Origin: Azospirillaceae bacterium | Lineage (GTDB): Bacteria > Pseudomonadota > Alphaproteobacteria > Azospirillales > Azospirillaceae | Direction: 5' to 3' | NCBI GenBank assembly: GCA_028283825.1 | Contig: JAPWJW010000003.1 | Span: 992,001-1,056,000 of the forward strand | Length of the DNA: 64,000 nucleotides | In this document: one piece after another, positions 1-64,000 of the stretch | How positions within the stretch are numbered: position 1 is the first letter of the stretch | Layout of the letters: each line of letters begins with the position of its first letter | Notes under the pieces: generated by a model | What the model was told of the DNA's origin: nothing | Databases searched by the model: none | The model's input: only the letters and a program-made list of their open reading frames with translations | Made by a program: the position numbers and the translations under genes

Positions 1-353
1 GGCGGGACGACCTGCCGACCTTCGCCACCTTCCAATTCGGCGGCCACTGGCTGGACCGGGGTGTCGCCATGGCGGAGGCCATCCAGCATGCCGTGGTCAC
101 GACCGGCGCCAGGCGCCCGCGCATCACCGCCTTCCCCTGGTGGCTGGTCCACCTGGCCAGCCCCTTCGTCACCACGTTCCGCGAATTGCGGGAGATGCGC
201 TACCTCTGGCAGCGCCCCCTGCGCCTGGACAACGCCAGGCTCACCGCCTTTTTGGGCACCGAGCCGCACACGCCGCTGGACCGCGCCGTGGCCGACACCC
301 TGGCCAGCCTGGGGTGCCTGCCCCGGCGACAGGATGCCGCACCCCGGCCTTGA
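1..353 (+). CDS. NAD(P)-dependent epimerase/SDR-like protein, C-terminal fragment
   Basis: The frame is open from base 3 and stops at 351-353, so only the last 116 residues are present and the start lies outside the window. The visible part contains the segments FGGHWLDRG, FPWWLVHLASPF, RELREMRYLW and LGTEPHTPLDRAV. I recognise this tail from extended SDR (NAD-dependent epimerase/dehydratase) proteins of alphaproteobacteria, where it lies after the Rossmann fold. The nucleotide-binding motif and catalytic residues are not in the window, so substrate and reaction cannot be inferred. It runs in the same direction as the S10 peptidase gene 69 bases downstream, but nothing shows that they form one operon. 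Confidence 0.6.
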   Translation, partial: RDDLPTFATFQFGGHWLDRGVAMAEAIQHAVVTTGARRPRITAFPWWLVHLASPFVTTFRELREMRYLWQRPLRLDNARLTAFLGTEPHTPLDRAVADTLASLGCLPRRQDAAPRP

Positions 354-422
354 AAGCCTGGACACCGCCGGCCCAATCGCCCATCAAGATTGGATACAAA
401 ATCCCCCCTAGAGGAGATGGGC

Positions 423-2015
423 ATGCGTAAGACGATCGTGACCGCGCTGACGGCGGTGTTGCTGGCCTCCGTCGCTGTCAGCAGCTGGGCCGACGACAAG
501 GACAAGAAGGACGCCGGGCACGAGGCGGCCCATGACGCGGCCAAGGGCAAGGCCGAGAAGATCGCCGACCAGATCGAGGAAGCCACCGCCCGCGCGCCGA
601 TCGCCGAGACGGCCAAGACCACGTCCCATACGGTGACGGTCAAGGGCAAGACCATCAAATACCAGGCGACCGCCGGCACCCTGACCATCCGCAATGACGA
701 GGGCAAGCCCACCGCCAGCATCTTCTATGTCGCCTACACGGCCGAGGGCGCGCCGGCGGCCAAGCGTCCGGTGACCTTCCTCTACAACGGCGGCCCGGGC
801 TCCGCCACGCTGTGGCTGCACATGGGGTCGTTCGGGCCGGTGCGGGTGCGCACCAACAGCCCGGACAACACCGCCCCCGCGCCCTACAACTTCTCCGCCA
901 ACGACGACAGCCTGCTGGACAAGACCGACCTGGTGTTCATCGACGCGGTGGAGACGGGGTATTCCCGCGTGCTGGGCGACGCCAAGGGCAAGGACTTCTT
1001 CGGCGTCGATCAGGACATCGACGCCTTCGCCCGCGCCATCGGCCGGTATGTCAGCCTGAACAACCGCTGGAACTCCCCCAAATTCCTGTTCGGCGAATCC
1101 TACGGCACCACCCGCTCGGCGGCCCTGGCCAACCGGCTGCAGCAGGACGGCATGGATCTGAACGGCGTCGTGCTGCTGTCCACCATCCTGAACTACGGCA
1201 TCCGCCAGCCCGGCTTCGACACCATCTACACCTCGTACCTGCCCAGCTACGCGGCCGCCGCCTGGTACCACAACCGCATCCCGAACAAGCCCGCCGACCT
1301 GCCCGCCTTCCTGCAACAGGTGCGCGACTTCGCCCGCGGGCCCTATGCCGCAGCACTCGCCAAGGGCCAGGACATCACGCCGGAGGAGACCGACGCGGTG
1401 GCCAAGCAGCTGGCGGCCTATACCGGCCTGTCGGCGGACTTCATCAAGCACGCCAAGCTGCGCGTGAACCTGCAGCGCTTCCGGAAAGAGTTGCTGCGCG
1501 ACCAGGCGCAGACGCTGGGCCGCTTCGACAGCCGCTTCGTCGGCGTGGACAGCGACAGCGCCGGCGAGAACCCGGAATACGACCCCTCCGACCGGGCCAT
1601 CACCAGCGCCTACATCTCCAGCCAGCGGGCCTACCTGGCCGGTGATCTGGGCTACAAGACCGACCTGGACTACCGCCGCGCGGCGGAGGGCGCCATCGGC
1701 CAGTGGGACTGGCACCACAAGATCGGCAACAGCCGCATGGAAAGCCCGGACGTGGCACTGGACTTGGCCGTCGCCATGCGCCAGAACCCGCACCTGCAGC
1801 TGCTGTCGCTGAACGGCTGGTACGACATGGCGACCCCCTTCTTCGCCACGGAGTACGACATCGGCCACATGGAGCTGGACCCGGCGCAGCGCAAGAACAT
1901 CACCTTCAAGTACTACCCGTCCGGCCACATGGTTTACCTGAACCCCGACGCGCTGAAGCAGATGGTGGCCGACCTGGACGCCTTCTACGACAAGGCGTCG
2001 GCACCGGCGCCGTAA
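423..2015 (+). CDS. secreted S10 family serine carboxypeptidase, copy 1
   Basis: A 530-residue exported serine carboxypeptidase-like hydrolase (family S10, alpha/beta hydrolase fold). It begins with a signal peptide (MRKTIVTAL, a hydrophobic core, then SSWADD), so it acts in the periplasm or outside the cell. A charged Lys/Asp/Ala-rich linker covers about residues 25-55. The family motifs are clear: NGGPGS near residue 122 (oxyanion region), FGESYGTT with nucleophile Ser226, NGWYDMATPF with the acid near residue 470, and PSGHM with His near 501. I chose ATG 423 because GAGGAG at 411-416 sits 6 bases upstream; ATG 417 directly abuts that site. The next gene is a close paralogue, so this is a tandem duplication. 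S10 members release C-terminal amino acids; the exact substrate is unknown. Confidence 0.93.
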   Translation: MRKTIVTALTAVLLASVAVSSWADDKDKKDAGHEAAHDAAKGKAEKIADQIEEATARAPIAETAKTTSHTVTVKGKTIKYQATAGTLTIRNDEGKPTASIFYVAYTAEGAPAAKRPVTFLYNGGPGSATLWLHMGSFGPVRVRTNSPDNTAPAPYNFSANDDSLLDKTDLVFIDAVETGYSRVLGDAKGKDFFGVDQDIDAFARAIGRYVSLNNRWNSPKFLFGESYGTTRSAALANRLQQDGMDLNGVVLLSTILNYGIRQPGFDTIYTSYLPSYAAAAWYHNRIPNKPADLPAFLQQVRDFARGPYAAALAKGQDITPEETDAVAKQLAAYTGLSADFIKHAKLRVNLQRFRKELLRDQAQTLGRFDSRFVGVDSDSAGENPEYDPSDRAITSAYISSQRAYLAGDLGYKTDLDYRRAAEGAIGQWDWHHKIGNSRMESPDVALDLAVAMRQNPHLQLLSLNGWYDMATPFFATEYDIGHMELDPAQRKNITFKYYPSGHMVYLNPDALKQMVADLDAFYDKASAPAP

Positions 2016-2018
2016 GTA

Positions 2019-2160
2019 TTCATGCGCGCGGTTTTTGATCATGACCGATCAAAAACCCCCTCATGCGCCGGGCGCCAGCATCCGCTGGCTTGGCTCACGG
2101 GCCTGACCGGCCCGGTCCGGCAGTCGCCGGCCTGCGAGCGGCACGAAAACCTCGTGCCGC
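2019..2160 (+). repeat. dispersed structured repeat, copy 1
   Basis: This starts three bases after the first S10 stop. It contains an inverted repeat TTTTTGATC / GATCAAAAA (2032-2040 and 2047-2055, spacer ATGACC), then GCGCCGGGCGCC and CATCCGCTGGCTTGG, and ends in a 9-bp hairpin GCGGCACGA / TCGTGCCGC (2138-2146 and 2152-2160). The same components occur at 12467-12590 and, inverted, at 14718-14886. The middle of this copy differs from the other two. Confidence 0.75.
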
Positions 2161-2266
2161 TCGTATCACTTCACCCTCCTCCGCCCGCCCCTGCCCCAGG
2201 CGGCGGATGTCACGATGTCGCCCCCACGCACCGGAACTGGACAGAACTGTCCGCGTAGGCTTCAAC

Positions 2267-2283
2267 CATCAAACTATTTGATG
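2267..2283. promoter_or_regulatory. candidate operator palindrome upstream of S10 copy 2
   Basis: A perfect 7-bp inverted repeat CATCAAA / TTTGATG with a 3-base centre lies 27 bases before the ATG of the second S10 gene. It looks like a dimeric-repressor site. Only a half-site-like CATCAA is seen before copy 1 (about 382-387). The regulator is unknown. Confidence 0.4.
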
Positions 2284-2309
2284 AAGTCCACGGGATAGGG
2301 AGTTTGGGG

Positions 2310-3884
2310 ATGCGTAAGACGATCGTGACCGCGCTGACGGCGGTGTTGCTGACCTCTGTCGCTGTGGCCGGATGGGCAGACGACAAGAAGGACAAGGGCG
2401 GCGACGACACGCCCAAGAACGAGAAGGTGGCGGAACAGATCGACGCCGCCACCGCCCGCGCGCCGATCACGGAATCTGCCAAGACCACGTCCCACACGGT
2501 GACGATCAAGGGCAAGACCATCCGCTACCAGGCCACCGCCGGCACCCTGACCATCCGCGATAATGAAGGCAAGCCGACGGCCAGCGTGTTTTACGTCGCC
2601 TATACGGCGGAGGGCGCGCCGGCGGCCAAGCGGCCGGTGACCTTCCTTTACAACGGTGGTCCCGGCTCGGCCAGCCTGTGGCTGCACATGGGGTCGTTCG
2701 GGCCCATCCGGGTGCGCACCAATAGCCCGGACAACAACGCCCCCGCCCCTTACAATTTCTCCGCCAACGACGACAGCCTGCTGGACAAGACCGACCTGGT
2801 GTTCATCGACGCCATCGGCACCGGCTATTCCCGCCCGCTGGGCGAAGCCAAGGGCAAGGACTTCTGGGGCGTGGACCAGGACGTGGACGCCTTCGCCCGC
2901 GCCATCAACCGCTATGTCACCATCAACGGCCGCTGGAATTCGCCCAAATTCCTGTTCGGCGAGTCCTACGGCACCACCCGGTCAGCCGCACTGTCCGCCC
3001 GGTTGCAGGCCGACGGCATGGATCTGAACGGCGTCATCCTGCTGTCGTCCATCCTGAACTACGGCATCGAGCAGCCAGGCTACGACGACGTCTATATCGG
3101 CTATCTGCCCAGCTATGCCGCCACCGCCTGGTACCACAACCGCCTGGCCAACAAACCCACCGACCTGCCCGCCTTCCTGCAACAGGTGCGCGACTACGCC
3201 CGTGGGCCCTATGCCGCGGCACTCGCCAAGGGTCAGCGCATCACCCCGGAAGAGACCGACGCGGTCGCCAAGCAGCTGTCGGCCTACACCGGCCTGTCGG
3301 TGGATTACCTGAAGCGGGCCAAGCTGCGCATCGACCTGTTCCGCTTCCAGAAGGAACTGCTGCGCGACAAGCGGCAGACGGTGGGCCGCTTCGACAGCCG
3401 CTTCCTGGGCGTGGACACCGATGCCGCCGGCGAGGCGCCGGAGTACGACCCCTCCGACAGCGCCATCAACGGCGCCTTCATCTCCAGCTTCCGCGCCTAT
3501 GTCAGCGGCGACCTGGGGTACAAGACCGACCTGGACTACCGTCCCGGATCGGACGACGCCAACGACCAGTGGGACTGGCACCACAAGGCGCCGGCCTTCG
3601 GCAAGATGGAGGTGCCGGACGTGGCCCTGGACCTCAGCACCGCCCTGCGCCAGAACCCGCACCTGCAACTGCTGTCGCTGAACGGCTGGTACGACATGGC
3701 GACACCGTTCTTCTCCACCGAGTACGACATCGACCACATGCAGCTGGAACCGGCGCAGCGTAAGAACATCACGTTCAAGTACTACCCGTCCGGCCACATG
3801 ATCTACCTGAACCCGGACGCGTTGAAGCAGCTGGTCACCGACCTGGACGCTTTCTACGACAAGGCCGCCCCTGCGGCCCCGTAA
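2310..3884 (+). CDS. secreted S10 family serine carboxypeptidase, copy 2
   Basis: A 524-residue paralogue of the preceding gene, matching it almost residue for residue except in the linker after the signal peptide, which is shorter here. It has the signal peptide MRKTIVTALTAVLLTSVAV, NGGPGS, FGESYGTT with nucleophile Ser219, NGWYDMATPF and PSGHM, so all catalytic elements of an S10 serine carboxypeptidase are present. The start is ATG 2310 with GGATAGGGAG a few bases upstream; an in-frame TTG at 2304 is less likely. The paralogues are separated by a 294-base gap holding a dispersed repeat and a palindrome, which suggests separate control. With the S9 peptidase downstream, the cluster points to extracellular or periplasmic peptide breakdown. 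Substrate specificity is not visible. Confidence 0.93.
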   Translation: MRKTIVTALTAVLLTSVAVAGWADDKKDKGGDDTPKNEKVAEQIDAATARAPITESAKTTSHTVTIKGKTIRYQATAGTLTIRDNEGKPTASVFYVAYTAEGAPAAKRPVTFLYNGGPGSASLWLHMGSFGPIRVRTNSPDNNAPAPYNFSANDDSLLDKTDLVFIDAIGTGYSRPLGEAKGKDFWGVDQDVDAFARAINRYVTINGRWNSPKFLFGESYGTTRSAALSARLQADGMDLNGVILLSSILNYGIEQPGYDDVYIGYLPSYAATAWYHNRLANKPTDLPAFLQQVRDYARGPYAAALAKGQRITPEETDAVAKQLSAYTGLSVDYLKRAKLRIDLFRFQKELLRDKRQTVGRFDSRFLGVDTDAAGEAPEYDPSDSAINGAFISSFRAYVSGDLGYKTDLDYRPGSDDANDQWDWHHKAPAFGKMEVPDVALDLSTALRQNPHLQLLSLNGWYDMATPFFSTEYDIDHMQLEPAQRKNITFKYYPSGHMIYLNPDALKQLVTDLDAFYDKAAPAAP

Positions 3885-3911
3885 GGCGGTCCGGTTTAGG
3901 TAGGCCAAACA

Positions 3912-3935
3912 GGACCTTGCCGCGCGGCAAGGTCC
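3912..3935 (+). terminator. strong hairpin between S10 copy 2 and the S9 peptidase gene
   Basis: A perfect 10-bp stem GGACCTTGCC / GGCAAGGTCC closes a GCGC loop, 27 bases after the S10 stop. No T-run follows, so it may be a weak or Rho-assisted terminator or an mRNA-stabilising hairpin. Confidence 0.45.
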
Positions 3936-4018
3936 GCCCCATCTTCGGTCCATTCCGCCGCCGGCGTCCCATCACGGGGTGCCGGCGGCCAACAATGGAT
4001 GATGAGACGGGGGAACAG

Positions 4019-6058
4019 ATGAAGCGCACCGCTGCGGCCTTGGCCCTATTGCTGGCATCCACCACGCTGACCGCCATGGCGGCCCCGCCCCCGCCGGCCG
4101 GCAGCACCGCCGCCCCCCTGATCGAACGTGCCAAGTTCTTCGGCAACCCCAGCCGCGCGCAGGGGCGCCTCAGCCCCGACGGCAAGTGGCTGTCCTGGAC
4201 GGCACCCCGCGACGGCGTGATGAACGTCTGGGTGGCGCCGGCATCCGACCCCACCAAGGCCAAGCCGGTGACGGCGGAAAAGGCCCGCCCCGTCCGCCAG
4301 TATTTCTGGTCACCCGACAGCCGGATGATCCTGTTCATCAACGACAAGGGCGGGGATGAGAATTTCCTGCTGTACGGCGTGGACGTGAAGACCGGTGCCC
4401 AGCGCACCCTGACCCCGTTCGAGAAAACCCGGGCCGAGGTGATCGGTATCAGCAAGCACGTGAAGAACCACATCCTGGTGGGCCTGAACAACCGCGACCC
4501 GAAATGGCACGACGTCTACAGCCTGGACCTGGCCAGCGGCACGCTGACCCTGGTCTACAAGAACGAGGGTGAGTACGCCGGCTTCACGTCGGATGAATCC
4601 CTGAAGCTGCGCCTGGCCACCAAGACCCGGTCCGACGGCGGATCCGACTTCTTCCGCATGACCGGCGACACGGTGGAGGCGACACCATTCAGCAGCATCG
4701 GCCTGGACGACAGCCTGACCACCGCCCCGCTGGGCTTCACCGCCGACGGCCGGACCCTGTACTGGCTGGACAGCCGCGGGCGCGACACGGCGGCCCTGGT
4801 GGGCCAGGACGTGGCCACCGGCGCCACCACCGTGGTGGGCCAGAACGCCAAGGCCGACGTGAGCGAGGCCCTGAGCGATCCCAAGACCGGCGTGGTGCAG
4901 GCCTATGCCGTCACTTACCTGCGCAGCGAATGGACGCCGCTGGACCCCGCCATCGGCGCCGACCTGGATTACCTGAAACAGCAGCTGAAGGGCGACATCC
5001 AGGTGACCAGTCGCACCGATGACGACGCCGCCTGGATGGTGGTGGTGGACCCGGTGACGGCACCGGCGGCGACATACCGCTATGACCGCAAGGCCCACAA
5101 GCTGACCCGGCTGTTCGTCAGCCGGCCGGAGCTGGAGGGGGCCGAACTGGCGGCCATGCACCCGCTGGAACTGAAGGCGCGCGACGGGCTGACCCTGGTC
5201 TCCTACCTCACCCTGCCGGCGGGGGCGGACAGCAAGGGCGACGGCCATCCCGACCAGCCCCTGCCCCTGGTGCTGTTCGTCCACGGCGGACCCTGGGCGC
5301 GCGACGACTACGGCTATCACAGCTATCACCAGTGGCTGGCCAACCGGGGTTACGCCGTGCTGTCGGTGAACTATCGCGGGTCCACCGGCTTCGGGAAGAA
5401 CTTCATCACCGCCGGCAACCTGCAATGGGGCGCCAAGATGCATGACGACCTGATCGACGCCGTCGATTGGGCCATCAAGAGCGGCGTCACCACCAAGGAC
5501 AAGGTCGCCATCATGGGCGGGTCCTACGGCGGCTACGCCACCCTGGCCGGCGTCACCTTCACCCCCGACGCCTTCGCCTGCGGCGTGGACATCGTCGGCC
5601 CCAGCAACCTGCAAACCCTGCTGAAGACCATCCCCGCCTATTGGGAGGCCGGGCGCCAGCAGTTCTACAAGCGCATGGGCGACCCCACGACCGCGGACGG
5701 AAACCAGTTGCTGCACGACCGCTCCCCCCTGTTCAAGGCCGGGGACATCAAGAAGCCGCTGCTGATCGGCCAGGGCGCCAACGACCCGCGCGTCAACAAG
5801 GCGGAATCCGACCAGATCGTCACGGCGATGAAGGAAAAGAACATCCCCGTCACCTACATCCTGTTCCCGGATGAGGGCCACGGTTTCGCCCGGCCAGAGA
5901 ACAGCATCGCCTTCAACGCCGCCGCCGAACAGTTCCTGGGCGCCTGCCTGGGCGGCAAGGCGGAACCCTTCGGCACCGCGCTGAAAGGCTCCAGCATCAC
6001 CGTGCCAGACGGCGCCCAGTTCACGCCGGGGCTGCAGGCGGCGCTGTCGGCAAGGTAG
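4019..6058 (+). CDS. secreted S9 family prolyl-oligopeptidase-like peptidase
   Basis: A 679-residue exported serine peptidase of the S9 (prolyl oligopeptidase/dipeptidyl-peptidase IV) clan. A signal peptide (MKRTAAALALLLASTTLTAMA) is followed by a seven-bladed beta-propeller-like region to about residue 400, then an alpha/beta hydrolase domain. Motifs are VHGGPWARD (oxyanion region), NYRGSTGFG, GGSYGGYATL with nucleophile Ser502, GANDPRVNKAES with Asp589, and DEGHGF with His621. Family members cleave short peptides, often after Pro or Ala, or remove acyl-amino acids. I chose ATG 4019 because it begins a textbook signal peptide with a G-rich ribosome site upstream; ATG 3986 would add 11 non-hydrophobic residues. 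It follows two S10 carboxypeptidases in the same direction, which suggests joint peptide scavenging. Confidence 0.93.
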   Translation: MKRTAAALALLLASTTLTAMAAPPPPAGSTAAPLIERAKFFGNPSRAQGRLSPDGKWLSWTAPRDGVMNVWVAPASDPTKAKPVTAEKARPVRQYFWSPDSRMILFINDKGGDENFLLYGVDVKTGAQRTLTPFEKTRAEVIGISKHVKNHILVGLNNRDPKWHDVYSLDLASGTLTLVYKNEGEYAGFTSDESLKLRLATKTRSDGGSDFFRMTGDTVEATPFSSIGLDDSLTTAPLGFTADGRTLYWLDSRGRDTAALVGQDVATGATTVVGQNAKADVSEALSDPKTGVVQAYAVTYLRSEWTPLDPAIGADLDYLKQQLKGDIQVTSRTDDDAAWMVVVDPVTAPAATYRYDRKAHKLTRLFVSRPELEGAELAAMHPLELKARDGLTLVSYLTLPAGADSKGDGHPDQPLPLVLFVHGGPWARDDYGYHSYHQWLANRGYAVLSVNYRGSTGFGKNFITAGNLQWGAKMHDDLIDAVDWAIKSGVTTKDKVAIMGGSYGGYATLAGVTFTPDAFACGVDIVGPSNLQTLLKTIPAYWEAGRQQFYKRMGDPTTADGNQLLHDRSPLFKAGDIKKPLLIGQGANDPRVNKAESDQIVTAMKEKNIPVTYILFPDEGHGFARPENSIAFNAAAEQFLGACLGGKAEPFGTALKGSSITVPDGAQFTPGLQAALSAR

Positions 6059-6153
6059 GGCCGGGCACGCTGCGGGACGCAACGCCGCGCACCTTGTGCA
6101 ACAAACAGCCGCGCCATAGCCTGAGGGGGATTTCATCCACAGTGGGGGCGGCA

Positions 6154-7101
6154 ATGAACAGCGGTAACGGTCGCGTTTGGGGGACGCGTGGATGCCTGGC
6201 CCTGGCCGTCACGGTCATGCTGGCGGCGGGTGGCGCCGCCGCCCAATCCGACGCCCCCAATACCGAGACCAACACCGTCACGGTGACCGGCAACCGCCTG
6301 CCGGCGGACAAGCTGGAGCGGGTGGCGGACGCCTTCGTGCGGACCAGCGGCGAAAGCTCCCCCAGCATCGACCAGCTCACCCGCTGGCGCGAGGCCATCT
6401 GCCCGGAAGCGATGAACGTGACGCCCGAGGTGGCCGGCTTCGTCACCAAGCGCATCCGGGCCGTGGCGCAGGCGGCACACGCGCCGACGGCGGAGGATGG
6501 CTGCAAACCCAACGTCCAGATCATCTTCACCGACAACCCGCAGGCCCTGGTGGACAAGATCGCCCAGAAGGATCCCGTCCTGCTGGGGCACCACTACGCC
6601 GCCCAGACCCAGGCCGTGTCCACGGTCAACTTCCCCATCCAGGCCTGGTACGTCACGGCAACCAGCAGCGGCCTGGTGACCCGCGTGGACGCCACCGAGC
6701 GGCTTCCCAACCGGGCGGACGCTTCCCCTTCCACCGATGAACCGGGGGCCCTGCATGGCATGCTGGGCAGCCGCCTGGGCGTGAAGCTGGAAAGCGTCTT
6801 TGACCACGTCCTGATCGTCGTGAACACCGACAGGATCGTGGGCGAGAAGTTCGGGACGGTGGCCGATTACCTGGCCATGCTGGCGTTGACACGCCCCGCC
6901 CTCACCGACCAATGCGCGCCCTTGTCCAGCATCCTGGACCTGTTCAAGGAAAACTGCGCCACGACGGACAAGGCCCGCGCCCTGAGCCCTGCGGACAAGG
7001 CCTACCTTGAGGGCCTGTACACCATGGACCCGCGCGCCCTGGGCACCTTTCAGCGCAGCAGCATCGTCGGGCATATCGTGGACAGCCTGGGCGCGCCCTG
7101 A
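6154..7101 (+). CDS. secreted protein of unknown function
   Basis: A 315-residue protein that I cannot assign to a characterised family. The start ATG 6154 follows a G-rich stretch (GTGGGGGCGG) and begins a signal peptide (hydrophobic CLALAVTVMLAAGGAAA), so it is exported. Just after the cleavage region is NTVTVTGNRLP, like the start of many TonB-dependent receptor proteins, but no barrel or plug follows. The mature part has Cys83, Cys117, Cys254 and Cys268, enough for two disulfides, and the segments RWREAICPEAM, KPNVQIIFTDNPQ and GHHYAAQ. I have an impression of related uncharacterised secreted proteins in Caulobacterales and Sphingomonadales but cannot verify it. It lies 95 bases after the S9 peptidase gene, so co-transcription is possible. 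Confidence 0.7.
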   Translation: MNSGNGRVWGTRGCLALAVTVMLAAGGAAAQSDAPNTETNTVTVTGNRLPADKLERVADAFVRTSGESSPSIDQLTRWREAICPEAMNVTPEVAGFVTKRIRAVAQAAHAPTAEDGCKPNVQIIFTDNPQALVDKIAQKDPVLLGHHYAAQTQAVSTVNFPIQAWYVTATSSGLVTRVDATERLPNRADASPSTDEPGALHGMLGSRLGVKLESVFDHVLIVVNTDRIVGEKFGTVADYLAMLALTRPALTDQCAPLSSILDLFKENCATTDKARALSPADKAYLEGLYTMDPRALGTFQRSSIVGHIVDSLGAP

Positions 7102-7155
7102 CACTTCACCAGCATCCTTTTTGGCGCCAGGAAGCGCCAGGAGCATGAGAGGCCC

Positions 7156-7191
7156 TTTACAATTCCATATTTGTCGAACTATCGTATCAAT
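7156..7191 (+). promoter_or_regulatory. candidate promoter of the ars operon
   Basis: TTTACA at 7156-7161 and TATCGT at 7180-7185 are 18 bases apart and fit a sigma-70 promoter. Transcription would then begin close to the arsH ATG at 7192, with no ribosome site between. An imperfect inverted repeat ATATTTG / CAATAT spans 7168-7192, overlapping the -10 region, and is a candidate ArsR operator. Confidence 0.4.
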
Positions 7192-7935
7192 ATGATCGAC
7201 CTGCCGAATATCGACGCTGCCCGGTTCGACCTTCCCGACCTGGGCAAGCTAACCCCGCCACGGATGTCCGCCCATCCGCCGCGCATCCTGCTGCTCTACG
7301 GATCGCTGCGGGAGCGGTCCTACAGCCGCTTCCTGACGCAGGAGGCCGCCCGCCTGCTGGAACGGTTCGGGTGTGAGACGCGCATCTTCGACCCGACCGG
7401 CCTGCCGCTGCCCGACAGCGTGCCCCCCACCCACCCCAAGGTGGCCGAACTGCGTGACCTGTCCATCTGGTCCGAGGGCCAGGTGTGGTGCTCGCCCGAA
7501 CGGCACGGCACCCTGACCGGCGTATTCAAGAGCCAGATCGACTGGCTACCGCTGGAGACGGGCAGCGTCCGCCCCACCCAGGGCCGCACCCTGGCGGTGA
7601 TGCAGGTGTCTGGCGGCAGCCAGTCCTTCAACGCCGTGAACGCCCTGCGGGTGCTGGGCCGCTGGATGCGGATGATCACCATCCCCAACCAGTCGTCGGT
7701 GGCCAAGGCCTATGAGGAGTTCGACGAGGCCGGCCGCATGAAGCCGTCCGCCTATTACGACCGGGTGGTCGACGTGATGGAGGAACTGGTGAAGTTCACC
7801 CTGCTGACGCGCGACCGCGCCGACTATCTGGTCGACCGTTACAGCGAGCGCAAGGAGGCGGCGGCCAGGGAGCCGAAGCCGGATTTGGGTGCCGTGGCGA
7901 TGAGCCATGAGAAGCCCGCCGTGGAGGGGTCGTGA
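7192..7935 (+). CDS. arsH: ArsH organoarsenical oxidase / NADPH-dependent FMN reductase
   Basis: A 247-residue cytosolic flavoprotein. ArsH proteins use NADPH and FMN and are known to oxidise trivalent organoarsenicals to less toxic pentavalent forms. The N-terminal LPNID...RFDLPDL, the FMN-binding loop [11 protein letters not shown], the segment [20 protein letters not shown] and [13 protein letters not shown] are strong ArsH signatures, and the length fits. I chose ATG 7192; an in-frame TTG at 7171 would add seven residues. No Shine-Dalgarno sequence precedes either start, consistent with a leaderless message from the promoter just upstream. It is first in the order arsH-arsR-arsC/GNAT-acr3, and its stop overlaps the arsR start region. 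Confidence 0.95.
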
Positions 7936-8297
7936 CCGCCATGGAACCGAAAGTCGCCGTCGGGGCCTTCGCCGCCTTGGCCCAGGAAACCCGCCTGGGT
8001 GTCTTTCGCCTGCTGGTGCAGGCGGGCCCCAACGGCCTGACCGCCGGCGAGGTCGCCGCCCGCGTGGGCGTGCCGGCCTCCACCCTGTCGCACCATCTGG
8101 GCATCCTGGAGCGGGCGGGCCTGCTGCGTTCCTGGCGGGTGCAGCGGCAGATCTTCTACGCCACCGATTATGAGGGTACCCGCCGCCTGCTGGCCTTCCT
8201 GATGGAGGATTGCTGCCAGGGCCTGCCCGAGTTGTGCGGCACCGGCATCACCGACGTGATCGCCTGCTGTCCTCCCCAGGCCACCGTCGACGCTTAG
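7932..8297 (+). CDS. arsR: ArsR family arsenite-responsive repressor
   Basis: A 121-residue winged-helix repressor, expected to bind the ars promoter and release on As(III) or Sb(III). The recognition helix lies around [21 protein letters not shown]. The usual CxC pair of plasmid-type ArsR in that helix is absent. Instead there is Cys94-Cys95 plus Cys102 at the C-terminal end ([11 protein letters not shown]), the arrangement known from Acidithiobacillus ferrooxidans ArsR, and a further Cys112-Cys113 pair. GTG 7932 overlaps the arsH stop. ATG 7941 is an alternative that places GGAGGGG (7923-7929) 11 bases upstream. The gene is co-directional with its neighbours, so the operon is probably autoregulated. 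Confidence 0.93.
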
Positions 8298-8305
8298 GCC
8301 CCCCC

Positions 8306-9136
8306 ATGACCGGCACGACCATCTACCATAACCCCGCCTGCGGCACGTCGCGCAACGTCCTGGCCCTGCTGCGCCACGTCGGCGCCGATCCGCAGGTGAT
8401 CGAGTACCTGAAGACCCCGCCCAGCCGCGACGTGCTGGCCGACCTGGTCCGGCGCGCAGGCTTGACGGTGCGCCAATTGCTGCGCCGCAAGGGCACGCCC
8501 TACGCGGAGCTTGGCCTGGACGATCCGAAGTGGACCGACGACGACCTGCTGGATTTCATGATGGTCCACCCCATCCTGATCAACCGGCCCATCGTGGTGA
8601 CGCCGCGGGGTGTGACGCTGTGCCGGCCTTCGGACGTCGTCCTGGACCTGCTGCCTAACCTGCCGGACGCGGATTTCGACAAGGAGGAAGGGGCACCCTT
8701 CCTGGAGGATGAGCCGGTTCCAGCCGCCGATGCCGGCCTGGTGGCGGCGCTGACGGCCGCCGGCCTGCCGGTAGCGGACCTGGGCGACGGCGAGGGCCGT
8801 TTCTTCGCCTATCGCACCCTGGGCGGCACGCCGGCGGGCTATGGCGGCTATGTGCCGCTGGGGGCGGACATCCTGGTCCGTTCCGTGGTGGTGCCGGCGA
8901 CGGCGCGGGGCAAAGGGGTGGGGCGCAACCTGGTGGCCCTGCTGCTGCGCCGCGCCTGGAAGGAAGGCCACCAGCGGGCCTGGCTGCTGACCAATTCGGC
9001 CAGCGGCTTCTTCGAGAAGGCCGGCTTCAAGCCCGCGCCCCGCGACCAGGCGCCGGCATCGGTCCTGGCGACGTCCCAGGCCCGGGGCCTATGCCCCTCG
9101 ACCGCCACCCTGCTGTCGCGCACCATCACCATCTGA
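8306..9136 (+). CDS. arsC: ArsC arsenate reductase fused to a GNAT acetyltransferase
   Basis: A 276-residue two-domain protein. Residues 1 to about 118 are a glutaredoxin-linked arsenate reductase: YHNPACGTSRN carries catalytic Cys12 and ILINRPIVVTPRG the conserved Arg region; these enzymes reduce As(V) to As(III). Residues about 150-270 form a GNAT fold with the acetyl-CoA loop ARGKGVGRN and FFEKAGFKP, resembling the ArsN-type acetyltransferases of ars operons. ArsN1 members acetylate arsinothricin; whether this domain does so is unknown. A short acidic linker joins the domains with no stop or frameshift. ATG 8306 follows the arsR stop by 8 bases without a clear ribosome site, so translation is probably coupled. 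Confidence 0.92.
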   Translation: MTGTTIYHNPACGTSRNVLALLRHVGADPQVIEYLKTPPSRDVLADLVRRAGLTVRQLLRRKGTPYAELGLDDPKWTDDDLLDFMMVHPILINRPIVVTPRGVTLCRPSDVVLDLLPNLPDADFDKEEGAPFLEDEPVPAADAGLVAALTAAGLPVADLGDGEGRFFAYRTLGGTPAGYGGYVPLGADILVRSVVVPATARGKGVGRNLVALLLRRAWKEGHQRAWLLTNSASGFFEKAGFKPAPRDQAPASVLATSQARGLCPSTATLLSRTITI

Positions 9137-9147
9137 GGGCCACCCCC

Positions 9148-10188
9148 ATGTCTCGCTTCGAACGCTACCTCAGCCTGTGGGTGGCGCTGTGCATCGCCGC
9201 CGGCATCGCCCTGGGCCACCTGCTGCCGGGCCTGTTCGGTGCCGTGGCGGCGGCCGAGGTGGCCAAGGTCAACCTGCCGGTGGCGGCGCTGATCTGGCTG
9301 ATGATCGTCCCCATGCTGCTGAAGATCGACTTCGGCGCCCTGGCGCAGGTGAAGGAGCATTGGCGGGGCGTGGCCGTCACCCTGGCCGTCAACTGGGCGG
9401 TCAAGCCCTTCTCCATGGCGCTGCTGGGCAGCCTGTTCATCGGCACCCTGTTCGCCGACCTGCTGCCGGCGGGCCAGGGCCCGTCCTACATCGCCGGCCT
9501 CATCCTGCTGGCGGCGGCCCCCTGCACGGCCATGGTGTTCGTCTGGTCCAACCTCTGCGAGGGGGAGCCCCACTTCACCCTCAGCCAGGTGGCGTTGAAC
9601 GACCTGATCATGGTGTTCGCCTACGCGCCCCTGGTGAGCCTGCTGCTGGGTGTCGCCTCCATCGCCGTGCCCTGGGGCACCCTGGCGCTATCGGTCGCCC
9701 TCTACATCGTCGTGCCGGTGGTGGTGGCGCAGGCCTGGCGCCACGCCTTGTTGGCAGATGGTGAGGCCCCTTTGCAACGCGTCCTGTCCCTCCTGCAGCC
9801 TCTGTCCCTGGTAGCCCTGCTGACCACCCTGGTCCTGCTGTTCGGCTTCCAGGGGCCACAGATCCTGGCCCAGCCCCTGGTGATCGCCCTGCTGGCGGTG
9901 CCCATCCTGATCCAGGTCTACCTGAACGCCGGCCTGGCCTACCTGCTGAGCCGCCAGTTCGGCGTGGCCTGGTGCGTGGCGGCACCGGCGGCCCTGATCG
10001 GCGCCAGCAACTTCTTTGAGCTGGCCGTGGCCGCCGCCATCAGCCTGTTCGGCCTGAACTCCGGCGCCGCCCTGGCCACGGTGGTGGGCGTGCTGGTGGA
10101 GGTGCCGGTGATGTTGTCGGTGGTGCGCCTGGTGAAGGCCAGCCGGCCTTGGTATGAGCAGCGCGGCCCCAGCAAATTGGCGCCTTGA
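9148..10188 (+). CDS. acr3: ACR3 family arsenite efflux permease
   Basis: A 346-residue inner-membrane protein with about ten hydrophobic segments, the usual ACR3 size. It exports As(III) made by ArsC, driven by the proton gradient. Diagnostic features are the Cys in APCTAMVFVWSNLCEG (the essential thiol of transmembrane segment 4), QVALNDLIMVF, and the late ASNFFELAVAAAISLFG with its conserved Glu. Related genes are often named arsB although ACR3 is unrelated to ArsB of plasmid R773. It is last in the ars operon, starting 11 bases after arsC. Confidence 0.95.
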   Translation: MSRFERYLSLWVALCIAAGIALGHLLPGLFGAVAAAEVAKVNLPVAALIWLMIVPMLLKIDFGALAQVKEHWRGVAVTLAVNWAVKPFSMALLGSLFIGTLFADLLPAGQGPSYIAGLILLAAAPCTAMVFVWSNLCEGEPHFTLSQVALNDLIMVFAYAPLVSLLLGVASIAVPWGTLALSVALYIVVPVVVAQAWRHALLADGEAPLQRVLSLLQPLSLVALLTTLVLLFGFQGPQILAQPLVIALLAVPILIQVYLNAGLAYLLSRQFGVAWCVAAPAALIGASNFFELAVAAAISLFGLNSGAALATVVGVLVEVPVMLSVVRLVKASRPWYEQRGPSKLAP

Positions 10189-10261
10189 CACCGGCTTGCA
10201 TGCAAAAGTGTTGGATTTCGGCAACACCGGCCGACACTCCGCAATTACACATAGTTTAATA

Positions 10262-10280
10262 TTGCGAACCATTCTTACTA
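10262..10280. promoter_or_regulatory. candidate Fur-type iron box
   Basis: TTGCGAACCATTCTTACTA resembles the TGCGAATnATTCTCA type of Fur site seen before iron-uptake genes. It lies 46 bases upstream of a siderophore receptor start, beside an AT-rich TTTAATATT. It was identified by eye, and several positions differ from consensus. Confidence 0.45.
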
Positions 10281-10325
10281 TCACTATCAGGAGACCAGCA
10301 GCCCCATCCCATTGACGGAACACAA

Positions 10326-12461
10326 ATGAAGAAGAGCGCCGTATCGGCCATCGCCCTGCTGACCGCGCTTTACGCGCAAGCGGGTCGCGCCCACGCCGAA
10401 CCCGCCCCGGCCCCCGCCGACGCCACCGCCGTGGCGACCGAGGTGGACCAGCAGGAAAAATCCCTGGATGAGGTACTGGTGACCGGCAGCCGCGCGCCCT
10501 CCTTCAAGGCGGAGGTGGTGCAAGTCGGCGCCTTCCGGAACCAGTCGCTGCTGGACACGCCGCTGACGGTGGAGATCGTGCCGCGCGCCGTGCTGGACGC
10601 GCAGGGCGCCCAGGGGCTGGACGACGCGCTGCGCAACACGCCGGGCATCACCCAGCAGGCCACCAGCCCGCTGACCAGCAACAACTTCGTCTCGCGCGGC
10701 GTGCTGATGCAGGCCCGCACCAACTATCGCCTCAACGGCTCGCTGCCCATCATCAACCTGGGGCCCATCCCCATCGAGAACAAGCAGCGCGTGGAACTGC
10801 TGAAGGGCGTGTCGGCCCTGTACTACGGCCTCAGCACGCCGTCCGGCATCGTCAACGTGGTGACCAAGCGCGCCGGGCCGGACCCGGTGAATTCCTACTA
10901 CGTCAACGGCGACGCCAACGGCAGTTTCGGCGGCGGTTTCGACGTGGGGCGGGAGTTCGGCGACAAGGACCAGTTCGGTGCCCGCCTGAACGGCTACGCC
11001 TCACGCGTCGGCACGCCGGTGGACGATGTCGACGGCCGCCGCTGGGTGATGGGCGGCGCCTTCGACTGGCGCGCGACCGAACGCCTGACCTTCAAGCTGG
11101 ACACCGAATACTACCGGCGTGAGATGGATGAGCCGGGCGGCATCACCCTGCCCACCGCGGTCGCCGGCAAGATCACCCTGCCCGGCATCCCCGATCCGAC
11201 GCAGCGCCTGGCGCCGCTGAATTCGCCCTACAACACCTGGGCCACCAACGTGGTGGGCCGCGCCGACTACGCCATCACCGACGACTGGTCGGCCCGCGCG
11301 GAATTCGGCGTCGCCTCCACCCGCCGCCAGCGCACCATTTCCAACCTGGGTTCGCTGAACCTGACGACGGGTGCCGGCACCCTGTCCGGCACCTACACGC
11401 CCGACCAGGAATACCGCAACCAGAACGTCCGCACGGAACTGGCCGGCAAGCTGGACACCGGCCCCATCACCCATGAACTGCTGTTCGGATTCAGCCGCAA
11501 CCGGCAGACGCAGGAGGACCAGCACCAGCAGTCCTACACCGCCGTCAAACAGAACCTGTACGACCCCGTCGAGATCACCTACGACAGCCTGCACTTCACC
11601 ACCACCCGCCTGCTGGCCGGCAGTGTCAACATCGACACCGGCGGCTATGTCATGGACATGATGCATCTGGGCGAGAAGTGGCTGCTGATCGCCGGCGGGC
11701 GGTACGTCGACTACGACACCAGTTCATCCACCAGCAACTACACCATCACCACCTTCACCCCCACCGCCGGCCTGGTCTACAAGCTGACGCCCACCGCCAG
11801 CCTGTACACCACCTACATCGAGGGACTGGAGAGTGCGGGCACCGCCCCCGACGGCACCACCAACGCCGGCAGCATCCTGGACCCTGTCGTCAGCAAGCAG
11901 GTGGAGGTGGGCGGCCGCATGGAGGTGGCGGGCGCCATGGTGTCGCTGGCCTGGTTCCACATCGAACGGGGCCTGGCCTACACCGACACCACCAACACCT
12001 ACGTCGTGAATGGCACCGCCGTGCACCAGGGCGTGGAGGCGTCCATCCAGGGCGAGATCCTGCCCCAGGTGTCCTTGATGGTCAGCGGCCAGTACCTGGA
12101 CGCCATCCAGCAGAACACCGGCACCGCCGCTCAGGACGGCAAGCGGGTGGAGAACACGCCGCGCTGGTCCGGTTCCGTCTTCGCGGAATACCGGCCGGAC
12201 TTCCTGCCCGGCGTGGGCCTGAACGCCGGCGTCTATTACACCGGCGACCGCGAGGCCAACGCCCTGAACCAGGCCCTGCTGCCGGGCTATACCACCCTCA
12301 GCCTGGGCGCCAGCTACAAGACGGAGGTGGGCGGCAACGGCCTGACCCTGCGGGTCAACAGCGACAACGTCACCAACACCCGCTACTGGGCGACCGGCGG
12401 CCCCACCCTGTACGCCGGCATGCCGGCCACCGTGCGCTTCTCCGCCACGTTGGATTTGTAA
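10326..12461 (+). CDS. TonB-dependent siderophore receptor
   Basis: A 711-residue outer-membrane receptor that imports ferric siderophores using TonB energy. A signal peptide (MKKSAVSAIALLTALYAQAGRAHA) is followed by a TonB-box-like SLDEVLVTGSR, the plug domain (about 55-200, with LLDTPLTVEIVPR, LDDALRNTPGI and VELLKGVSALYYGLSTPSGIVNVVTKR), and a 22-strand barrel ending in the short C-terminal PATVRFSATLDL, whose terminal residues fit an outer-membrane insertion signal. Motifs and size match the siderophore subfamily. No iron-utilisation partner is adjacent; ars genes lie upstream and leuA downstream. The Fur-like box supports iron repression. The ligand cannot be told from sequence. Confidence 0.93.
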   Translation: MKKSAVSAIALLTALYAQAGRAHAEPAPAPADATAVATEVDQQEKSLDEVLVTGSRAPSFKAEVVQVGAFRNQSLLDTPLTVEIVPRAVLDAQGAQGLDDALRNTPGITQQATSPLTSNNFVSRGVLMQARTNYRLNGSLPIINLGPIPIENKQRVELLKGVSALYYGLSTPSGIVNVVTKRAGPDPVNSYYVNGDANGSFGGGFDVGREFGDKDQFGARLNGYASRVGTPVDDVDGRRWVMGGAFDWRATERLTFKLDTEYYRREMDEPGGITLPTAVAGKITLPGIPDPTQRLAPLNSPYNTWATNVVGRADYAITDDWSARAEFGVASTRRQRTISNLGSLNLTTGAGTLSGTYTPDQEYRNQNVRTELAGKLDTGPITHELLFGFSRNRQTQEDQHQQSYTAVKQNLYDPVEITYDSLHFTTTRLLAGSVNIDTGGYVMDMMHLGEKWLLIAGGRYVDYDTSSSTSNYTITTFTPTAGLVYKLTPTASLYTTYIEGLESAGTAPDGTTNAGSILDPVVSKQVEVGGRMEVAGAMVSLAWFHIERGLAYTDTTNTYVVNGTAVHQGVEASIQGEILPQVSLMVSGQYLDAIQQNTGTAAQDGKRVENTPRWSGSVFAEYRPDFLPGVGLNAGVYYTGDREANALNQALLPGYTTLSLGASYKTEVGGNGLTLRVNSDNVTNTRYWATGGPTLYAGMPATVRFSATLDL

Positions 12462-12466
12462 ACGCC

Positions 12467-12590
12467 CTCAAACGCCGGGCGCGGCCATCCGGCCGCTGGG
12501 CTTGTCCTCAGTTTCCAGTCCACTACGTTCCCCGGAAACTTCCGGCGGCCCCGTCGGGGCCTAAACGGCACGAGGTTCCATCTCGTGCCG
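12467..12590 (+). repeat. dispersed structured repeat, copy 2
   Basis: This begins five bases after the TonB receptor stop. Its middle (about 12506-12574) is nearly identical to the reverse complement of 14718-14886, including CCTCAGTTTCCAGTCCACT and CCCGGAAACTTCCGGCGG. It ends in the hairpin CGGCACGAG / CTCGTGCCG (12566-12574 and 12582-12590). The TTGATC inverted repeat found at one end of copies 1 and 3 is missing. Confidence 0.8.
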
Positions 12591-12699
12591 TTGGATCGGA
12601 GCGCAACGGAAACGTCATTTGAGGTGGGCGCCGCGCATGAAACGACATGCCGCGCCGGGCAGACCCGCAATAAGCGGATGGCGATGGCGCGGCCGGCGC

Positions 12700-12728
12700 T
12701 TGACAGTCCCGGCCGCAGCCGCTCTTAT
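12700..12728 (+). promoter_or_regulatory. promoter of the leuA leader
   Basis: A perfect -35 TTGACA at 12700-12705 is separated by 17 bases from TCTTAT at 12723-12728. Transcription would start near 12735, only a few bases before the leader-peptide ATG at 12739, so the leader message is almost or fully leaderless. Confidence 0.65.
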
Positions 12729-12738
12729 CCCCCGCATC

Positions 12739-12792
12739 ATGTTCGACACCGCGACCGCCACCCTTCTGCGACTTCTTGGCCCGGCCTCCTGA
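12739..12792 (+). CDS. leuL: leucine-rich leader peptide of leuA (attenuator)
   Basis: A 17-codon reading frame, MFDTATATLLRLLGPAS, lies directly downstream of a strong promoter and 242 bases before leuA. Four of five consecutive codons encode leucine (CTT CTG CGA CTT CTT), and three use CTT, which is rare in this CTG/CTC-dominated DNA. This is the expected design of a ribosome-mediated attenuator: stalling on Leu codons when charged Leu-tRNA is scarce changes RNA folding and allows leuA transcription. A hairpin (9 bp with one bulge) overlaps the stop codon. No Shine-Dalgarno sequence is present, as in the leaderless trpL of rhizobia. Confidence 0.7.
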   Translation: MFDTATATLLRLLGPAS

Positions 12793-12970
12793 GAGGACCG
12801 GGACCTTCGTCGTACGCCTGCGCTGTCTGCGGAATTTGCCAAATGTCGTTCATCTGTCCGTCTGCCCACCGTGGCGGGCGCGCCTTTCCTGAAAATCGCC
12901 ACACCCAGCGTCCGGTCGCTTCCCTGCGACTTATCGGCAGTCGTCGGGCCTGACGGCTACCCGGCGGCTG
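12780..12970 (+). promoter_or_regulatory. leuA attenuator RNA region
   Basis: Three foldable segments follow the leader codons. The first is CCCGGCCTC / GAGG-A-CCGGG around 12781-12802. The second is GCCCACC / GGCGGGC near 12868-12883, followed by a pyrimidine-rich CGCGCCTTTCCT. The third is an 11-bp stem with two G-U pairs at 12938-12948 / 12960-12970. I cannot say which act as pause, antiterminator and terminator; no long U-run is visible. Confidence 0.45.
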
Positions 12971-13034
12971 CACCCCTGGCCGTATTCACCATCCCAAACC
13001 TGATGAATACCTTTCCAGCGGAGACGCTTTGATC

Positions 13035-14708
13035 ATGACCATGCTGCGCGATCCCTCCACCAAGTACCGCCCCTTCGCCCACGCCGACCTGCCCGACCGC
13101 ACCTGGCCGTCGCGCGCCATCACCAAGGCGCCGCGCTGGCTGTCCACCGACTTGCGCGACGGCAACCAGGCGCTGATCGACCCGATGGACGCGGAGAAGA
13201 AGCAGCGCTTCTTCGACATGCTGGTGAAGATCGGCCTGAAGGAGATCGAGGTCGGTTTCCCCTCCGCCTCGCAGACCGAATTCGACTTCGTGCGCCAGTT
13301 GCTGGACGGCGGCCGCGTGCCCGACGACGTCACCATCCAGGTGCTGACCCAGGCCCGGCGCGACCTGATCGAACGCACGTTCGAGAGCCTGCGCGGCGCA
13401 CCCCGCGCCATCGTGCACATGTACAACGCCATCTCCCCCGCCTGGCGCCGCATCGTGTTCGGCATGGACCGGGCCGGCATCAAGGACATCGCCGTCAAGG
13501 GCGTCACCATCCTGCGCGAACAGGCGGAGAAGTATCCCGAGACCGATTGGGTCTTTGAATACTCGCCCGAAACTTTCAGCACCGCCGAACCCGACTTCGC
13601 GGTGGAGGTGTGCGAGGCGGTGCTGGACGTGCTGCGGCCCACGCCCGACAAGCCCGTCATCCTGAACCTGCCCGCCACGGTGGAGGCCGCCGGCCCCCAC
13701 ATCTACGCCGACCAGATCGAACACTTCTGCCGCCAGATCAGCCGCCGCGACAGCGTCATCGTCAGCGTCCATCCCCATAACGACCGCGGCACCGGTGTCG
13801 CCGCCGCCGAACTGGCGGTGCAGGCGGGTGCGGACCGGGTGGAAGGCTGCCTGTTCGGCAATGGCGAGCGCACGGGCAACGTCGACCTGGTGACCCTGGC
13901 GCTGAACCTGTACACCCAGGGCGTCAACCCGGAACTGGACTTCTCCGACATCCAGTCCGTGGTCCAGACCGTCCAGTACTGCAACCAGATCCCGGTGCAC
14001 CCCCGCCACCCTTATGCCGGTGAGCTGGTGTTCACCGCCTTCTCCGGTTCCCACCAGGACGCCATCAAGAAGGGCTTCGCCGCCCAGGCCGGGCGCAACG
14101 AGGAGATCTGGGACGTTCCCTATCTGCCCATCGACCCAAGCGACCTGGGCTGCGGTTATGAGGCGGTGATTCGCGTCAACAGCCAGTCGGGCAAGGGCGG
14201 CATCGCCTGGGTCATGGAACAGGACAAGGGCCTGAAGCTGCCCCGTGCCATGCAGATCGACTTCAGCCGCGTGGTCCAGGGCTACGCCGACGAATCCAGC
14301 CGCGAGATGACGGCGGCCGACATCTGGACCATCTTCCAGGACACCTACTGCCTGTCCGGCCTGCAACGGTTCGAGCTGATTGACTATCAGGAAACCGGTG
14401 CCGCCGGCAGCCGCGACCGCGTGTTCGTGGGCCGCATGAGCGTGGGGCGTGAGGAACGCAGCATCAGCGGCCGGGGCAACGGCCTGCTGTCCAGCGTGCT
14501 GGCCGCCCTGAAGGCCGACTGCGGCGTGGAACTGGACATCGTCGATTACCAGGAACACGCCATCGGCCACGGCGGCGACGCCCGCGCCGCGGCTTACGTC
14601 GAATGCCGCACCACCGACGGCCGCAAGGTCTTCGGCGTGGGCATCGACACCGACGTGGCCACCGCCTCGGTCCGCGCGGTGCTGAGTGCGGCCAACGGCG
14701 CCGGCTGA
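13035..14708 (+). CDS. leuA: 2-isopropylmalate synthase
   Basis: A 557-residue cytosolic enzyme that condenses acetyl-CoA with 2-ketoisovalerate, the committed step of leucine synthesis. It is the long form ([12 protein letters not shown], then [24 protein letters not shown]). The TIM-barrel metal site is seen in DLRDGNQAL and HPHNDRGTG, with [11 protein letters not shown] after it. The C-terminal part (from about residue 430) is the LeuA regulatory domain that gives leucine feedback inhibition; it ends with [23 protein letters not shown] 13035 has GGAG 11 bases upstream; TTG 13029 and ATG 13041 are alternatives. The leader peptide and hairpins upstream indicate transcription attenuation by leucine. 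It is alone, with no other leu genes nearby. Confidence 0.96.
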
Positions 14709-14717
14709 ACCGACACC

Positions 14718-14886
14718 AGCGGCACGAGATTCAGACCTCGTGCCGCTGTAGGCCCCGACGGGGGCCGCCGGAAGTTTCCGGGAAACGCAGTGGACTGGAA
14801 ACTGAGGAAGCCCCAAGCCCGCGGATGCGGGCGCCCGGCGACTGAGGGGCGATCCTTGATCGGTCATGATCAAAGATCGCACGCAT
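14718..14886 (-). repeat. dispersed structured repeat, copy 3 (inverted)
   Basis: This lies nine bases after the leuA stop, in the opposite orientation to copies 1 and 2. It has an 11-bp hairpin AGCGGCACGAG / CTCGTGCCGCT (14718-14728 and 14737-14747), GGCCCC / GGGGCC, the segment shared with copy 2, GCGCCCGGCG, and the TTGATC / GATCAA inverted repeat with GGTCAT centre (14856-14873) shared with copy 1. It carries every part of the element, so it looks like the full-length form. Confidence 0.8.
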
Positions 14887-14989
14887 AAAGGGCGGTACAA
14901 ACGGCCAGGACGCCGCCGGCGCGCACCCCATGGGTTGTGTCCGGCAGCACCCTTCACACCATCAAAAGCGCCATAAGTCTTAACGTCCC

Positions 14990-15022
14990 AAGGCCGCCCC
15001 GCCATCGCCGGGCGGCCTTTTG
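14990..15022 (+). terminator. Rho-independent terminator after leuA
   Basis: The stem AAGGCCGCCC / GGGCGGCCTTT encloses a 10-base loop and is followed by TTTTGTT. It is a clear intrinsic terminator 281 bases downstream of the leuA stop, beyond the repeat copy. Confidence 0.85.
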
Positions 15023-15575
15023 TTCACTCGCTATTTACATGGCATTTTATTGGTTTTACTTTTTAAAAACGTTCCAAATTCTGCCGTTCATTTCCAGTTT
15101 AAGGGGTACCCCCTTAGGGTCATATATCCTATCGCAGTAATTTCGCGATCGAGGACTATATCCCGACGGATAAAGTCTATGCCGGAGCCACCGGGGGACC
15201 GGGCCGAAGGCTTGGTTAAAGCTTTAGTAGCAAGCATGGCGCGGGCACGCCCTAGAATAGACGACCTACGACGGCCTGCCGAACCGCAGAGGGGAAAGCC
15301 GCTACGACGGTAGGCTTCTGGGAATTTATCCTTTGTGATCAGCGCTATCACCCCATTCGACGCGCCAAACCTCCGGTTGCTCATGTTGCGCCGCACCCGA
15401 ATAACCGGGATCAGGCTCAACCGGTTGAACGTGGCCCTATAGTTCCCTATCAACGATTTCGATTTGCGCAGTTGATAGCCCAACGTCAGCTAAATTACTG
15501 ACACTATCCTTTCGCGCACAAAGATAACGCTCAAATACTGGCAAATCGGAGCGATTGTATACTATCGCATGAGGA
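15023..15575. other. AT-richer non-coding stretch before the secretion locus
   Basis: About 550 bases with no convincing gene; the short frames present lack ribosome sites and family features. Base composition is visibly less GC-rich than the flanks. It holds a 7-bp dyad TAAGGGG / CCCCTTA at 15100-15116 (spacer TAC), a possible regulator site, and an isolated TATACT at 15558-15563. It probably serves as the control region of the adhesin/secretion operon. Confidence 0.5.
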
Positions 15576-15603
15576 TTGACGCTTAACCCTTCTTTAATAT
15601 ACA
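15576..15603 (+). promoter_or_regulatory. candidate promoter of the type I secretion operon
   Basis: TTGACG (15576-15581) and TATACA (15598-15603) are separated by 16 bases, a good sigma-70 match in an AT-rich setting, 27 bases before the first ATG of the operon. Confidence 0.55.
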
Positions 15604-15630
15604 TATCAACAGGATGCGACATCGAATCAA

Positions 15631-17307
15631 ATGGTGAAAACCATGAGCAGAACCGCATCGGGTATCCTGAATATTAACGGCGTTAAGATCCCTCATAACG
15701 TCTACATCATGATTTCGAGCATCACGATTAACATCGTCTCCCTGGCGATGCCCATCGCCTTGCTTCAGGTCTACGACCGGATTCTGCCCAACCACACCAT
15801 CGACACAATGTTTCTGTTGGCAGGTGGCATCGTTACCGCCCTGCTGATGGAATTTTTCCTGCGCGTGGCGCGCCAACGGATTTTCAGCATCCGCAGCGCG
15901 CAATTCGAGATTTCGGAAAGCCGCCGGGCCATCTTCCATCTGCTGGACAGCGACATCCAAGCCTTCCAGTCGCAGACGTCCGGCGCGCACATGGAACGGC
16001 TGAATTCCATCGCCTCGCTGCGCGACTTCGCGTCCGGGCAGATCATGGTCAGCCTGTACGACATCCCCTTCATCGTCATCTATCTCAGCATCATCTTTTA
16101 CATCGGCGGCATCCTGACCATCGTCCCGCTGGTCAGCGTCATAGCCATCGTGCTGCTGGCCCTGCCGGCCATCCGCATGGCGCGCACCTCGCTGCTGCGC
16201 GTCGCGGAGTCGGAGGACAAGCGTCTCAGCTTCATCATCAGCCTGTTGAGCGGCATCCAGTCGGTCAAGGCCATGGCGCTGGAGAACCCGCTGCTGCGCC
16301 GGTACGAAAAGCTGCAGGAACACCGCCTGGGCGAACACCGCACCGCCGAGCTGTCGGCCCAGCACCTGGGTGAGATCGGCCAGTGCGTGGTGCAGGTCTC
16401 CGGCCTGCTGACCGTGGGCTTCGGCAGCCTGATGGTGCTGCACGGCCACCTCAGCGTCGGCGGCCTGTCGGCCTGCGTGCTGCTGTGCGGCCGGGCCCTG
16501 TCGCCCATGCAGAACATCCTGCAGCTGTGGTCGCGCCTGCAGCAGGCCGCCATCGCGCGGGAACAGATGGACGCGCTGTACGCCATGCCGCGCGAGCGCC
16601 GCGCCATGGGCACGCTGGACGCCAACGACACCCAGCCGCGCCTGATCCTGAGCGACGTGTCCTTCGGCTTCAAGCCGGGCCAGGAAATCCTGAACGGCAT
16701 CAACCTGGAAATGACCAAGGGCGAGATCATCGCCCTGGTCGGCCCCAACGGCAGCGGCAAGACCGCCCTGCTGTCCATCATGGGCGGTTTCTACCAGCCC
16801 GGCCGCGGCCGCATCACCCTGGACGGCGTCGACCTCGACCAGTACGACCCGACTTCGGTGCGCGAGGCCATCGCCTTCCTGCCCCAGAACGAGATCCTGT
16901 TCCGCGGCACCATCACCGAGAACATCACCCTGTTCCGCCCGGAATATGACGAGCTGGCGCTGGTGGCCGCCGAGCGGGCCGGCATCTCCGACCTGATCCA
17001 CGCCCTGCCCCACGGCTTCGCCACCTTCGTCGGCGACGGCGCCACCGAACCGCTGCCCCGCGGCCTGGCCCAGCGCATCGCCGTGGCCCGCGCCCTTGTC
17101 CACCGCCCCCGCATCATCCTGTTCGACGACGCCAATTCCGCCGTCGATGACGAGGGCGACCGCCACCTGTTCGGGCTGATGAACGAGCTGCGCAGCGAAT
17201 GCGGGCTGGTCCTGGTCAGCCATCGCCCGGCCGTCCTGAAGCTGGCGGACCGGATTTACCGCCTGGCCGACGGCCAACTGGATCGCACCCTGGAGTTCGC
17301 ATTATGA
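15631..17307 (+). CDS. type I secretion ABC exporter, half-transporter 1
   Basis: A 558-residue inner-membrane ABC half-transporter. Residues about 1-300 are the transmembrane domain; it lacks the N-terminal C39-like domain that its partner has. The nucleotide-binding domain has Walker A GPNGSGKT (371-378), the Q-loop in FLPQNEILF, and H-loop VSHRP. Two key motifs are off-consensus: the signature is LPRGLAQR (from 475) instead of LSGGQ, and Walker B reads IILFDD (495-500), with Asp where the catalytic Glu is expected. It probably pairs with the next gene and exports the giant adhesin in one step from the cytoplasm. Start ATG 15631; ATG 15643 is possible. Its stop overlaps the next start (ATGA). 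The 5' end is AT-richer than the rest. Confidence 0.9.
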   Translation: MVKTMSRTASGILNINGVKIPHNVYIMISSITINIVSLAMPIALLQVYDRILPNHTIDTMFLLAGGIVTALLMEFFLRVARQRIFSIRSAQFEISESRRAIFHLLDSDIQAFQSQTSGAHMERLNSIASLRDFASGQIMVSLYDIPFIVIYLSIIFYIGGILTIVPLVSVIAIVLLALPAIRMARTSLLRVAESEDKRLSFIISLLSGIQSVKAMALENPLLRRYEKLQEHRLGEHRTAELSAQHLGEIGQCVVQVSGLLTVGFGSLMVLHGHLSVGGLSACVLLCGRALSPMQNILQLWSRLQQAAIAREQMDALYAMPRERRAMGTLDANDTQPRLILSDVSFGFKPGQEILNGINLEMTKGEIIALVGPNGSGKTALLSIMGGFYQPGRGRITLDGVDLDQYDPTSVREAIAFLPQNEILFRGTITENITLFRPEYDELALVAAERAGISDLIHALPHGFATFVGDGATEPLPRGLAQRIAVARALVHRPRIILFDDANSAVDDEGDRHLFGLMNELRSECGLVLVSHRPAVLKLADRIYRLADGQLDRTLEFAL

Positions 17308-19496
17308 CGCTGCTTCTCGACCGCGATGCCGCCCGCGGGGACCTGACGACGCGTCCCGCCGCCCTGCCGGTTCCGGCCACCACGGTGGGCGTCAACTGGA
17401 TCGACTTCCTGGATCCGCTGGCGCAGCTGCTGAACCGCCACGGCTGGTCCGGCTCCCGCCGCCAGATCCTGGAGGCGCTGCCGTCGGAGCCGCGGGCCAA
17501 TCCCATGGCCGACCTGCGCGACATCCTGGGCCGCCTGGGTTACGTCAGCACCCTGCACCAGGCCGACGGCTTTTCGCTGGACGACCTGCGCCGCATCGCC
17601 GGCCCGGCCGAGAGCACCATCGGCGTCATGCTGCACATCCCCCTGGGCGCACCGCCGACCCTGGTGGAGGTGATGGAGAACCGCTTCGTCGTGACCCGGC
17701 CGCTGGCCGAGGGCGCGCCGGCCACGGCGGGCGAGGACGCCGCCCTGCCCGCCGGCACGCTGGTGGTGGTGCGCCCCGGCACCCTTCCCAGCAGCGGGAC
17801 GGAGAAACAGGGCTGGCTGCGCAGCCGCATCAATGAAAGCGGGCCGCTGATCCTGGCGTCCATGGGCCTGACCCTGCTGGCCAACATCCTGGCGCTGGCC
17901 AATCCGCTGTTCGTGATGAACGTCTACGACAAGGTCATCTCCGCCAACACGCCCTGGCTGCTGGTGCCGCTGGGCATCGGCGCCATCAGCGCCTCGCTGT
18001 TCGAACTGGTCACCCGCCGCCTGCGCAGCCACACCATGGCCCATGGCGGCGCCCGCCTGGCCTATGTGGTGGGCAACGCCGTGTTCGGCCGCCTGCTGAG
18101 CCTGCCCAGCGCCCTGACGGAACGCGTCAGCATCGCCGCCCAGGTGGCGCGCGTGCGCGACATCGACCGGGTGCGCGACCTGCTGACCGGCCCGCTGGCG
18201 CAGGCAACGCTGGACCTGCCGTTCATGTTCCTGTTCATCGCTGCCATCTTCGTGCTGGGCGGCTGGCTGGGCCTGGTGCCGGTGTTCGCCGTGTTCGTCT
18301 ACGGCCTGCTGGCCTTCGTCGCCAACGCCGTCACCCGCTACCGCGTGTCCCAGGCGGCCATCGCCAACGCGCGGCGCCAGGAACTGACCCTGGAAATCAT
18401 CGAGCGCATGCGCTCCATCCGCACCCTGGGCCTGGTGGACATCTGGCGCGACCGCTACGACACCGTGGCCCGCAACGCGGCGGAGGCCAACCTGCGCTAC
18501 GGCCAGGCGGCCGCCACCGTCAGCACCATCAGCCAGACGCTGGGCACGCTGACGGCGCTGGCCACCCTGATGTTCGGCGTGCACCGCGTCCTGGCCGGCG
18601 ACCTCACCACCGGCGGCCTGATCGCCTCCATGATGCTGGTGTGGCGCATGCTGGGCCCCCTGCAGGCCGCCTTCATGGCCAGCGCCCGCGTGGGCCAGAT
18701 CCGCTCCTCCATCCGGCAGATCGAAACCCTGATGGCGACGCCGCCGGAACGGTCGGAGACGATGCGGCCGGACCGCGTCGCCGAAATCCAGGGCCGCGTC
18801 TCCTTCACCCGCGTCACCTTCCGCTACCACCGGGAGCCCGAGCCCATCCTGGCCAACATCGGGTTCGAGGTGGCGCCGCGCGAGGTAGTGGCCATCGTCG
18901 GCCGCTGCGGCGGCGGCAAGTCCACCGTGCTGAAGCTGATGAGCGGCCTGTACACCGCCCAGGGCGGATCCGTCCGCATCGACGGCCGCGACATCCGCCA
19001 GTTCGACCCCATCCAGCTGCGCCGTTCCATCGCCTACGTGACGCAGGTGCCGCAGTTCTTCCAGGGCTCGCTGGCCGACAATCTGCGCCTGGCGGCCCCG
19101 CTGGCGACCGACGCCGAACTGATCGACGCGCTGGACCAGGCGGGCGCCTTGGACACGGTGCGCAGCCTGAAGGATGGGCTGGACACCCGGTTCGACACCC
19201 ATTCCGCCCCGCTGCCCACCGGCGTGCTGGCCCGCCTGTCGCTGGCCCGCGCCTACCTGCGCAACACCCCGCTGGTCCTGCTGGATGAGCCCATCAGCGG
19301 TTTCGACTTCGAGGGCGAGTTCGCCTTCATGTCGGCCATCGAGATGCTGCGCCAGCGCTCCACCGTCTTCTTCGCCACCCATCGCCGAGGCCACCTCGGC
19401 ATCGCCGACAAGGTCCTGATCCTGGAGAACGGCACCACCCGCTACTTCGGGACTGCCGAAAAGGTTCGCGACCGTATTCCGAGAGGCATGATCTGA
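17304..19496 (+). CDS. type I secretion ABC exporter, half-transporter 2
   Basis: A 730-residue ABC half-transporter with an N-terminal extension of about 170 residues resembling the C39-peptidase-like domain of HlyB/LapB-type exporters; I see no catalytic Cys, so it is probably a substrate-docking domain. A six-helix membrane domain covers about 180-470 (FVMNVYDKVISANTPWLLVPLG is typical of the family). The NBD has Walker A GRCGGGKS (533-540), the signature position LPTGVLAR (from 637) instead of LSGGQ, Walker B LVLLDE (657-662, Glu present) and H-loop ATHRRG. It overlaps the upstream gene by four bases and the downstream fusion-protein gene by one, so the three are translationally coupled. 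Likely function is ATP-driven export of the adhesin. Confidence 0.91.
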   Translation: MTLLLDRDAARGDLTTRPAALPVPATTVGVNWIDFLDPLAQLLNRHGWSGSRRQILEALPSEPRANPMADLRDILGRLGYVSTLHQADGFSLDDLRRIAGPAESTIGVMLHIPLGAPPTLVEVMENRFVVTRPLAEGAPATAGEDAALPAGTLVVVRPGTLPSSGTEKQGWLRSRINESGPLILASMGLTLLANILALANPLFVMNVYDKVISANTPWLLVPLGIGAISASLFELVTRRLRSHTMAHGGARLAYVVGNAVFGRLLSLPSALTERVSIAAQVARVRDIDRVRDLLTGPLAQATLDLPFMFLFIAAIFVLGGWLGLVPVFAVFVYGLLAFVANAVTRYRVSQAAIANARRQELTLEIIERMRSIRTLGLVDIWRDRYDTVARNAAEANLRYGQAAATVSTISQTLGTLTALATLMFGVHRVLAGDLTTGGLIASMMLVWRMLGPLQAAFMASARVGQIRSSIRQIETLMATPPERSETMRPDRVAEIQGRVSFTRVTFRYHREPEPILANIGFEVAPREVVAIVGRCGGGKSTVLKLMSGLYTAQGGSVRIDGRDIRQFDPIQLRRSIAYVTQVPQFFQGSLADNLRLAAPLATDAELIDALDQAGALDTVRSLKDGLDTRFDTHSAPLPTGVLARLSLARAYLRNTPLVLLDEPISGFDFEGEFAFMSAIEMLRQRSTVFFATHRRGHLGIADKVLILENGTTRYFGTAEKVRDRIPRGMI

Positions 19497-20821
19497 TGCG
19501 CACCTTCGCCCTGCCGTCATGGTTCCATCTGCCGGATTTCGCCTCCGACGAACTGGTCACCGATCCCGGCATCTCCCCCCTCACCCGCAGCACCATCATG
19601 GTGGCGGGAATTTGTGTCGCCGCCTTCATCGGCTGGGCGGTACTGACGCCTGTGCATGAGGTGGCGACCGCCTTTGGCGAGGTCGTCCCCGCCCGCGCCG
19701 TGCAGGCGGCCCAATCCCTGGAAGGCGGCATCGTCGCCGAGGTGATGGTGCGCCAGGGCCAGCTGGTGGAGGCCGGCCAGCCGCTGGTGCGCTTCGAAGG
19801 CGGCACCACCACGGCCAGCCGCGACCAGTACACCGCGCGGCGCCTCGCCCTGCAGGCACAGATGGAACGGCTGGCCGCCTTCGCGCAAGGCCGCCCGGCG
19901 AACTTCACCCCCTTTGCCAGCCAGCCCGACGTCGTGCAGAACAACCGCCAGCTGCTGGCCGCCCAGATCGAGGCCAGGAACAACCAGCGCGCCGTGCTGG
20001 TGGACCAGGGCCGGCAGATGGCGTCGCAGCTGACCGCCGCGAAGGCGCAGTTGGTCTCGGTCATGACCGACCTGAACATCGCCCAGAGCAAGGTGAACCT
20101 GCGCCAGGACCTGGTGGAAAAGGGCCTGAATTCCAAGCTGAACCTGCTGGAAGCCCAGCGCGACATGGCGGCGTCCCTGTCGGAAAAGGCCCGGCTGGAA
20201 GGCGTCATCGGCGCCACCCAGGGCACCTTGGCCGAGAACAAGTCCCGCCTGAACGAACTGGACGGCCGCCTGAAGCAGGAGGCCATGGACAAGATGGAAA
20301 CCACGGGCGCCCAATTGGCGGAGCTGGACAAGCTGATCAACGGCCAGGATGACCGGGTGGACCGCCTGGTCATCTCCGCCCCGATGCGCAGCATCGTCCT
20401 GGAATTGCCGGTGAAGACCATCGGCGGCGTCATCTCCCCCGGCGGCATCGTCGCCCGCCTGGTGCCGGTGGACGACGAACTGCTGGCCGAGGTGCGCGTT
20501 TCCACCCGCGACATCGGCTTCGTCAAGGCGGGCCAGCCGGTGAAGGTGAAGGTGCAGGCCTTCGACTACGCCCGCTACGGCCGCATTGACGGCGTCCTGG
20601 AATCGGTCTCGCCCACCACCTTCATGGATGAGCAGAAGAACCCCTACTACCAGGCACGGGTGAAGCTGGCGACCAACTACGTCGGGCTGCAGAAGGAACG
20701 CTATCAGCTGCTGCCCGGCATGACGCTTCAGGCCGACATCACGACGGGCGAGAAGACGGTATTCCAGTACCTCTTGAAGCCCATCTACACCACGGTGGAC
20801 AGCGCCTTCCACGAACGTTGA
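19496..20821 (+). CDS. HlyD/LapC-type membrane fusion protein
   Basis: A 441-residue periplasmic adaptor linking the inner-membrane ABC exporter to an outer-membrane channel. It has a short cytoplasmic N-terminus, one transmembrane helix near residues 33-52 (STIMVAGICVAAFIGWAVL), a biotinyl-lipoyl half (QSLEGGIVAEVMVRQGQLVEAGQPLVRF), a long helical hairpin (about 110-285, with NSKLNLLEAQRDM), and the closing half with VISPGGIVARLVP and beta-barrel strands ending in LLPGMTLQADITTGEKTV, the typical HlyD C-terminal signature. It starts one base inside the stop of the ABC gene. No TolC-like channel gene is in the window, so that component must be encoded elsewhere. Confidence 0.93.
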   Translation: MRTFALPSWFHLPDFASDELVTDPGISPLTRSTIMVAGICVAAFIGWAVLTPVHEVATAFGEVVPARAVQAAQSLEGGIVAEVMVRQGQLVEAGQPLVRFEGGTTTASRDQYTARRLALQAQMERLAAFAQGRPANFTPFASQPDVVQNNRQLLAAQIEARNNQRAVLVDQGRQMASQLTAAKAQLVSVMTDLNIAQSKVNLRQDLVEKGLNSKLNLLEAQRDMAASLSEKARLEGVIGATQGTLAENKSRLNELDGRLKQEAMDKMETTGAQLAELDKLINGQDDRVDRLVISAPMRSIVLELPVKTIGGVISPGGIVARLVPVDDELLAEVRVSTRDIGFVKAGQPVKVKVQAFDYARYGRIDGVLESVSPTTFMDEQKNPYYQARVKLATNYVGLQKERYQLLPGMTLQADITTGEKTVFQYLLKPIYTTVDSAFHER

Positions 20822-20951
20822 GGTGCCGGCGGGCACCGCAGGGGATCCGCCCCGCGGGCGCCCGCCTTTCGATCCAGTAACGACATGCCCGCAAGCGGCT
20901 GCTACCGGCACCCGCTTCCATTCGGCCCTCTTTTTGTGACGGAAACACGCC
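20822..20951 (+). other. spacer with GC hairpins before the adhesin gene
   Basis: A 130-base gap. It includes GGTGCC / GGCACC and a GCGGGCGCCCGC palindrome without a T-run. This could lower read-through between the exporter genes and the adhesin or protect mRNA ends. The ribosome site before ATG 20952 is weak. Confidence 0.3.
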
Positions 20952-22088
20952 ATGGCTCAGCAGAGCGATAAGTCGTCCTCGACCGGTAAGACCCAGGCCA
21001 TCCGCGACCAGGCCACGACGCAGACGAGCCGTCCGCTGAAGGCGCTGGAGCGGCCGGGCGCCGACACGGCCGCGGACCCGCGCTCTGGCAGCGGCTATCT
21101 CGGCACGGTGCACAACGGCAGCCAGCTGGAAAACGGCGGCGTCGCGGCGCAGACCGGAGTGCCGACGGGCACCGCCAGCCAGGCCTCCACCAGCACCACC
21201 GATCTCGCCAGTTCACCCCTGGCGCCGAATGAGAACACCACCAACCTGACGTCCAGCGGCAACAGCTCCTCGGGCGGTTCCTCCCTGGCCTCGGGTGGCG
21301 GCGACGGCGGGGCCACCACCGCGGATAGCGGTGGCACCCCCACCTCCCCCGCCCTGGGGTCGTCCTCCCCCACCGTCCCCCAGGCGCACGCCACCGCCCC
21401 CAGCGGGCCGGTGAACCTGGCCAGCGCCGGCACCCCGGCCGCCCCGGCCGCCGCCGCCCCCGGCACCACAAACGCCGCCAATGCGGAAACGGCCGCCACG
21501 CCGGCCACGACCAGTACCGACACCGGCACGACCAATACGGGCACCACGAATACCGGCACGGGAACCACCACCGGCACCCAGGCCGGCGGCACCGATACCG
21601 GCACCTCCACCGGTACGGAAACCGGCGGGACCACCACGGGGTCCGGCACCACCGACCCCACCACCGGAACCGGTTCCGGCGGAACACAGGCTGGCGGCAC
21701 TGACACCGGGACCAATACAGGTACCGATACAGGCACAGGGACCGGAACGGGCTCGGGCACTGATACCGGTTCGGGCACGGGCACCGGTACGACCGATCCC
21801 ACCACCGGAACGGGCTCGGGCGGAACACAGGCTGGCGGCACCGATACCGGAACCCACACGGGGACCGACACCGGCACAGGGACCGGAACGGGCTCAGGCA
21901 CTGATACCGGCTCGGGGACGGGCACCGGCACGACTGATCCCACCGGCGGCACAGGCTCCGGCGGTGTCGAGGCTGGTGGCGGCACGGGTGGTGGCACCGG
22001 AACCACCGACCCCACGGGCGGCACCGGCACGGGCACCGAGACCGGCGGCGGCGGCACCCAATCCGGGCACGGGCACCGGCACGACTGA
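20952..22088 (+). CDS. adhesin, N-terminal in-frame segment
   Basis: The uninterrupted first frame (378 residues) is true adhesin sequence up to about 22057 and then runs out of frame to a false stop. It carries [20 protein letters not shown], a Ser/Thr/Gly/Ala-rich low-complexity stretch, and the first Gly/Thr repeats, which include [15 protein letters not shown] versions not seen later. There is no signal peptide and no recognisable retention or protease-cleavage module. Confidence 0.6.
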
Positions 22089-25000
22089 TCCCACCGGCGG
22101 CACAGGCTCCGGCGGCGTCGAGGCCGGCGGCGGCACCGGTGGCGGCACAGGCACCACCGACCCCACGGGCGGCACGGGCACCGGCACGACCGATCCCACC
22201 GGCGGCACAGGCTCCGGCGGCGTCGAGGCCGGCGGCGGCACGGGTGGTGGCACAGGCACCACCGATCCCACGGGCGGCACCGGCACGGGCACCGAAACAG
22301 GCGGCGGCACGACCAATCCGGGCACAGGAACCGGCACGACTGACCCCACTGGTGGCACAGGCTCCGGCGGTGTCGAGGCTGGTGGCGGCACGGGTGGCGG
22401 CAGCGGCACCACCGATCCCACGGGCGGCACCGGAACGGGCACCGAAACAGGTGGCGGCACGACCAATCCGGGCACCGGAACCGGCACGACTGACCCCTCC
22501 GGCGGCACAGGCTCCGGCGGCGTTGAGGCTGGCGGTGGCACAGGCGGCGGCACCGGCACCACCGATCCCACGGGCGGCACCGGCACGGGCACCGAAACAG
22601 GCGGCGGCACGACCAATACGGGCACCGGAACCGGCACGACTGACCCCACTGGCGGCACAGGCTCTGGCGGTGTCGAGGCTGGCGGCGGCACCGGTGGCGG
22701 CACCGGCACCACCGACCCCACGGGCGGCACCGGCACGGGCACCGAAACCGGCGGTGGCGGCACCAATCCGGGCACGGGCACCGGCACGACCGATCCCACC
22801 GGCGGCACGGGCTCCGGCGGCGTCGAGGCCGGCGGCGGCACGGGCGGCGGTACCGGAACCACCGACCCCACCGGCGGCACCGGCACGGGCACCGAAACAG
22901 GCGGCGGCGGCACCAATCCGGGCACGGGCACCGGCACGACCGATCCCACCGGCGGCACGGGCTCCGGCGGCGTCGAGGCCGGCGGCGGCACGGGCGGCGG
23001 TACCGGAACCACCGACCCCACGGGCAGCACCGGAACGGGCACCGAGACCGGCGGCGGCCGGCACCAATCCGGGCACGGGCACCGGCACGACTGATCCCAC
23101 TGGCGGCACGGGCTCCGGCGGCGTCGAGGCCGGCGGTGGCACGGGCGGCGGTACCGGAACCACCGACCCCACGGGCGGCACCGGAACGGGCACCGAGACC
23201 GGCGGTGGCGGCACCAATCCGGGCACGGGCACCGGCACGACTGATCCCACTGGCGGCACGGGCTCCGGCGGCGTCGAGGCCGGCGGTGGCACGGGCGGCG
23301 GTACCGGAACCACCGACCCCACCGGCGGCACCGGCACGGGCACCGAAACCGGCGGCGGCACCAATCCGGGCACGGGCACCGGCACGACCGATCCCACCGG
23401 CGGCACGGGCTCCGGCGGCGTCGAGGCCGGCGGTGGCACGGGCGGCGGTACCGGAACCACCGACCCCACGGGCGGCACCGGAACGGGCACCGAGACCGGC
23501 GGTGGCGGCACCAATCCGGGCACGGGCACCGGCACGACTGATCCCACTGGCGGCACGGCGCTCCGGCGGCGTCGAGGCCGGCGGCGGCACGGGCGGCGGT
23601 ACCGGCACCACCGACCCCACGGGCGGCACCGGCACGGGCACTGGAACCGGCGGTGGCGGCACCAATCCGGGCACGGGCACCGGCACGACTGATCCCACCG
23701 GCGGCACGGGCTCCGGCGGTGTCGAGGCTGGTGGCGGCACGGGTGGTGGCACAGGCACCACCGACCCCACGGGCGGCACCGGCACGGGCACCGAAACAGG
23801 CGGCGGCACCAACCCGGGTACCGGAACCGGCACGACTGATCCCACCGGCGGCACAGGCTCCGGCGGTGTCGAGGCTGGTGGCGGCACGGGTGGTGGCACA
23901 GGCACCACCGACCCCACGGGCGGCACCGGCACGGGCACCGAGACCGGCGGCGGCACGACCAATCCGGGCACAGGAACCGGCACGACTGACCCCACTGGCG
24001 GCACAGGCTCTGGCGGTGTCGAGGCTGGCGGCGGCACCGGTGGCGGCACAGGCACCACCGACCCCACGGGCGGCACCGGCACGGGCACCGAAACCGGCGG
24101 CGGCGGCACCAATCCGGGCACGGGCACCGGCACGACCGATCCCACCGGCGGCACGGGCTCCGGCGGCGTCGAGGCCGGCGGTGGCACGGGCGGCGGTACC
24201 GGCACCACCGATCCCACGGGGGGCACCGGCACGGGCACTGGAACCGGCGGTGGCGGCACCAATCCGGGCACGGGCACCGGCACGACCGATCCCACTGGCG
24301 GCACGGGCTCCGGCGGCGTCGAGGCCGGCGGCGGCACGGGCGGCGGTACCGGCACCACCGATCCCACGGGGGGCACCGGCACGGGTACTGGAACCGGCGG
24401 TGGCGGCACCAATCCGGGCACGGGCACCGGCACGACCGATCCCACTGGCGGCACGGGCTCCGGCGGCGTCGAGGCTGGCGGCGGTACGGGCGGCGGTACC
24501 GGCACCACCGATCCCACGGGGGGCACCGGCACGGGTACTGGAACCGGCGGTGGCACAAACCCGGGCTCGGGCGGCGGTACCGGCACGGACCCCATTACGG
24601 GCACGGGCTCCGGCGGAACCGGCACCGGGGGCGATTCCTCCACCGGCACGGGCTCCGGCGGTGCGGAAACAGGCGGCGGCGGCGGAACGGGCACGACCGA
24701 TCCCACCGGCGGCACGGGCTCCGGTGGCGTTGAGGCCGGCGGCGGCACGGGTGGCGGAACTGGCACCACCGATCCCACCGGTGGCACCGGTACGGGCGGC
24801 ACGGGTTCCGGCGGCACCGGAACCGGCGGCGGCACCACAAATCCAGGCACGGGCACCGGTACGACCGATCCCACCGGCGGCACAGGCTCCGGCGACGGCA
24901 ACCACATTTCCGTCAATCTGAGCGTTGCCCCAGCCGCCGGCCTGGAAGACCAACCCATCGCCCTCACCATCGGGGCTGGCGTCGGCTCGCCCGGGGCCGG

Positions 25001-28000
25001 TGAAACCGTCAGCGTCACCATCGCCGGTGTCCCGGTTGGCGCCACCTTGTCCGCCGGTACCGATAACCATGACGGTACTTGGACCCTGACCGCCGGGCAG
25101 TTGACCGGCCTCACCATCACCCCGCCCACTGACTACAGCGGGACTCTGACTCTGTCCGTCACCGCCCATGCCGAGTTGAACGGCGCGACAAGTGACACGT
25201 CCAGCACGCTCGCCGTCACCGTCGCCCCGGTGGCCGACGCCCCGACCTTGGCCGTCGCCCCCGCTGTTGGCCTGGAAGACCAACCCATCGCGTTGACCAT
25301 CGCCGCTGGCCTGCATGCCCCGGCCGATGGCGAGACCCTCTCCGTCACCATCGCCGGTGTTCCCGCCGGCGCCACCCTCTCCGCCGGCACCGACAATGGC
25401 GACGGCACCTGGACGCTGACCAGTGCCCAGCTGACCGGCCTGACCCTCACCCCGCCGGCCGATTACAGCGGGACTCTGAATCTCTCTGTCACCGCCCACG
25501 CCGAGGTCGGCGGCACCAGTGCCGACACCAGCAGCAGCCTGGCGGTCACCGTCGCGCCGGTTGCCGATGCCCCCACCCTGGCCATCGGGCCCGCCACCGG
25601 CCTGGAAGACCAACCCATCGCCCTGACCATCGCCGCCGGCCTCCACAGCCCGGCTGATGGCGAGACCCTCAGTGTCACCATCGCTGGTGTCCCCGCCGGC
25701 GCCACCCTCTCCGCCGGCACCGACAATGGCGACGGCACCTGGACCCTGACCGGCGCCCAGCTCACCGGCCTCACCCTCACCCCGCCGACCGATTACAGCG
25801 GGACTCTGAATCTGTCCGTCACCGCCCACGCCGAAGTGGGCGGCACCAGCGCCGACACCACCAGCACCCTGGCGATCACGGTTGCCCCGGTGGCCGACGC
25901 CCCGACCCTGACCGTCCTGCCGGCCACGGGCCAGGAAGACCAGCCCATTGCGCTGACCATCGCCGCCAGCCTGCATGCGCCTGCCGATGGCGAGACCCTC
26001 AGTGTCACCATCGCTGGCGTCCCTGCCGGCGCCACCCTGTCCGCCGGCACCAACAACGGCGATGGCACTTGGACGCTGACCGGCGCCCAATTGACGGGCC
26101 TCACCATCACCCCGCCGGCCGACTACAACGGCACCCTCAACCTATCCGTCACCGCCCACGCCGAGGTTGGCGGCACCGGCGCCGATACCATCAGCACGCT
26201 GTCAGTGACGGTAACACCGACGGGGGACACAAGCCCGGTAACCGGCATTGAAGCGCCGACGCTGTCGGTGCAGGCCGCCGCGGGTCTGGAAGACCAACCC
26301 ATCGCCCTCACCATCGCCGCCGGATTGCACGCCCCAGTCGCCGGCGAGACGCTCTCGGTCACCATCGCCGGCGTCCCGTCCGGCGCCACCCTCTCCGCTG
26401 GTACCGACAATCACGACGGCACCTGGACCCTCACCGGCGCCCAGCTCACCGGCCTGACCATCACCCCGCCGACCGACTACAGTGGCACGTTGAACCTCAG
26501 TGTCACCGCCCATGCCGACGTCAACGGCACGACGGCGGACACCACCGGCAGCCTGGCCGTCACTGTCGCCCCGGTGGCCGACGCCCCCAGCCTGACCGTC
26601 GCTCCGGCTGTCGGCCTGGAAGATCAGCCCATTGCGCTCACCATCGCCGCCGGCCTGCATGCCCCGGCCGCCGGCGAGACCTTAAGCGTCACCATCGCCG
26701 GCGTCCCCGCCGGCGCCACCCTCTCCGCCGGTACCGATAACCACGACGGCACCTGGACCCTGACCGGCGCCCAGCTGACCGGCCTCACCATCACGCCACC
26801 GGCTGACTACAGTGGGACTCTGAATCTGTCCGTCACGGCTCACGCCGAAGTGGGCGGCACCAGCGCCGACACCTCGAGCACCTTGGCCGTTACCGTCGCC
26901 CCGGTGGCCGATGTGCCAACGCTGGCGGTTCTGCCGGCCGTCGGACTGGAAGATCAGCCCATTGCGCTGACCATCGCCGCCGGCCTCCACGCCCCCGCCG
27001 ATGGCGAGACCCTCAGCGTCACCATCGCTGGTGTCCCCGCCGGCGCCACCCTGAACCATGGGCACCGACAACGGCGATGGCTCCTGGACCCTGACCGGCG
27101 CCCAGCTGACCGGCCTCACCATCACGCCACCGGCTGACTACAGCGGCACCCTCAATCTGTCCGTTATGGCGCATGCCGCCGTCAACGGCAGCACCGCCGA
27201 CACCACCGGCAGCCTGGCCGTCACCGTCGGTGCCGTCGCCGATGCACCCAGCCTGGCCGTCGTCCCCGCCGTCGGACTGGAAGACCAGCCCATCGCGCTG
27301 ACCATCGCCGCCGGCCTCCACGCCCCCGCCGATGGCGAGACCCTCAGCGTCACCATCGCCGGTGTCCCCGCCGGCGCCACTCTCTCCGCCGGTACCGATA
27401 ATGGCGACGGCTCCTGGACCCTGACCGGTGCCCAGCTGACCGGCCTGACCATCACCCCGCCCACCGACTACAGTGGGACTCTGAATCTGTCCGTGACGGC
27501 GCATGCCGCCGTCAACGGCACTAGTGCCGACACCACCGGCAGCCTGGCCGTCACCGTCGGTGCCGTCGCCGATGCCCCCAGCCTGGCGGTCGTCCCGGCC
27601 GTCGGCCTGGAAGACCAGCCCATCGCCCTCACCATCGCCGCTGGCCTGCATGCCCCGGCCACCGGCGAGACCCTCAGCGTCACCATCGCCGGCGTCCCTG
27701 CCAGCGCCACCCTCTCCGCCGGCACCGACAATCACGATGGCACCTGGACCCTGACCAGCGCCCAGTTGACCGGCCTGACCCTGACGCCGCCCACCGACTA
27801 CAGCGGCACGCTCAACCTCAGCGTCACCGCCCACGCCGCCGTCAACGGCACCAGTGCCGACACCACCGGCAGCCTGGCCGTCACCGTTGGCGCCGTCGCC
27901 GACGCCCCCAGCCTGGCCGTCGTCCCCGCCGTCGGACTGGAAGACCAGCCCATCGCCCTGACCATCGCCGCCGGCCTCCACGCCCCCGCCGATGGCGAGA

Positions 28001-31000
28001 CCCTCAGCGTCACCATCGCCGGCGTGCCTGCCGGCGCCACGCTCTCCGCCGGCACCGACAAATCACGATGGCACCTGGACCCTGACCGGCGCCCAGTTGT
28101 CCGGCCTGACCCTGACGCCGCCGGCCGACTACAGCGGCACGCTCAACCTCAGTGTCACCGCCCACGCCGCCGTCAACGGCACCAGTGCCGACACCACCGG
28201 TAGCCTGGCCGTCACCGTTGGCGCCGTCGCCGACGCCCCCAGCCTGGCCGTCGTCCCCGCCGTCGGACTGGAAGACCAGCCCATTGCGCTGACCATCGCC
28301 GCCGGCCTCCACGCCCCGGCCACCGGCGAGACCCTCTCCGTCACCATCGCCGGCGTGCCCGCCGGCGCCACCCTGTCCGCCGGGACCGATAACCATGACG
28401 GCTCCTGGACGCTCACCAGCGCCCAGCTGACCGGCCTCACCCTGACGCCGCCCACCGACTACAGCGGCACGCTCAACCTCAGTGTCACCGCCCACGCCGC
28501 CGTCAACGGCACCACGGCGGATACCACCGGTAGCCTGGCTGTCACCGTCGGTGCCGTCGCCGACGCCCCCAGCCTGGCCGTCGTCCCCGCCGTCGGTCTG
28601 GAAGACCAGCCCATCGCCCTCACCATCGCCGCTGGCCTGCACGCCCCGGCCGATGGCGAGACCCTCAGCGTCACCATCGCCGGCGTTCCGGCCGGCGCCA
28701 CCCTCTCCGCTGGTACCGACAATCACGACGGCTCCTGGACTCTGACCGGTGCCCAGCTGACCGGCCTGACCCTCACCCCGCCGGCCGATTACAGCGGCAC
28801 CCTCAACCTCAGCGTCACCGCCCACGCCGCCGTCAACGGCACCAGTGCCGACACCACCGGCAGCCTGGCCGTCACCGTTGGCGCCGTCGCCGACGCCCCC
28901 AGCCTGGCCGTCGTCCCCGCCGTCGGACTGGAAGACCAGCCCATCGCCCTGACCATCGCCGCCGGCCTCCACGCCCCCGCCGATGGCGAGACCCTCAGCG
29001 TCACCATCGCCGGCGTGCCTGCCGGCGCCACGCTCTCCGCCGGCACCGACAATCACGATGGCACCTGGACCCTGACCGGCGCCCAGCTGACCGGCCTGAC
29101 CATCACCCCACCGGCCGACTACAGCGGCACGCTCAACCTCAGCGTCACCGCCCACGCCGCCGTCAACGGCACCATCGCCGACACCACCGGTAGCCTGGCC
29201 GTCACCGTTGGCGCCGTCGCCGACGCCCCCAGCCTGGCCGTCGTCCCCGCCGTCGGACTGGAAGACCAGCCCATTGCGCTGACCATCGCCGCCGGCCTCC
29301 ACGCCCCGGCCACCGGCGAGACCCTCAGCGTCACCATCGCCGGCGTCCCCGCCGGCGCCACCCTCAACCACGGCACCGATAACGGTGATGGCACCTGGAC
29401 CCTGACCGGCGCCCAGCTGACCGGCCTCACCCTCACCCCGCCCGCCGATTACAGCGGCACCCTCAATCTGTCCGTGACGGCGCATGCCGCCGTCAACGGC
29501 AGCACCGCCGACACCACCGGCAGCCTGGCCGTCACCGTCGGTGCCGTCGCCGACGCCCCCAGCCTGGCCGTCGTTCCCGCTGTCGGCCTGGAAGACCAGC
29601 CCATCGCCCTCACCATCGCCGCTGGCCTCCATGCCCCCGCCGATGGCGAGACCCTCTCCGTCACCATCAGCGGCGTGCCCGCCGGCGCCACCCTGAACCA
29701 TGGCACCGACAACGGTGATGGTTCCTGGACGCTGACCGGTGCCCAGCTGACCGGCCTCACCATCACCCCGCCGGCCGACTACAGTGGGACTCTGAATCTG
29801 TCCGTCACGGCGCATGCCGCCGTCAATGGCACTAGTGCCGACACCACCGGCAGCCTGGCCGTCACCGTCGGTGCCGTCGCCGACGCCCCCAGCCTGGCGG
29901 TCGTCCCGGCCGTCGGCCTGGAAGACCAGCCCATCGCCCTCACCATCGCCGCCGGCCTGCATGCCCCGGCCACCGGCGAGACCCTCAGCGTCACCATCGC
30001 CGGCGTCCCCGCCGGCGCCACCCTCAACCACGGCACCGATAACGGTGATGGCACCTGGACCCTGACCGGCGCCCAGCTGACCGGCCTCACCCTCACCCCG
30101 CCCGCCGATTACAGCGGCACCCTGAATCTGTCCGTAACGGCCCACGCCGCCGTCAACGGCACCACCGCCGACACCACCGGCAGCTTGGCCGTCACCGTCG
30201 GTGCCGTCGCTGATGCCCCCAGCCTGGCCGTCGTCCCGGCCGTCGGCCTGGAAGACCAGCCCATCGCCCTCACCATTGCCGCCGGACTGCACGCCCCGGC
30301 CACCGGCGAGACCCTCAGCGTCACCATCGCCGGCGTCCCCGCCGGCGCCACGCTGAACCATGGCACCGATAACGGTGATGGTTCCTGGACCCTGACCGGC
30401 GCCCAGTTGACCGGCCTCACCATCACCCCGCCGGCCGACTACAGCGGCACCCTGAACCTCAGCGTCACCGCCCACGCCGCCGTCAACGGCACGACGGCTG
30501 ATACCAGCGGTAGCCTGGCCGTCACCGTTGGCGCCGTCGCCGACGCCCCCAGCCTGGCCGTCGTCCCCGCCGTCGGTCTGGAAGACCAGCCCATCGCCCT
30601 CACCATCGCCGCCGGCCTGCATGCCCCGGCCACCGGCGAGACCCTCAGCGTCACCATCGCCGGCGTCCCCGCCGGCGCCACCCTCTCCGCTGGTACCGAC
30701 AATCACGACGGCACCTGGACGCTGACTGGCGCCCAGTTGACCGGCCTGACCATCACCCCGCCGGCCGACTACAGCGGCACGCTGAACCTCAGCGTCACGG
30801 CGCATGCCGCCGTCAACGGCAGCACCGCCGACACCACCGGCAGCCTGGCCGTCACCGTCGGCGCCGTCGCTGACGCCCCCAGCCTGGCCGTCGTCCCGGC
30901 CGTCGGCCTGGAAGATCAGCCCATCGCCCTGACCATCGCCGCCGGCCTGCATGGCCCCGCCGATGGTGAGACCCTCAGCGTCACCATCGCCGGTGTCCCC

Positions 31001-34000
31001 GCCGGCGCCACGCTGAACCACGGCACCGACAACGGCGACGGCTCCTGGACCCTCACCGGCGCCCAGCTCACCGGCCTGACCCTCACCCCGCCGGCCGACT
31101 ACAGCGGCACGCTGAACCTCAGCGTCACCGCCCACGCCGCCGTCAACGGCAGCACCGCCGACACCACCGGCAGCCTGGCCGTCACCGTTGGTGCCGTCGC
31201 CGATGCCCCCAGCCTGGCCGTCGTCCCGGCCGTCGGCCTGGAAGACCAGCCCATCGCGCTGACCATCGCCGCCGGCCTCCACGCCCCCGCCGATGGCGAG
31301 ACCCTCTCCGTCACCATCGCCGGTGTCCCCGCCGGCGCCACCCTGTCCGCCGGCACCGACAATCACGACGGCACCTGGACCCTCACCGGCGCCCAGCTCA
31401 CGGGCCTGACCCTCACCCCGCCCACTGACTACAGCGGCACGCTGAACCTGTCCGTCACCGCCCATGCCGCTGTGAACGGCACGACGGCCGACACCACCGG
31501 CAGCCTGGCCGTCACCGTCGGTGCCGTCGCCGACGCCCCCAGCCTGGCGGTCGTCCCGGCCGTCGGCCTGGAAGACCAGCCCATCGCCCTCACCATCGCC
31601 GCCGGCCTGCATGCCCCGGCCACCGGCGAGACCCTCAGCGTCACCATCGCCGGCGTCCCCGCCGGCGCCACCCTCTCCGCTGGTACCGACAATCACGACG
31701 GCACCTGGACGCTGACTGGCGCCCAGTTGACCGGCCTGACCATCACCCCGCCGGCCGACTACAGCGGCACGCTGAACCTCAGCGTCACCGCCCACGCCGC
31801 CGTCAACGGCACCACCGCCGACACCACCGGCAGCCTGGCCGTCACCGTCGGCGCTGTCGCCGACGCCCCCAGCCTGGCCGTCGTCCCGGCCGTCGGCCTG
31901 GAAGATCAGCCCATTGCGCTCACCATCGCCGCCGGCCTCCACACCCCCGCCGATGGCGAGACCCTCTCCGTCACCATCGCCGGCGTGCCCGCCGGTGCCA
32001 CGCTGTCCGCCGGTACCGACAACCATGACGGCACCTGGACCCTCACCGGTGCCCAGCTGACGGGGCCTGACCCTCACCCCGCCGGCCGACTACAGCGGGA
32101 CTCTGAATCTGTCCGTGACGGCACATGCCGCCGTCAACGGCACGACGGCCGACACCACCGGTAGCCTGGCCGTCACCGTTGGCGCCGTCGCTGATGCTCC
32201 CAGCCTGGCCGTCGTCCCCGCCGTCGGACTGGAAGACCAGCCCATTGCGCTGACCATCGCCGCCGGCCTCCACGCCCCGGCCACCGGCGAGACCCTCTCC
32301 GTCACCATCGCCGGCGTGCCCGCCGGCGCCACCCTGTCCGCCGGGACCGATAACCATGACGGCTCCTGGACGCTCACCAGCGCCCAGCTGACCGGCCTCA
32401 CCCTGACGCCGCCCACCGACTACAGCGGCACGCTCAACCTCAGTGTCACCGCCCACGCCGCCGTCAACGGCACCACGGCGGATACCACCGGTAGCCTGGC
32501 TGTCACCGTTGGTGCCGTCGCCGACGCCCCCAGCCTGGCCGTCGTCCCCGCCGTCGGTCTGGCAAGACCAGCCCATTGCCCTCACCATCGCTGCCGGCCT
32601 CCACGCCCCCGCCGATGGCGAGACCCTCAGCGTCACCATCGCCGGTGTCCCCGCCGGCGCCACCCTCTCCGCTGGTACCGACAATCACGACGGCTCCTGG
32701 ACGCTGACTGGCGCCCAGCTGACCGGCCTGACCCTCACCCCGCCGGCCGATTACAGCGGCACGCTGAACCTCAGCGTCACCGCCCACGCCGCCGTCAACG
32801 GCTCCACCGCCGACACCACCGGCAGCCTGGCCGTCACCGTCGGCGCTGTCGCCGATGCTCCCAGCCTGGCCGTCGTCCCCGCCGTCGGCCTGGAAGACCA
32901 GCCCATCGCCCTCACCATCGCCGCCGGCCTGCATGCCCCGGCCACCGGCGAGACCCTCAGCGTCACCATCGCCGGCGTCCCCGCCGGCGCCACCCTGAAC
33001 CATGGCACCGACAACGGCGATGGCTCCTGGACCCTGACCGGTGCCCAAGTGTCCGGCCTGACCCTGACGCCGCCCGCCGACTACAGCGGCACCCTGAATC
33101 TGTCCGTAACGGCCCACGCCGCCGTCAACGGCACCAGTGCCGACACCACCGGCAGCCTGGCCGTCACCGTCGGTGCCGTCGCCGACGCCCCCAGCTTGGC
33201 CGTCGTCCCCGCCGTCGGACTGGAAGACCAGCCCATTGCGCTGACCATCGCCGCCGGCCTCCATGCCCCCGCCGATGGCGAGACCCTCTCCGTCACCATC
33301 AGCGGCGTGCCCGCCGGCGCCACCCTGAACCATGGCACCGACAACGGTGATGGTTCCTGGACGCTCACCGGCGCCCAGCTGACCGGCCTGACCATCACCC
33401 CGCCCACCGACTACAGTGGGACTCTGAATCTGTCCGTGACGGCGCATGCCGCCGTCAACGGCACTAGTGCCGACACCACCGGCAGCCTGGCCGTCACCGT
33501 CGGTGCCGTCGCCGATGCCCCCAGCCTGGCGGTCGTCCCCGCCGTCGGCCTGGAAGATCAGCCCATCGCCCTCACCATCGCCGCCGGCCTCCATGCCCCG
33601 GCCGCCGGCGAGACCCTCTCCGTCACCATCAGCGGCGTGCCCGCCGGCGCCACGCTCTCCGCCGGCACCGACAATCACGATGGCACCTGGACCCTGACCG
33701 GCGCCCAGCTGACCGGCCTGACCATCACCCCACCGGCCGACTACAGCGGCACGCTCAACCTCAGCGTCACCGCCCACGCCGCCGTCAACGGCACCATCGC
33801 CGACACCACCGGTAGCCTGGCCGTCACCGTTGGCGCCGTCGCCGACGCCCCCAGCCTGGCCGTCGTCCCCGCCGTCGGACTGGAAGACCAGCCCATTGCG
33901 CTGACCATCGCCGCCGGCCTCCACGCCCCGGCCACCGGCGAGACCCTCAGCGTCACCATCGCCGGCGTCCCCGCCGGCGCCACCCTCAACCACGGCACCG

Positions 34001-37000
34001 ATAACGGTGATGGCACCTGGACCCTGACCGGTACCCAGCTGACCGGCCTCACCCTCACGCCGCCCGCCGACTACAGCGGCACGCTCAACCTCAGCGTCAC
34101 CGCCCACGCCGCCGTCAACGGCAGCACCGCCGACACCACCGGCAGTCTCGCCGTCACCGTTGGCGCCGTCGCCGACGCCCCCAGCCTGGCCGTCGTCCCC
34201 GCCGTCGGGCTGGAAGACCAGCCCATTGCGCTCACCATCGCCGCTGGCCTCCACGCCCCCGCCGATGGCGAGACCCTCTCCGTCACCATCGCCGGTGTCC
34301 CCGCCGGCGCCACCCTGTCCGCCGGCACCGACAACCACGACGGCTCCTGGACGCTGACCGGCGCCCAGCTCACCGGCCTGACCATCACCCCGCCCACTGA
34401 CTACAGCGGCACGCTGAATCTGTCCGTGACGGCGCATGCCGCTGTGAACGGCACGACGGCCGACACCACCGGCAACATGGCCGTCACCGTTGGTGCCGTC
34501 GCCGATGCCCCCAGCCTGGCCGTCGTCCCGGCCGTCGGACTGGAAGACCAGCCCATTGCGCTCACCATCGCCGCCGGCCTGCATGCCCCGGCCACCGGCG
34601 AGACCCTCTCCGTCACCATCGCCGGTGTCCCCGCCGGTGCCACCCTGAACCACGGCACCGATAACGGTGACGGCTCCTGGACCCTGACCGGTACCCAGCT
34701 GACCGGCCTCACCCTGACGCCGCCCGCCGACTACAGCGGCACGCTCAACCTCAGCGTCACCGCCCACGCCGCCGTCAACGGCAGCACCGCCGACACCACC
34801 GGCAGTCTGGCTGTCACCGTCGGCGCCGTCGCTGATGCTCCCAGCCTGGCCGTCGTCCCCGCCGTCGGCCTGGAAGATCAGCCCATCGCCCTCACCATCG
34901 CCGCCGGCCTCCATGCCCCGGCCGCCGGCGAGACCCTCTCCGTCACCATCAGCGGCGTGCCCGCCGGCGCCACCCTGAACCATGGCACCGACAACGGTGA
35001 CGGCTCCTGGACGCTGACCGGCGCCCAGCTGACCGGCCTGACCATCACCCCACCGGCCGACTACAGCGGCACGCTCAACCTCAGTGTCACCGCCCACGCC
35101 GCCGTCAACGGCAGCACCGCCGACACCACCGGCAGCCTGGCCGTCACCGTCAACCCGGTGGCGGATGCGCCGACGTTGAGCCTGCAGGCCGCCAGCGGTC
35201 ATGAGGATGAGTCGATCGCGCTGACCATCGGTGCGGCGCTGACCCATCCGGCGCCGGGCGAGACCTTGAGCGTCATCGTCTCTGGCGTTCCCGTCGGTGC
35301 CTCGCTGTCGGCCGGTATCGACAACCATGACGGCACCTGGACCCTGACCAGCGCGCAGCTGTCCGGCCTGTCCCTGACGCCGCCGGCCGATTTCCACGGC
35401 ACCATCAACCTGTCCGTCACCGCCCATGCCGCCGTCAACGGCACCGCCGCCGACACCGCAGGCACGCTGACCGTCACCGTGGCGCCCGACACGGTCGACG
35501 CCGGCGTCACCATCGATGCGCCGACACTGGCCGTCCTGCCCGCCCTGGGTCTGGAAGACCATGCCATCAGCCTGAACATCGCCGCCGCCCTGCCGGTCAC
35601 CCTGCCGGGCGAGACCCTGAGCGTCACCATCGGCAACCTGCCGGCCGGCGCCACCCTGTCGGCCGGCACCGACAATCACGACGGCACCTGGACGCTCACC
35701 GCCGTTCAACTGACCGGCCTGACCCTGACCCCGCCCGCCGATTACAGCGGCACCCTCAACCTGTCCGTCGCCGCCCATGCCGACCTGGCCGGCGTGTCGG
35801 CCACCACCACCGCGGCGCTGTCCGTCACCGTCACCCCCGTGGCCGACACCCCCAGCCTGGCGGTCCTGCCCGCCATCGGGCTGGAGGACCAGGCCATCAG
35901 CCTGAACATCGCCGCCGGCCTGGCCGCCCCGGTCGCGGGTGAGACCTTGACCGTCACCATCGCAGGATTGCCGACGGGCGCCACCCTGTCCGCCGGTACC
36001 GACAACCATGACGGCACCTGGACACTCACCGCCGTCCAGCTGACCGGCCTGACCCTGACGCCGCCGGCCGACTACAATGGCACCCTGAACCTGACCGTCA
36101 CCGCCCATGCCGAGGTGGCCGGGACCACCGCCGACGTGTCGGGCAACCTGGCGGTCACCGTCCTGCCCGTGGCCGACGCGCCGACCCTGGTGGCATTGCC
36201 CGCCGTCGGCCTGGAAGATCAGCCCATTGCCCTGACCATCGCCGCCGGCCTTGTGGCCCCGGTGGCGGGTGAGACGCTGAGCGTCACCATCGCCGGTGTT
36301 CCGGTCGGCGCCACCCTATCCGCCGGCACCGACAATCACGACGGCACCTGGACCCTGACCGGTGTGCAACTGACCGGCCTGACCATCACCCCGCCGGCCG
36401 ACTACAGCGGCACCCTGAACCTCAGTGTCACCGCCCATGCCGAGGTGAACGGCACCGAGGCGACGGCCAGCAGCACCCTAGCCGTGACCGTGGCCCCGGT
36501 GGCCGATGTCCCCAGCCTGGCCATCCTGCCCGCCATCGGGTTGGAGGACCAGCCCATCGCCCTGACCATCGCCGCCGGCTTGGCCGCCCCGGTGGCCGGG
36601 GAGACCCTGTCCGTCACCGTCGCCGGTGTTCCGGTCGGTGCCACCCTCTCCGCCGGCACCGACAACCATGACGGCACCTGGACACTGACCAGTGCCCAGC
36701 TGACCGGCCTGACCATCACCCCGCCCGCCGATTATAGCGGCACCCTCAACCTGTCCATCACCGCCCATGCCGACGTGAACGGCACGGAGGCCACGGCCAG
36801 CGGCAGCCTGGCGGTCACCGTCCTGCCCGTCGCCGATGTACCCAACCTGGCCGTCGTGCCGGTGATCGGCCTGGAAGACCAACCCATCGCCCTCAACATC
36901 GCGGCTGGCCTCACCGCCCCCGTGGCGGGTGAAGCCTTGAGCGTCACCATCGCCGGTGTTCCGGTCGGCGCCACCCTGTCCGCCGGTACCGACAACCACG

Positions 37001-40000
37001 ACGGCACCTGGACCCTGACCGGTGTGCAGCTGACCGGCCTGACCATCACCCCGCCACACGACTACAGCGGCACGCTGACCCTGTCCGTCACAGCGCACGC
37101 CGACGTCAACGGCACGGACGCGGCGGCCAGCGCCAATCTGGCGGTCACCGTCATGCCGGTCGCCGACGTGCCCAACCTGGTGGTCCTACCCACCGTGGGC
37201 CTGGAAGACCAGCCCATCGCCCTCAACATCGCCGCCGGCCTGGCCGCACCGGTAGCCGGGGAGACCCTGTCCGTCACCGTCGCCGGCGTGCCCGTGGGCG
37301 CCACCCTGTCCGCCGGCACCGACAACCATGACGGTACCTGGACGTTAACGAGCGCCCAGTTGACCGGCCTGACCATCACCCCGCCGCACGACTACAGCGG
37401 CACCTTGAACCTGTCCGTCACCGCCCATGCCGAGGTCAACGGCACCGGCGCCGACGCGACCGGCAACTTGGCGGTCACCGTCCTGCCGGTGGCTGACGTG
37501 CCCCATCTGGTGGTGTTGCCGGCCGTGGGCCTGGAAGACCAGCCCATCGGCCTGAACATCGCCGCCAGCCTGGCCGCACCGGTGGCCGGCGAGAGCCTGT
37601 CCGTCACCATCGCCGGGTTGCCCGCGGGCGCCACCCTGTCCGCCGGCACCGACAACCATGACGGCACCTGGACCCTCACCACCGTCCAACTGACCGGCCT
37701 GACCCTGACGCCGCCCGCCGACTACAGTGGCACGGTCAATCTGACCGTCACCGCCCACGCCGATGTCAACGGCACCACCGCCGACACGACGGGCACCCTG
37801 ACCGTCAACGTGCTGCCGGTGGCCGACCTGCCCAATCTGGTGGTCCTGCCCACCGTGGGGCTGGAGGACCAGCCCATCGCACTGACCATCGCCGCCAGCC
37901 TGGCCGCACCCGTGGCCGGCGAGACCCTGTCCGTCACCGTCGCCGGACTGCCGGTGGGTGCCACGTTGTCCGCCGGCACAGACAACCATGACGGTACCTG
38001 GACCCTGACCAGCGCCCAGTTGACCGGCCTGACCGTCACCCCGCCCGCCGATTACAGCGGCACCCTGAACCTGACGGTCACGGCGCACGCCGACGTCAAC
38101 GGCACCGATGCCGCCGTCAGCGCCAACGTGGCCGTCACCGTCATGCCGGTGGCCGACCTGCCCAACCTGGTGGTGCTGCCGGCCGTGGGCCTGGAAGACC
38201 AGCCCATCGCGCTGAACATCGCCGCCAGCCTGGCCGCACCGGTGGCGGGGGAGACCCTATCCGTCACCGTCGCGGGCCTGCCGGTGGGCGCCACATTGTC
38301 CGCCGGCACCGACAACCACGACGGCACCTGGACCCTGACCGGCGCACAGCTGACCGGCCTGACCATCACGCCCCCGGCCGACTACAGTGGCACCCTGAAC
38401 CTGTCCGTCACGGCGCATGCCGATGTGAATGGCACCGACGCGGCCGTCAGCGGCAGCCTGGCGGTAACCGTCCTGCCGGTGGCCGACATCCCCAACCTGG
38501 TGGCCCTGCCCGTGGTGGGCCTGGAAGACCAGCCCATCGCCCTCAATATCGCCGCCAGCCTGGCCGCACCGGTGGCGGGTGAGACCCTGTCCGTCACCGT
38601 CGCCGGGCTGCCGGCCGGCGCCACCCTATCCGCCGGCACCGACAATCATGACGGCACCTGGACTTTGACCGCCGTCCAACTCACCGGCCTCACCATCACC
38701 CCGCCGGCCGACTACAGCGGCACGCTGAACCTGACCGTTACGGCACACGCCGACGTCAACGGCACCGACGCCACCGCCAGCACCAACCTGGCGGTCACCG
38801 TCCTGCCGGTCGCCGACCTGCCCAACCTGGTGGCCCTGCCCGTGGTGGGTCTGGAAGATCAGCCCATCGCCCTGAACATCAGTGCCGGTCTGGCTGCCCC
38901 CGTGGCAGGCGAGACCCTGTCGGTGGTGATCAGCGGTGTGCCCACCGGCGCCACCCTGTCCGCCGGTACCGACAACCATGACGGCACCTGGACGCTGACC
39001 GCCGTCCAACTGACGGGCCTGACCCTCACCCCGCCCGCCGACTACAGCGGCACCCTCAATTTGAGGTGTCACGGCGCACGCCGACGTCAACGGCACCGAC
39101 GCGGCGGTCAGCGCCAACGTGGCGGTCACCGTCCTGCCCGTGGCCGACCTGCCCAACCTGGTGGTCCTGCCCACCGTGGGCCTGGAAGACCAGCCCATTG
39201 CGCTGAACATCGCCGCCAGCCTGGCCGCACCCGTGGCCGGGGAGGCCCTGTCCGTCACCGTCGCCGGATTGCCGGCGGGTGCGGTGCTGTCCACCGGCAC
39301 CGACAACCACGACGGCACCTGGACCCTGACCAGCGCACAGCTGTCCGGCCTGACCGTCACCCCGCCCGCCGACTATCACGGCACCCTGAACCTGACCGTC
39401 ACCGCCCATGCCGATGTCAACGGCACGGAGGCCACGGCCAGCGCCAGCCTGGCGGTGACCGTCCTGCCCGTCGCCGACATCCCCAATCTGGTGGTCCTGC
39501 CCACCGTGGGGCTGGAGGACCAGCCCATCGCCCTCACCATCGCCGCCAGCCTGACCGCGCCGGTAGCACCGGGCGAGGCGCTGTCCGTCACCGTCGCCGG
39601 GCTGCCGGCCGGGGCCACCCTGTCGGCCGGTACCGACAATCACGACGGCACCTGGACCTTGACCAGCGCCCAGTTGTCCGGCCTGACCGTCACCCCACCC
39701 GCCGACTATCATGGCACGCTGAACCTGACCGTCACCGCCCATGCCGACATCAACGGCACCGACGCGTCGACCAGCGCCAGCGTGGCCGTCACCGTCCTGC
39801 CCGTCGCCGACATCCCCAACCTGGTCACCCTGCCGTCCGTCGGCATGGAGGACCAGCCCATCGCCCTCAACATCGCCGCCAGCCTGACGGCACCGGTGGC
39901 GGTGGGTGAGGCGCTGTCGGTGGTGATCAGCGGCGTGCCGACCGGCGCCACCCTGTCCGCCGGCACCCACAATTCCGACGGCACCTGGACCCTGACCGGC

Positions 40001-43000
40001 GCCCAGTTGTCCGGCCTGACCGTCACCCCGCCCGCCGACTACAGCGGCACCCTGAACCTGTCCGTCGTCGCCCATGCCGACGTCAACGGCACCGACGCCA
40101 CCGCCAGCGCCAACGTGGCCGTCACCGTCCTGCCCGTCGCCGACGTGCCCAACCTGGTGGTCCTGCCGGTGGTGGGCCTGGAAGACCAGCCCATCGCGCT
40201 GAACATCACCGCCGGCCTGGCGACCCCGGCCGCGGGCGAGACCCTGTCGGTGGTGATCAGCGGCGTGCCCACCGGCGCCACCCTGTCCGCCGGCACCGAC
40301 AACCATGACGGTACCTGGACCCTGACCGGCGTGCAGCTGACCGGCCTGACCATCACCCCGCCCGCCGACTATAGCGGCACCATCAATCTGGGCGTCACGG
40401 CGCACGCCGACGTCAACGGCACCGACGCGGCGGTCAGCGCCGGCGTGGCGGTGACCGTCCTGCCCGTCGCCGACATCCCCAACCTGGTGGTCCTGCCCGT
40501 CGTGGGCCTGGAAGACCAGCCCGTCGCCCTCACCATCGCCGCCAGCCTGGCCGCCCCCGTGGCGGGGTGAGGCCCTGTCCGTCACCGTCGCGGGATTGCC
40601 GGCCGGCGCCACCTTGTCCGCCGGCACGCACAACGCCGACGGCACCTGGACACTGACCGGCGCCCAGCTGACCGGCCTGACCCTGACCCCGCCCGCCGAT
40701 TACAGCGGCACCCTGAACCTGACCGTCACCGCCCATGCCGACGTCAATGGCACCGACGCGGCGATCAGCGCCAACGTCGCCGTCACCGTCCTGCCCGTCG
40801 CCGACATCCCCAACCTGGTCGTGCTGCCCGTGGTGGGCCTGGAAGACCAGCCCATCGCCCTCAACATCACCGCTGGCCTGGCCGCACCCGTGGCGGGTGA
40901 GACCCTGTCCGTCACCATTGCCGGATTGCCGGCCGGCGCCACCCTGTCGACCGGCACCCACAACGCCGACGGCACCTGGACACTGACCAGCGCGCAGCTG
41001 ACCGGCGTCACCCTGACGCCGGCGGCCGATTACCACGGCACGCTGAACCTGACGGTCACCGCCCATTGCCGACATCAACGGCACCGACGCATCGACCAGC
41101 GCCAACGTCGCCGTCACCGTCCTGCCCGTGGCGGATATCCCCAACCTGGTGGTCCTGCCCGTCGTCGGGCTGGAGGACCAGCCCATCGCCCTGACCATCA
41201 CCGCCGGCATCGCCACGCCCGCGGTGGGTGAGACATTGTCGGTGGTGGTGGGCGGCCTGCCCGCCGGTGCCACCCTGTCCGCCGGCACCCACAATGCCGA
41301 CGGTACCTGGACCCTGACCGGCGCCCAGCTCACCGGCCTCACCCTGACCCCGCCGGCCGATTACCACGGCACGCTGAACCTGTCCGTCACGGCGCATGTC
41401 GACGTGAATGGGACGGAGGCTTCGGTGGGGGCCAGCCTGGCGGTCACCGTCGTGCCGGTGGCCGACATCCCCAACCTGGCCGTCCTGCCCGTCGTGGGCC
41501 TGGAAGACCAGCCCATCGCCCTGAACATCGCGGCCGGCATCCCCACCCCGGCGGTGGGTGAGACGCTGACCGTCACCGTCAGCGGCGTGCCGACCGGCGC
41601 CACCCTGTCCGCCGGCACCGACAACCATGACGGCACCTGGACGCTGACCGGCGCACAGTTGTCCGGCCTGACCCTGACCCCGGCACACGATTATCACGGC
41701 ACCCTGACCCTGGGCGTCACCGCCCAGACCGACCTGGCGGGTGTCAGCGCCACCACCAACGCCAGCCTGTCGGTGACAGTGGTGCCGGTGGCGGACGTGC
41801 CCACCCTGACCGTCCTGCCCGTCGTGGGCCTGGAACATCAGCCCATCGCCCTGACCATCGCCGCCGGTATCCCCACCCCGGCGGTGGGCGAGACCCTGTC
41901 CGTGGTCGTCAGCGGCGTACCGACCGGTGCCACCCTGTCCGCCGGTACCGACAACCACGACGGTACCTGGACCCTCACCGGGGCCCAACTCACCGGCCTG
42001 ACCCTTACCCCGCCCGCTGATTACAGCGGCACCCTGAACCTGGGCATCACCGCCCATGCCGACGTGGCGGGTTCCACCGCCGACATCAGCGCCAACCTGG
42101 CCGTCACCGTCCTGCCCGTCGCCGACATCCCCAACCTGGCCGTCCTGCCCGTCGTCGGCCTGGAAGACCAGCCCATCGCCTTGAGCATCGCCGCCGGCCT
42201 GCCCACCCCGGTGGCGGGTGAGACCCTGTCGGTGGTGGTCAGCGGCGTGCCGGCCGGCGCCAGCCTGTCCGCCGGCACCCACAATGCCGACGGCACATGG
42301 ACGCTGACGGGCGCCCAACTGACCGGCCTGACCCTGACACCGGTGCACGACTACAACGGCACGCTGAACCTGACCGTCACCGCCCATGCCGGCCTGAACG
42401 GCACCGACGCGGTCGCCAGCGCCAATCTGGCCGTCACCGTCCTGCCCGTCGCCGATATCCCGACCCTGGCGGTCCTGCCCGCCGTCGGCCTGGAAGACCA
42501 GCCCATCGCCTTGAGCATCGGTGCTGGCCTGGTGAGCCCGGCGGTGGGTGAGACCCTGTCCCTGGTGGGTCAGCGGCCTGCCGGCGGGCGCCATCCTGTC
42601 CGCCGGTACCGACAATCATGACGGGACCTGGACCCTGACCGGTGCCCAGTTGACCGGCCTGACCCTGACGCCGCCCCCGGACTACAACGGCACCATCAAC
42701 CTGGCCGTCACCGCCCACGCCGACGTCAACGGCACCGATGCCACCATCAGCGCCAACTTGGCCGTCACCGTCCTGCCCGTCGCCGACATCCCCAATCTGG
42801 TGGTCCTGCCCGTCGTGGGCCTGGAACACCAGCCGGTGGCCCTCAACATCTCCGCCGGCCTGGTGAACCCTGCCGTGGGCGAAGCCCTGATGCTGATCGT
42901 CAGCGGCCTGCCCACCGGCGCCACCCTGTCCGCGGGCACCCATAATTCCGACGGCACCTGGAGCGTGACCGGCGCCCAGTTGTCCGGCCTGACCCTGACC

Positions 43001-46000
43001 CCGCCCGCCAGCTACAGCGGGACCCTGAACCTGACCGTCACCGCCCATGCCGACGTCAACGGGACGGCATGCGGCCATCAGCGCCAACCTGGGCGTCACC
43101 GTCCTGCCCGTCGCCGACATCCCCAACCTGGTGGTCCTGCCCGTCGTGGGGCTGGAGAACCAGCCGCTGGCCCTGAACCTCAGTGCCGCCCTGGCGACGC
43201 CGGTGGCGGGTGAAACCCTGTCGGTGGTGGTCAGCGGCCTGCCCGCAGGATCCAGCCTGTCCGCCGGTACCCACAACGCCGACGGCACCTGGACCCTGAC
43301 GGCCGCCCAGCTGTCCGGCCTCAGCATCACCCCGCCGCATGATTACAGCGGCACGCTGAACCTGACCGTTACCGCCCATGCCGGCCTGAACGGCACGGAT
43401 GCGACCGCCAGCGCCAACCTGAGCGTCACCGTCCTGCAGGTGGCCGATATCCCGACCGTCGCCGTCCTGCCCGCCGTGGGCCTGGAAAACCAGCCCATCG
43501 CCCTCAGCCTCTCCGCCGGCCTGGCCGCCCCAATCGTCGGTGAGACCCTGTCGGTGGTGGTCAGCGGCCTGCCCACCGGCGCCACCCTGTCCGCCGGCAC
43601 CCACAATTCCGACGGCACCTGGACCCTGACCGGCGCCCAGCTGTCGGGCCTCAGCATCACCCCGCCCGCCAACTATCATGGCACCCTGAACCTGACCGTC
43701 ACCGCGCACGCCGGCCTCAACGGCACCGATGCCACCGCCAGCGCCAACCTGGCCGTCAATGTCCTGCAGATCGCCGACATCCCCACCGTGGCCGTCCTGC
43801 CCGCCATCGGCCTGGAAAATCAGCCCATTGCCCTCAGCCTCTCCGCCGGCCTCGCCGCGCCCGTGGTGGGTGAGACCCTGTCGGTGGTGGTCAGCGGCCT
43901 GCCCACCGGCGCCACCCTGTCCGCCGGCACGCATAACGCTGACGGCACCTGGACCCTCACCGGCGCCCAGTTGACGGGCCTCAGCATCACACCGCCGACC
44001 AACTACCACGGCACGCTGAACCTGACGGTCACCGCCCACGCCGGCCTCAACGGCACCGATGCCACCGCCAGCGCCAACCTGGCCGTCAACGTCCTGCAAG
44101 TGGCCGACATTCCCACCGTCGCCGTCCTGCCCGCCGTGGGCTTGGAGAACCAGCCCATCGCCCTCAGCCTTTCCGCCGGCCTCGCGGCCCCGGTGGCGGG
44201 CGAGACCTTGTCGGTGGTGGTCAGCGGCCTGCCCACCGGCGCCACCCTGTCCGCCGGCACGCATAATGCTGACGGCACCTGGACCCTCACCGGCGCCCAA
44301 TTGTCCGGCCTGACCGTCACGCCGCCGACCAACTATCACGGCACCTTGAACCTGACCGTCACGGCGCATGCCGGCCTGAACGGCACCGACGCCGCGGCCA
44401 GCGCCAACCTGGCCGTCAACGTCCTGCAGATCGCCGACATTCCCACCGTGGCCGTCCTGCCCGCCGTCGGCCTGGAGAACCAGCCCATCGCCCTCAGTCT
44501 CTCCGCCGGCCTCGCCGCACCCGTGGTGGGTGAGACCCTGTCGGTGGTGGTCAGCGGCGTGCCCGCAGGATCCACCCTGTCCGCCGGCACCCACAATGCC
44601 GACGGCACCTGGACCCTCACCGGCGCCCAGTTGACGGGCCTCAGCATCACGCCGCCCGCCAACTACCACGGCACCCTGAACCTGACCGTCACCGCCCACG
44701 CCGGCCTCAACGGCACGGATGCCACCGCCAGCGCCAACCTGGCCGTCAACGTCCTGCAGATCGCCGACATTCCCACCGTGGCCGTCCTGCCGGCCGTCGG
44801 CCTGGAAAACCAGCCCATTGCCCTCAGCCTCTCCGCCGGTCTGGCCGCGCCCGTGGTGGGTGAGACCCTGTCGGTGGTGGTCAGCGGCCTGCCCACCGGC
44901 GCCACCCTGTCCGCCGGTACCCACAACGCCGACGGCACCTGGACCCTCACCAGCGCCCAATTGTCCGGCCTGACCGTCACCCCGCCGACCAACTACCACG
45001 GGACCTTGAACCTGACCGTCACGGCGCATGCCGGCCTCAACGGCACCGATGCCGCGGCCAGCGCCAACCTGGCGGTCAACGTCCTGCAAATCGCCGACAT
45101 TCCCACCGTGGCCGTCCTGCCGGCCGTCGGCCTGGAAAACCAGCCCATCGCCCTCAGCCTCTCCGCCGGCCTGGCCGCGCCCGTGGTGGGTGAGACCCTG
45201 TCGGTGGTGGTCAGCGGCGTGCCCACCGGCGCCACCCTGTCCGCCGGCACCCACAACGCCGACGGCACCTGGACCCTCACCGGCGCCCAGTTGACGGGCC
45301 TCAGCATCACGCCGCCCGCCAACTACCACGGCATGCTGAACCTGACCGTCACCGCGCACGCCGGCCTCAACGGCACGGATGCCACCGCCAGCGCCAACCT
45401 GGCGGTCAACGTCCTGCAAATCGCCGACATTCCCACCGTGGCCGTCCTGCCGGCCGTCGGCCTGGAAAACCAGCCCATCGCCCTCAGCCTCTCCGCCGGC
45501 CTGGCCGCGCCCGTGGTGGGTGAGACCCTGTCCGTGGTGGTCAGCGGGGTACCCACCGGTGCCACCCTGTCCGCCGGCACCCACAATGCCGACGGCACAT
45601 GGACCCTCACCGGCGCCCAGCTGTCGGGCCTGACCATCACCCCGCCGGCCAACTATTACGGCACCCTCAACCTGAGCGTCACCGCCCACGCCGGCCTGAA
45701 CGGCACCGATGCGGCCGCGAGCGCCAACCTGAGCGTCAACGTCCTGCAGGTGGCCGATATCCCGACCGTGGCGGCATTGCCCGCCGTCGGCCTGGAGAAC
45801 CAGCCCATCGCCCTCAGCCTCTCCGCCGGCTTGGCCGCGCCCGTGGTGGGTGAGACCCTGTCGGTGGTGGTCAGCGGGGTGCCCACCGGCGCCACCCTGT
45901 CCGCCGGCACCCACAATGCCGACGGCACCTGGACACTGACCGGTGCCCAGTTGTCCGGCCTGACCCTCACCCCGGCCGCCAACTACCACGGGACGCTGAA

Positions 46001-49000
46001 CCTGACGGTCACCGCCCACGCCGGCCTCAACGGCACCGACGCCACGGCCAGCACCAGCCTGGCGGTCAACGTCCTGCAGATCGCCGACGTGCCCACCCTG
46101 GCCGTCCTGCCCGCCCTGGGCCAGGAAGACCACGCCATCGCCCTGAACATCACCGCCGGCCTGGCGACCCCGGTAGCGGGTGAGACCCTGTCGGTGGTGG
46201 TCAGCGGCGTGCCGACGGGCGCCACCCTGTCGGCAGGTACCCACAACGCCGACGGCACCTGGACCCTGACCAGCGCCCAACTGACCGGCCTGACCCTCAC
46301 CCCGGCCGCCAACTACAGCGGCACCATCAACCTGGGCGTCACCGCCCACGCCGGCCTGAACGGAACCGACGCCACCGCCAGCACCAGCCTGGCCGTCGTC
46401 GTCACGCCGGTGGCCGACGCCCCCGGCCTGCTGCTGGCCCCGGCCCTGGGCCTGGAGAACCAGCCCATCACGCTGAACCTGGCCTCCACCCTGACCAGCC
46501 CCGCCGTCGGCGAGACCCTGTCCGTCATCATCAGCGGCGTGCCCACCGGCGCCACCCTGTCCGCCGGTAATCCACAACGCCGACGGCAGCTGGACCCTGA
46601 CCGGCGCGCAGTTGACCGGCCTGACCATCACCCCGCCCACCAACTACAGCGGCACCATCAACCTGTCGGTTGACGCCCATGCGGCGGTGGCCGGCACCAG
46701 CGCCGACACCACCGGCAGCCTGGCCGTCACCGTCCTGCCCATGACCCTAGCCCCGACGCTGGCGGTTGCGGCCGCCGTGGGTCTGGAGGACCAGCCCATC
46801 GCGCTGACCATCTCCAGCGCCCTGGTGGCACCGGTGGCGGGTGAGACGCTGTCCGTGGTCCTCAGCGGCGTGCCCGTCGGCGCCACCCTGTCCGCCGGCA
46901 CCCACAATTCCGACGGCACTTGGACGCTGACCGGCGCCCAGTTGAGCGGCCTGACCCTGACCGCGCCCAGCAACTACAGCGGCACGCTGTCCCTGGGCGT
47001 CACCGCCCATGCCACGCTGGGCTCGGTGGAAAGCACCACCTCCACCACCCTGCCGGTGACGGTCACAGCCGTGGCCGACACGCCGCAACTGGCGGTGCTG
47101 CCGGCCAACGGCCTGGAAGACCAGCCCATCGCGCTGAACATCATGGGCCGCCTGACCGATACGGACGGGTCGGAGATCATGACCGTGGTGGTCGGCGGCC
47201 TGCCCATCGGCGCCACCCTGAACCACGGCGTCCTGCAGGCCAACGGCAGCTACCTCCTGACCCCGGCGCAACTGTCCGGCCTGACCGTCACGCCGCCCGC
47301 CAACTACAGCGGCAGCTTCAACCTGACGGTCACGGCGCATGCGACGGAGACCAGCAACCTCAACGACGCCGCCACCAGCCTGACGCTGCCGGTGACGGTG
47401 GCCGGTGTGGCCGACACCCCGCTGCTGGTGCTGACCCCGGCCGTGGGCCTGGCCAACGCCGCGGTACCCCTGGTCATCGCCCCCACCCTGACCGACACCG
47501 ACGGGTCGGAACAGCTGTCGGTCACCGTGTCCGGCGTGCCCGCCGGTGCCACCCTGAACCACGGCCAGCTGACATCGGTGGCGGCCAATGGCACCAGCGT
47601 GTGGTCGCTGTCGTCCAGCGACCTGACCGGCCTGACCATGACACCGGCGCACAACTACAGCGGCACCACCAGCCTGACCGTCAGCGCCATCGCCACCGAA
47701 ACCGGCAGCACCGCCAGCATCAGCGGCACCCTGGGCGTCACCGTCCTGGGCACCCTGGGCGTGCCCAACCTGACGCACAGCGACCTGACGGTCACCCTGG
47801 GCGCGGCGGTCGGCGTGCAGGGGGCCGCCACCGCGCTGGACCTGACCACCGGCCTGCAAGCCAGCGTCTCGTTGGGCGACGTCAACAGCGTCGTCGTCAG
47901 CGGCCTGCCCACCGGCGCCACCCTGAACCACGGCATCCTGCAGGCCGACGGCAGTTACCTGCTGACCCCAGCACAGCTGTCGGGCCTGACCGTCGCCACC
48001 CCGTCCACCTACGCCGGCGCCTTCAACCTCAACGTCTCCTACGGCGTCGGGGCGGGCAGCGCTGCGGAAACCGTGGGCGGCACCGTGGGCGTGCAGGTCG
48101 CGGCCGTGGCCAGCGTCGGCTCCGTCGTCGCCACGGGCATCGCCGGCCTCTACCATGCCGCCATCAGCCTGCCCATCGTGGGTTCGCTGCTCGACACGGT
48201 GGGGACGCAGCAGCAGTCCTACATCATCGGCGGTGTGCCCAACGGCGCCCACCTGTCGGCCGGCATCAACAACGGCGACGGCACCTGGACCGTGCTGCCC
48301 AGCCAGATCACCGGCCTGACCGTCACCCCGCCCATCAGCTACAGCGGCACCATGAACCTGACGGTGACCGAGGTGGCGCGCGACGCCGACGGCTCCGTCG
48401 CCGTGTCGGCCACCCAGCCGCTGGCGGTGTCGGTCGCCGCCCAGGTGATCGGCGCCGTCACCACCCTGCTGGGCACCGAGGACACCTCCCTCAACCTGGG
48501 CAGCAGCCTGCTCAGCCTCAACCTGGGCAGCGTGCTCAGCGTCACTATCGGCGGCGTGCCCGCCGGCGCCACCCTGTCGGGCGGCAGCAAGAACGCCGAC
48601 GGCACTTGGTCGGTGTCCACCGGCCTGCTGAGCAGCCTGAAGCTGATCCCCGCCGCCAACGTCGCCAGCGACTTCCAGCTGACGGTCACCGGCAAAATCC
48701 TGGGCATCACCACCCAGCTCGGCCTGTACAACGTCCACATCGAAGGCGTGGCCGACACGCCGACCCTGACGGCCAGCGCCCCCACCAGTGTGGTGGAGAA
48801 TCACAGCATCCCGCTGACCATCACGGGTGCGCTGACCGACACCGACGGGTCGGAAACCCTGTCCTATGCCATCAAGGGCCTGCCGGCGGGCGCCACCCTC
48901 TCTGCCGGCCACTACAACCCCCAGACCGGCGATTGGGACCTGAAGGCCTCGGAAGTCGCCAACCTGACGGTGACGCCGCCCACCAATTACAGCGGCACCC

Positions 49001-51012
49001 TGAACATGCAGGTGGTGGCCATCTCTTCCGAACTGGGGGGCAACTACACCAGCACCAGCCAGGCCGTGTCGGTGACCGTCACCCCGGTCACCCAGTCGCC
49101 GATCCTGACCATCACGCCATCGACGGGGGCGGAGCATACCCCCATCACCCTGAACGTCGGCGCCGCACTGGGCGACACCGACGGGTCGGAACACTTCACC
49201 ACCATCCTGATCTCCGGCGTGCCCACCGGCGCCACGCTGAACCACGGCACCAACCTGGGCAACGGCGTCTATTCCCTGAGTACCGCCGACCTGACCGGCC
49301 TGACGGTGACGCCGCCCACGGGTTACAGCGGCACGCTGAACCTGACGGTCGCCGCCACGGCGCAGGACGGCACGGCGGCGACGGCCACCACCACCGGCAC
49401 GATCGCGGTGACGGTGACGGCCGTGGCCGACACGCCCACCCTGACCCTGCCGTCCGCGACGGTGGCGGCGACGGCCGGGGCCGCGACGGCGCTGAACATC
49501 GGCAGCGCGCTGGTCGATACCGACGGGTCGGAGCATCTGTCGGTCATCGTCGGCAACGTGCCCACGGGGGCGGTCCTTTCCGCCGGCCTGAACAACGGCG
49601 ACGGCACCTGGACCCTGACGTCCGCCCAACTGACCGGGCTGAAGATCACCCTGCCCAGCACGGCGACGGGCGACGTCAACCTGTCGGTCACCAGCCGCAG
49701 CATTGAGGTCAGCGACGGCAGTACGGCGCAGGCGACGGGCAGCGTGACGCTGCACGTGACGCCGGCCGCCGCCGGTATCCACCTGGCCACGCTGGACGCG
49801 GTGACGAACGAGGACACGGCCGTCGCCTTGAACGTGGGTGTCTCCACCGACAATCTGGCCGCGGGCGGCACCGTCGCGGTCACCATCACCGGCCTGCCCA
49901 GCGACGCCACGCTGAACCACGGCACCCACAACGCCGACGGCAGCTGGACGCTGACCACCGATGACCTGGCGGGCCTGACCCTGACCCCCGGCCATGACAA
50001 CGCCAGCGCCATCACGGCCCATGTCACCGCCACGGCCACCACCAACGCCGGCGTGGTGTCCACCACCACCAGCGACCTGCACGTCGGCGTCACCGCCGTG
50101 GCGGATGCCCCGACGCTGCACGTCACCGACACCAGTGGAACCAACGCCGCCCCCATCGCCTTGAACATCCAGTCGGCCCTGACGGACACTGACGGGTCGG
50201 AGAACCTGCAGGTGACGGTCGCCGGCGTACCGGTGGGCGCCACCCTGTCGGCCGGCACGGACAACCACGACGGCACCTGGACCCTGCAGTCCACCGACCT
50301 GTCCCATGTCTCGCTGGTGCCGGGCGCCGGCGAGGCGGCGGGCACGGTCAACCTGGCGGTCACGGCGACCTCGCAGGAAGCCAACGGATCGACCGCCAGC
50401 ACCACCGCCACCCTGCATGTGGGGGTGGCCGACAGCCACACCCTGCCCACCGACGGCCTGCTGGCCCCGACCCTGAGCCTGACGGCGGTGGGTAGCCAAA
50501 CGGTGTCTCATGCGGTTGTATCGCTTGACCCGCTTGCCTTCCATACCGGCGACAGCCTATCGTTGTCGGGATTGCAGTTGGAGACCACTGCGGATGGTCG
50601 CACGATGATCGGAAGCACCAACATTGAGGTGGTCGGCGGCGGATTTGACTCCGTCCATCACAGCCTCACGCTCAGCGGTGACGCGTCCGCCAGCACTTAT
50701 CAGTCGGTGTTGCAGGCCCTGAACCTGAACGCCGGCGCCGACAACGGCACCCGGTCCATCAGCATCGACCTGTACGACCAGGGCGGTTCGCACATGGCGC
50801 TGGGCCACTTCGACCTCAGCCACACGGTGGGTACGGTGGGCGACACGCTGTCGGCCCTCAGCAGCACCTTCACCGCCGCACTGGACACGTCGCTGACCAG
50901 CACTACCTCGTCTACGGACACCACCGTGGCCGATCCCTTCGCCCACGACAGCGGGACCACGCTGGACAACAGCCTGCTGCACCACGACACCACTGTTCAC
51001 ACTGGGTTATGA
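20952..51012 (+). CDS. giant type I-secreted Ig-repeat adhesin (10,015 aa after correcting 13 single-base insertions)
   Basis: One gene of LapA/BapA-like architecture. It starts at ATG 20952 without a Sec signal and ends at TGA 51010. As written the frame shifts +1 thirteen times, at about 22057, 23058, 23559, 27060, 28061, 32062, 32563, 39064, 40565, 41066, 42567, 43068 and 46569. Deleting those bases leaves 30,048 bases, exactly 10,016 codons with the stop. Residues 1 to about 190 are a Ser/Thr/Ala/Gly-rich head. About 190-1316 are Gly/Thr repeats. About 1320-9825 are some 77 Ig/cadherin-like repeats of roughly 110 residues. The last 190 residues are a unique tail ending HDTTVHTGL. Placement directly after ABC and HlyD genes supports type I export and a role in surface adhesion or biofilm. 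No GGxGxD nonapeptides are seen. It could in principle be a decayed pseudogene, but the regular spacing of the breaks argues against that. Confidence 0.85.
21515..24900 (+). repeat. Gly/Thr-rich tandem repeats of about 150 bp
   Basis: From about 21918 a unit of 147-150 bases recurs about 19 times, encoding roughly 50 residues of the form [17 protein letters not shown], then [13 protein letters not shown], then [17 protein letters not shown]. Earlier copies (21515-21917) are shorter variants with [11 protein letters not shown]. Composition is almost only Gly and Thr with periodic TDPT and VEAG. It probably forms an extended flexible spacer. Three of the 13 artefactual insertions fall here. The opposite strand stays open as a Pro/Val repeat because of codon periodicity and is not a gene. 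Confidence 0.85.
23136..27137 (+). CDS. adhesin in-frame segment: end of Gly/Thr stalk and first Ig repeats
   Basis: Within this frame the true adhesin sequence is about 23560-27059. It contains the junction between the Gly/Thr stalk and the Ig array ([20 protein letters not shown] at about 24900-24960). The first Ig repeats carry the linker APVADAPTL and a one-off insert [16 protein letters not shown] near 26220. It is a fragment only because of insertions near 23559 and 27060. Confidence 0.6.
24900..35150 (+). repeat. Ig-like repeat block A, about 31 near-identical 330-bp units
   Basis: Each 110-residue unit reads roughly [107 protein letters not shown]. Many units from 27130 on are nearly identical in DNA, including third positions, which shows recent amplification or homogenisation. 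Variable spots are few: [22 protein letters not shown] versus [10 protein letters not shown], and GSTADTT versus GTSADTT. The fold is a bacterial Ig/cadherin-like domain common in large adhesins. Confidence 0.9.
27992..32164 (+). CDS. adhesin in-frame segment within repeat block A
   Basis: The true adhesin frame here is 28062-32061, 4,000 bases between two artefactual insertions, holding about 12 Ig-like units of block A. Units alternate between [10 protein letters not shown] and [10 protein letters not shown] versions without a fixed higher-order period that I can see. The ends of the listed frame are out-of-frame overhangs. Confidence 0.6.
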   Translation: MARPSASPSPACLPAPRSPPAPTNHDGTWTLTGAQLSGLTLTPPADYSGTLNLSVTAHAAVNGTSADTTGSLAVTVGAVADAPSLAVVPAVGLEDQPIALTIAAGLHAPATGETLSVTIAGVPAGATLSAGTDNHDGSWTLTSAQLTGLTLTPPTDYSGTLNLSVTAHAAVNGTTADTTGSLAVTVGAVADAPSLAVVPAVGLEDQPIALTIAAGLHAPADGETLSVTIAGVPAGATLSAGTDNHDGSWTLTGAQLTGLTLTPPADYSGTLNLSVTAHAAVNGTSADTTGSLAVTVGAVADAPSLAVVPAVGLEDQPIALTIAAGLHAPADGETLSVTIAGVPAGATLSAGTDNHDGTWTLTGAQLTGLTITPPADYSGTLNLSVTAHAAVNGTIADTTGSLAVTVGAVADAPSLAVVPAVGLEDQPIALTIAAGLHAPATGETLSVTIAGVPAGATLNHGTDNGDGTWTLTGAQLTGLTLTPPADYSGTLNLSVTAHAAVNGSTADTTGSLAVTVGAVADAPSLAVVPAVGLEDQPIALTIAAGLHAPADGETLSVTISGVPAGATLNHGTDNGDGSWTLTGAQLTGLTITPPADYSGTLNLSVTAHAAVNGTSADTTGSLAVTVGAVADAPSLAVVPAVGLEDQPIALTIAAGLHAPATGETLSVTIAGVPAGATLNHGTDNGDGTWTLTGAQLTGLTLTPPADYSGTLNLSVTAHAAVNGTTADTTGSLAVTVGAVADAPSLAVVPAVGLEDQPIALTIAAGLHAPATGETLSVTIAGVPAGATLNHGTDNGDGSWTLTGAQLTGLTITPPADYSGTLNLSVTAHAAVNGTTADTSGSLAVTVGAVADAPSLAVVPAVGLEDQPIALTIAAGLHAPATGETLSVTIAGVPAGATLSAGTDNHDGTWTLTGAQLTGLTITPPADYSGTLNLSVTAHAAVNGSTADTTGSLAVTVGAVADAPSLAVVPAVGLEDQPIALTIAAGLHGPADGETLSVTIAGVPAGATLNHGTDNGDGSWTLTGAQLTGLTLTPPADYSGTLNLSVTAHAAVNGSTADTTGSLAVTVGAVADAPSLAVVPAVGLEDQPIALTIAAGLHAPADGETLSVTIAGVPAGATLSAGTDNHDGTWTLTGAQLTGLTLTPPTDYSGTLNLSVTAHAAVNGTTADTTGSLAVTVGAVADAPSLAVVPAVGLEDQPIALTIAAGLHAPATGETLSVTIAGVPAGATLSAGTDNHDGTWTLTGAQLTGLTITPPADYSGTLNLSVTAHAAVNGTTADTTGSLAVTVGAVADAPSLAVVPAVGLEDQPIALTIAAGLHTPADGETLSVTIAGVPAGATLSAGTDNHDGTWTLTGAQLTGPDPHPAGRLQRDSESVRDGTCRRQRHDGRHHR
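32443..39909 (+). CDS. adhesin in-frame segment, blocks A to B
   Basis: The longest uninterrupted stretch: 32564-39063 is true adhesin frame (6,500 bases). It covers the end of block A, two divergent junction units at 35150-35560 ([15 protein letters not shown] and [14 protein letters not shown]), and most of block B. The junction units split the near-identical block A from the more varied LPVADxPNLVVLP type, so they mark a boundary between separately amplified blocks. Confidence 0.6.
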   Translation: MSPPTPPSTAPRRIPPVAWLSPLVPSPTPPAWPSSPPSVWQDQPIALTIAAGLHAPADGETLSVTIAGVPAGATLSAGTDNHDGSWTLTGAQLTGLTLTPPADYSGTLNLSVTAHAAVNGSTADTTGSLAVTVGAVADAPSLAVVPAVGLEDQPIALTIAAGLHAPATGETLSVTIAGVPAGATLNHGTDNGDGSWTLTGAQVSGLTLTPPADYSGTLNLSVTAHAAVNGTSADTTGSLAVTVGAVADAPSLAVVPAVGLEDQPIALTIAAGLHAPADGETLSVTISGVPAGATLNHGTDNGDGSWTLTGAQLTGLTITPPTDYSGTLNLSVTAHAAVNGTSADTTGSLAVTVGAVADAPSLAVVPAVGLEDQPIALTIAAGLHAPAAGETLSVTISGVPAGATLSAGTDNHDGTWTLTGAQLTGLTITPPADYSGTLNLSVTAHAAVNGTIADTTGSLAVTVGAVADAPSLAVVPAVGLEDQPIALTIAAGLHAPATGETLSVTIAGVPAGATLNHGTDNGDGTWTLTGTQLTGLTLTPPADYSGTLNLSVTAHAAVNGSTADTTGSLAVTVGAVADAPSLAVVPAVGLEDQPIALTIAAGLHAPADGETLSVTIAGVPAGATLSAGTDNHDGSWTLTGAQLTGLTITPPTDYSGTLNLSVTAHAAVNGTTADTTGNMAVTVGAVADAPSLAVVPAVGLEDQPIALTIAAGLHAPATGETLSVTIAGVPAGATLNHGTDNGDGSWTLTGTQLTGLTLTPPADYSGTLNLSVTAHAAVNGSTADTTGSLAVTVGAVADAPSLAVVPAVGLEDQPIALTIAAGLHAPAAGETLSVTISGVPAGATLNHGTDNGDGSWTLTGAQLTGLTITPPADYSGTLNLSVTAHAAVNGSTADTTGSLAVTVNPVADAPTLSLQAASGHEDESIALTIGAALTHPAPGETLSVIVSGVPVGASLSAGIDNHDGTWTLTSAQLSGLSLTPPADFHGTINLSVTAHAAVNGTAADTAGTLTVTVAPDTVDAGVTIDAPTLAVLPALGLEDHAISLNIAAALPVTLPGETLSVTIGNLPAGATLSAGTDNHDGTWTLTAVQLTGLTLTPPADYSGTLNLSVAAHADLAGVSATTTAALSVTVTPVADTPSLAVLPAIGLEDQAISLNIAAGLAAPVAGETLTVTIAGLPTGATLSAGTDNHDGTWTLTAVQLTGLTLTPPADYNGTLNLTVTAHAEVAGTTADVSGNLAVTVLPVADAPTLVALPAVGLEDQPIALTIAAGLVAPVAGETLSVTIAGVPVGATLSAGTDNHDGTWTLTGVQLTGLTITPPADYSGTLNLSVTAHAEVNGTEATASSTLAVTVAPVADVPSLAILPAIGLEDQPIALTIAAGLAAPVAGETLSVTVAGVPVGATLSAGTDNHDGTWTLTSAQLTGLTITPPADYSGTLNLSITAHADVNGTEATASGSLAVTVLPVADVPNLAVVPVIGLEDQPIALNIAAGLTAPVAGEALSVTIAGVPVGATLSAGTDNHDGTWTLTGVQLTGLTITPPHDYSGTLTLSVTAHADVNGTDAAASANLAVTVMPVADVPNLVVLPTVGLEDQPIALNIAAGLAAPVAGETLSVTVAGVPVGATLSAGTDNHDGTWTLTSAQLTGLTITPPHDYSGTLNLSVTAHAEVNGTGADATGNLAVTVLPVADVPHLVVLPAVGLEDQPIGLNIAASLAAPVAGESLSVTIAGLPAGATLSAGTDNHDGTWTLTTVQLTGLTLTPPADYSGTVNLTVTAHADVNGTTADTTGTLTVNVLPVADLPNLVVLPTVGLEDQPIALTIAASLAAPVAGETLSVTVAGLPVGATLSAGTDNHDGTWTLTSAQLTGLTVTPPADYSGTLNLTVTAHADVNGTDAAVSANVAVTVMPVADLPNLVVLPAVGLEDQPIALNIAASLAAPVAGETLSVTVAGLPVGATLSAGTDNHDGTWTLTGAQLTGLTITPPADYSGTLNLSVTAHADVNGTDAAVSGSLAVTVLPVADIPNLVALPVVGLEDQPIALNIAASLAAPVAGETLSVTVAGLPAGATLSAGTDNHDGTWTLTAVQLTGLTITPPADYSGTLNLTVTAHADVNGTDATASTNLAVTVLPVADLPNLVALPVVGLEDQPIALNISAGLAAPVAGETLSVVISGVPTGATLSAGTDNHDGTWTLTAVQLTGLTLTPPADYSGTLNLRCHGARRRQRHRRGGQRQRGGHRPARGRPAQPGGPAHRGPGRPAHCAEHRRQPGRTRGRGGPVRHRRRIAGGCGAVHRHRQPRRHLDPDQRTAVRPDRHPARRLSRHPEPDRHRPCRCQRHGGHGQRQPGGDRPARRRHPQSGGPAHRGAGGPAHRPHHRRQPDRAGSTGRGAVRHRRRAAGRGHPVGRYRQSRRHLDLDQRPVVRPDRHPTRRLSWHAEPDRHRPCRHQRHRRVDQRQRGRHRPARRRHPQPGHPAVRRHGGPAHRPQHRRQPDGTGGGG
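35150..43130 (+). repeat. Ig-like repeat blocks B and C, about 24 units
   Basis: The 330-bp period continues, but the unit now reads [40 protein letters not shown], with linkers [19 protein letters not shown]. From about 39950, and mainly after 40600, the [10 protein letters not shown] or [10 protein letters not shown] version of the loop alternates with [10 protein letters not shown], and the core changes from VTVAGLPAG to VVISGVPTG. Units are related but clearly more divergent than in block A. Five artefactual insertions lie here, at about 39064, 40565, 41066, 42567 and 43068. Confidence 0.85.
43047..46673 (+). CDS. adhesin in-frame segment, block D
   Basis: The true adhesin frame here is 43069-46568 (3,500 bases). 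It holds block D and the first transition units to the divergent C-terminal block ([17 protein letters not shown], then [19 protein letters not shown]). The upstream end is an artefactual break at 43068, where one extra C separates NGT from DAAISAN; the downstream break is an extra A near 46569. Confidence 0.6.
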   Translation: MPTSTGRHAAISANLGVTVLPVADIPNLVVLPVVGLENQPLALNLSAALATPVAGETLSVVVSGLPAGSSLSAGTHNADGTWTLTAAQLSGLSITPPHDYSGTLNLTVTAHAGLNGTDATASANLSVTVLQVADIPTVAVLPAVGLENQPIALSLSAGLAAPIVGETLSVVVSGLPTGATLSAGTHNSDGTWTLTGAQLSGLSITPPANYHGTLNLTVTAHAGLNGTDATASANLAVNVLQIADIPTVAVLPAIGLENQPIALSLSAGLAAPVVGETLSVVVSGLPTGATLSAGTHNADGTWTLTGAQLTGLSITPPTNYHGTLNLTVTAHAGLNGTDATASANLAVNVLQVADIPTVAVLPAVGLENQPIALSLSAGLAAPVAGETLSVVVSGLPTGATLSAGTHNADGTWTLTGAQLSGLTVTPPTNYHGTLNLTVTAHAGLNGTDAAASANLAVNVLQIADIPTVAVLPAVGLENQPIALSLSAGLAAPVVGETLSVVVSGVPAGSTLSAGTHNADGTWTLTGAQLTGLSITPPANYHGTLNLTVTAHAGLNGTDATASANLAVNVLQIADIPTVAVLPAVGLENQPIALSLSAGLAAPVVGETLSVVVSGLPTGATLSAGTHNADGTWTLTSAQLSGLTVTPPTNYHGTLNLTVTAHAGLNGTDAAASANLAVNVLQIADIPTVAVLPAVGLENQPIALSLSAGLAAPVVGETLSVVVSGVPTGATLSAGTHNADGTWTLTGAQLTGLSITPPANYHGMLNLTVTAHAGLNGTDATASANLAVNVLQIADIPTVAVLPAVGLENQPIALSLSAGLAAPVVGETLSVVVSGVPTGATLSAGTHNADGTWTLTGAQLSGLTITPPANYYGTLNLSVTAHAGLNGTDAAASANLSVNVLQVADIPTVAALPAVGLENQPIALSLSAGLAAPVVGETLSVVVSGVPTGATLSAGTHNADGTWTLTGAQLSGLTLTPAANYHGTLNLTVTAHAGLNGTDATASTSLAVNVLQIADVPTLAVLPALGQEDHAIALNITAGLATPVAGETLSVVVSGVPTGATLSAGTHNADGTWTLTSAQLTGLTLTPAANYSGTINLGVTAHAGLNGTDATASTSLAVVVTPVADAPGLLLAPALGLENQPITLNLASTLTSPAVGETLSVIISGVPTGATLSAGNPQRRRQLDPDRRAVDRPDHHPAHQLQRHHQPVG
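43130..46100 (+). repeat. Ig-like repeat block D, about 9 units
   Basis: Units read roughly [111 protein letters not shown] has become LENQ, and copies are close in DNA, so this is a second independent local amplification. Confidence 0.87.
46100..50440 (+). repeat. divergent C-terminal Ig-like repeats with DTDGSE motifs, about 13 units
   Basis: Units differ strongly from one another and vary in length. Six of them (near 47150, 47495, 48838, 49170, 49515 and 50188) keep the acidic DTDGSE motif typical of calcium-binding adhesin repeats. All amplified units upstream have APADGE, APVAGE or APVVGE at that place. These units look like the ancestral set from which the amplified blocks were derived. 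Confidence 0.8.
46612..51012 (+). CDS. adhesin, C-terminal in-frame segment
   Basis: True adhesin frame from 46570 to the stop at 51010. It holds the divergent Ig-like units and, from about 50440, a unique 190-residue tail: [20 protein letters not shown], a segment with [20 protein letters not shown] and [20 protein letters not shown], then a Ser/Thr/Asp/His-rich end closing with [10 protein letters not shown]. The tail is where a type I secretion signal is expected. It contains no RTX nonapeptides. The stop lies one base before the next gene's start. Confidence 0.7.
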   Translation: MTGLTITPPTNYSGTINLSVDAHAAVAGTSADTTGSLAVTVLPMTLAPTLAVAAAVGLEDQPIALTISSALVAPVAGETLSVVLSGVPVGATLSAGTHNSDGTWTLTGAQLSGLTLTAPSNYSGTLSLGVTAHATLGSVESTTSTTLPVTVTAVADTPQLAVLPANGLEDQPIALNIMGRLTDTDGSEIMTVVVGGLPIGATLNHGVLQANGSYLLTPAQLSGLTVTPPANYSGSFNLTVTAHATETSNLNDAATSLTLPVTVAGVADTPLLVLTPAVGLANAAVPLVIAPTLTDTDGSEQLSVTVSGVPAGATLNHGQLTSVAANGTSVWSLSSSDLTGLTMTPAHNYSGTTSLTVSAIATETGSTASISGTLGVTVLGTLGVPNLTHSDLTVTLGAAVGVQGAATALDLTTGLQASVSLGDVNSVVVSGLPTGATLNHGILQADGSYLLTPAQLSGLTVATPSTYAGAFNLNVSYGVGAGSAAETVGGTVGVQVAAVASVGSVVATGIAGLYHAAISLPIVGSLLDTVGTQQQSYIIGGVPNGAHLSAGINNGDGTWTVLPSQITGLTVTPPISYSGTMNLTVTEVARDADGSVAVSATQPLAVSVAAQVIGAVTTLLGTEDTSLNLGSSLLSLNLGSVLSVTIGGVPAGATLSGGSKNADGTWSVSTGLLSSLKLIPAANVASDFQLTVTGKILGITTQLGLYNVHIEGVADTPTLTASAPTSVVENHSIPLTITGALTDTDGSETLSYAIKGLPAGATLSAGHYNPQTGDWDLKASEVANLTVTPPTNYSGTLNMQVVAISSELGGNYTSTSQAVSVTVTPVTQSPILTITPSTGAEHTPITLNVGAALGDTDGSEHFTTILISGVPTGATLNHGTNLGNGVYSLSTADLTGLTVTPPTGYSGTLNLTVAATAQDGTAATATTTGTIAVTVTAVADTPTLTLPSATVAATAGAATALNIGSALVDTDGSEHLSVIVGNVPTGAVLSAGLNNGDGTWTLTSAQLTGLKITLPSTATGDVNLSVTSRSIEVSDGSTAQATGSVTLHVTPAAAGIHLATLDAVTNEDTAVALNVGVSTDNLAAGGTVAVTITGLPSDATLNHGTHNADGSWTLTTDDLAGLTLTPGHDNASAITAHVTATATTNAGVVSTTTSDLHVGVTAVADAPTLHVTDTSGTNAAPIALNIQSALTDTDGSENLQVTVAGVPVGATLSAGTDNHDGTWTLQSTDLSHVSLVPGAGEAAGTVNLAVTATSQEANGSTASTTATLHVGVADSHTLPTDGLLAPTLSLTAVGSQTVSHAVVSLDPLAFHTGDSLSLSGLQLETTADGRTMIGSTNIEVVGGGFDSVHHSLTLSGDASASTYQSVLQALNLNAGADNGTRSISIDLYDQGGSHMALGHFDLSHTVGTVGDTLSALSSTFTAALDTSLTSTTSSTDTTVADPFAHDSGTTLDNSLLHHDTTVHTGL

Positions 51013-51013
51013 T

Positions 51014-52225
51014 ATGCAGGAAACACCACGCGTCCTAATCGTCGACGACGATCCGGTCATGCGGGACCTGGTCAGCGTCATCACCATGGCCCAGGGCTTT
51101 GACGTCATGCAGGCCAGCGACGGGGCGGAAGGGTTGTCCATCATCCGCAGCATGCCCCAGGTCGACATGGTGATCAGCGACTGGGAAATGCCGTTCATGG
51201 ACGGTGTGGAGTTCTGTCGCCAAATCCGGGCCATGCACCTGCCCAAATACATCCACGTCCTGCTGCTGACCGCGCGTCAGCGGCAGGCCGACTTCCTGGC
51301 GGCGATGGAGGCCGGGGCCGACGACTTCCTGAGCAAGCCCTTCAATCCGGCCATGTTCTCCTCCCGCCTGGGCGTGACCAAGCGCCTGCTGGCCCTGCAG
51401 AACCGCCTGATGCAGAACAACGACCTGCTGACCCGCACCAATGAGCGCCTGACGGAGGCCTACAACAAGCTGCAGGAGGACGTGGACGCCGCGGCCCGCG
51501 CCCAGCGCCGCCTGCTGCCGGAGCCGTTGAAGACCGTGGGCCGGGCGCAGTTCGCCTCCTGCCTGGTGCCGTCGGCCAACATCTCCGGCGATATGTACAA
51601 TTTCTTCGAACTGCCGGACGGGTCCATCGGCTTCTACATGGTGGACGTGGCGGGCCACGGCGCCCGCGCCGCCCTGATGTCGGTGACCCTGAACCGCATC
51701 CTGACGGCGGACGCCTTCATCTACAGCGATGCGCGCCAGCAGATCATGCAGCCGCACGCGCCCCGGTCCCTGGTCTCCGAACTGAACCGCCGCTTCGTGC
51801 CGGACGCGGAGATCGTGGACTATTTCACCATGATCTGCGGCGTGCTGGACCAGAATGGCGGGCGGGTGCGTTTCTGTCAGGCGGGCCACCCCCATCCAGT
51901 CGTGGTACCCCGAAACGAAGCCCCCTTCCCCGTGGGCTCAGGTGGTTTTCCGGTGGGCCTTGTGGACGGCATGGACTACGATGACACCGTGGTTCCCCTG
52001 TCCCCTGGGACACGGGTGGTGCTGCATTCCGACGGCGTCACAGAATGCGCCTCACCGGACGGGGAACAGTACGGGGAAACCAGACTGCATAAATTGCTCG
52101 ACGAAATGCGTGACCTACCCATCGACCGGATCAGCGACGTGGTGCGCGAAGATCTTTACGCTTGGCGCGGCGGTGGCGGTTTCGACGATGATGTGAGCGT
52201 ACTGGCATTTGAAATAAATAGTTGA
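51014..52225 (+). CDS. response regulator with PP2C (SpoIIE-type) phosphatase domain
   Basis: A 403-residue cytosolic protein. Residues 1-120 are a receiver domain with acidic pocket Asp11-13, phospho-acceptor Asp56 (ISDWEMP), Thr86 and Lys108 (LSKPF). A coiled coil follows (about 122-165), then a PP2C/SpoIIE serine phosphatase: LLPEPL, SGDMYNFF with Asp193, VDVAGHG with Asp211, HSDGVTE and DDDVSVL carry the metal ligands. Phosphorylation of the receiver should control dephosphorylation of a STAS protein, here probably the next gene. It starts one base after the adhesin stop, so it is likely co-translated with it. This resembles RsbU/HsbR-type switches that control biofilm or surface factors. 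No cognate histidine kinase is adjacent. Confidence 0.93.
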   Translation: MQETPRVLIVDDDPVMRDLVSVITMAQGFDVMQASDGAEGLSIIRSMPQVDMVISDWEMPFMDGVEFCRQIRAMHLPKYIHVLLLTARQRQADFLAAMEAGADDFLSKPFNPAMFSSRLGVTKRLLALQNRLMQNNDLLTRTNERLTEAYNKLQEDVDAAARAQRRLLPEPLKTVGRAQFASCLVPSANISGDMYNFFELPDGSIGFYMVDVAGHGARAALMSVTLNRILTADAFIYSDARQQIMQPHAPRSLVSELNRRFVPDAEIVDYFTMICGVLDQNGGRVRFCQAGHPHPVVVPRNEAPFPVGSGGFPVGLVDGMDYDDTVVPLSPGTRVVLHSDGVTECASPDGEQYGETRLHKLLDEMRDLPIDRISDVVREDLYAWRGGGGFDDDVSVLAFEINS

Positions 52226-52237
52226 GGAAGCAGCTGC

Positions 52238-52570
52238 ATGCTTACCATCACGCAGGCCAATGGTACGACCGTCCTGACCATCGACGCGGGTCGATTGGAC
52301 GCCGCCGTCGCGGTCCGTTTCAAGGAGGCTTTCCTGGCGCTGGAAATCCCCCCGGGGCCGGTCCTGATCGACATGACGGGGGTCAGCTTCATCGACTCCA
52401 GCGGCCTGGGCGCCCTGATCTCCATCGTCAAGCACCTGAAGCTGCCGGACCGCCCGGGTATTTGCGGCCTGCAACCCTCGGTGAAGACCATGTTCTCGCT
52501 GACCCGCATGGATCGCGTCTTCTCGATCTACCCGGACGCCGCCACGGCGTTGGCCACCCCCGCCCAGTGA
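52238..52570 (+). CDS. STAS-domain anti-sigma-factor antagonist
   Basis: A 110-residue single STAS domain of the SpoIIAA/RsbV type. VLIDMTGVSFIDSSGLGALI contains the regulatory serine (Ser54 or Ser55), which a HATPase partner phosphorylates and a PP2C phosphatase dephosphorylates. The start ATG 52238 follows GAGGAAG (52224-52230). It lies between genes for exactly those two activities, which makes a complete partner switch. Dephosphorylated STAS proteins of this kind sequester the kinase or act directly on a target; the target here is unknown. Confidence 0.92.
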   Translation: MLTITQANGTTVLTIDAGRLDAAVAVRFKEAFLALEIPPGPVLIDMTGVSFIDSSGLGALISIVKHLKLPDRPGICGLQPSVKTMFSLTRMDRVFSIYPDAATALATPAQ

Positions 52571-52580
52571 GCCGCTGTCG

Positions 52581-53018
52581 ATGGAGGCCGGATCGATCAT
52601 CTACGTCTCGATCCGGAGCCGGCTGGAAGATGTCGGCTTCTTGACGGATCTGTTGATCGCCGCCGCCAATGAGGTGGTGGCGGGTGACTGGATCCTGCTG
52701 GAAATCGGCCTGGCGGAGGTGGTCAACAACGCCATCGAATACGCCTGCGCCGGCATGGCCGACGGCTATGTCACCCTGCGTGCCCTGATCGACGATGGCA
52801 CCCTGACGGTGGATATCGAGGATAACGGCACCCCCCTTCCGGCGGACACACAGTCGAAGTTCGACAACGCCGGGGACATGAGTGACGTCATGGCCCTGTC
52901 CGGCCGGGGGTATTCGCTGGTGCGCCAGTGCTTTTCCGACGCCTGGTTCCGGCATGAGGCCGGCATCAACCGCGTCACCCTGTCCTATCCCCTGAACCAG
53001 GACGCCATGGCGTTTTGA
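52581..53018 (+). CDS. HATPase_c serine kinase / anti-sigma factor (RsbW-like)
   Basis: A 145-residue GHKL-fold protein like RsbW and SpoIIAB. It shows the N-box EVVNNAIEYA (Asn50), the G1 box EDNGTPLP (81-87) and the G2 box SGRGYSLV (about 107-114). It probably binds and phosphorylates the STAS protein encoded just upstream, and releases or blocks an effector. No sigma factor gene lies next to it, so the effector could be a distant sigma factor or a non-sigma target. It ends 6 bases before the stop of the convergent LysR gene. As the last gene of the adhesin operon, it completes the PP2C-STAS-kinase set. Confidence 0.9.
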   Translation: MEAGSIIYVSIRSRLEDVGFLTDLLIAAANEVVAGDWILLEIGLAEVVNNAIEYACAGMADGYVTLRALIDDGTLTVDIEDNGTPLPADTQSKFDNAGDMSDVMALSGRGYSLVRQCFSDAWFRHEAGINRVTLSYPLNQDAMAF

Positions 53019-53024
53019 TCGGGT

Positions 53025-53921
53025 CTACCCCGCCCCCATGCCACGCGCGAAGTCGATGAAGGCGCGCAGGACGGCCGGCAGTTGCCGGCGGCTGGGGTAA
53101 TAAAGGAAGAAACCCGGGTAATACGGGCACCAGTCCGCCAAAACCCGCACCAATCGCCCCTCCGCCAGCAGGGGCACCACCCGCACATCGAAAACATACG
53201 CCAGGCCGGTGCCGGCCAGGGCCGCGTCCACCATCAGGTCGTGGTCGCTGAGCGTCAGGGGGCCATCGACCTCCACCTCCACCGCTTCGCCGCCGCGCTC
53301 GAACTCCCACCGGTACAGCGCGCCGCTGAGGAAGCGGAAACGGACGCAGGGTAGGCCGCGCAGGTCATGTGGAGTCGCTGGCACGGGATGGCGCTGGAAA
53401 TAGTCCGGGGTCCCCACCACGGCAAAGCGTTGCCGCGGCCCGATGGGCACGGCGATCATGTCCGCCGCGATGCTTTCGCCGAACCGCACACCGGCGTCAA
53501 ACCCACCTGACACCACATCCACCAGCGTATCGTCCGCCACCAGGTCCACCCGCACGTCGGGGTAGGCCGCCAGGAAGCGCGTAACGATGGGCAGCAGCAC
53601 CAGCCGCGCCGCCGCCTGCGGCGCGTTCAGGCGCAGGGTGCCGGCGGGCGCGCCGCGCAGGCTGTTCAAATCCTCAATGGCGTCATGGATGTCCAGGAAG
53701 GCCGGGCGGATACGGGCATACAGCCGTTCCCCCGCCTCCGTCAGGCCGACGCTGCGCGTGGTGCGGTTCACCAGCCGCAGGTCCAGCCGTTCCTCGATGG
53801 CGCGCAGGGCGTGGCTGAGCGCCGAGGGGGTGACACCCAGTTCCATCGCCGCCTTACGGAAGCTGCGATGGGTGGCGATGGCCAGGAAGACGGCCAGGTC
53901 GGCGGGATCGATGCGCTTCAT
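53025..53921 (-). CDS. LysR family transcriptional regulator
   Basis: A 298-residue regulator. The N-terminal winged helix-turn-helix ([37 protein letters not shown]) is followed by a periplasmic-binding-like effector domain. The sequence around [23 protein letters not shown] is typical of the group that controls divergent oxidoreductase genes. It is transcribed away from an SDR gene, with a 21-base palindrome in the shared spacer. It likely activates the SDR gene and represses itself. The effector is unknown. Confidence 0.93.
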
Positions 53922-53930
53922 GATTCATTA

Positions 53931-53951
53931 TTGATGAGATCATCTCATCAA
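53931..53951. promoter_or_regulatory. palindromic LysR operator candidate
   Basis: A perfect inverted repeat of 9 bp, TTGATGAGA and TCTCATCAA, with centre TCA, lies 10 bases upstream of the LysR ATG and about 100 bases before the SDR start. Confidence 0.6.
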
Positions 53952-54054
53952 CTCAACGCAAATCCATCGGATTAATTCACCGGCCGGGCGGCGTTAGCTT
54001 TCCTTCATCGCCAGCGACGACGGACGCCGCGGCCCATCGAATAAGGAGAGCATC

Positions 54055-54891
54055 ATGCGTGTCTGGTTCATCACCGGGGCATCCCGCGGTTTCGGCGCCC
54101 TGATCACCCGGGAGGCCCTGGCCGCCGGCGACGCCGTCGTCGCCACCGCCCGCGATCCCGCCACCATTACAGCCCGCCTGGGCACCCACCCCAACCTTCT
54201 GCCCGTGGCCCTGGACGTGACGAACGAGGATCAGGCCCATGCGGCTGTCGCCACCGCGATCAAGGCATTCGGCCGCATCGACATCCTGGTGAACAACGCC
54301 GGCTACGGCCTGCTGGGCGGGGTGGAGGAGTCCAGCGGGGCGGAGGTGGAGCGCCTGTTCGCCACCAACGTCTTCGGCCTGCTGGCCGTGACCCGCGCCG
54401 TGCTGCCGCACATGCGCCGTCAGCGCAGCGGCCACGTCATCAACCTGTCCTCCCTGGGCGGGTATCAGTCCCACGTCGGCTGGGGCGCCTATTGCGCCAC
54501 CAAGTTCGCGGTGGAGGGCCTGACGGAAGCGCTGGCCCAGGAACTGGCACCGCTGGGCATCCACGCCACGGTGGTGGAACCCGGCTTCTTCCGCACCGAC
54601 TTCCTGGACGACCAGTCGCTGGCCCGCACGGCGGCCCACATCGACGACTATCACGCCACGGTGGGGGAGATGCGCACCTTCGCCGCTGGCGCCAACCATG
54701 CCCAGCCGGGCGATCCGGCCAAGCTGGCGCAGGCCTTCATGGCCCTGGTCAACGCGCCCAAGCCCCCGCTGCGCCTGCCATTGGGTAGCGACACGCTGGC
54801 GGTGATCGAGACGAAGAACGCCTTTGTCGCCGCCGAAATGGCCGAATGGCGCGCCCTGGCCCTCTCGACGGACTTTGCCGTCGGGGCCTGA
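54055..54891 (+). CDS. short-chain dehydrogenase/reductase
   Basis: A 278-residue classical SDR with cofactor loop TGASRGFG (residues 8-15), NNAGYG, catalytic Ser in INLSSLGG, and YCATK (Tyr/Lys pair), followed by PGFFRTDF. The Arg after TGAS and an early ARD segment suggest NADP(H). The substrate is unknown. AAGGAG sits just upstream of ATG 54055. It is divergent from the LysR gene, its probable regulator, a very common arrangement for inducible SDR genes in proteobacteria. Confidence 0.92.
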   Translation: MRVWFITGASRGFGALITREALAAGDAVVATARDPATITARLGTHPNLLPVALDVTNEDQAHAAVATAIKAFGRIDILVNNAGYGLLGGVEESSGAEVERLFATNVFGLLAVTRAVLPHMRRQRSGHVINLSSLGGYQSHVGWGAYCATKFAVEGLTEALAQELAPLGIHATVVEPGFFRTDFLDDQSLARTAAHIDDYHATVGEMRTFAAGANHAQPGDPAKLAQAFMALVNAPKPPLRLPLGSDTLAVIETKNAFVAAEMAEWRALALSTDFAVGA

Positions 54892-54904
54892 TCCTGAAAA
54901 CGGA

Positions 54905-54945
54905 GCGGGCGGCCCCCAAAGCCGCCCGCCCTCTTCCCCGCTTTT
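54905..54945. terminator. terminator between convergent SDR and monooxygenase genes
   Basis: A 9-bp stem GCGGGCGGC / GCCGCCCGC (54905-54913 and 54921-54929) with a 7-base loop is followed by CCTCTTCCCCGCTTTT. It lies between two convergent stops, so it may serve both directions. Confidence 0.6.
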
Positions 54946-54960
54946 GAAACCTGCCCCCGC

Positions 54961-56298
54961 TTACGCGGCCCCCCTGGCCGCCTTGGCGGCGGTGAAGCGG
55001 TTGAGCGGCACGTCCAGGCCCAGGCTTTCGCGGAAGGTCGTGCCCTCATACTGCGTGCGCAGCAGACCGCGCGCCTGAAGGATGGGCACCACCGTGTCCA
55101 CGAACGCATCCAACTGCCCGGGCAGGGCTTCGAAGAAGTTGAAACCGTCGGCCGCCCCGGTCTCCAGCCAATGCTGGAACTTGTCGGCGATCTGTTCCGG
55201 CGTGCCGACGAAGTTGCCGCGCGGTGTCGCGAAGCGCTGGGCCACCTGGCGCAGGGTGAGATTGTCGCGCTTGGCCGCGTCGATGATCTTCAGCACGCTG
55301 CTCTGGTTGCTGTTGAACGCGTCGGGACCCACCTCCGGGAAAGGGGCGTCCAGGTCGTATTGGCTGAAGTCATGGTCGTTGAAGGGGCGGCCCAGCATGG
55401 ACAGGGCGTTCTCGATGGACACCAGGTTGGCCAGTTCCTGATATTTGGCCTCGGCCTCCGCCTCGGTGGCGCCCACCACCGGCGCCACGCCGGGCAGGAT
55501 GAATACCTGGTCCGGGTCGCGGCCGAAGCCGGCGGCGCGCGCCTTCACGTCGCGGTAATAGGCCCGCGCCTCGTCGATATCGTCCTGGCCGACGAAAATG
55601 GCGTCGGCATGTCTGGCGGCGAAGTTCTTGCCGTCCTCCGACGCGCCGGCCTGGAAGATCACCGGCTGCCCCTGGGGGGAACGGGCGATGTTCAGCGGCC
55701 CCCGCACCTGGAAGAACTCACCCTTGTGGTCCAGGGTGTTCAGCTTGGTGGGGTCGAAGAAGACGCCGCTGTCCTTGTCATGGACCAGGGCGTCATCCTC
55801 CCAGCTGTCCCACAGGCCCTTCACCACGTCCAGGTACTCCGCCGCCAGGCGATAGCGCTGGTCATGGGCCAGGTGCTGGGCCTTGCTGTAGTTGGCGGCA
55901 CTGCCCTCCAGCCAGCTGGTCACCACGTTCCATCCCGCCCGGCCACCGCTGATGTGATCCAGCGAAGCGAACTGGCGGGCGACGTTGTAGGGTTCGCTGT
56001 AACTGACGGTCAGCGTGCCCACCAGGCCGATATGGTCGGTGGCGCCGGCCAGCGCCGACAGGATGGTCAGCGGTTCGAACCGGTTCAGGTAATGCGGGCT
56101 GGACTTCTCGGTGATGTAGACGCTGTCGGCCACGAACAGGAAGTCGAAGCGTCCCTTCTCCGCCAACTGCGCCTGGCGCTTGTAGAAGGCGAAGTTGGTG
56201 CTGGCGTTGGGCACGGCATCGGGGTGGCGCCAATCGCCCCAGGTACGCCCCACGCCGTGCAGGATGAAGCCCAGTTTCAGTTGTTTGCCCGCACCCAT
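54961..56298 (-). CDS. FMN-dependent LLM-class monooxygenase (NtaA/SnaA/DmoA family)
   Basis: A 445-residue luciferase-like flavin monooxygenase that needs reduced FMN from a partner reductase. Family signatures include [98 protein letters not shown] and [11 protein letters not shown]. Relatives open nitrilotriacetate, dimethyl sulfide, sulfonates or similar carbon-sulfur and carbon-nitrogen substrates; which one applies here is open. I chose ATG 56298 because GGAGG lies 5 bases upstream; the frame stays open to 56394, but no ribosome site supports that longer start. It follows a tautomerase-SDR pair on the same strand after a 106-base gap. No flavin reductase is nearby. Confidence 0.9.
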
Positions 56299-56404
56299 CA
56301 TCGCCTCCAAAGCTGTCGAGGCGGGCAGCATCGGGCGCGGGGCGGCGCCAAACAAACGAGTCTTCCCAATGAGATTGTTGAGCCGCACCCGCAACCGTTA
56401 GGGA

Positions 56405-57103
56405 TCAGAACTTCTCCACCCAGGGACGCAATTCCACTTCCCAGGCCCAGGCGCTGCGGTGTTGCCGGTGGACGTGCAGGTATTCCTGCGCGATGGCGTC
56501 GGGGTCCAGCCAGCGATCCTCCGGCCCCTCCTCACCGGGTTTCGCCCAACTGCTGGCGACACCGCCGTCGATGATGAAATGGGCGACATGGATGTTCTGC
56601 GGCGCCAGCTCGCGCGCCAGGCTTTGCGCCATGCCGCGCAGGGCGAACTTGCCCATGGCGAAGGGGGTGGACCCGGGCAGGCCCTTCACGCCGGCGGTGG
56701 CGCCGGTCAGCAGGATGCTGCCCCGCCCCAAGGCTCGCAAACGCACCGCCGCCTCACGCGCCACCAGCAATCCCGCGAAAGCGGTAACGCGCAGGCTTTC
56801 CATCACCTGGGCCGGGTCGATGTCCTGCACCAGGGCGCGGTAGCGGTTGCCGGCGTTGAACACCACCAGTTCCGGCACGCCCAGATCGGCCTCCACCTCC
56901 GTGAACAGGCGGGCCACGGCGCCCGGATCGCCGGCGTCGGTGGCATAGGCGTGCGCCCCCGTCTCCGCCACCAGATCGGCCAATTTCCCTGTGTCGCGCG
57001 CGGCCAGCGCCACCCGGAACCCTTCCTTGGCCAGCAGGCGGGCCAGCGATGCGCTGATGCCCTTGCCGGCCCCTACGATCAAGGCGGTGGATTGGTGGGT
57101 CAT
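56405..57103 (-). CDS. atypical SDR oxidoreductase lacking the catalytic Tyr
   Basis: A 232-residue SDR-fold protein. Start ATG 57103 overlaps the stop of the tautomerase gene (ATGA), so the two are coupled. The nucleotide loop is VGAGKGIS rather than TGxxxGIG, and at the active site YxxxK is replaced by FAMGK in the context STPFAMGKFALRG. The core FNAG is kept (VVFNAGNRY). HVAHFIIDGGV follows, and the C-terminus ends in RSAWAWEVELRPWVEKF. I have seen this type in many proteobacteria without a proven reaction. With Phe at the Tyr site, normal SDR catalysis is doubtful; it may bind NADP(H) without acting, or use a different acid. Confidence 0.85.
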   Translation of the reverse strand: MTHQSTALIVGAGKGISASLARLLAKEGFRVALAARDTGKLADLVAETGAHAYATDAGDPGAVARLFTEVEADLGVPELVVFNAGNRYRALVQDIDPAQVMESLRVTAFAGLLVAREAAVRLRALGRGSILLTGATAGVKGLPGSTPFAMGKFALRGMAQSLARELAPQNIHVAHFIIDGGVASSWAKPGEEGPEDRWLDPDAIAQEYLHVHRQHRSAWAWEVELRPWVEKF

Positions 57104-57483
57104 GATGCGTACTGCGCCTCGCCATTGCCGAACGACCAGTTCTCCTTGGCCACCTCCACCAGGCTGATGAACACATCCTCGCGCCGCAGGCCCAGACGCG
57201 CGTGCAGGCCGTCGGCCACCGCCTTGTAGAAGGCGCGCTTCACCTCCAACGTGCGGCCGGCGTTCAGGGTGACCTGCAGGATGATGCAATCGCGGGTGCG
57301 CTGGATGCCCAGATAGGTGGGATCGGCCACGAAATCGGTATCGGGGTGCTCAGTAATGATCTGGAAACGGTCGTCCTTGGGCACGTTCAGGGTGCTGAGC
57401 ATGGCCTCATACACCACGTCGCCGATGGTGCGGCGATACTCGGCGGACTTGCCCTGGGCCAGGTCTATGCGGGCGAGCGGCAT
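57100..57483 (-). CDS. tautomerase family protein
   Basis: A 127-residue protein that begins MPLARIDL, so Met removal would expose the N-terminal Pro used as catalytic base in 4-oxalocrotonate tautomerase-type enzymes. The segments GDVVYEAMLSTLNVPKDDRFQII and LRREDVFISLVEV fit the longer, fused-unit tautomerases that act as trimers. GGAGG precedes the ATG. It is the first gene of a minus-strand operon with an SDR and, further on, a flavin monooxygenase, and is divergent from a MarR regulator, its likely controller. Substrate unknown. Confidence 0.88.
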   Translation of the reverse strand: MPLARIDLAQGKSAEYRRTIGDVVYEAMLSTLNVPKDDRFQIITEHPDTDFVADPTYLGIQRTRDCIILQVTLNAGRTLEVKRAFYKAVADGLHARLGLRREDVFISLVEVAKENWSFGNGEAQYAS

Positions 57484-57544
57484 GGATTTATCCTCCCTAA
57501 CAATGGCCCCGGATGCCGGAGCAGAATTCGAGTATGGCGGATTT

Positions 57545-57562
57545 ATGGGTAATTGCCCGTAT
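57545..57562. promoter_or_regulatory. candidate MarR operator
   Basis: The 18-base near-palindrome TATGGGTAATTGCCCGTA (halves match at 7 of 9 positions) lies in the 142-base spacer between the tautomerase and MarR genes and touches a TATAAT hexamer at 57561. It is a likely binding site for the MarR protein. Confidence 0.5.
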
Positions 57563-57625
57563 AATCGTTGACAGCGGCGATGCCCCGGCGCCTGATAGCG
57601 TGGCCGCGTTCAGCAGGACCGTTTG

Positions 57626-58084
57626 ATGCCCACCGATACCGTTTCCGAGACCGAGGCCGAGTTGATCGCCTGCAATTGCACCGCACTGCGCCAGGCGTCG
57701 CGCCACATGTCCAAGTTCTATGACGAGGCGCTGGTGTCCATCGACCTGGCCACCAACCAGTATTCCATCCTGTCGCGCTTGCAACGCCACGGCCCCCGCA
57801 GCATCCAGGACCTGGCGGCCATGCTGGTGATGGACCGGTCCACCCTGGGCCACCTGCTGCGCCCGCTGGAAAAGCGCGACCTGGTGCGCCTGACCACCAC
57901 GGCGCAAGACAAGCGCCGCCGCGTCATCGTCCTGACGCCGGCGGGCGAAGCCCTGGTGACCCAGGCCCGTCCCCTTTGGGCGGCGGCACAGGCGCGCTTC
58001 GAACAGGCTTTCGGCGCCGACAACGCGGAGACGCTACGCCGCATCCTGCGCCAGGTGGAAAAGACGGACCTCAGCAAGGCTTGA
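57626..58084 (+). CDS. MarR family transcriptional regulator
   Basis: A 152-residue winged-helix regulator. The DNA-binding part is seen in SIQDLAAMLVMDRSTLGHLLRPLEKRDLVRL, with the wing DKRRRVIVLTPAG. An N-terminal Cys pair (ACNCTALRQASR) could sense oxidants or electrophiles, as in OhrR-like proteins, but this is inference. Start ATG 57626 has AGGA 8 bases upstream; TTG 57623 is in frame but less likely. It is divergent from the tautomerase-SDR-monooxygenase genes and probably represses them and itself. Confidence 0.93.
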   Translation: MPTDTVSETEAELIACNCTALRQASRHMSKFYDEALVSIDLATNQYSILSRLQRHGPRSIQDLAAMLVMDRSTLGHLLRPLEKRDLVRLTTTAQDKRRRVIVLTPAGEALVTQARPLWAAAQARFEQAFGADNAETLRRILRQVEKTDLSKA

Positions 58085-58270
58085 TACTAAAGACTCAAAT
58101 GGTGCCGGCGGCGGTGTAATCCACGCGGGCGCCCACATGCCCCAAGGGGGTGACGCCTAAGAGTTCAGCACGCGGTTCCAGCCCGTGACACCATCGGCGC
58201 CCTGTGATGGCGCCGCTCGACCCAGCCGGGCAGAACAATTCGGCGGCTTCCCTGAACCCGGAGGCATCCG

Positions 58271-59962
58271 ATGTTTTCCAATATCCGCATCCTGTGGAAG
58301 ATCGTCATCATCGTGGCGGCCATGGCCTTGGCCGCGGGGGGCATCGCCGCCGCCGGCCTGGTGGGCCTGCGCACCATGGCCAACCACGCGACCGAGATCC
58401 AGGCCGCCGGCAACGCCGCCACCCTGGGCGCCCGCATGAGCCGGGAGCTGTCCACCCTCAACCGCCTGGAATACCGTGTACTGGCCTTGCCGGAGGAATG
58501 GGAGGACGCCTCCCAGGCCAGGGACGTGGCCGAGGCCACCTTGACCAGCCGGCTGGACGCGCTGGAAAAACTGGTGACGCCGGACGAACGGCCCCAGCTG
58601 GCGGCCGTGCGCGCCGCCTACGCCGATTATGCGCCCGTCATGACATCCCTGTTCACCAAGGTGCGGCAGGCACGCGACGGCGACTACGCCGCCAGCCGGG
58701 CCGGCCTGGTGGACGCCATTCATGAGTCCCGCACCCACGTGGCGGCCTTGCAGGACAAGATGAAGGCGCTGGTGGACAGGCTGGAACAACGGTCCATCGC
58801 CGTGAACGCCCAAGCGCATGAGGCGGCGTCCCTGGCCACGCGCCTGATGATCCTGTTCACGGCCGTCGGCATCTTCGCCGGCTTGGCGGTGGGATACCTG
58901 GTCGCCAACCACGGCCTGCTGCGTCCCATCGTCCAGGTGGTGGGCGTGTTGCGGCGCCTAGCCGACGGGGACCTGGAAAGCGAAGTGCAGGGTGCCGGCC
59001 GGGGTGACGAGATCGGCGACATCGGGCGCGCCGCCGTCATCTTCCGCGACAATGCCCGCGAGGCCGAACGCCTGCGCGCCGCCCAGGCGGCGGACCGGGC
59101 CGCCAAGGCCCAACGGACGGAAGCGCTGGAAGGCCTGGTCAAACACTTCGAAGCCACGTCGGGCGACCTGGTGCGCATGCTGGCCAGCGCCGCGACGGAA
59201 ATGGAGGCCACCGCCCATTCCATGGCCGGCCTGGCGGACCAGACCAACCAGCGCTCCGGCGCCGTGGCCAGCGCCTCGCACCAGGCGGCGATGAACGTGC
59301 AGACGGTGGCGGCGGCGACGGAGGAACTGGCCCTGTCGGTGAAGGAGATCGCACAGCAGGTGACCCATTCGCGCCGGATCGCCGGCCAGGCGCAGGATGA
59401 GGCGCTGGAGACGCGCCAGACCGTCGGCCAGCTGGCCGACAGCGCCCAGCGCATCGGCAACGTCGCCCAGATGATCGCCGGTATCGCGGCACAAACCAAC
59501 CTGCTGGCCCTGAACGCCACCATCGAGGCGGCCCGCGCGGGCGACGCCGGCAAGGGATTCGTCGTCGTGGCCAACGAGGTCAAGGCCCTGGCGACCCAGA
59601 CGTCCAAGGCCACGGATGAAATCGCCGGCCAGATCGGGGAAATCCAGGCGCTGACCACCCGCACCGTCGGCGCCATCGAGCGCATCAACGCCACCATCGC
59701 CGCCCTGTCGGAAATCGCCGTGGTCATCGCCTCGGCCGTGGAGGAACAGACCGCCGCCACCAACGAGATCGCCCGCAACGTGAACGAGGCGGCGGACGGC
59801 GTGGGCAGCGTTTCCAGCACCATCACCGACGTGAACCAGGCGGCCGTCACCACGGGGGGCGCCGCCAACCAGATGGTGGACGCGTCCGGACAATTGTCCC
59901 GCCAGGCCGAGACGCTCAACCGCGAGATCATGTCCTTCATCGGCGGCGTGAAAGCGGCGTGA
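58271..59962 (+). CDS. methyl-accepting chemotaxis protein
   Basis: A 563-residue inner-membrane chemoreceptor. Transmembrane helix 1 (about 8-32) and helix 2 (about 190-212) flank a helical periplasmic sensor of four-helix-bundle type. A HAMP domain follows (about 213-266, [21 protein letters not shown]), then the signalling coiled coil with the highly conserved tip [40 protein letters not shown] (written as one family motif near residues 405-445). It passes ligand signals to CheA/CheW. GGAGG is 6 bases before ATG 58271. No che genes are nearby and the ligand is unknown. Confidence 0.95.
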
Positions 59963-60055
59963 CGTACGCTGCGGAGCCGGCGACTTTTCCACCCGACTTG
60001 CCCTATGGTGCGCCGGATTCATGGTTAACCGGTTACCGCCCATAGGAGCTTCCCC

Positions 60056-61099
60056 ATGCAGTCCCCCTACCGTGCCGCCGATGATCGTTACCAGGCGATG
60101 CCCTATCGCCGCTGCGGGCGCAGCGGCCTGGACCTGCCGGCCATCTCATTGGGCCTATGGCAGAATTTCGGCGGCGCCGACGTGTATGAGACCGGCCGTG
60201 CCATCCTGCGCCGCGCCTTCGACCGGGGCGTCACCCATTTCGACCTGGCCAACAACTACGGCCCGCCCTATGGCTCGGCGGAGGAGAATTTCGGCCGGGT
60301 GCTGGCCGCCGACTTCAAGCCCTACCGGGATGAATTGCTCATCTCCACCAAGGCCGGCTACGACATGTGGCCCGGCCCCTACGGCATCGGCGGATCACGC
60401 AAATACCTGACCGCCAGCCTGGACCAGAGCCTGCGCCGCATGGGCCTGGACTACGTCGATATCTTCTATTCCCACCGCGTTGATCCCAGCACCCCGCTGG
60501 AGGAAACGATGGGCGCCCTGGCCCAAGCGGTGCGCCAGGGCAAGGCCCTGTACGTCGGCATCTCCTCCTACTCCGCGGAGATGACGGCCAAGGCGGCGGC
60601 CTTGTTGCGGGAGATGGGCACCCCCTGCCTGATCCATCAACCCAGCTATTCCCTGCTGAACCGCTGGGTCGAGCAAGGCCTGCTGGACACGTTGGCGGAC
60701 ACCGGCATCGGCTGCATCGCCTTCTCCCCCTTGGCGCAGGGGCTGCTGTCCACCAAGTACCTGGACGGCGTGCCGGCCGACGCGCGGGCGGCCAAGGGCG
60801 GGTCGTTCAAGCAGCGCCTGCTGACGCCCGAAGCGCTGGAGCATGTGCGGGCGCTGCACACCATCGCCCAGCGGCGGGGACAGAGCCTGGCCCAGATGGC
60901 CATATCCTGGGTGCTGCGCGACCCGCGCGTCACCTCCGCCCTTATCGGCGCGCGCACGGTGGCGCAGTTGGACGACAGCCTGGACGCGCTGAAGACCCTG
61001 GCGTTCACGGCCGAGGAACTGGCGGAGATCGACCACCACGCGGTGGAGACCGGCATCAACCTGTGGCAGACATCCTCCGACGCCAGCACGCCGGCCTGA
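60056..61099 (+). CDS. aldo/keto reductase (YghZ/GpR-like)
   Basis: A 347-residue TIM-barrel NADPH-dependent reductase. The catalytic tetrad is visible: Asp in FDLANNYGPP, Tyr in the same NNYGPP, Lys in ISTKAGYDMW, and His in YSHRVDP. The segments YDMWPGPYGIGGSRKYL and SLLNRWVEQGLLDTL match the E. coli YghZ subgroup, which reduces L-glyceraldehyde 3-phosphate and methylglyoxal. AGGAG lies 8 bases upstream of ATG 60056. It stands alone and no regulatory site is evident. Confidence 0.93.
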   Translation: MQSPYRAADDRYQAMPYRRCGRSGLDLPAISLGLWQNFGGADVYETGRAILRRAFDRGVTHFDLANNYGPPYGSAEENFGRVLAADFKPYRDELLISTKAGYDMWPGPYGIGGSRKYLTASLDQSLRRMGLDYVDIFYSHRVDPSTPLEETMGALAQAVRQGKALYVGISSYSAEMTAKAAALLREMGTPCLIHQPSYSLLNRWVEQGLLDTLADTGIGCIAFSPLAQGLLSTKYLDGVPADARAAKGGSFKQRLLTPEALEHVRALHTIAQRRGQSLAQMAISWVLRDPRVTSALIGARTVAQLDDSLDALKTLAFTAEELAEIDHHAVETGINLWQTSSDASTPA

Positions 61100-61120
61100 A
61101 CCCCACGCCGGCCCCATAAA

Positions 61121-61152
61121 ATGATGCCCGCGTCGGTGAAGACGCGGGCATC
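61121..61152 (-). terminator. hairpin terminator after the GT14 gene
   Basis: A perfect 12-bp stem GATGCCCGCGTC / GACGCGGGCATC (61123-61134 and 61141-61152) with a 6-base loop. Read on the minus strand it is followed by ATTTTATGG, so it best serves the minus-strand glycosyltransferase gene. It also lies 23 bases after the aldo/keto reductase stop and could act in both directions. Confidence 0.6.
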
Positions 61153-61322
61153 AAGGATGGCGGCGCTGGCGGGCGGGGGGCCGCTTGGATAAGGCCGCCT
61201 CTGGGGAAGGAAGCCGCGGGATCGGGCCGCGGGTCACGGTCCCCAGAATAGCGCCCCGCCCCCCGGCGTTCTTGCACGCCTCACGGCACTTTTGTCGGAA
61301 TGGGTCGCGGCGTTTCGGCCCA

Positions 61323-62681
61323 TCAGGCCGTCCCGGACACCTGGGCCAGGGCGTCCACCCGGTCGAGATGGCGATGAATGGCATCGATAAGGCCGCTCAC
61401 GTCACCGTCCGTGCCCAGGGTGACGAAGCCGGCATCCGGCCCCTCTTCCACCCGCACCTCCCGTTCCATGAACAGGTCGAACACCCGCACCCGCAAGGGG
61501 TGGGCCCGGTACGGCCCCACGGCCACCGGTGCCCAGCCGCCGGTCTTGTCCCCCGCCGCCGACGCGTGGACCGCGACCACCAGCTTGAAGGTGCGCAAGT
61601 CCTGCGACAGCACGCAAAGCCGCAAGTCGGCCGGTGCGCCCGCCGCCGCCACCGGCGTGACGGTGATATAGAACAGCGGCACGTTGCCGATGTTCACACT
61701 ATCGAAAAGATGGAAGGCGTAGGCGCCAGCGCGCCCATCGACCGACGCCACGATGTGCTTGGACAGCTGTTGCGCCAACGGCCACAAATCAGCCGCCGGC
61801 CCGCCCCCCGCGACCTCCGCCAGCAGGCCGGCCAGGGCGGCATCGCTGAAAGCGGCGGTCGCCTCCAACTCCTCCCGCGTTTCCGGCGTCAGCTCGGCCG
61901 GGCGCTTGCGGATGAACAGGTGGCCTTGCCCGCGCGCCGCCAGAATGTTCTGGCGGGTGCACAGCATGTCCGGACTGCCGCTCAGATACGGCCACGCCAC
62001 GAAGGTCGCGTTGTGGCGGCGGACCGCGCCGTCCGCCACCGCCACCAGCAGGGTTTGCAGCATGGTCTCATCGGTCATGCAGGACCGGGCGAACGGCGCC
62101 GCGACCTCCGGCGTTGCCGCCAACGCCAGGATGGCGGCGGCGTGCGGGCGGGCAAGGACGATCCAGTTGCTGCCGTGGCACAGGCCCCGACGCACCGCCG
62201 CGTCCAGCGTCACGGCTTCGGTGCCGAAGGGACCGACGCCCGGCAATTCCCGGAAATCCAGGGAAAAGCGGTGCAGGGCGTCGGCCTGCCCGGCAGGGTC
62301 CATGGTCGTCACCGGCACGGCGTCGCTGTAGGACCAGCCGGGCTCCAGCGTCCAGCGGGCATCGTCCTGGCCGAACAGGGGCAGATGCTGTTCGCTCAGC
62401 CAGAAGAAATGCGACCAGGCATGCCCCCCCGCCAACGCGGCCTCCAGGGCGCGCAATGCGGCCGCCACCAGGGAATAGCCACCCCAGCTGCACGGTTGGG
62501 ACGGCAGCGCTACCACATTGGGGAAACGGGCCGCTAGGCGCATCACCAGGTCGCGCAGGTCGGCGGGCGCCTTGGGGTCGCAATGGACAACGTAGAGATG
62601 TTCAGGCCGGTAAATGAACCGGAACAGGTCCGCCACCTGATCGCACGCCCTGTGGCAACTTATGAAATAACAGTTCGCCAT
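61323..62681 (-). CDS. GT14-type (core-2/I-branching-like) glycosyltransferase
   Basis: A 452-residue cytosolic protein whose N-terminal 270 residues match the beta-1,6-N-acetylglucosaminyltransferase (Branch) fold: CYFISCHRACDQVADLFRFI, LYVVHCDPKA, PCSWGGYSLVAAALRALEAAL, HFFWLSEQHLPL and GSNWIVLARPHA. The C-terminal 180 residues show no recognised domain. Bacterial members transfer sugars onto surface polysaccharides or proteins. ATG 62681 is the start I prefer; TTG 62690 is in frame. No polysaccharide genes are nearby, and its upstream neighbour encodes a peptidoglycan enzyme. Confidence 0.85.
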   Translation of the reverse strand: MANCYFISCHRACDQVADLFRFIYRPEHLYVVHCDPKAPADLRDLVMRLAARFPNVVALPSQPCSWGGYSLVAAALRALEAALAGGHAWSHFFWLSEQHLPLFGQDDARWTLEPGWSYSDAVPVTTMDPAGQADALHRFSLDFRELPGVGPFGTEAVTLDAAVRRGLCHGSNWIVLARPHAAAILALAATPEVAAPFARSCMTDETMLQTLLVAVADGAVRRHNATFVAWPYLSGSPDMLCTRQNILAARGQGHLFIRKRPAELTPETREELEATAAFSDAALAGLLAEVAGGGPAADLWPLAQQLSKHIVASVDGRAGAYAFHLFDSVNIGNVPLFYITVTPVAAAGAPADLRLCVLSQDLRTFKLVVAVHASAAGDKTGGWAPVAVGPYRAHPLRVRVFDLFMEREVRVEEGPDAGFVTLGTDGDVSGLIDAIHRHLDRVDALAQVSGTA

Positions 62682-62786
62682 GAGGCCCAACGTCCCAACC
62701 CGCCATCAAACCCCATGGCACATAGTACAAAGGCCGCGCGCAGCGCAACCCCGGCGGCACCGCCCATCCCGTCGCCCAGCACGGTC

Positions 62787-64000
62787 CTACCGCACCCGCA
62801 CGGTGGCCTTGGCCTTTTGCCCGACGGCATCGATGACGGCGATGTCGGCGAAACCGATGCCGTCCGGCACCCACCCCGCCCCATCCTCACCGTCAGCTGA
62901 CGGCAGCGGCAGGCCATTGACCAGCCAATGGAACGGCGCCCGGCCGCCCAACGCCTCCAGCGGGACGGCAGCGGCCGTGCCGTCATGGCCCTGCGCGCGC
63001 TCCACCTCCGCCCCGTCGGGTGGGAAGGCGATCTTCAGGGGCGCGTCGCCGCCACCGCCGATACCGGACCCATGGTCGAACAGGGCGAGCGTCATCGGCA
63101 GGGCCTGTCCCGGCCCCACCAGCAGGGCGCCCGGCGGCGGTGATGGCGCCTCCTCCCCGGCCGGCAGCAGGTCGGCGACGCGGAACAGCAGCGGTGCCGC
63201 CACATCCCGGCCGGCGGCACCGGGACGGGGGGTGCCGTCGGGCCGCCCCACCCAGACGCCGACGGCCTGGCCGCCCGTGAAACCCACCGCCCAGGCATCG
63301 CGAAAGCCGTAGGACGTGCCGGTCTTGTAAGCCAACCAACGCCCGCCGATGGCGGCGCGGCCATCGGGGCGGGGCGTTTCCGCCAGGATGTCGGCCACAT
63401 ACCAGGCGGCCACCGGGCTCAACAGCCGCCGTTCGGCCACGGCCCGATTGCCGGGAACCGGCAGCGTCAGCGCCAGGGGCAGCGCCCGTCCCCGGTCGGC
63501 CAGGTCGGCGTAAAGGTTGGTCAGGTCCGCCAGGCTGATGCCCACGCCGCCCAAGGCCAGCGGCAGGCCCGGCGCCGCGTCCGGACGCGGCAGGCTGACC
63601 TGGGCGCCGACCTCGCGCAGGCGGGCCAGGAAACGGGCCGGCCCCACCCGGTCCAGCACCTTGACCGCCGGCACGTTCAGCGATTGCTGCAGGGCCTCGC
63701 GCACCGTCACCAGCCCGTGGAACCCGCCGTCGAAATTGCGCGGGGCGTAATCGCCGAACACCGCCGGGGCATCGTTGATGCGGGTCTCGGGATGCAGGGG
63801 CAGCGCCTCGAACCCCATGCCATAGAGGAAGGGTTTCAGAGCGGAGCCGGGGGAGCGCGGGGCCGCCACCATGTCCACCTGGCCGAACGGCCCGGTGAAA
63901 CTGCCGCCGACATAGGCGCGGGCGCGGCGGTTGGCGACATCCACCACCAGCACCGCGACCTCCGCCTCCGGCTCCAGCGCGGCACGGGCATCGCGGACCA
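62787..64000 (-). CDS. pbpC: penicillin-binding protein 1C, C-terminal part
   Basis: The frame runs off the window end, so only the last 404 residues are seen. They cover the transpeptidase domain with PGSALKP (SxxK nucleophile motif), SLN and KTGTS, and the C-terminal beta domain of PBP1C (from about GVWVGRPDG to AKATVRVR). The glycosyltransferase half must lie beyond position 64000. This inner-membrane enzyme polymerises and cross-links peptidoglycan. The segment FGDYAPRNFDGGFHGLVTVREALQQSLNVPAVK is characteristic of the PbpC group. In many genomes a large alpha-2-macroglobulin-like gene lies upstream; that cannot be checked here. Confidence 0.93.
   Translation of the reverse strand, partial: VRDARAALEPEAEVAVLVVDVANRRARAYVGGSFTGPFGQVDMVAAPRSPGSALKPFLYGMGFEALPLHPETRINDAPAVFGDYAPRNFDGGFHGLVTVREALQQSLNVPAVKVLDRVGPARFLARLREVGAQVSLPRPDAAPGLPLALGGVGISLADLTNLYADLADRGRALPLALTLPVPGNRAVAERRLLSPVAAWYVADILAETPRPDGRAAIGGRWLAYKTGTSYGFRDAWAVGFTGGQAVGVWVGRPDGTPRPGAAGRDVAAPLLFRVADLLPAGEEAPSPPPGALLVGPGQALPMTLALFDHGSGIGGGGDAPLKIAFPPDGAEVERAQGHDGTAAAVPLEALGGRAPFHWLVNGLPLPSADGEDGAGWVPDGIGFADIAVIDAVGQKAKATVRVR

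Follow-up and report, generated by a model that had tools for sequence, protein, structure and literature searches.

The leader of leuA in an Azospirillaceae bacterium is, on balance, probably a two-step ribosome-driven leucine relay that acts mainly at translation initiation. The window, the whole stretch of 64,000 nucleotides that was analysed, belongs to a 7.16 Mb genome; among named organisms, Nitrospirillum species and Azospirillum sp. B4 are its closest relatives. All leader features described for the window are located on its forward strand. A near-leaderless leucine leader ORF, uORF1, is followed by a second leader ORF, uORF2, and then by leuA. The coding stretch of each leader ORF is predicted to pair with the next start, and thus ribosome occupancy of one should open the next, in the order uORF1, uORF2, leuA. 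The ORFs, the promoter spacing, hairpin A, the pseudoknot, the putative closing helices, and the linkage to leuA are supported by comparison between loci; coevolution and folding support the proposed masking of each start by the preceding ORF. The first-pass annotation of this DNA covered uORF1 and its surroundings; uORF2, the pseudoknot encoded by its end, and the two apparently coevolving helices go beyond it.

The leader precedes the gene for a long-form 2-isopropylmalate synthase (positions 13035–14708, starting with ATG 13035 or 13041), named leuA after the annotated relative at locus L031. Upstream of the leader, a 711-residue ORF (10326–12461) resembles a TonB-dependent receptor by eye. 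Two congeners contain partial second LeuA-like matches with 63–65% identity to C-terminal parts of LeuA (L008 in G003:C52 and L016 in G005:C360).

uORF1 (MFDTATATLLRLLGPAS) occupies positions 12739–12792, starts with ATG 12739, has 17 codons, and ends with TGA 12790–12792. It is preceded by the −35 element TTGACA (12700–12705) and, after a spacer of 17 nucleotides, the −10 element TCTTAT (12723–12728). The −35 element is kept in all seven genomes of the genus, that of the window included, and the −10 element is TTTTAT in the six congeners. The consensus promoter scan of the window reported none at threshold, because TCTTAT lacks an A at its second position. The coordinates of the promoter, the start codon, the 17-codon frame, and the stop-codon hairpin in the first-pass annotation are correct, as is the leucine run CTT CTG CGA CTT CTT. 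CTT is rare as claimed, accounting for 22 of the 1353 leucine codons in 26 long window ORFs with high GC3, and CGA makes up 1.3% of the arginine codons in the same count. In uORF1 of 39 loci, CTT accounts for 79 of 169 leucine codons, versus 151 of 2045 in the parts of leuA fetched from the same loci.

The conservation of leucine codons and stems in relatives, which the first-pass annotation named as a check, was found within the genus: uORF1, its leucine run, an identical stop-codon hairpin, and the promoter spacing are present in 7/7 genomes, the run reading LLRLL in the window and LLLL in the other six. uORF1 is confirmed as a genuine leader ORF. Across the family and the class its sequence varies and its shape is constant, with, for example, MNTIDRKNALLRLLGPAL in Azospirillum-type loci and MIIHAAALLRLLGPTS or MKRDRRLTQLLLINPIL elsewhere. 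Within the genus, neither uORF1 nor uORF2 has an excess of changes at third codon positions, which counts against the relay; selection is visible on the frame, the codons, and the RNA, and not on most of the peptide.

The almost missing 5′ leader claimed by the first-pass annotation recurs in other loci. TTGA[CT] is positioned 35–39 nucleotides 5′ of the uORF1 ATG in 38 of 39 loci, in a search range of 33–41 nucleotides with TTGAT permitted, a count that is not independent since the uORF1 starts were selected visually from the in-frame ATGs when this spacing was already suspected. The chance expectation for TTGAC within a range of five nucleotides is approximately 0.1 for the composition of the window. 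In 95% of the 38 promoters, a T is found 28 nucleotides downstream of the first base of the −35 element. An objective search detected a near-leaderless leucine ORF in 24 of 40 leuA upstream regions, compared with 2/40 in the reverse complements and a mean of 0.12 in shuffled sequences; the 40 were hand-chosen from 80 genomes that were positive for LeuA and negative for model R1 (described below), and two of the stretches were shortened by contig ends. Near-leaderless leucine ORFs are widespread 5′ of leuA in Alphaproteobacteria. The promoter spacing together with the objective search indicates that transcription probably begins at the uORF1 AUG or within a few bases of it, and the 39-nucleotide spacing in the genus suggests a leader of about three nucleotides.

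Besides the 39 loci in which uORF1 was located initially, L102 and L124 were recognised later. Of the 52 proteobacterial R1-positive loci, 11 yielded no uORF1. In L108, L109, L114, and L115, which are among these 11, the leucine run sits in the pseudoknot ORF and the promoter is placed 37–39 nucleotides before its ATG, as if the two stages had merged. In L169 and L172–L175, from one genus of the same class, a single merged ORF with a leucine run (ending in CTGCTTCTTCTCGGCCTTATCGGCGATCGCCGGGTTCGCTGA) continues into the pseudoknot before leuA.

Hairpin A (CCCGGCCTCCTGAGAGGACCGGG, 12780–12802) spans the uORF1 stop codon and has a folding energy of −15.1 kcal/mol (z −3.3), and two of its eight pairs covary. 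Its pairing and that of the other helices were assessed by swap tests, in which the duplex energies of cognate segment pairs are compared with those of pairs exchanged between species; the tests ignore the tree, close relatives having been thinned by hand, and the 28 loci used are a hand-picked non-redundant subset of the 39 with uORF1. In the scan of segment pairs and in the five-window assessment of the second closing helix, a simple Shine-Dalgarno score decided the leuA start, and the uORF2 start was set at the first in-frame ATG from the 5′ side, or at a GTG if no ATG was present. Hairpin A reaches z −6.9. Among the 136 pairs of 17 segments scanned, the three highest ranks are taken by hairpin A, by the pairing of the uORF1 5′ end to the uORF2 start, and by the pseudoknot stem S1.

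The second of these pairs corresponds to the putative closing helix P1. Its 5′ side is formed by early uORF1 codons (12743–12764 in the duplex calculated for the window, locus L001), and its 3′ side, identified from the duplex and the fold, reaches and covers the uORF2 start codon (12799–12849). Cognate segments have a duplex energy of −20.07 kcal/mol, versus −14.54 (sd 0.62) kcal/mol for permuted ones, and none of 5000 permutations was equally good (28 loci). P1 is present in both the minimum free energy and the centroid fold of 12739–12853, which has an energy of −44.5 kcal/mol (z −3.45; 1/200 shuffles equally good) and pairs the uORF1 AUG with CAU 12851–12853, and CGACA with UGUCG across the uORF2 start codon. 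These data indicate that the uORF1 5′ end and the uORF2 start coevolve as a closing helix. The uORF1 leucine codons pair weakly with their own 3′ flank (101/5000, 28 loci), which counts against the relay. Two other pairings found no support in the swap tests: uORF1 5′ end to leuA start (2126/5000), and element B leucine region to uORF2 start (1620/5000).

uORF2 (MSFICPSAHRGGRAFPENRHTQRPVASLRLIGSRRA, 12843–12953) starts with an in-frame ATG and has a conserved open frame. The frame contains an ATG 30–85 nucleotides past the uORF1 stop and is open to the leucine codon in 27 of 28 non-redundant loci, a rule that the other two frames follow in 1 and 4 of the 28; with GTG permitted, the counts are 28 for the uORF2 frame and 4 and 7 for the others. 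The gap between the uORF1 stop and the uORF2 start measures 34–80 nucleotides in 39 loci. Among the 54 loci analysed, the end of uORF2, LRLxGGRRA, is found repeatedly, with some variation. Three observations count against the relay: 38 of 39 uORF2s have no four-base Shine-Dalgarno core, L100, L103, and L105 have a single leucine codon at the element (ERLRGGRRA), and the uORF2 stop is located 20–34 nucleotides into the element in 22/28 loci. In L037 and L042, which are of the Azospirillum type, the stop codon within the pseudoknot loop has disappeared and uORF2 continues past it, with the RNA structure preserved. A search of plasmid DNA matched 43–46 nucleotides of the leader, corresponding to the end of uORF2, at 89–91% identity in four records, two from Shinella and two from one Rhizobium strain; the two examined sit in leuA leaders.

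The end of uORF2 forms part of element B (12923–12988), which matches model R1 with 77.1 bits, the window sequence being a member of the R1 training set. The predicted pseudoknot (12937–12983) consists of an 11-bp stem S1, a loop that carries the uORF2 stop codon, and a 5-bp stem S2 formed by the loop with GCCGU downstream. The arms, which show covariation, are 12937–12947 (the end codons of uORF2) and 12961–12971 for S1, and ACGGC 12953–12957, whose first base is the final one of the uORF2 stop, and GCCGT 12979–12983 for S2. In 21 sequences, 94.9% of cells are standard pairs, compared with 22.7–56.8% when the partner is slid, although the structure had been worked out on these 21 sequences, giving it an advantage over the slid versions. 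Two-sided changes are found in 8 of 16 pairs, a number equalled by 0/500 shuffles; the number of further pair types was equalled by 23/500. In 47 sequences, whose alignment was fitted to the model, 95.1% of the S1 cells are paired versus 23.3–62.5% when slid; S2 was counted on the 21 sequences only. The results for S2 alone (35/3000 in the swap scan) and for the 66-nucleotide element of the window folded without pseudoknot energy (z −1.5, 14/200 shuffles equally good) count against the relay. The segment CGACUUA of element B (columns 5–11 of alignment A3) is strongly conserved though unpaired, and adjoins the pseudoknot; its conservation could reflect the choice of codons, CGA and CTT both being rare, or else a tertiary contact.

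The first-pass annotation placed two further stems before leuA. Both are present: one is half of the pseudoknot, and the other is hairpin C (GTATTCA...TGAATAC, 12982–13010; z −4.4), located directly 5′ of the leuA ribosome-binding site in this genus.

Element B is linked to leuA. A search with R1 under strict filters matched 30 of 385 alphaproteobacterial genomes, once each, in 17 families, and all 30 matches are directly upstream of leuA on the same strand; two of the genomes (G000 and G016) are in the training set and 28 are outside it. Long-form LeuA was detected at E ≤ 1e-120 in 110 of the 385 genomes. The 67 sense-strand R1 matches were reduced to the 54 analysed by leaving out 13 near-identical Azospirillum-type or duplicate loci (L035, L039, L041, L043, L044, L048–L054, and L099), and eight antisense matches were discarded. 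Model R2 gave 20 matches at E ≤ 0.1 in the 40 R1-negative regions, some of these matches being doubtful. Among 299 genomes of the phylum, R2 matched nine: the window, seven others before leuA, two of which are outside the Alphaproteobacteria, and L171, the locus of which contains no leuA. L168, from outside the class, has the entire tandem layout by eye. In 34 loci (actinobacterial, gammaproteobacterial, sphingomonad, one from Azospirillaceae, and two LeuA paralogues), R2 gave four matches at E ≤ 1, and the sole one in a leuA leader was L093 (E 0.5). The single-ORF sphingomonad leaders L064, L066–L068, L070, L093, and L096 are therefore without element B as modelled. Each of these seven sphingomonad-type leuA leaders has one leucine ORF. 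Six of the ORFs end in RLxRP with the stop inside CCCTTAGGCG, whose inverted repeat sits downstream and is followed directly by six T only in L068; in L066 and L067 the leucine run is able to pair, by eye, with the leuA start region.

The second closing helix would connect the leucine-codon region of uORF2 with the leuA start. In the window, its 5′ side spans 12894–12936 (B −29 to +13 in the L001 duplex), and its 3′ side spans 13001–13053 (leuA −34 to +18 relative to ATG 13035) around GGAG 13020–13023 and the leuA start. It was assessed in 39 loci, the 28 swap-test loci and 11 others, with five choices of segment windows. Two of these, B −35 to +14, and B −12 to +14 with leuA −35 to +5, gave 0/5000 (z −4.7 and −4.9), and the remaining three gave 4, 11, and 45 of 5000. 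One control segment further upstream gave z −0.4 and another, downstream of the pseudoknot, z +1.1; neither was significant. The data indicate that the uORF2 leucine region and the leuA start coevolve as a closing helix. Counted against the relay are the weaker values in other windows (45/5000 with 28 loci, 248/5000 with 39 loci, and 36/3000) and the unplanned pair of the uORF1 leucine codons with the leuA start, which reached 30/5000 (39 loci).

From these structures we infer the following course of events. In the first step, the transcript would start a few bases from the uORF1 AUG and 70S ribosomes would load there. When leucine is ample, the ribosome would pass the CTT/CTG/CGA run and depart at the uORF1 stop, and the RNA would then form one long hairpin with A at its tip and P1 at its base, pairing the uORF1 5′ end to the uORF2 start and closing both. 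When leucine is scarce, a ribosome stalled on the uORF1 leucine codons would mask the 5′ arm of P1, and the uORF2 start would open. In the second step, CTG-CGA-CTT of uORF2 directly precedes the pseudoknot with the uORF2 stop in its loop, and the leucine-codon region would also pair with the ribosome-binding and start region of leuA. A ribosome slowed at these codons would hold the helix open so that leuA is translated, whereas rapid termination of uORF2 would enable the pseudoknot and the helix to close leuA. The rare leucine codons are positioned such that a ribosome stalled on them would lie over, or next to, the 5′ arms of the helices.

The first-pass annotation regarded the leader as a complete design for ribosome-mediated attenuation. 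The leucine leader ORF and its conserved leucine codons bear this out in part; the terminator part of the design is not supported in the window, where no U-run terminator was found and the number of terminator-like sites in 12500–13100 is zero. Translation-initiation control is therefore favoured there. Classical attenuation of the trp/leu type, in which a stall in uORF1 or uORF2 would select between an antiterminator and an intrinsic terminator, draws on the leader ORFs with leucine codons and the stop-codon hairpin, and also on T-rich runs in some relatives. Such runs follow the pseudoknot stem directly in 4 of 54 leaders (L062, L102, L107, and L117) and come soon after the uORF1 stop in two (L062 and L103). 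By the rule of six T in eight, T-rich stretches occur in 16/54 leaders at scattered positions, but 38/54 have none, which together with the absence of terminator-like sites in 12500–13100 makes this explanation quite improbable. Intrinsic termination may serve in some lineages. In L170, from outside the class, a strong hairpin followed by nine T is seen by eye between uORF1 and uORF2 (approximately positions 1250–1572), and AAGGAG precedes the uORF2 ATG; in this lineage, the first stage may be a true transcription attenuator.

The absence of an intrinsic terminator from the window, and from any conserved place, fits Rho-dependent attenuation as well. A closed uORF2 start would leave a C-rich untranslated uORF2 that recruits Rho, and translation of uORF2 would mask it, so that the relay would be unchanged but its output transcriptional. 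The leaders are long and mostly GC-rich, and PMC1262725 suggests Rho for cys leader ORFs of mycobacteria that lack terminators. Nevertheless, the apparently coevolving helix between uORF2 and the leuA start points to control of leuA initiation, and we consider the Rho mechanism unlikely. The RNA could alternatively be a protein-binding site for a regulator with incidental peptides, as proposed for the actinobacterial LEU element, for which PMC1262725 favours a protein ligand, citing Streptomyces codon mutants. The conserved unpaired CGACUUA that adjoins the pseudoknot would suit such a site, whereas the conservation of the uORF2 frame and start (27/28) and the enrichment of rare leucine codons in both ORFs argue against it, and we regard it as very unlikely. 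Short ORFs are common in GC-rich DNA, but an origin of the ORF and hairpins by chance is contradicted by the conservation, the 30/30 linkage to leuA, and the permutation tests, and its probability is negligible.

The relay resembles known systems in its parts. Seliverstov et al. 2005 (PMC1262725) describe the actinobacterial LEU element upstream of leuA: it comprises a leader ORF that contains leucine codons, a pseudoknot, and a base helix in which the leucine run pairs with the leuA ribosome-binding site. A leucine leader ORF, a pseudoknot, and a predicted helix between leucine codons and the leuA start also occur here, matched to that description by topology and not residue by residue. Three actinobacterial leuA leaders have an 11-bp S1, a stop codon in its loop, and an S2 between the loop and downstream sequence. 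R2 had no match in these three leaders and R1 had two marginal ones (E ~0.03); genome-wide, the actinobacterial leuA sites were not among the R1 matches listed, which comprise 150 of more than 10,000 candidates scored per genome. In layout, the pseudoknot module corresponds to the LEU element, and their common descent is unproven. Unlike the LEU element as there described, the leader studied here begins with an extra near-leaderless leucine ORF whose 5′ end would pair with the start of the pseudoknot ORF.

The first-pass annotation drew a parallel to the rhizobial trpL. According to PMC7298713 and PMC10117765, trpL/rnTrpL of Alphaproteobacteria is a leader ORF transcribed from its AUG onwards, and, according to the former, it acts via a terminator and an antiterminator. 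The parallel applies to the near-leaderless uORF1; it does not extend to the mode of action so described, as no terminator was seen in this window. Leaderless poly-cysteine uORFs of mycobacteria are cited as translation attenuation in PMC13236596. They share with uORF1 the form of a leaderless short ORF rich in the amino acid presumed to be sensed. The mycobacterial poly-cysteine uORF of Canestrari et al. 2020 reportedly differs in the amino acid, the bacteria, and in being a single ORF. Among translational attenuators, two leader peptides in series precede the regulated gene in ermA (PMC8615237) and ermB (PMC8274638); in these systems drug-bound ribosomes stall, whereas the presumed signal here is the supply of charged tRNA. 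The enterobacterial Leu_leader (RF00512) is likewise a leucine leader before leu genes; its Rfam model had no match in the window or in its genome of origin, while a control search matched 3 of 14 genomes, and Rfam searches of the window at gathering and relaxed thresholds gave nothing relevant. The literature searched, which mostly excluded subscription journals, contained no account of this leader in Alphaproteobacteria and none of two leucine ORFs arranged as a relay, the first of them leaderless. Attenuator studies by Vitreschak, and by Lyubetsky and colleagues, could mention alphaproteobacterial leuA, and absence from print is not claimed.

A wider proposal, which we put forward tentatively and with some doubt, is that a two-stage translational leucine relay operates in numerous Alphaproteobacteria and in one or more genomes beyond the class, that its leaderless leucine ORF and the next leucine ORF lock each other's starts, and that its second stage, a LEU-type pseudoknot, has moved between Proteobacteria and Actinobacteria together with long-form leuA. 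If true, the unexplained LEU element, for which codon mutants had yielded odd outcomes, would be tied to a testable mechanism, the masking of start sites by leucine codons; two probably translated ORFs would be added upstream of leuA in many genomes, and the leader would provide a leaderless-mRNA system for measuring loading, stalling, and handover of ribosomes. Many Alphaproteobacteria would then control leucine synthesis by a serial two-ribosome sensor, with no repressor.
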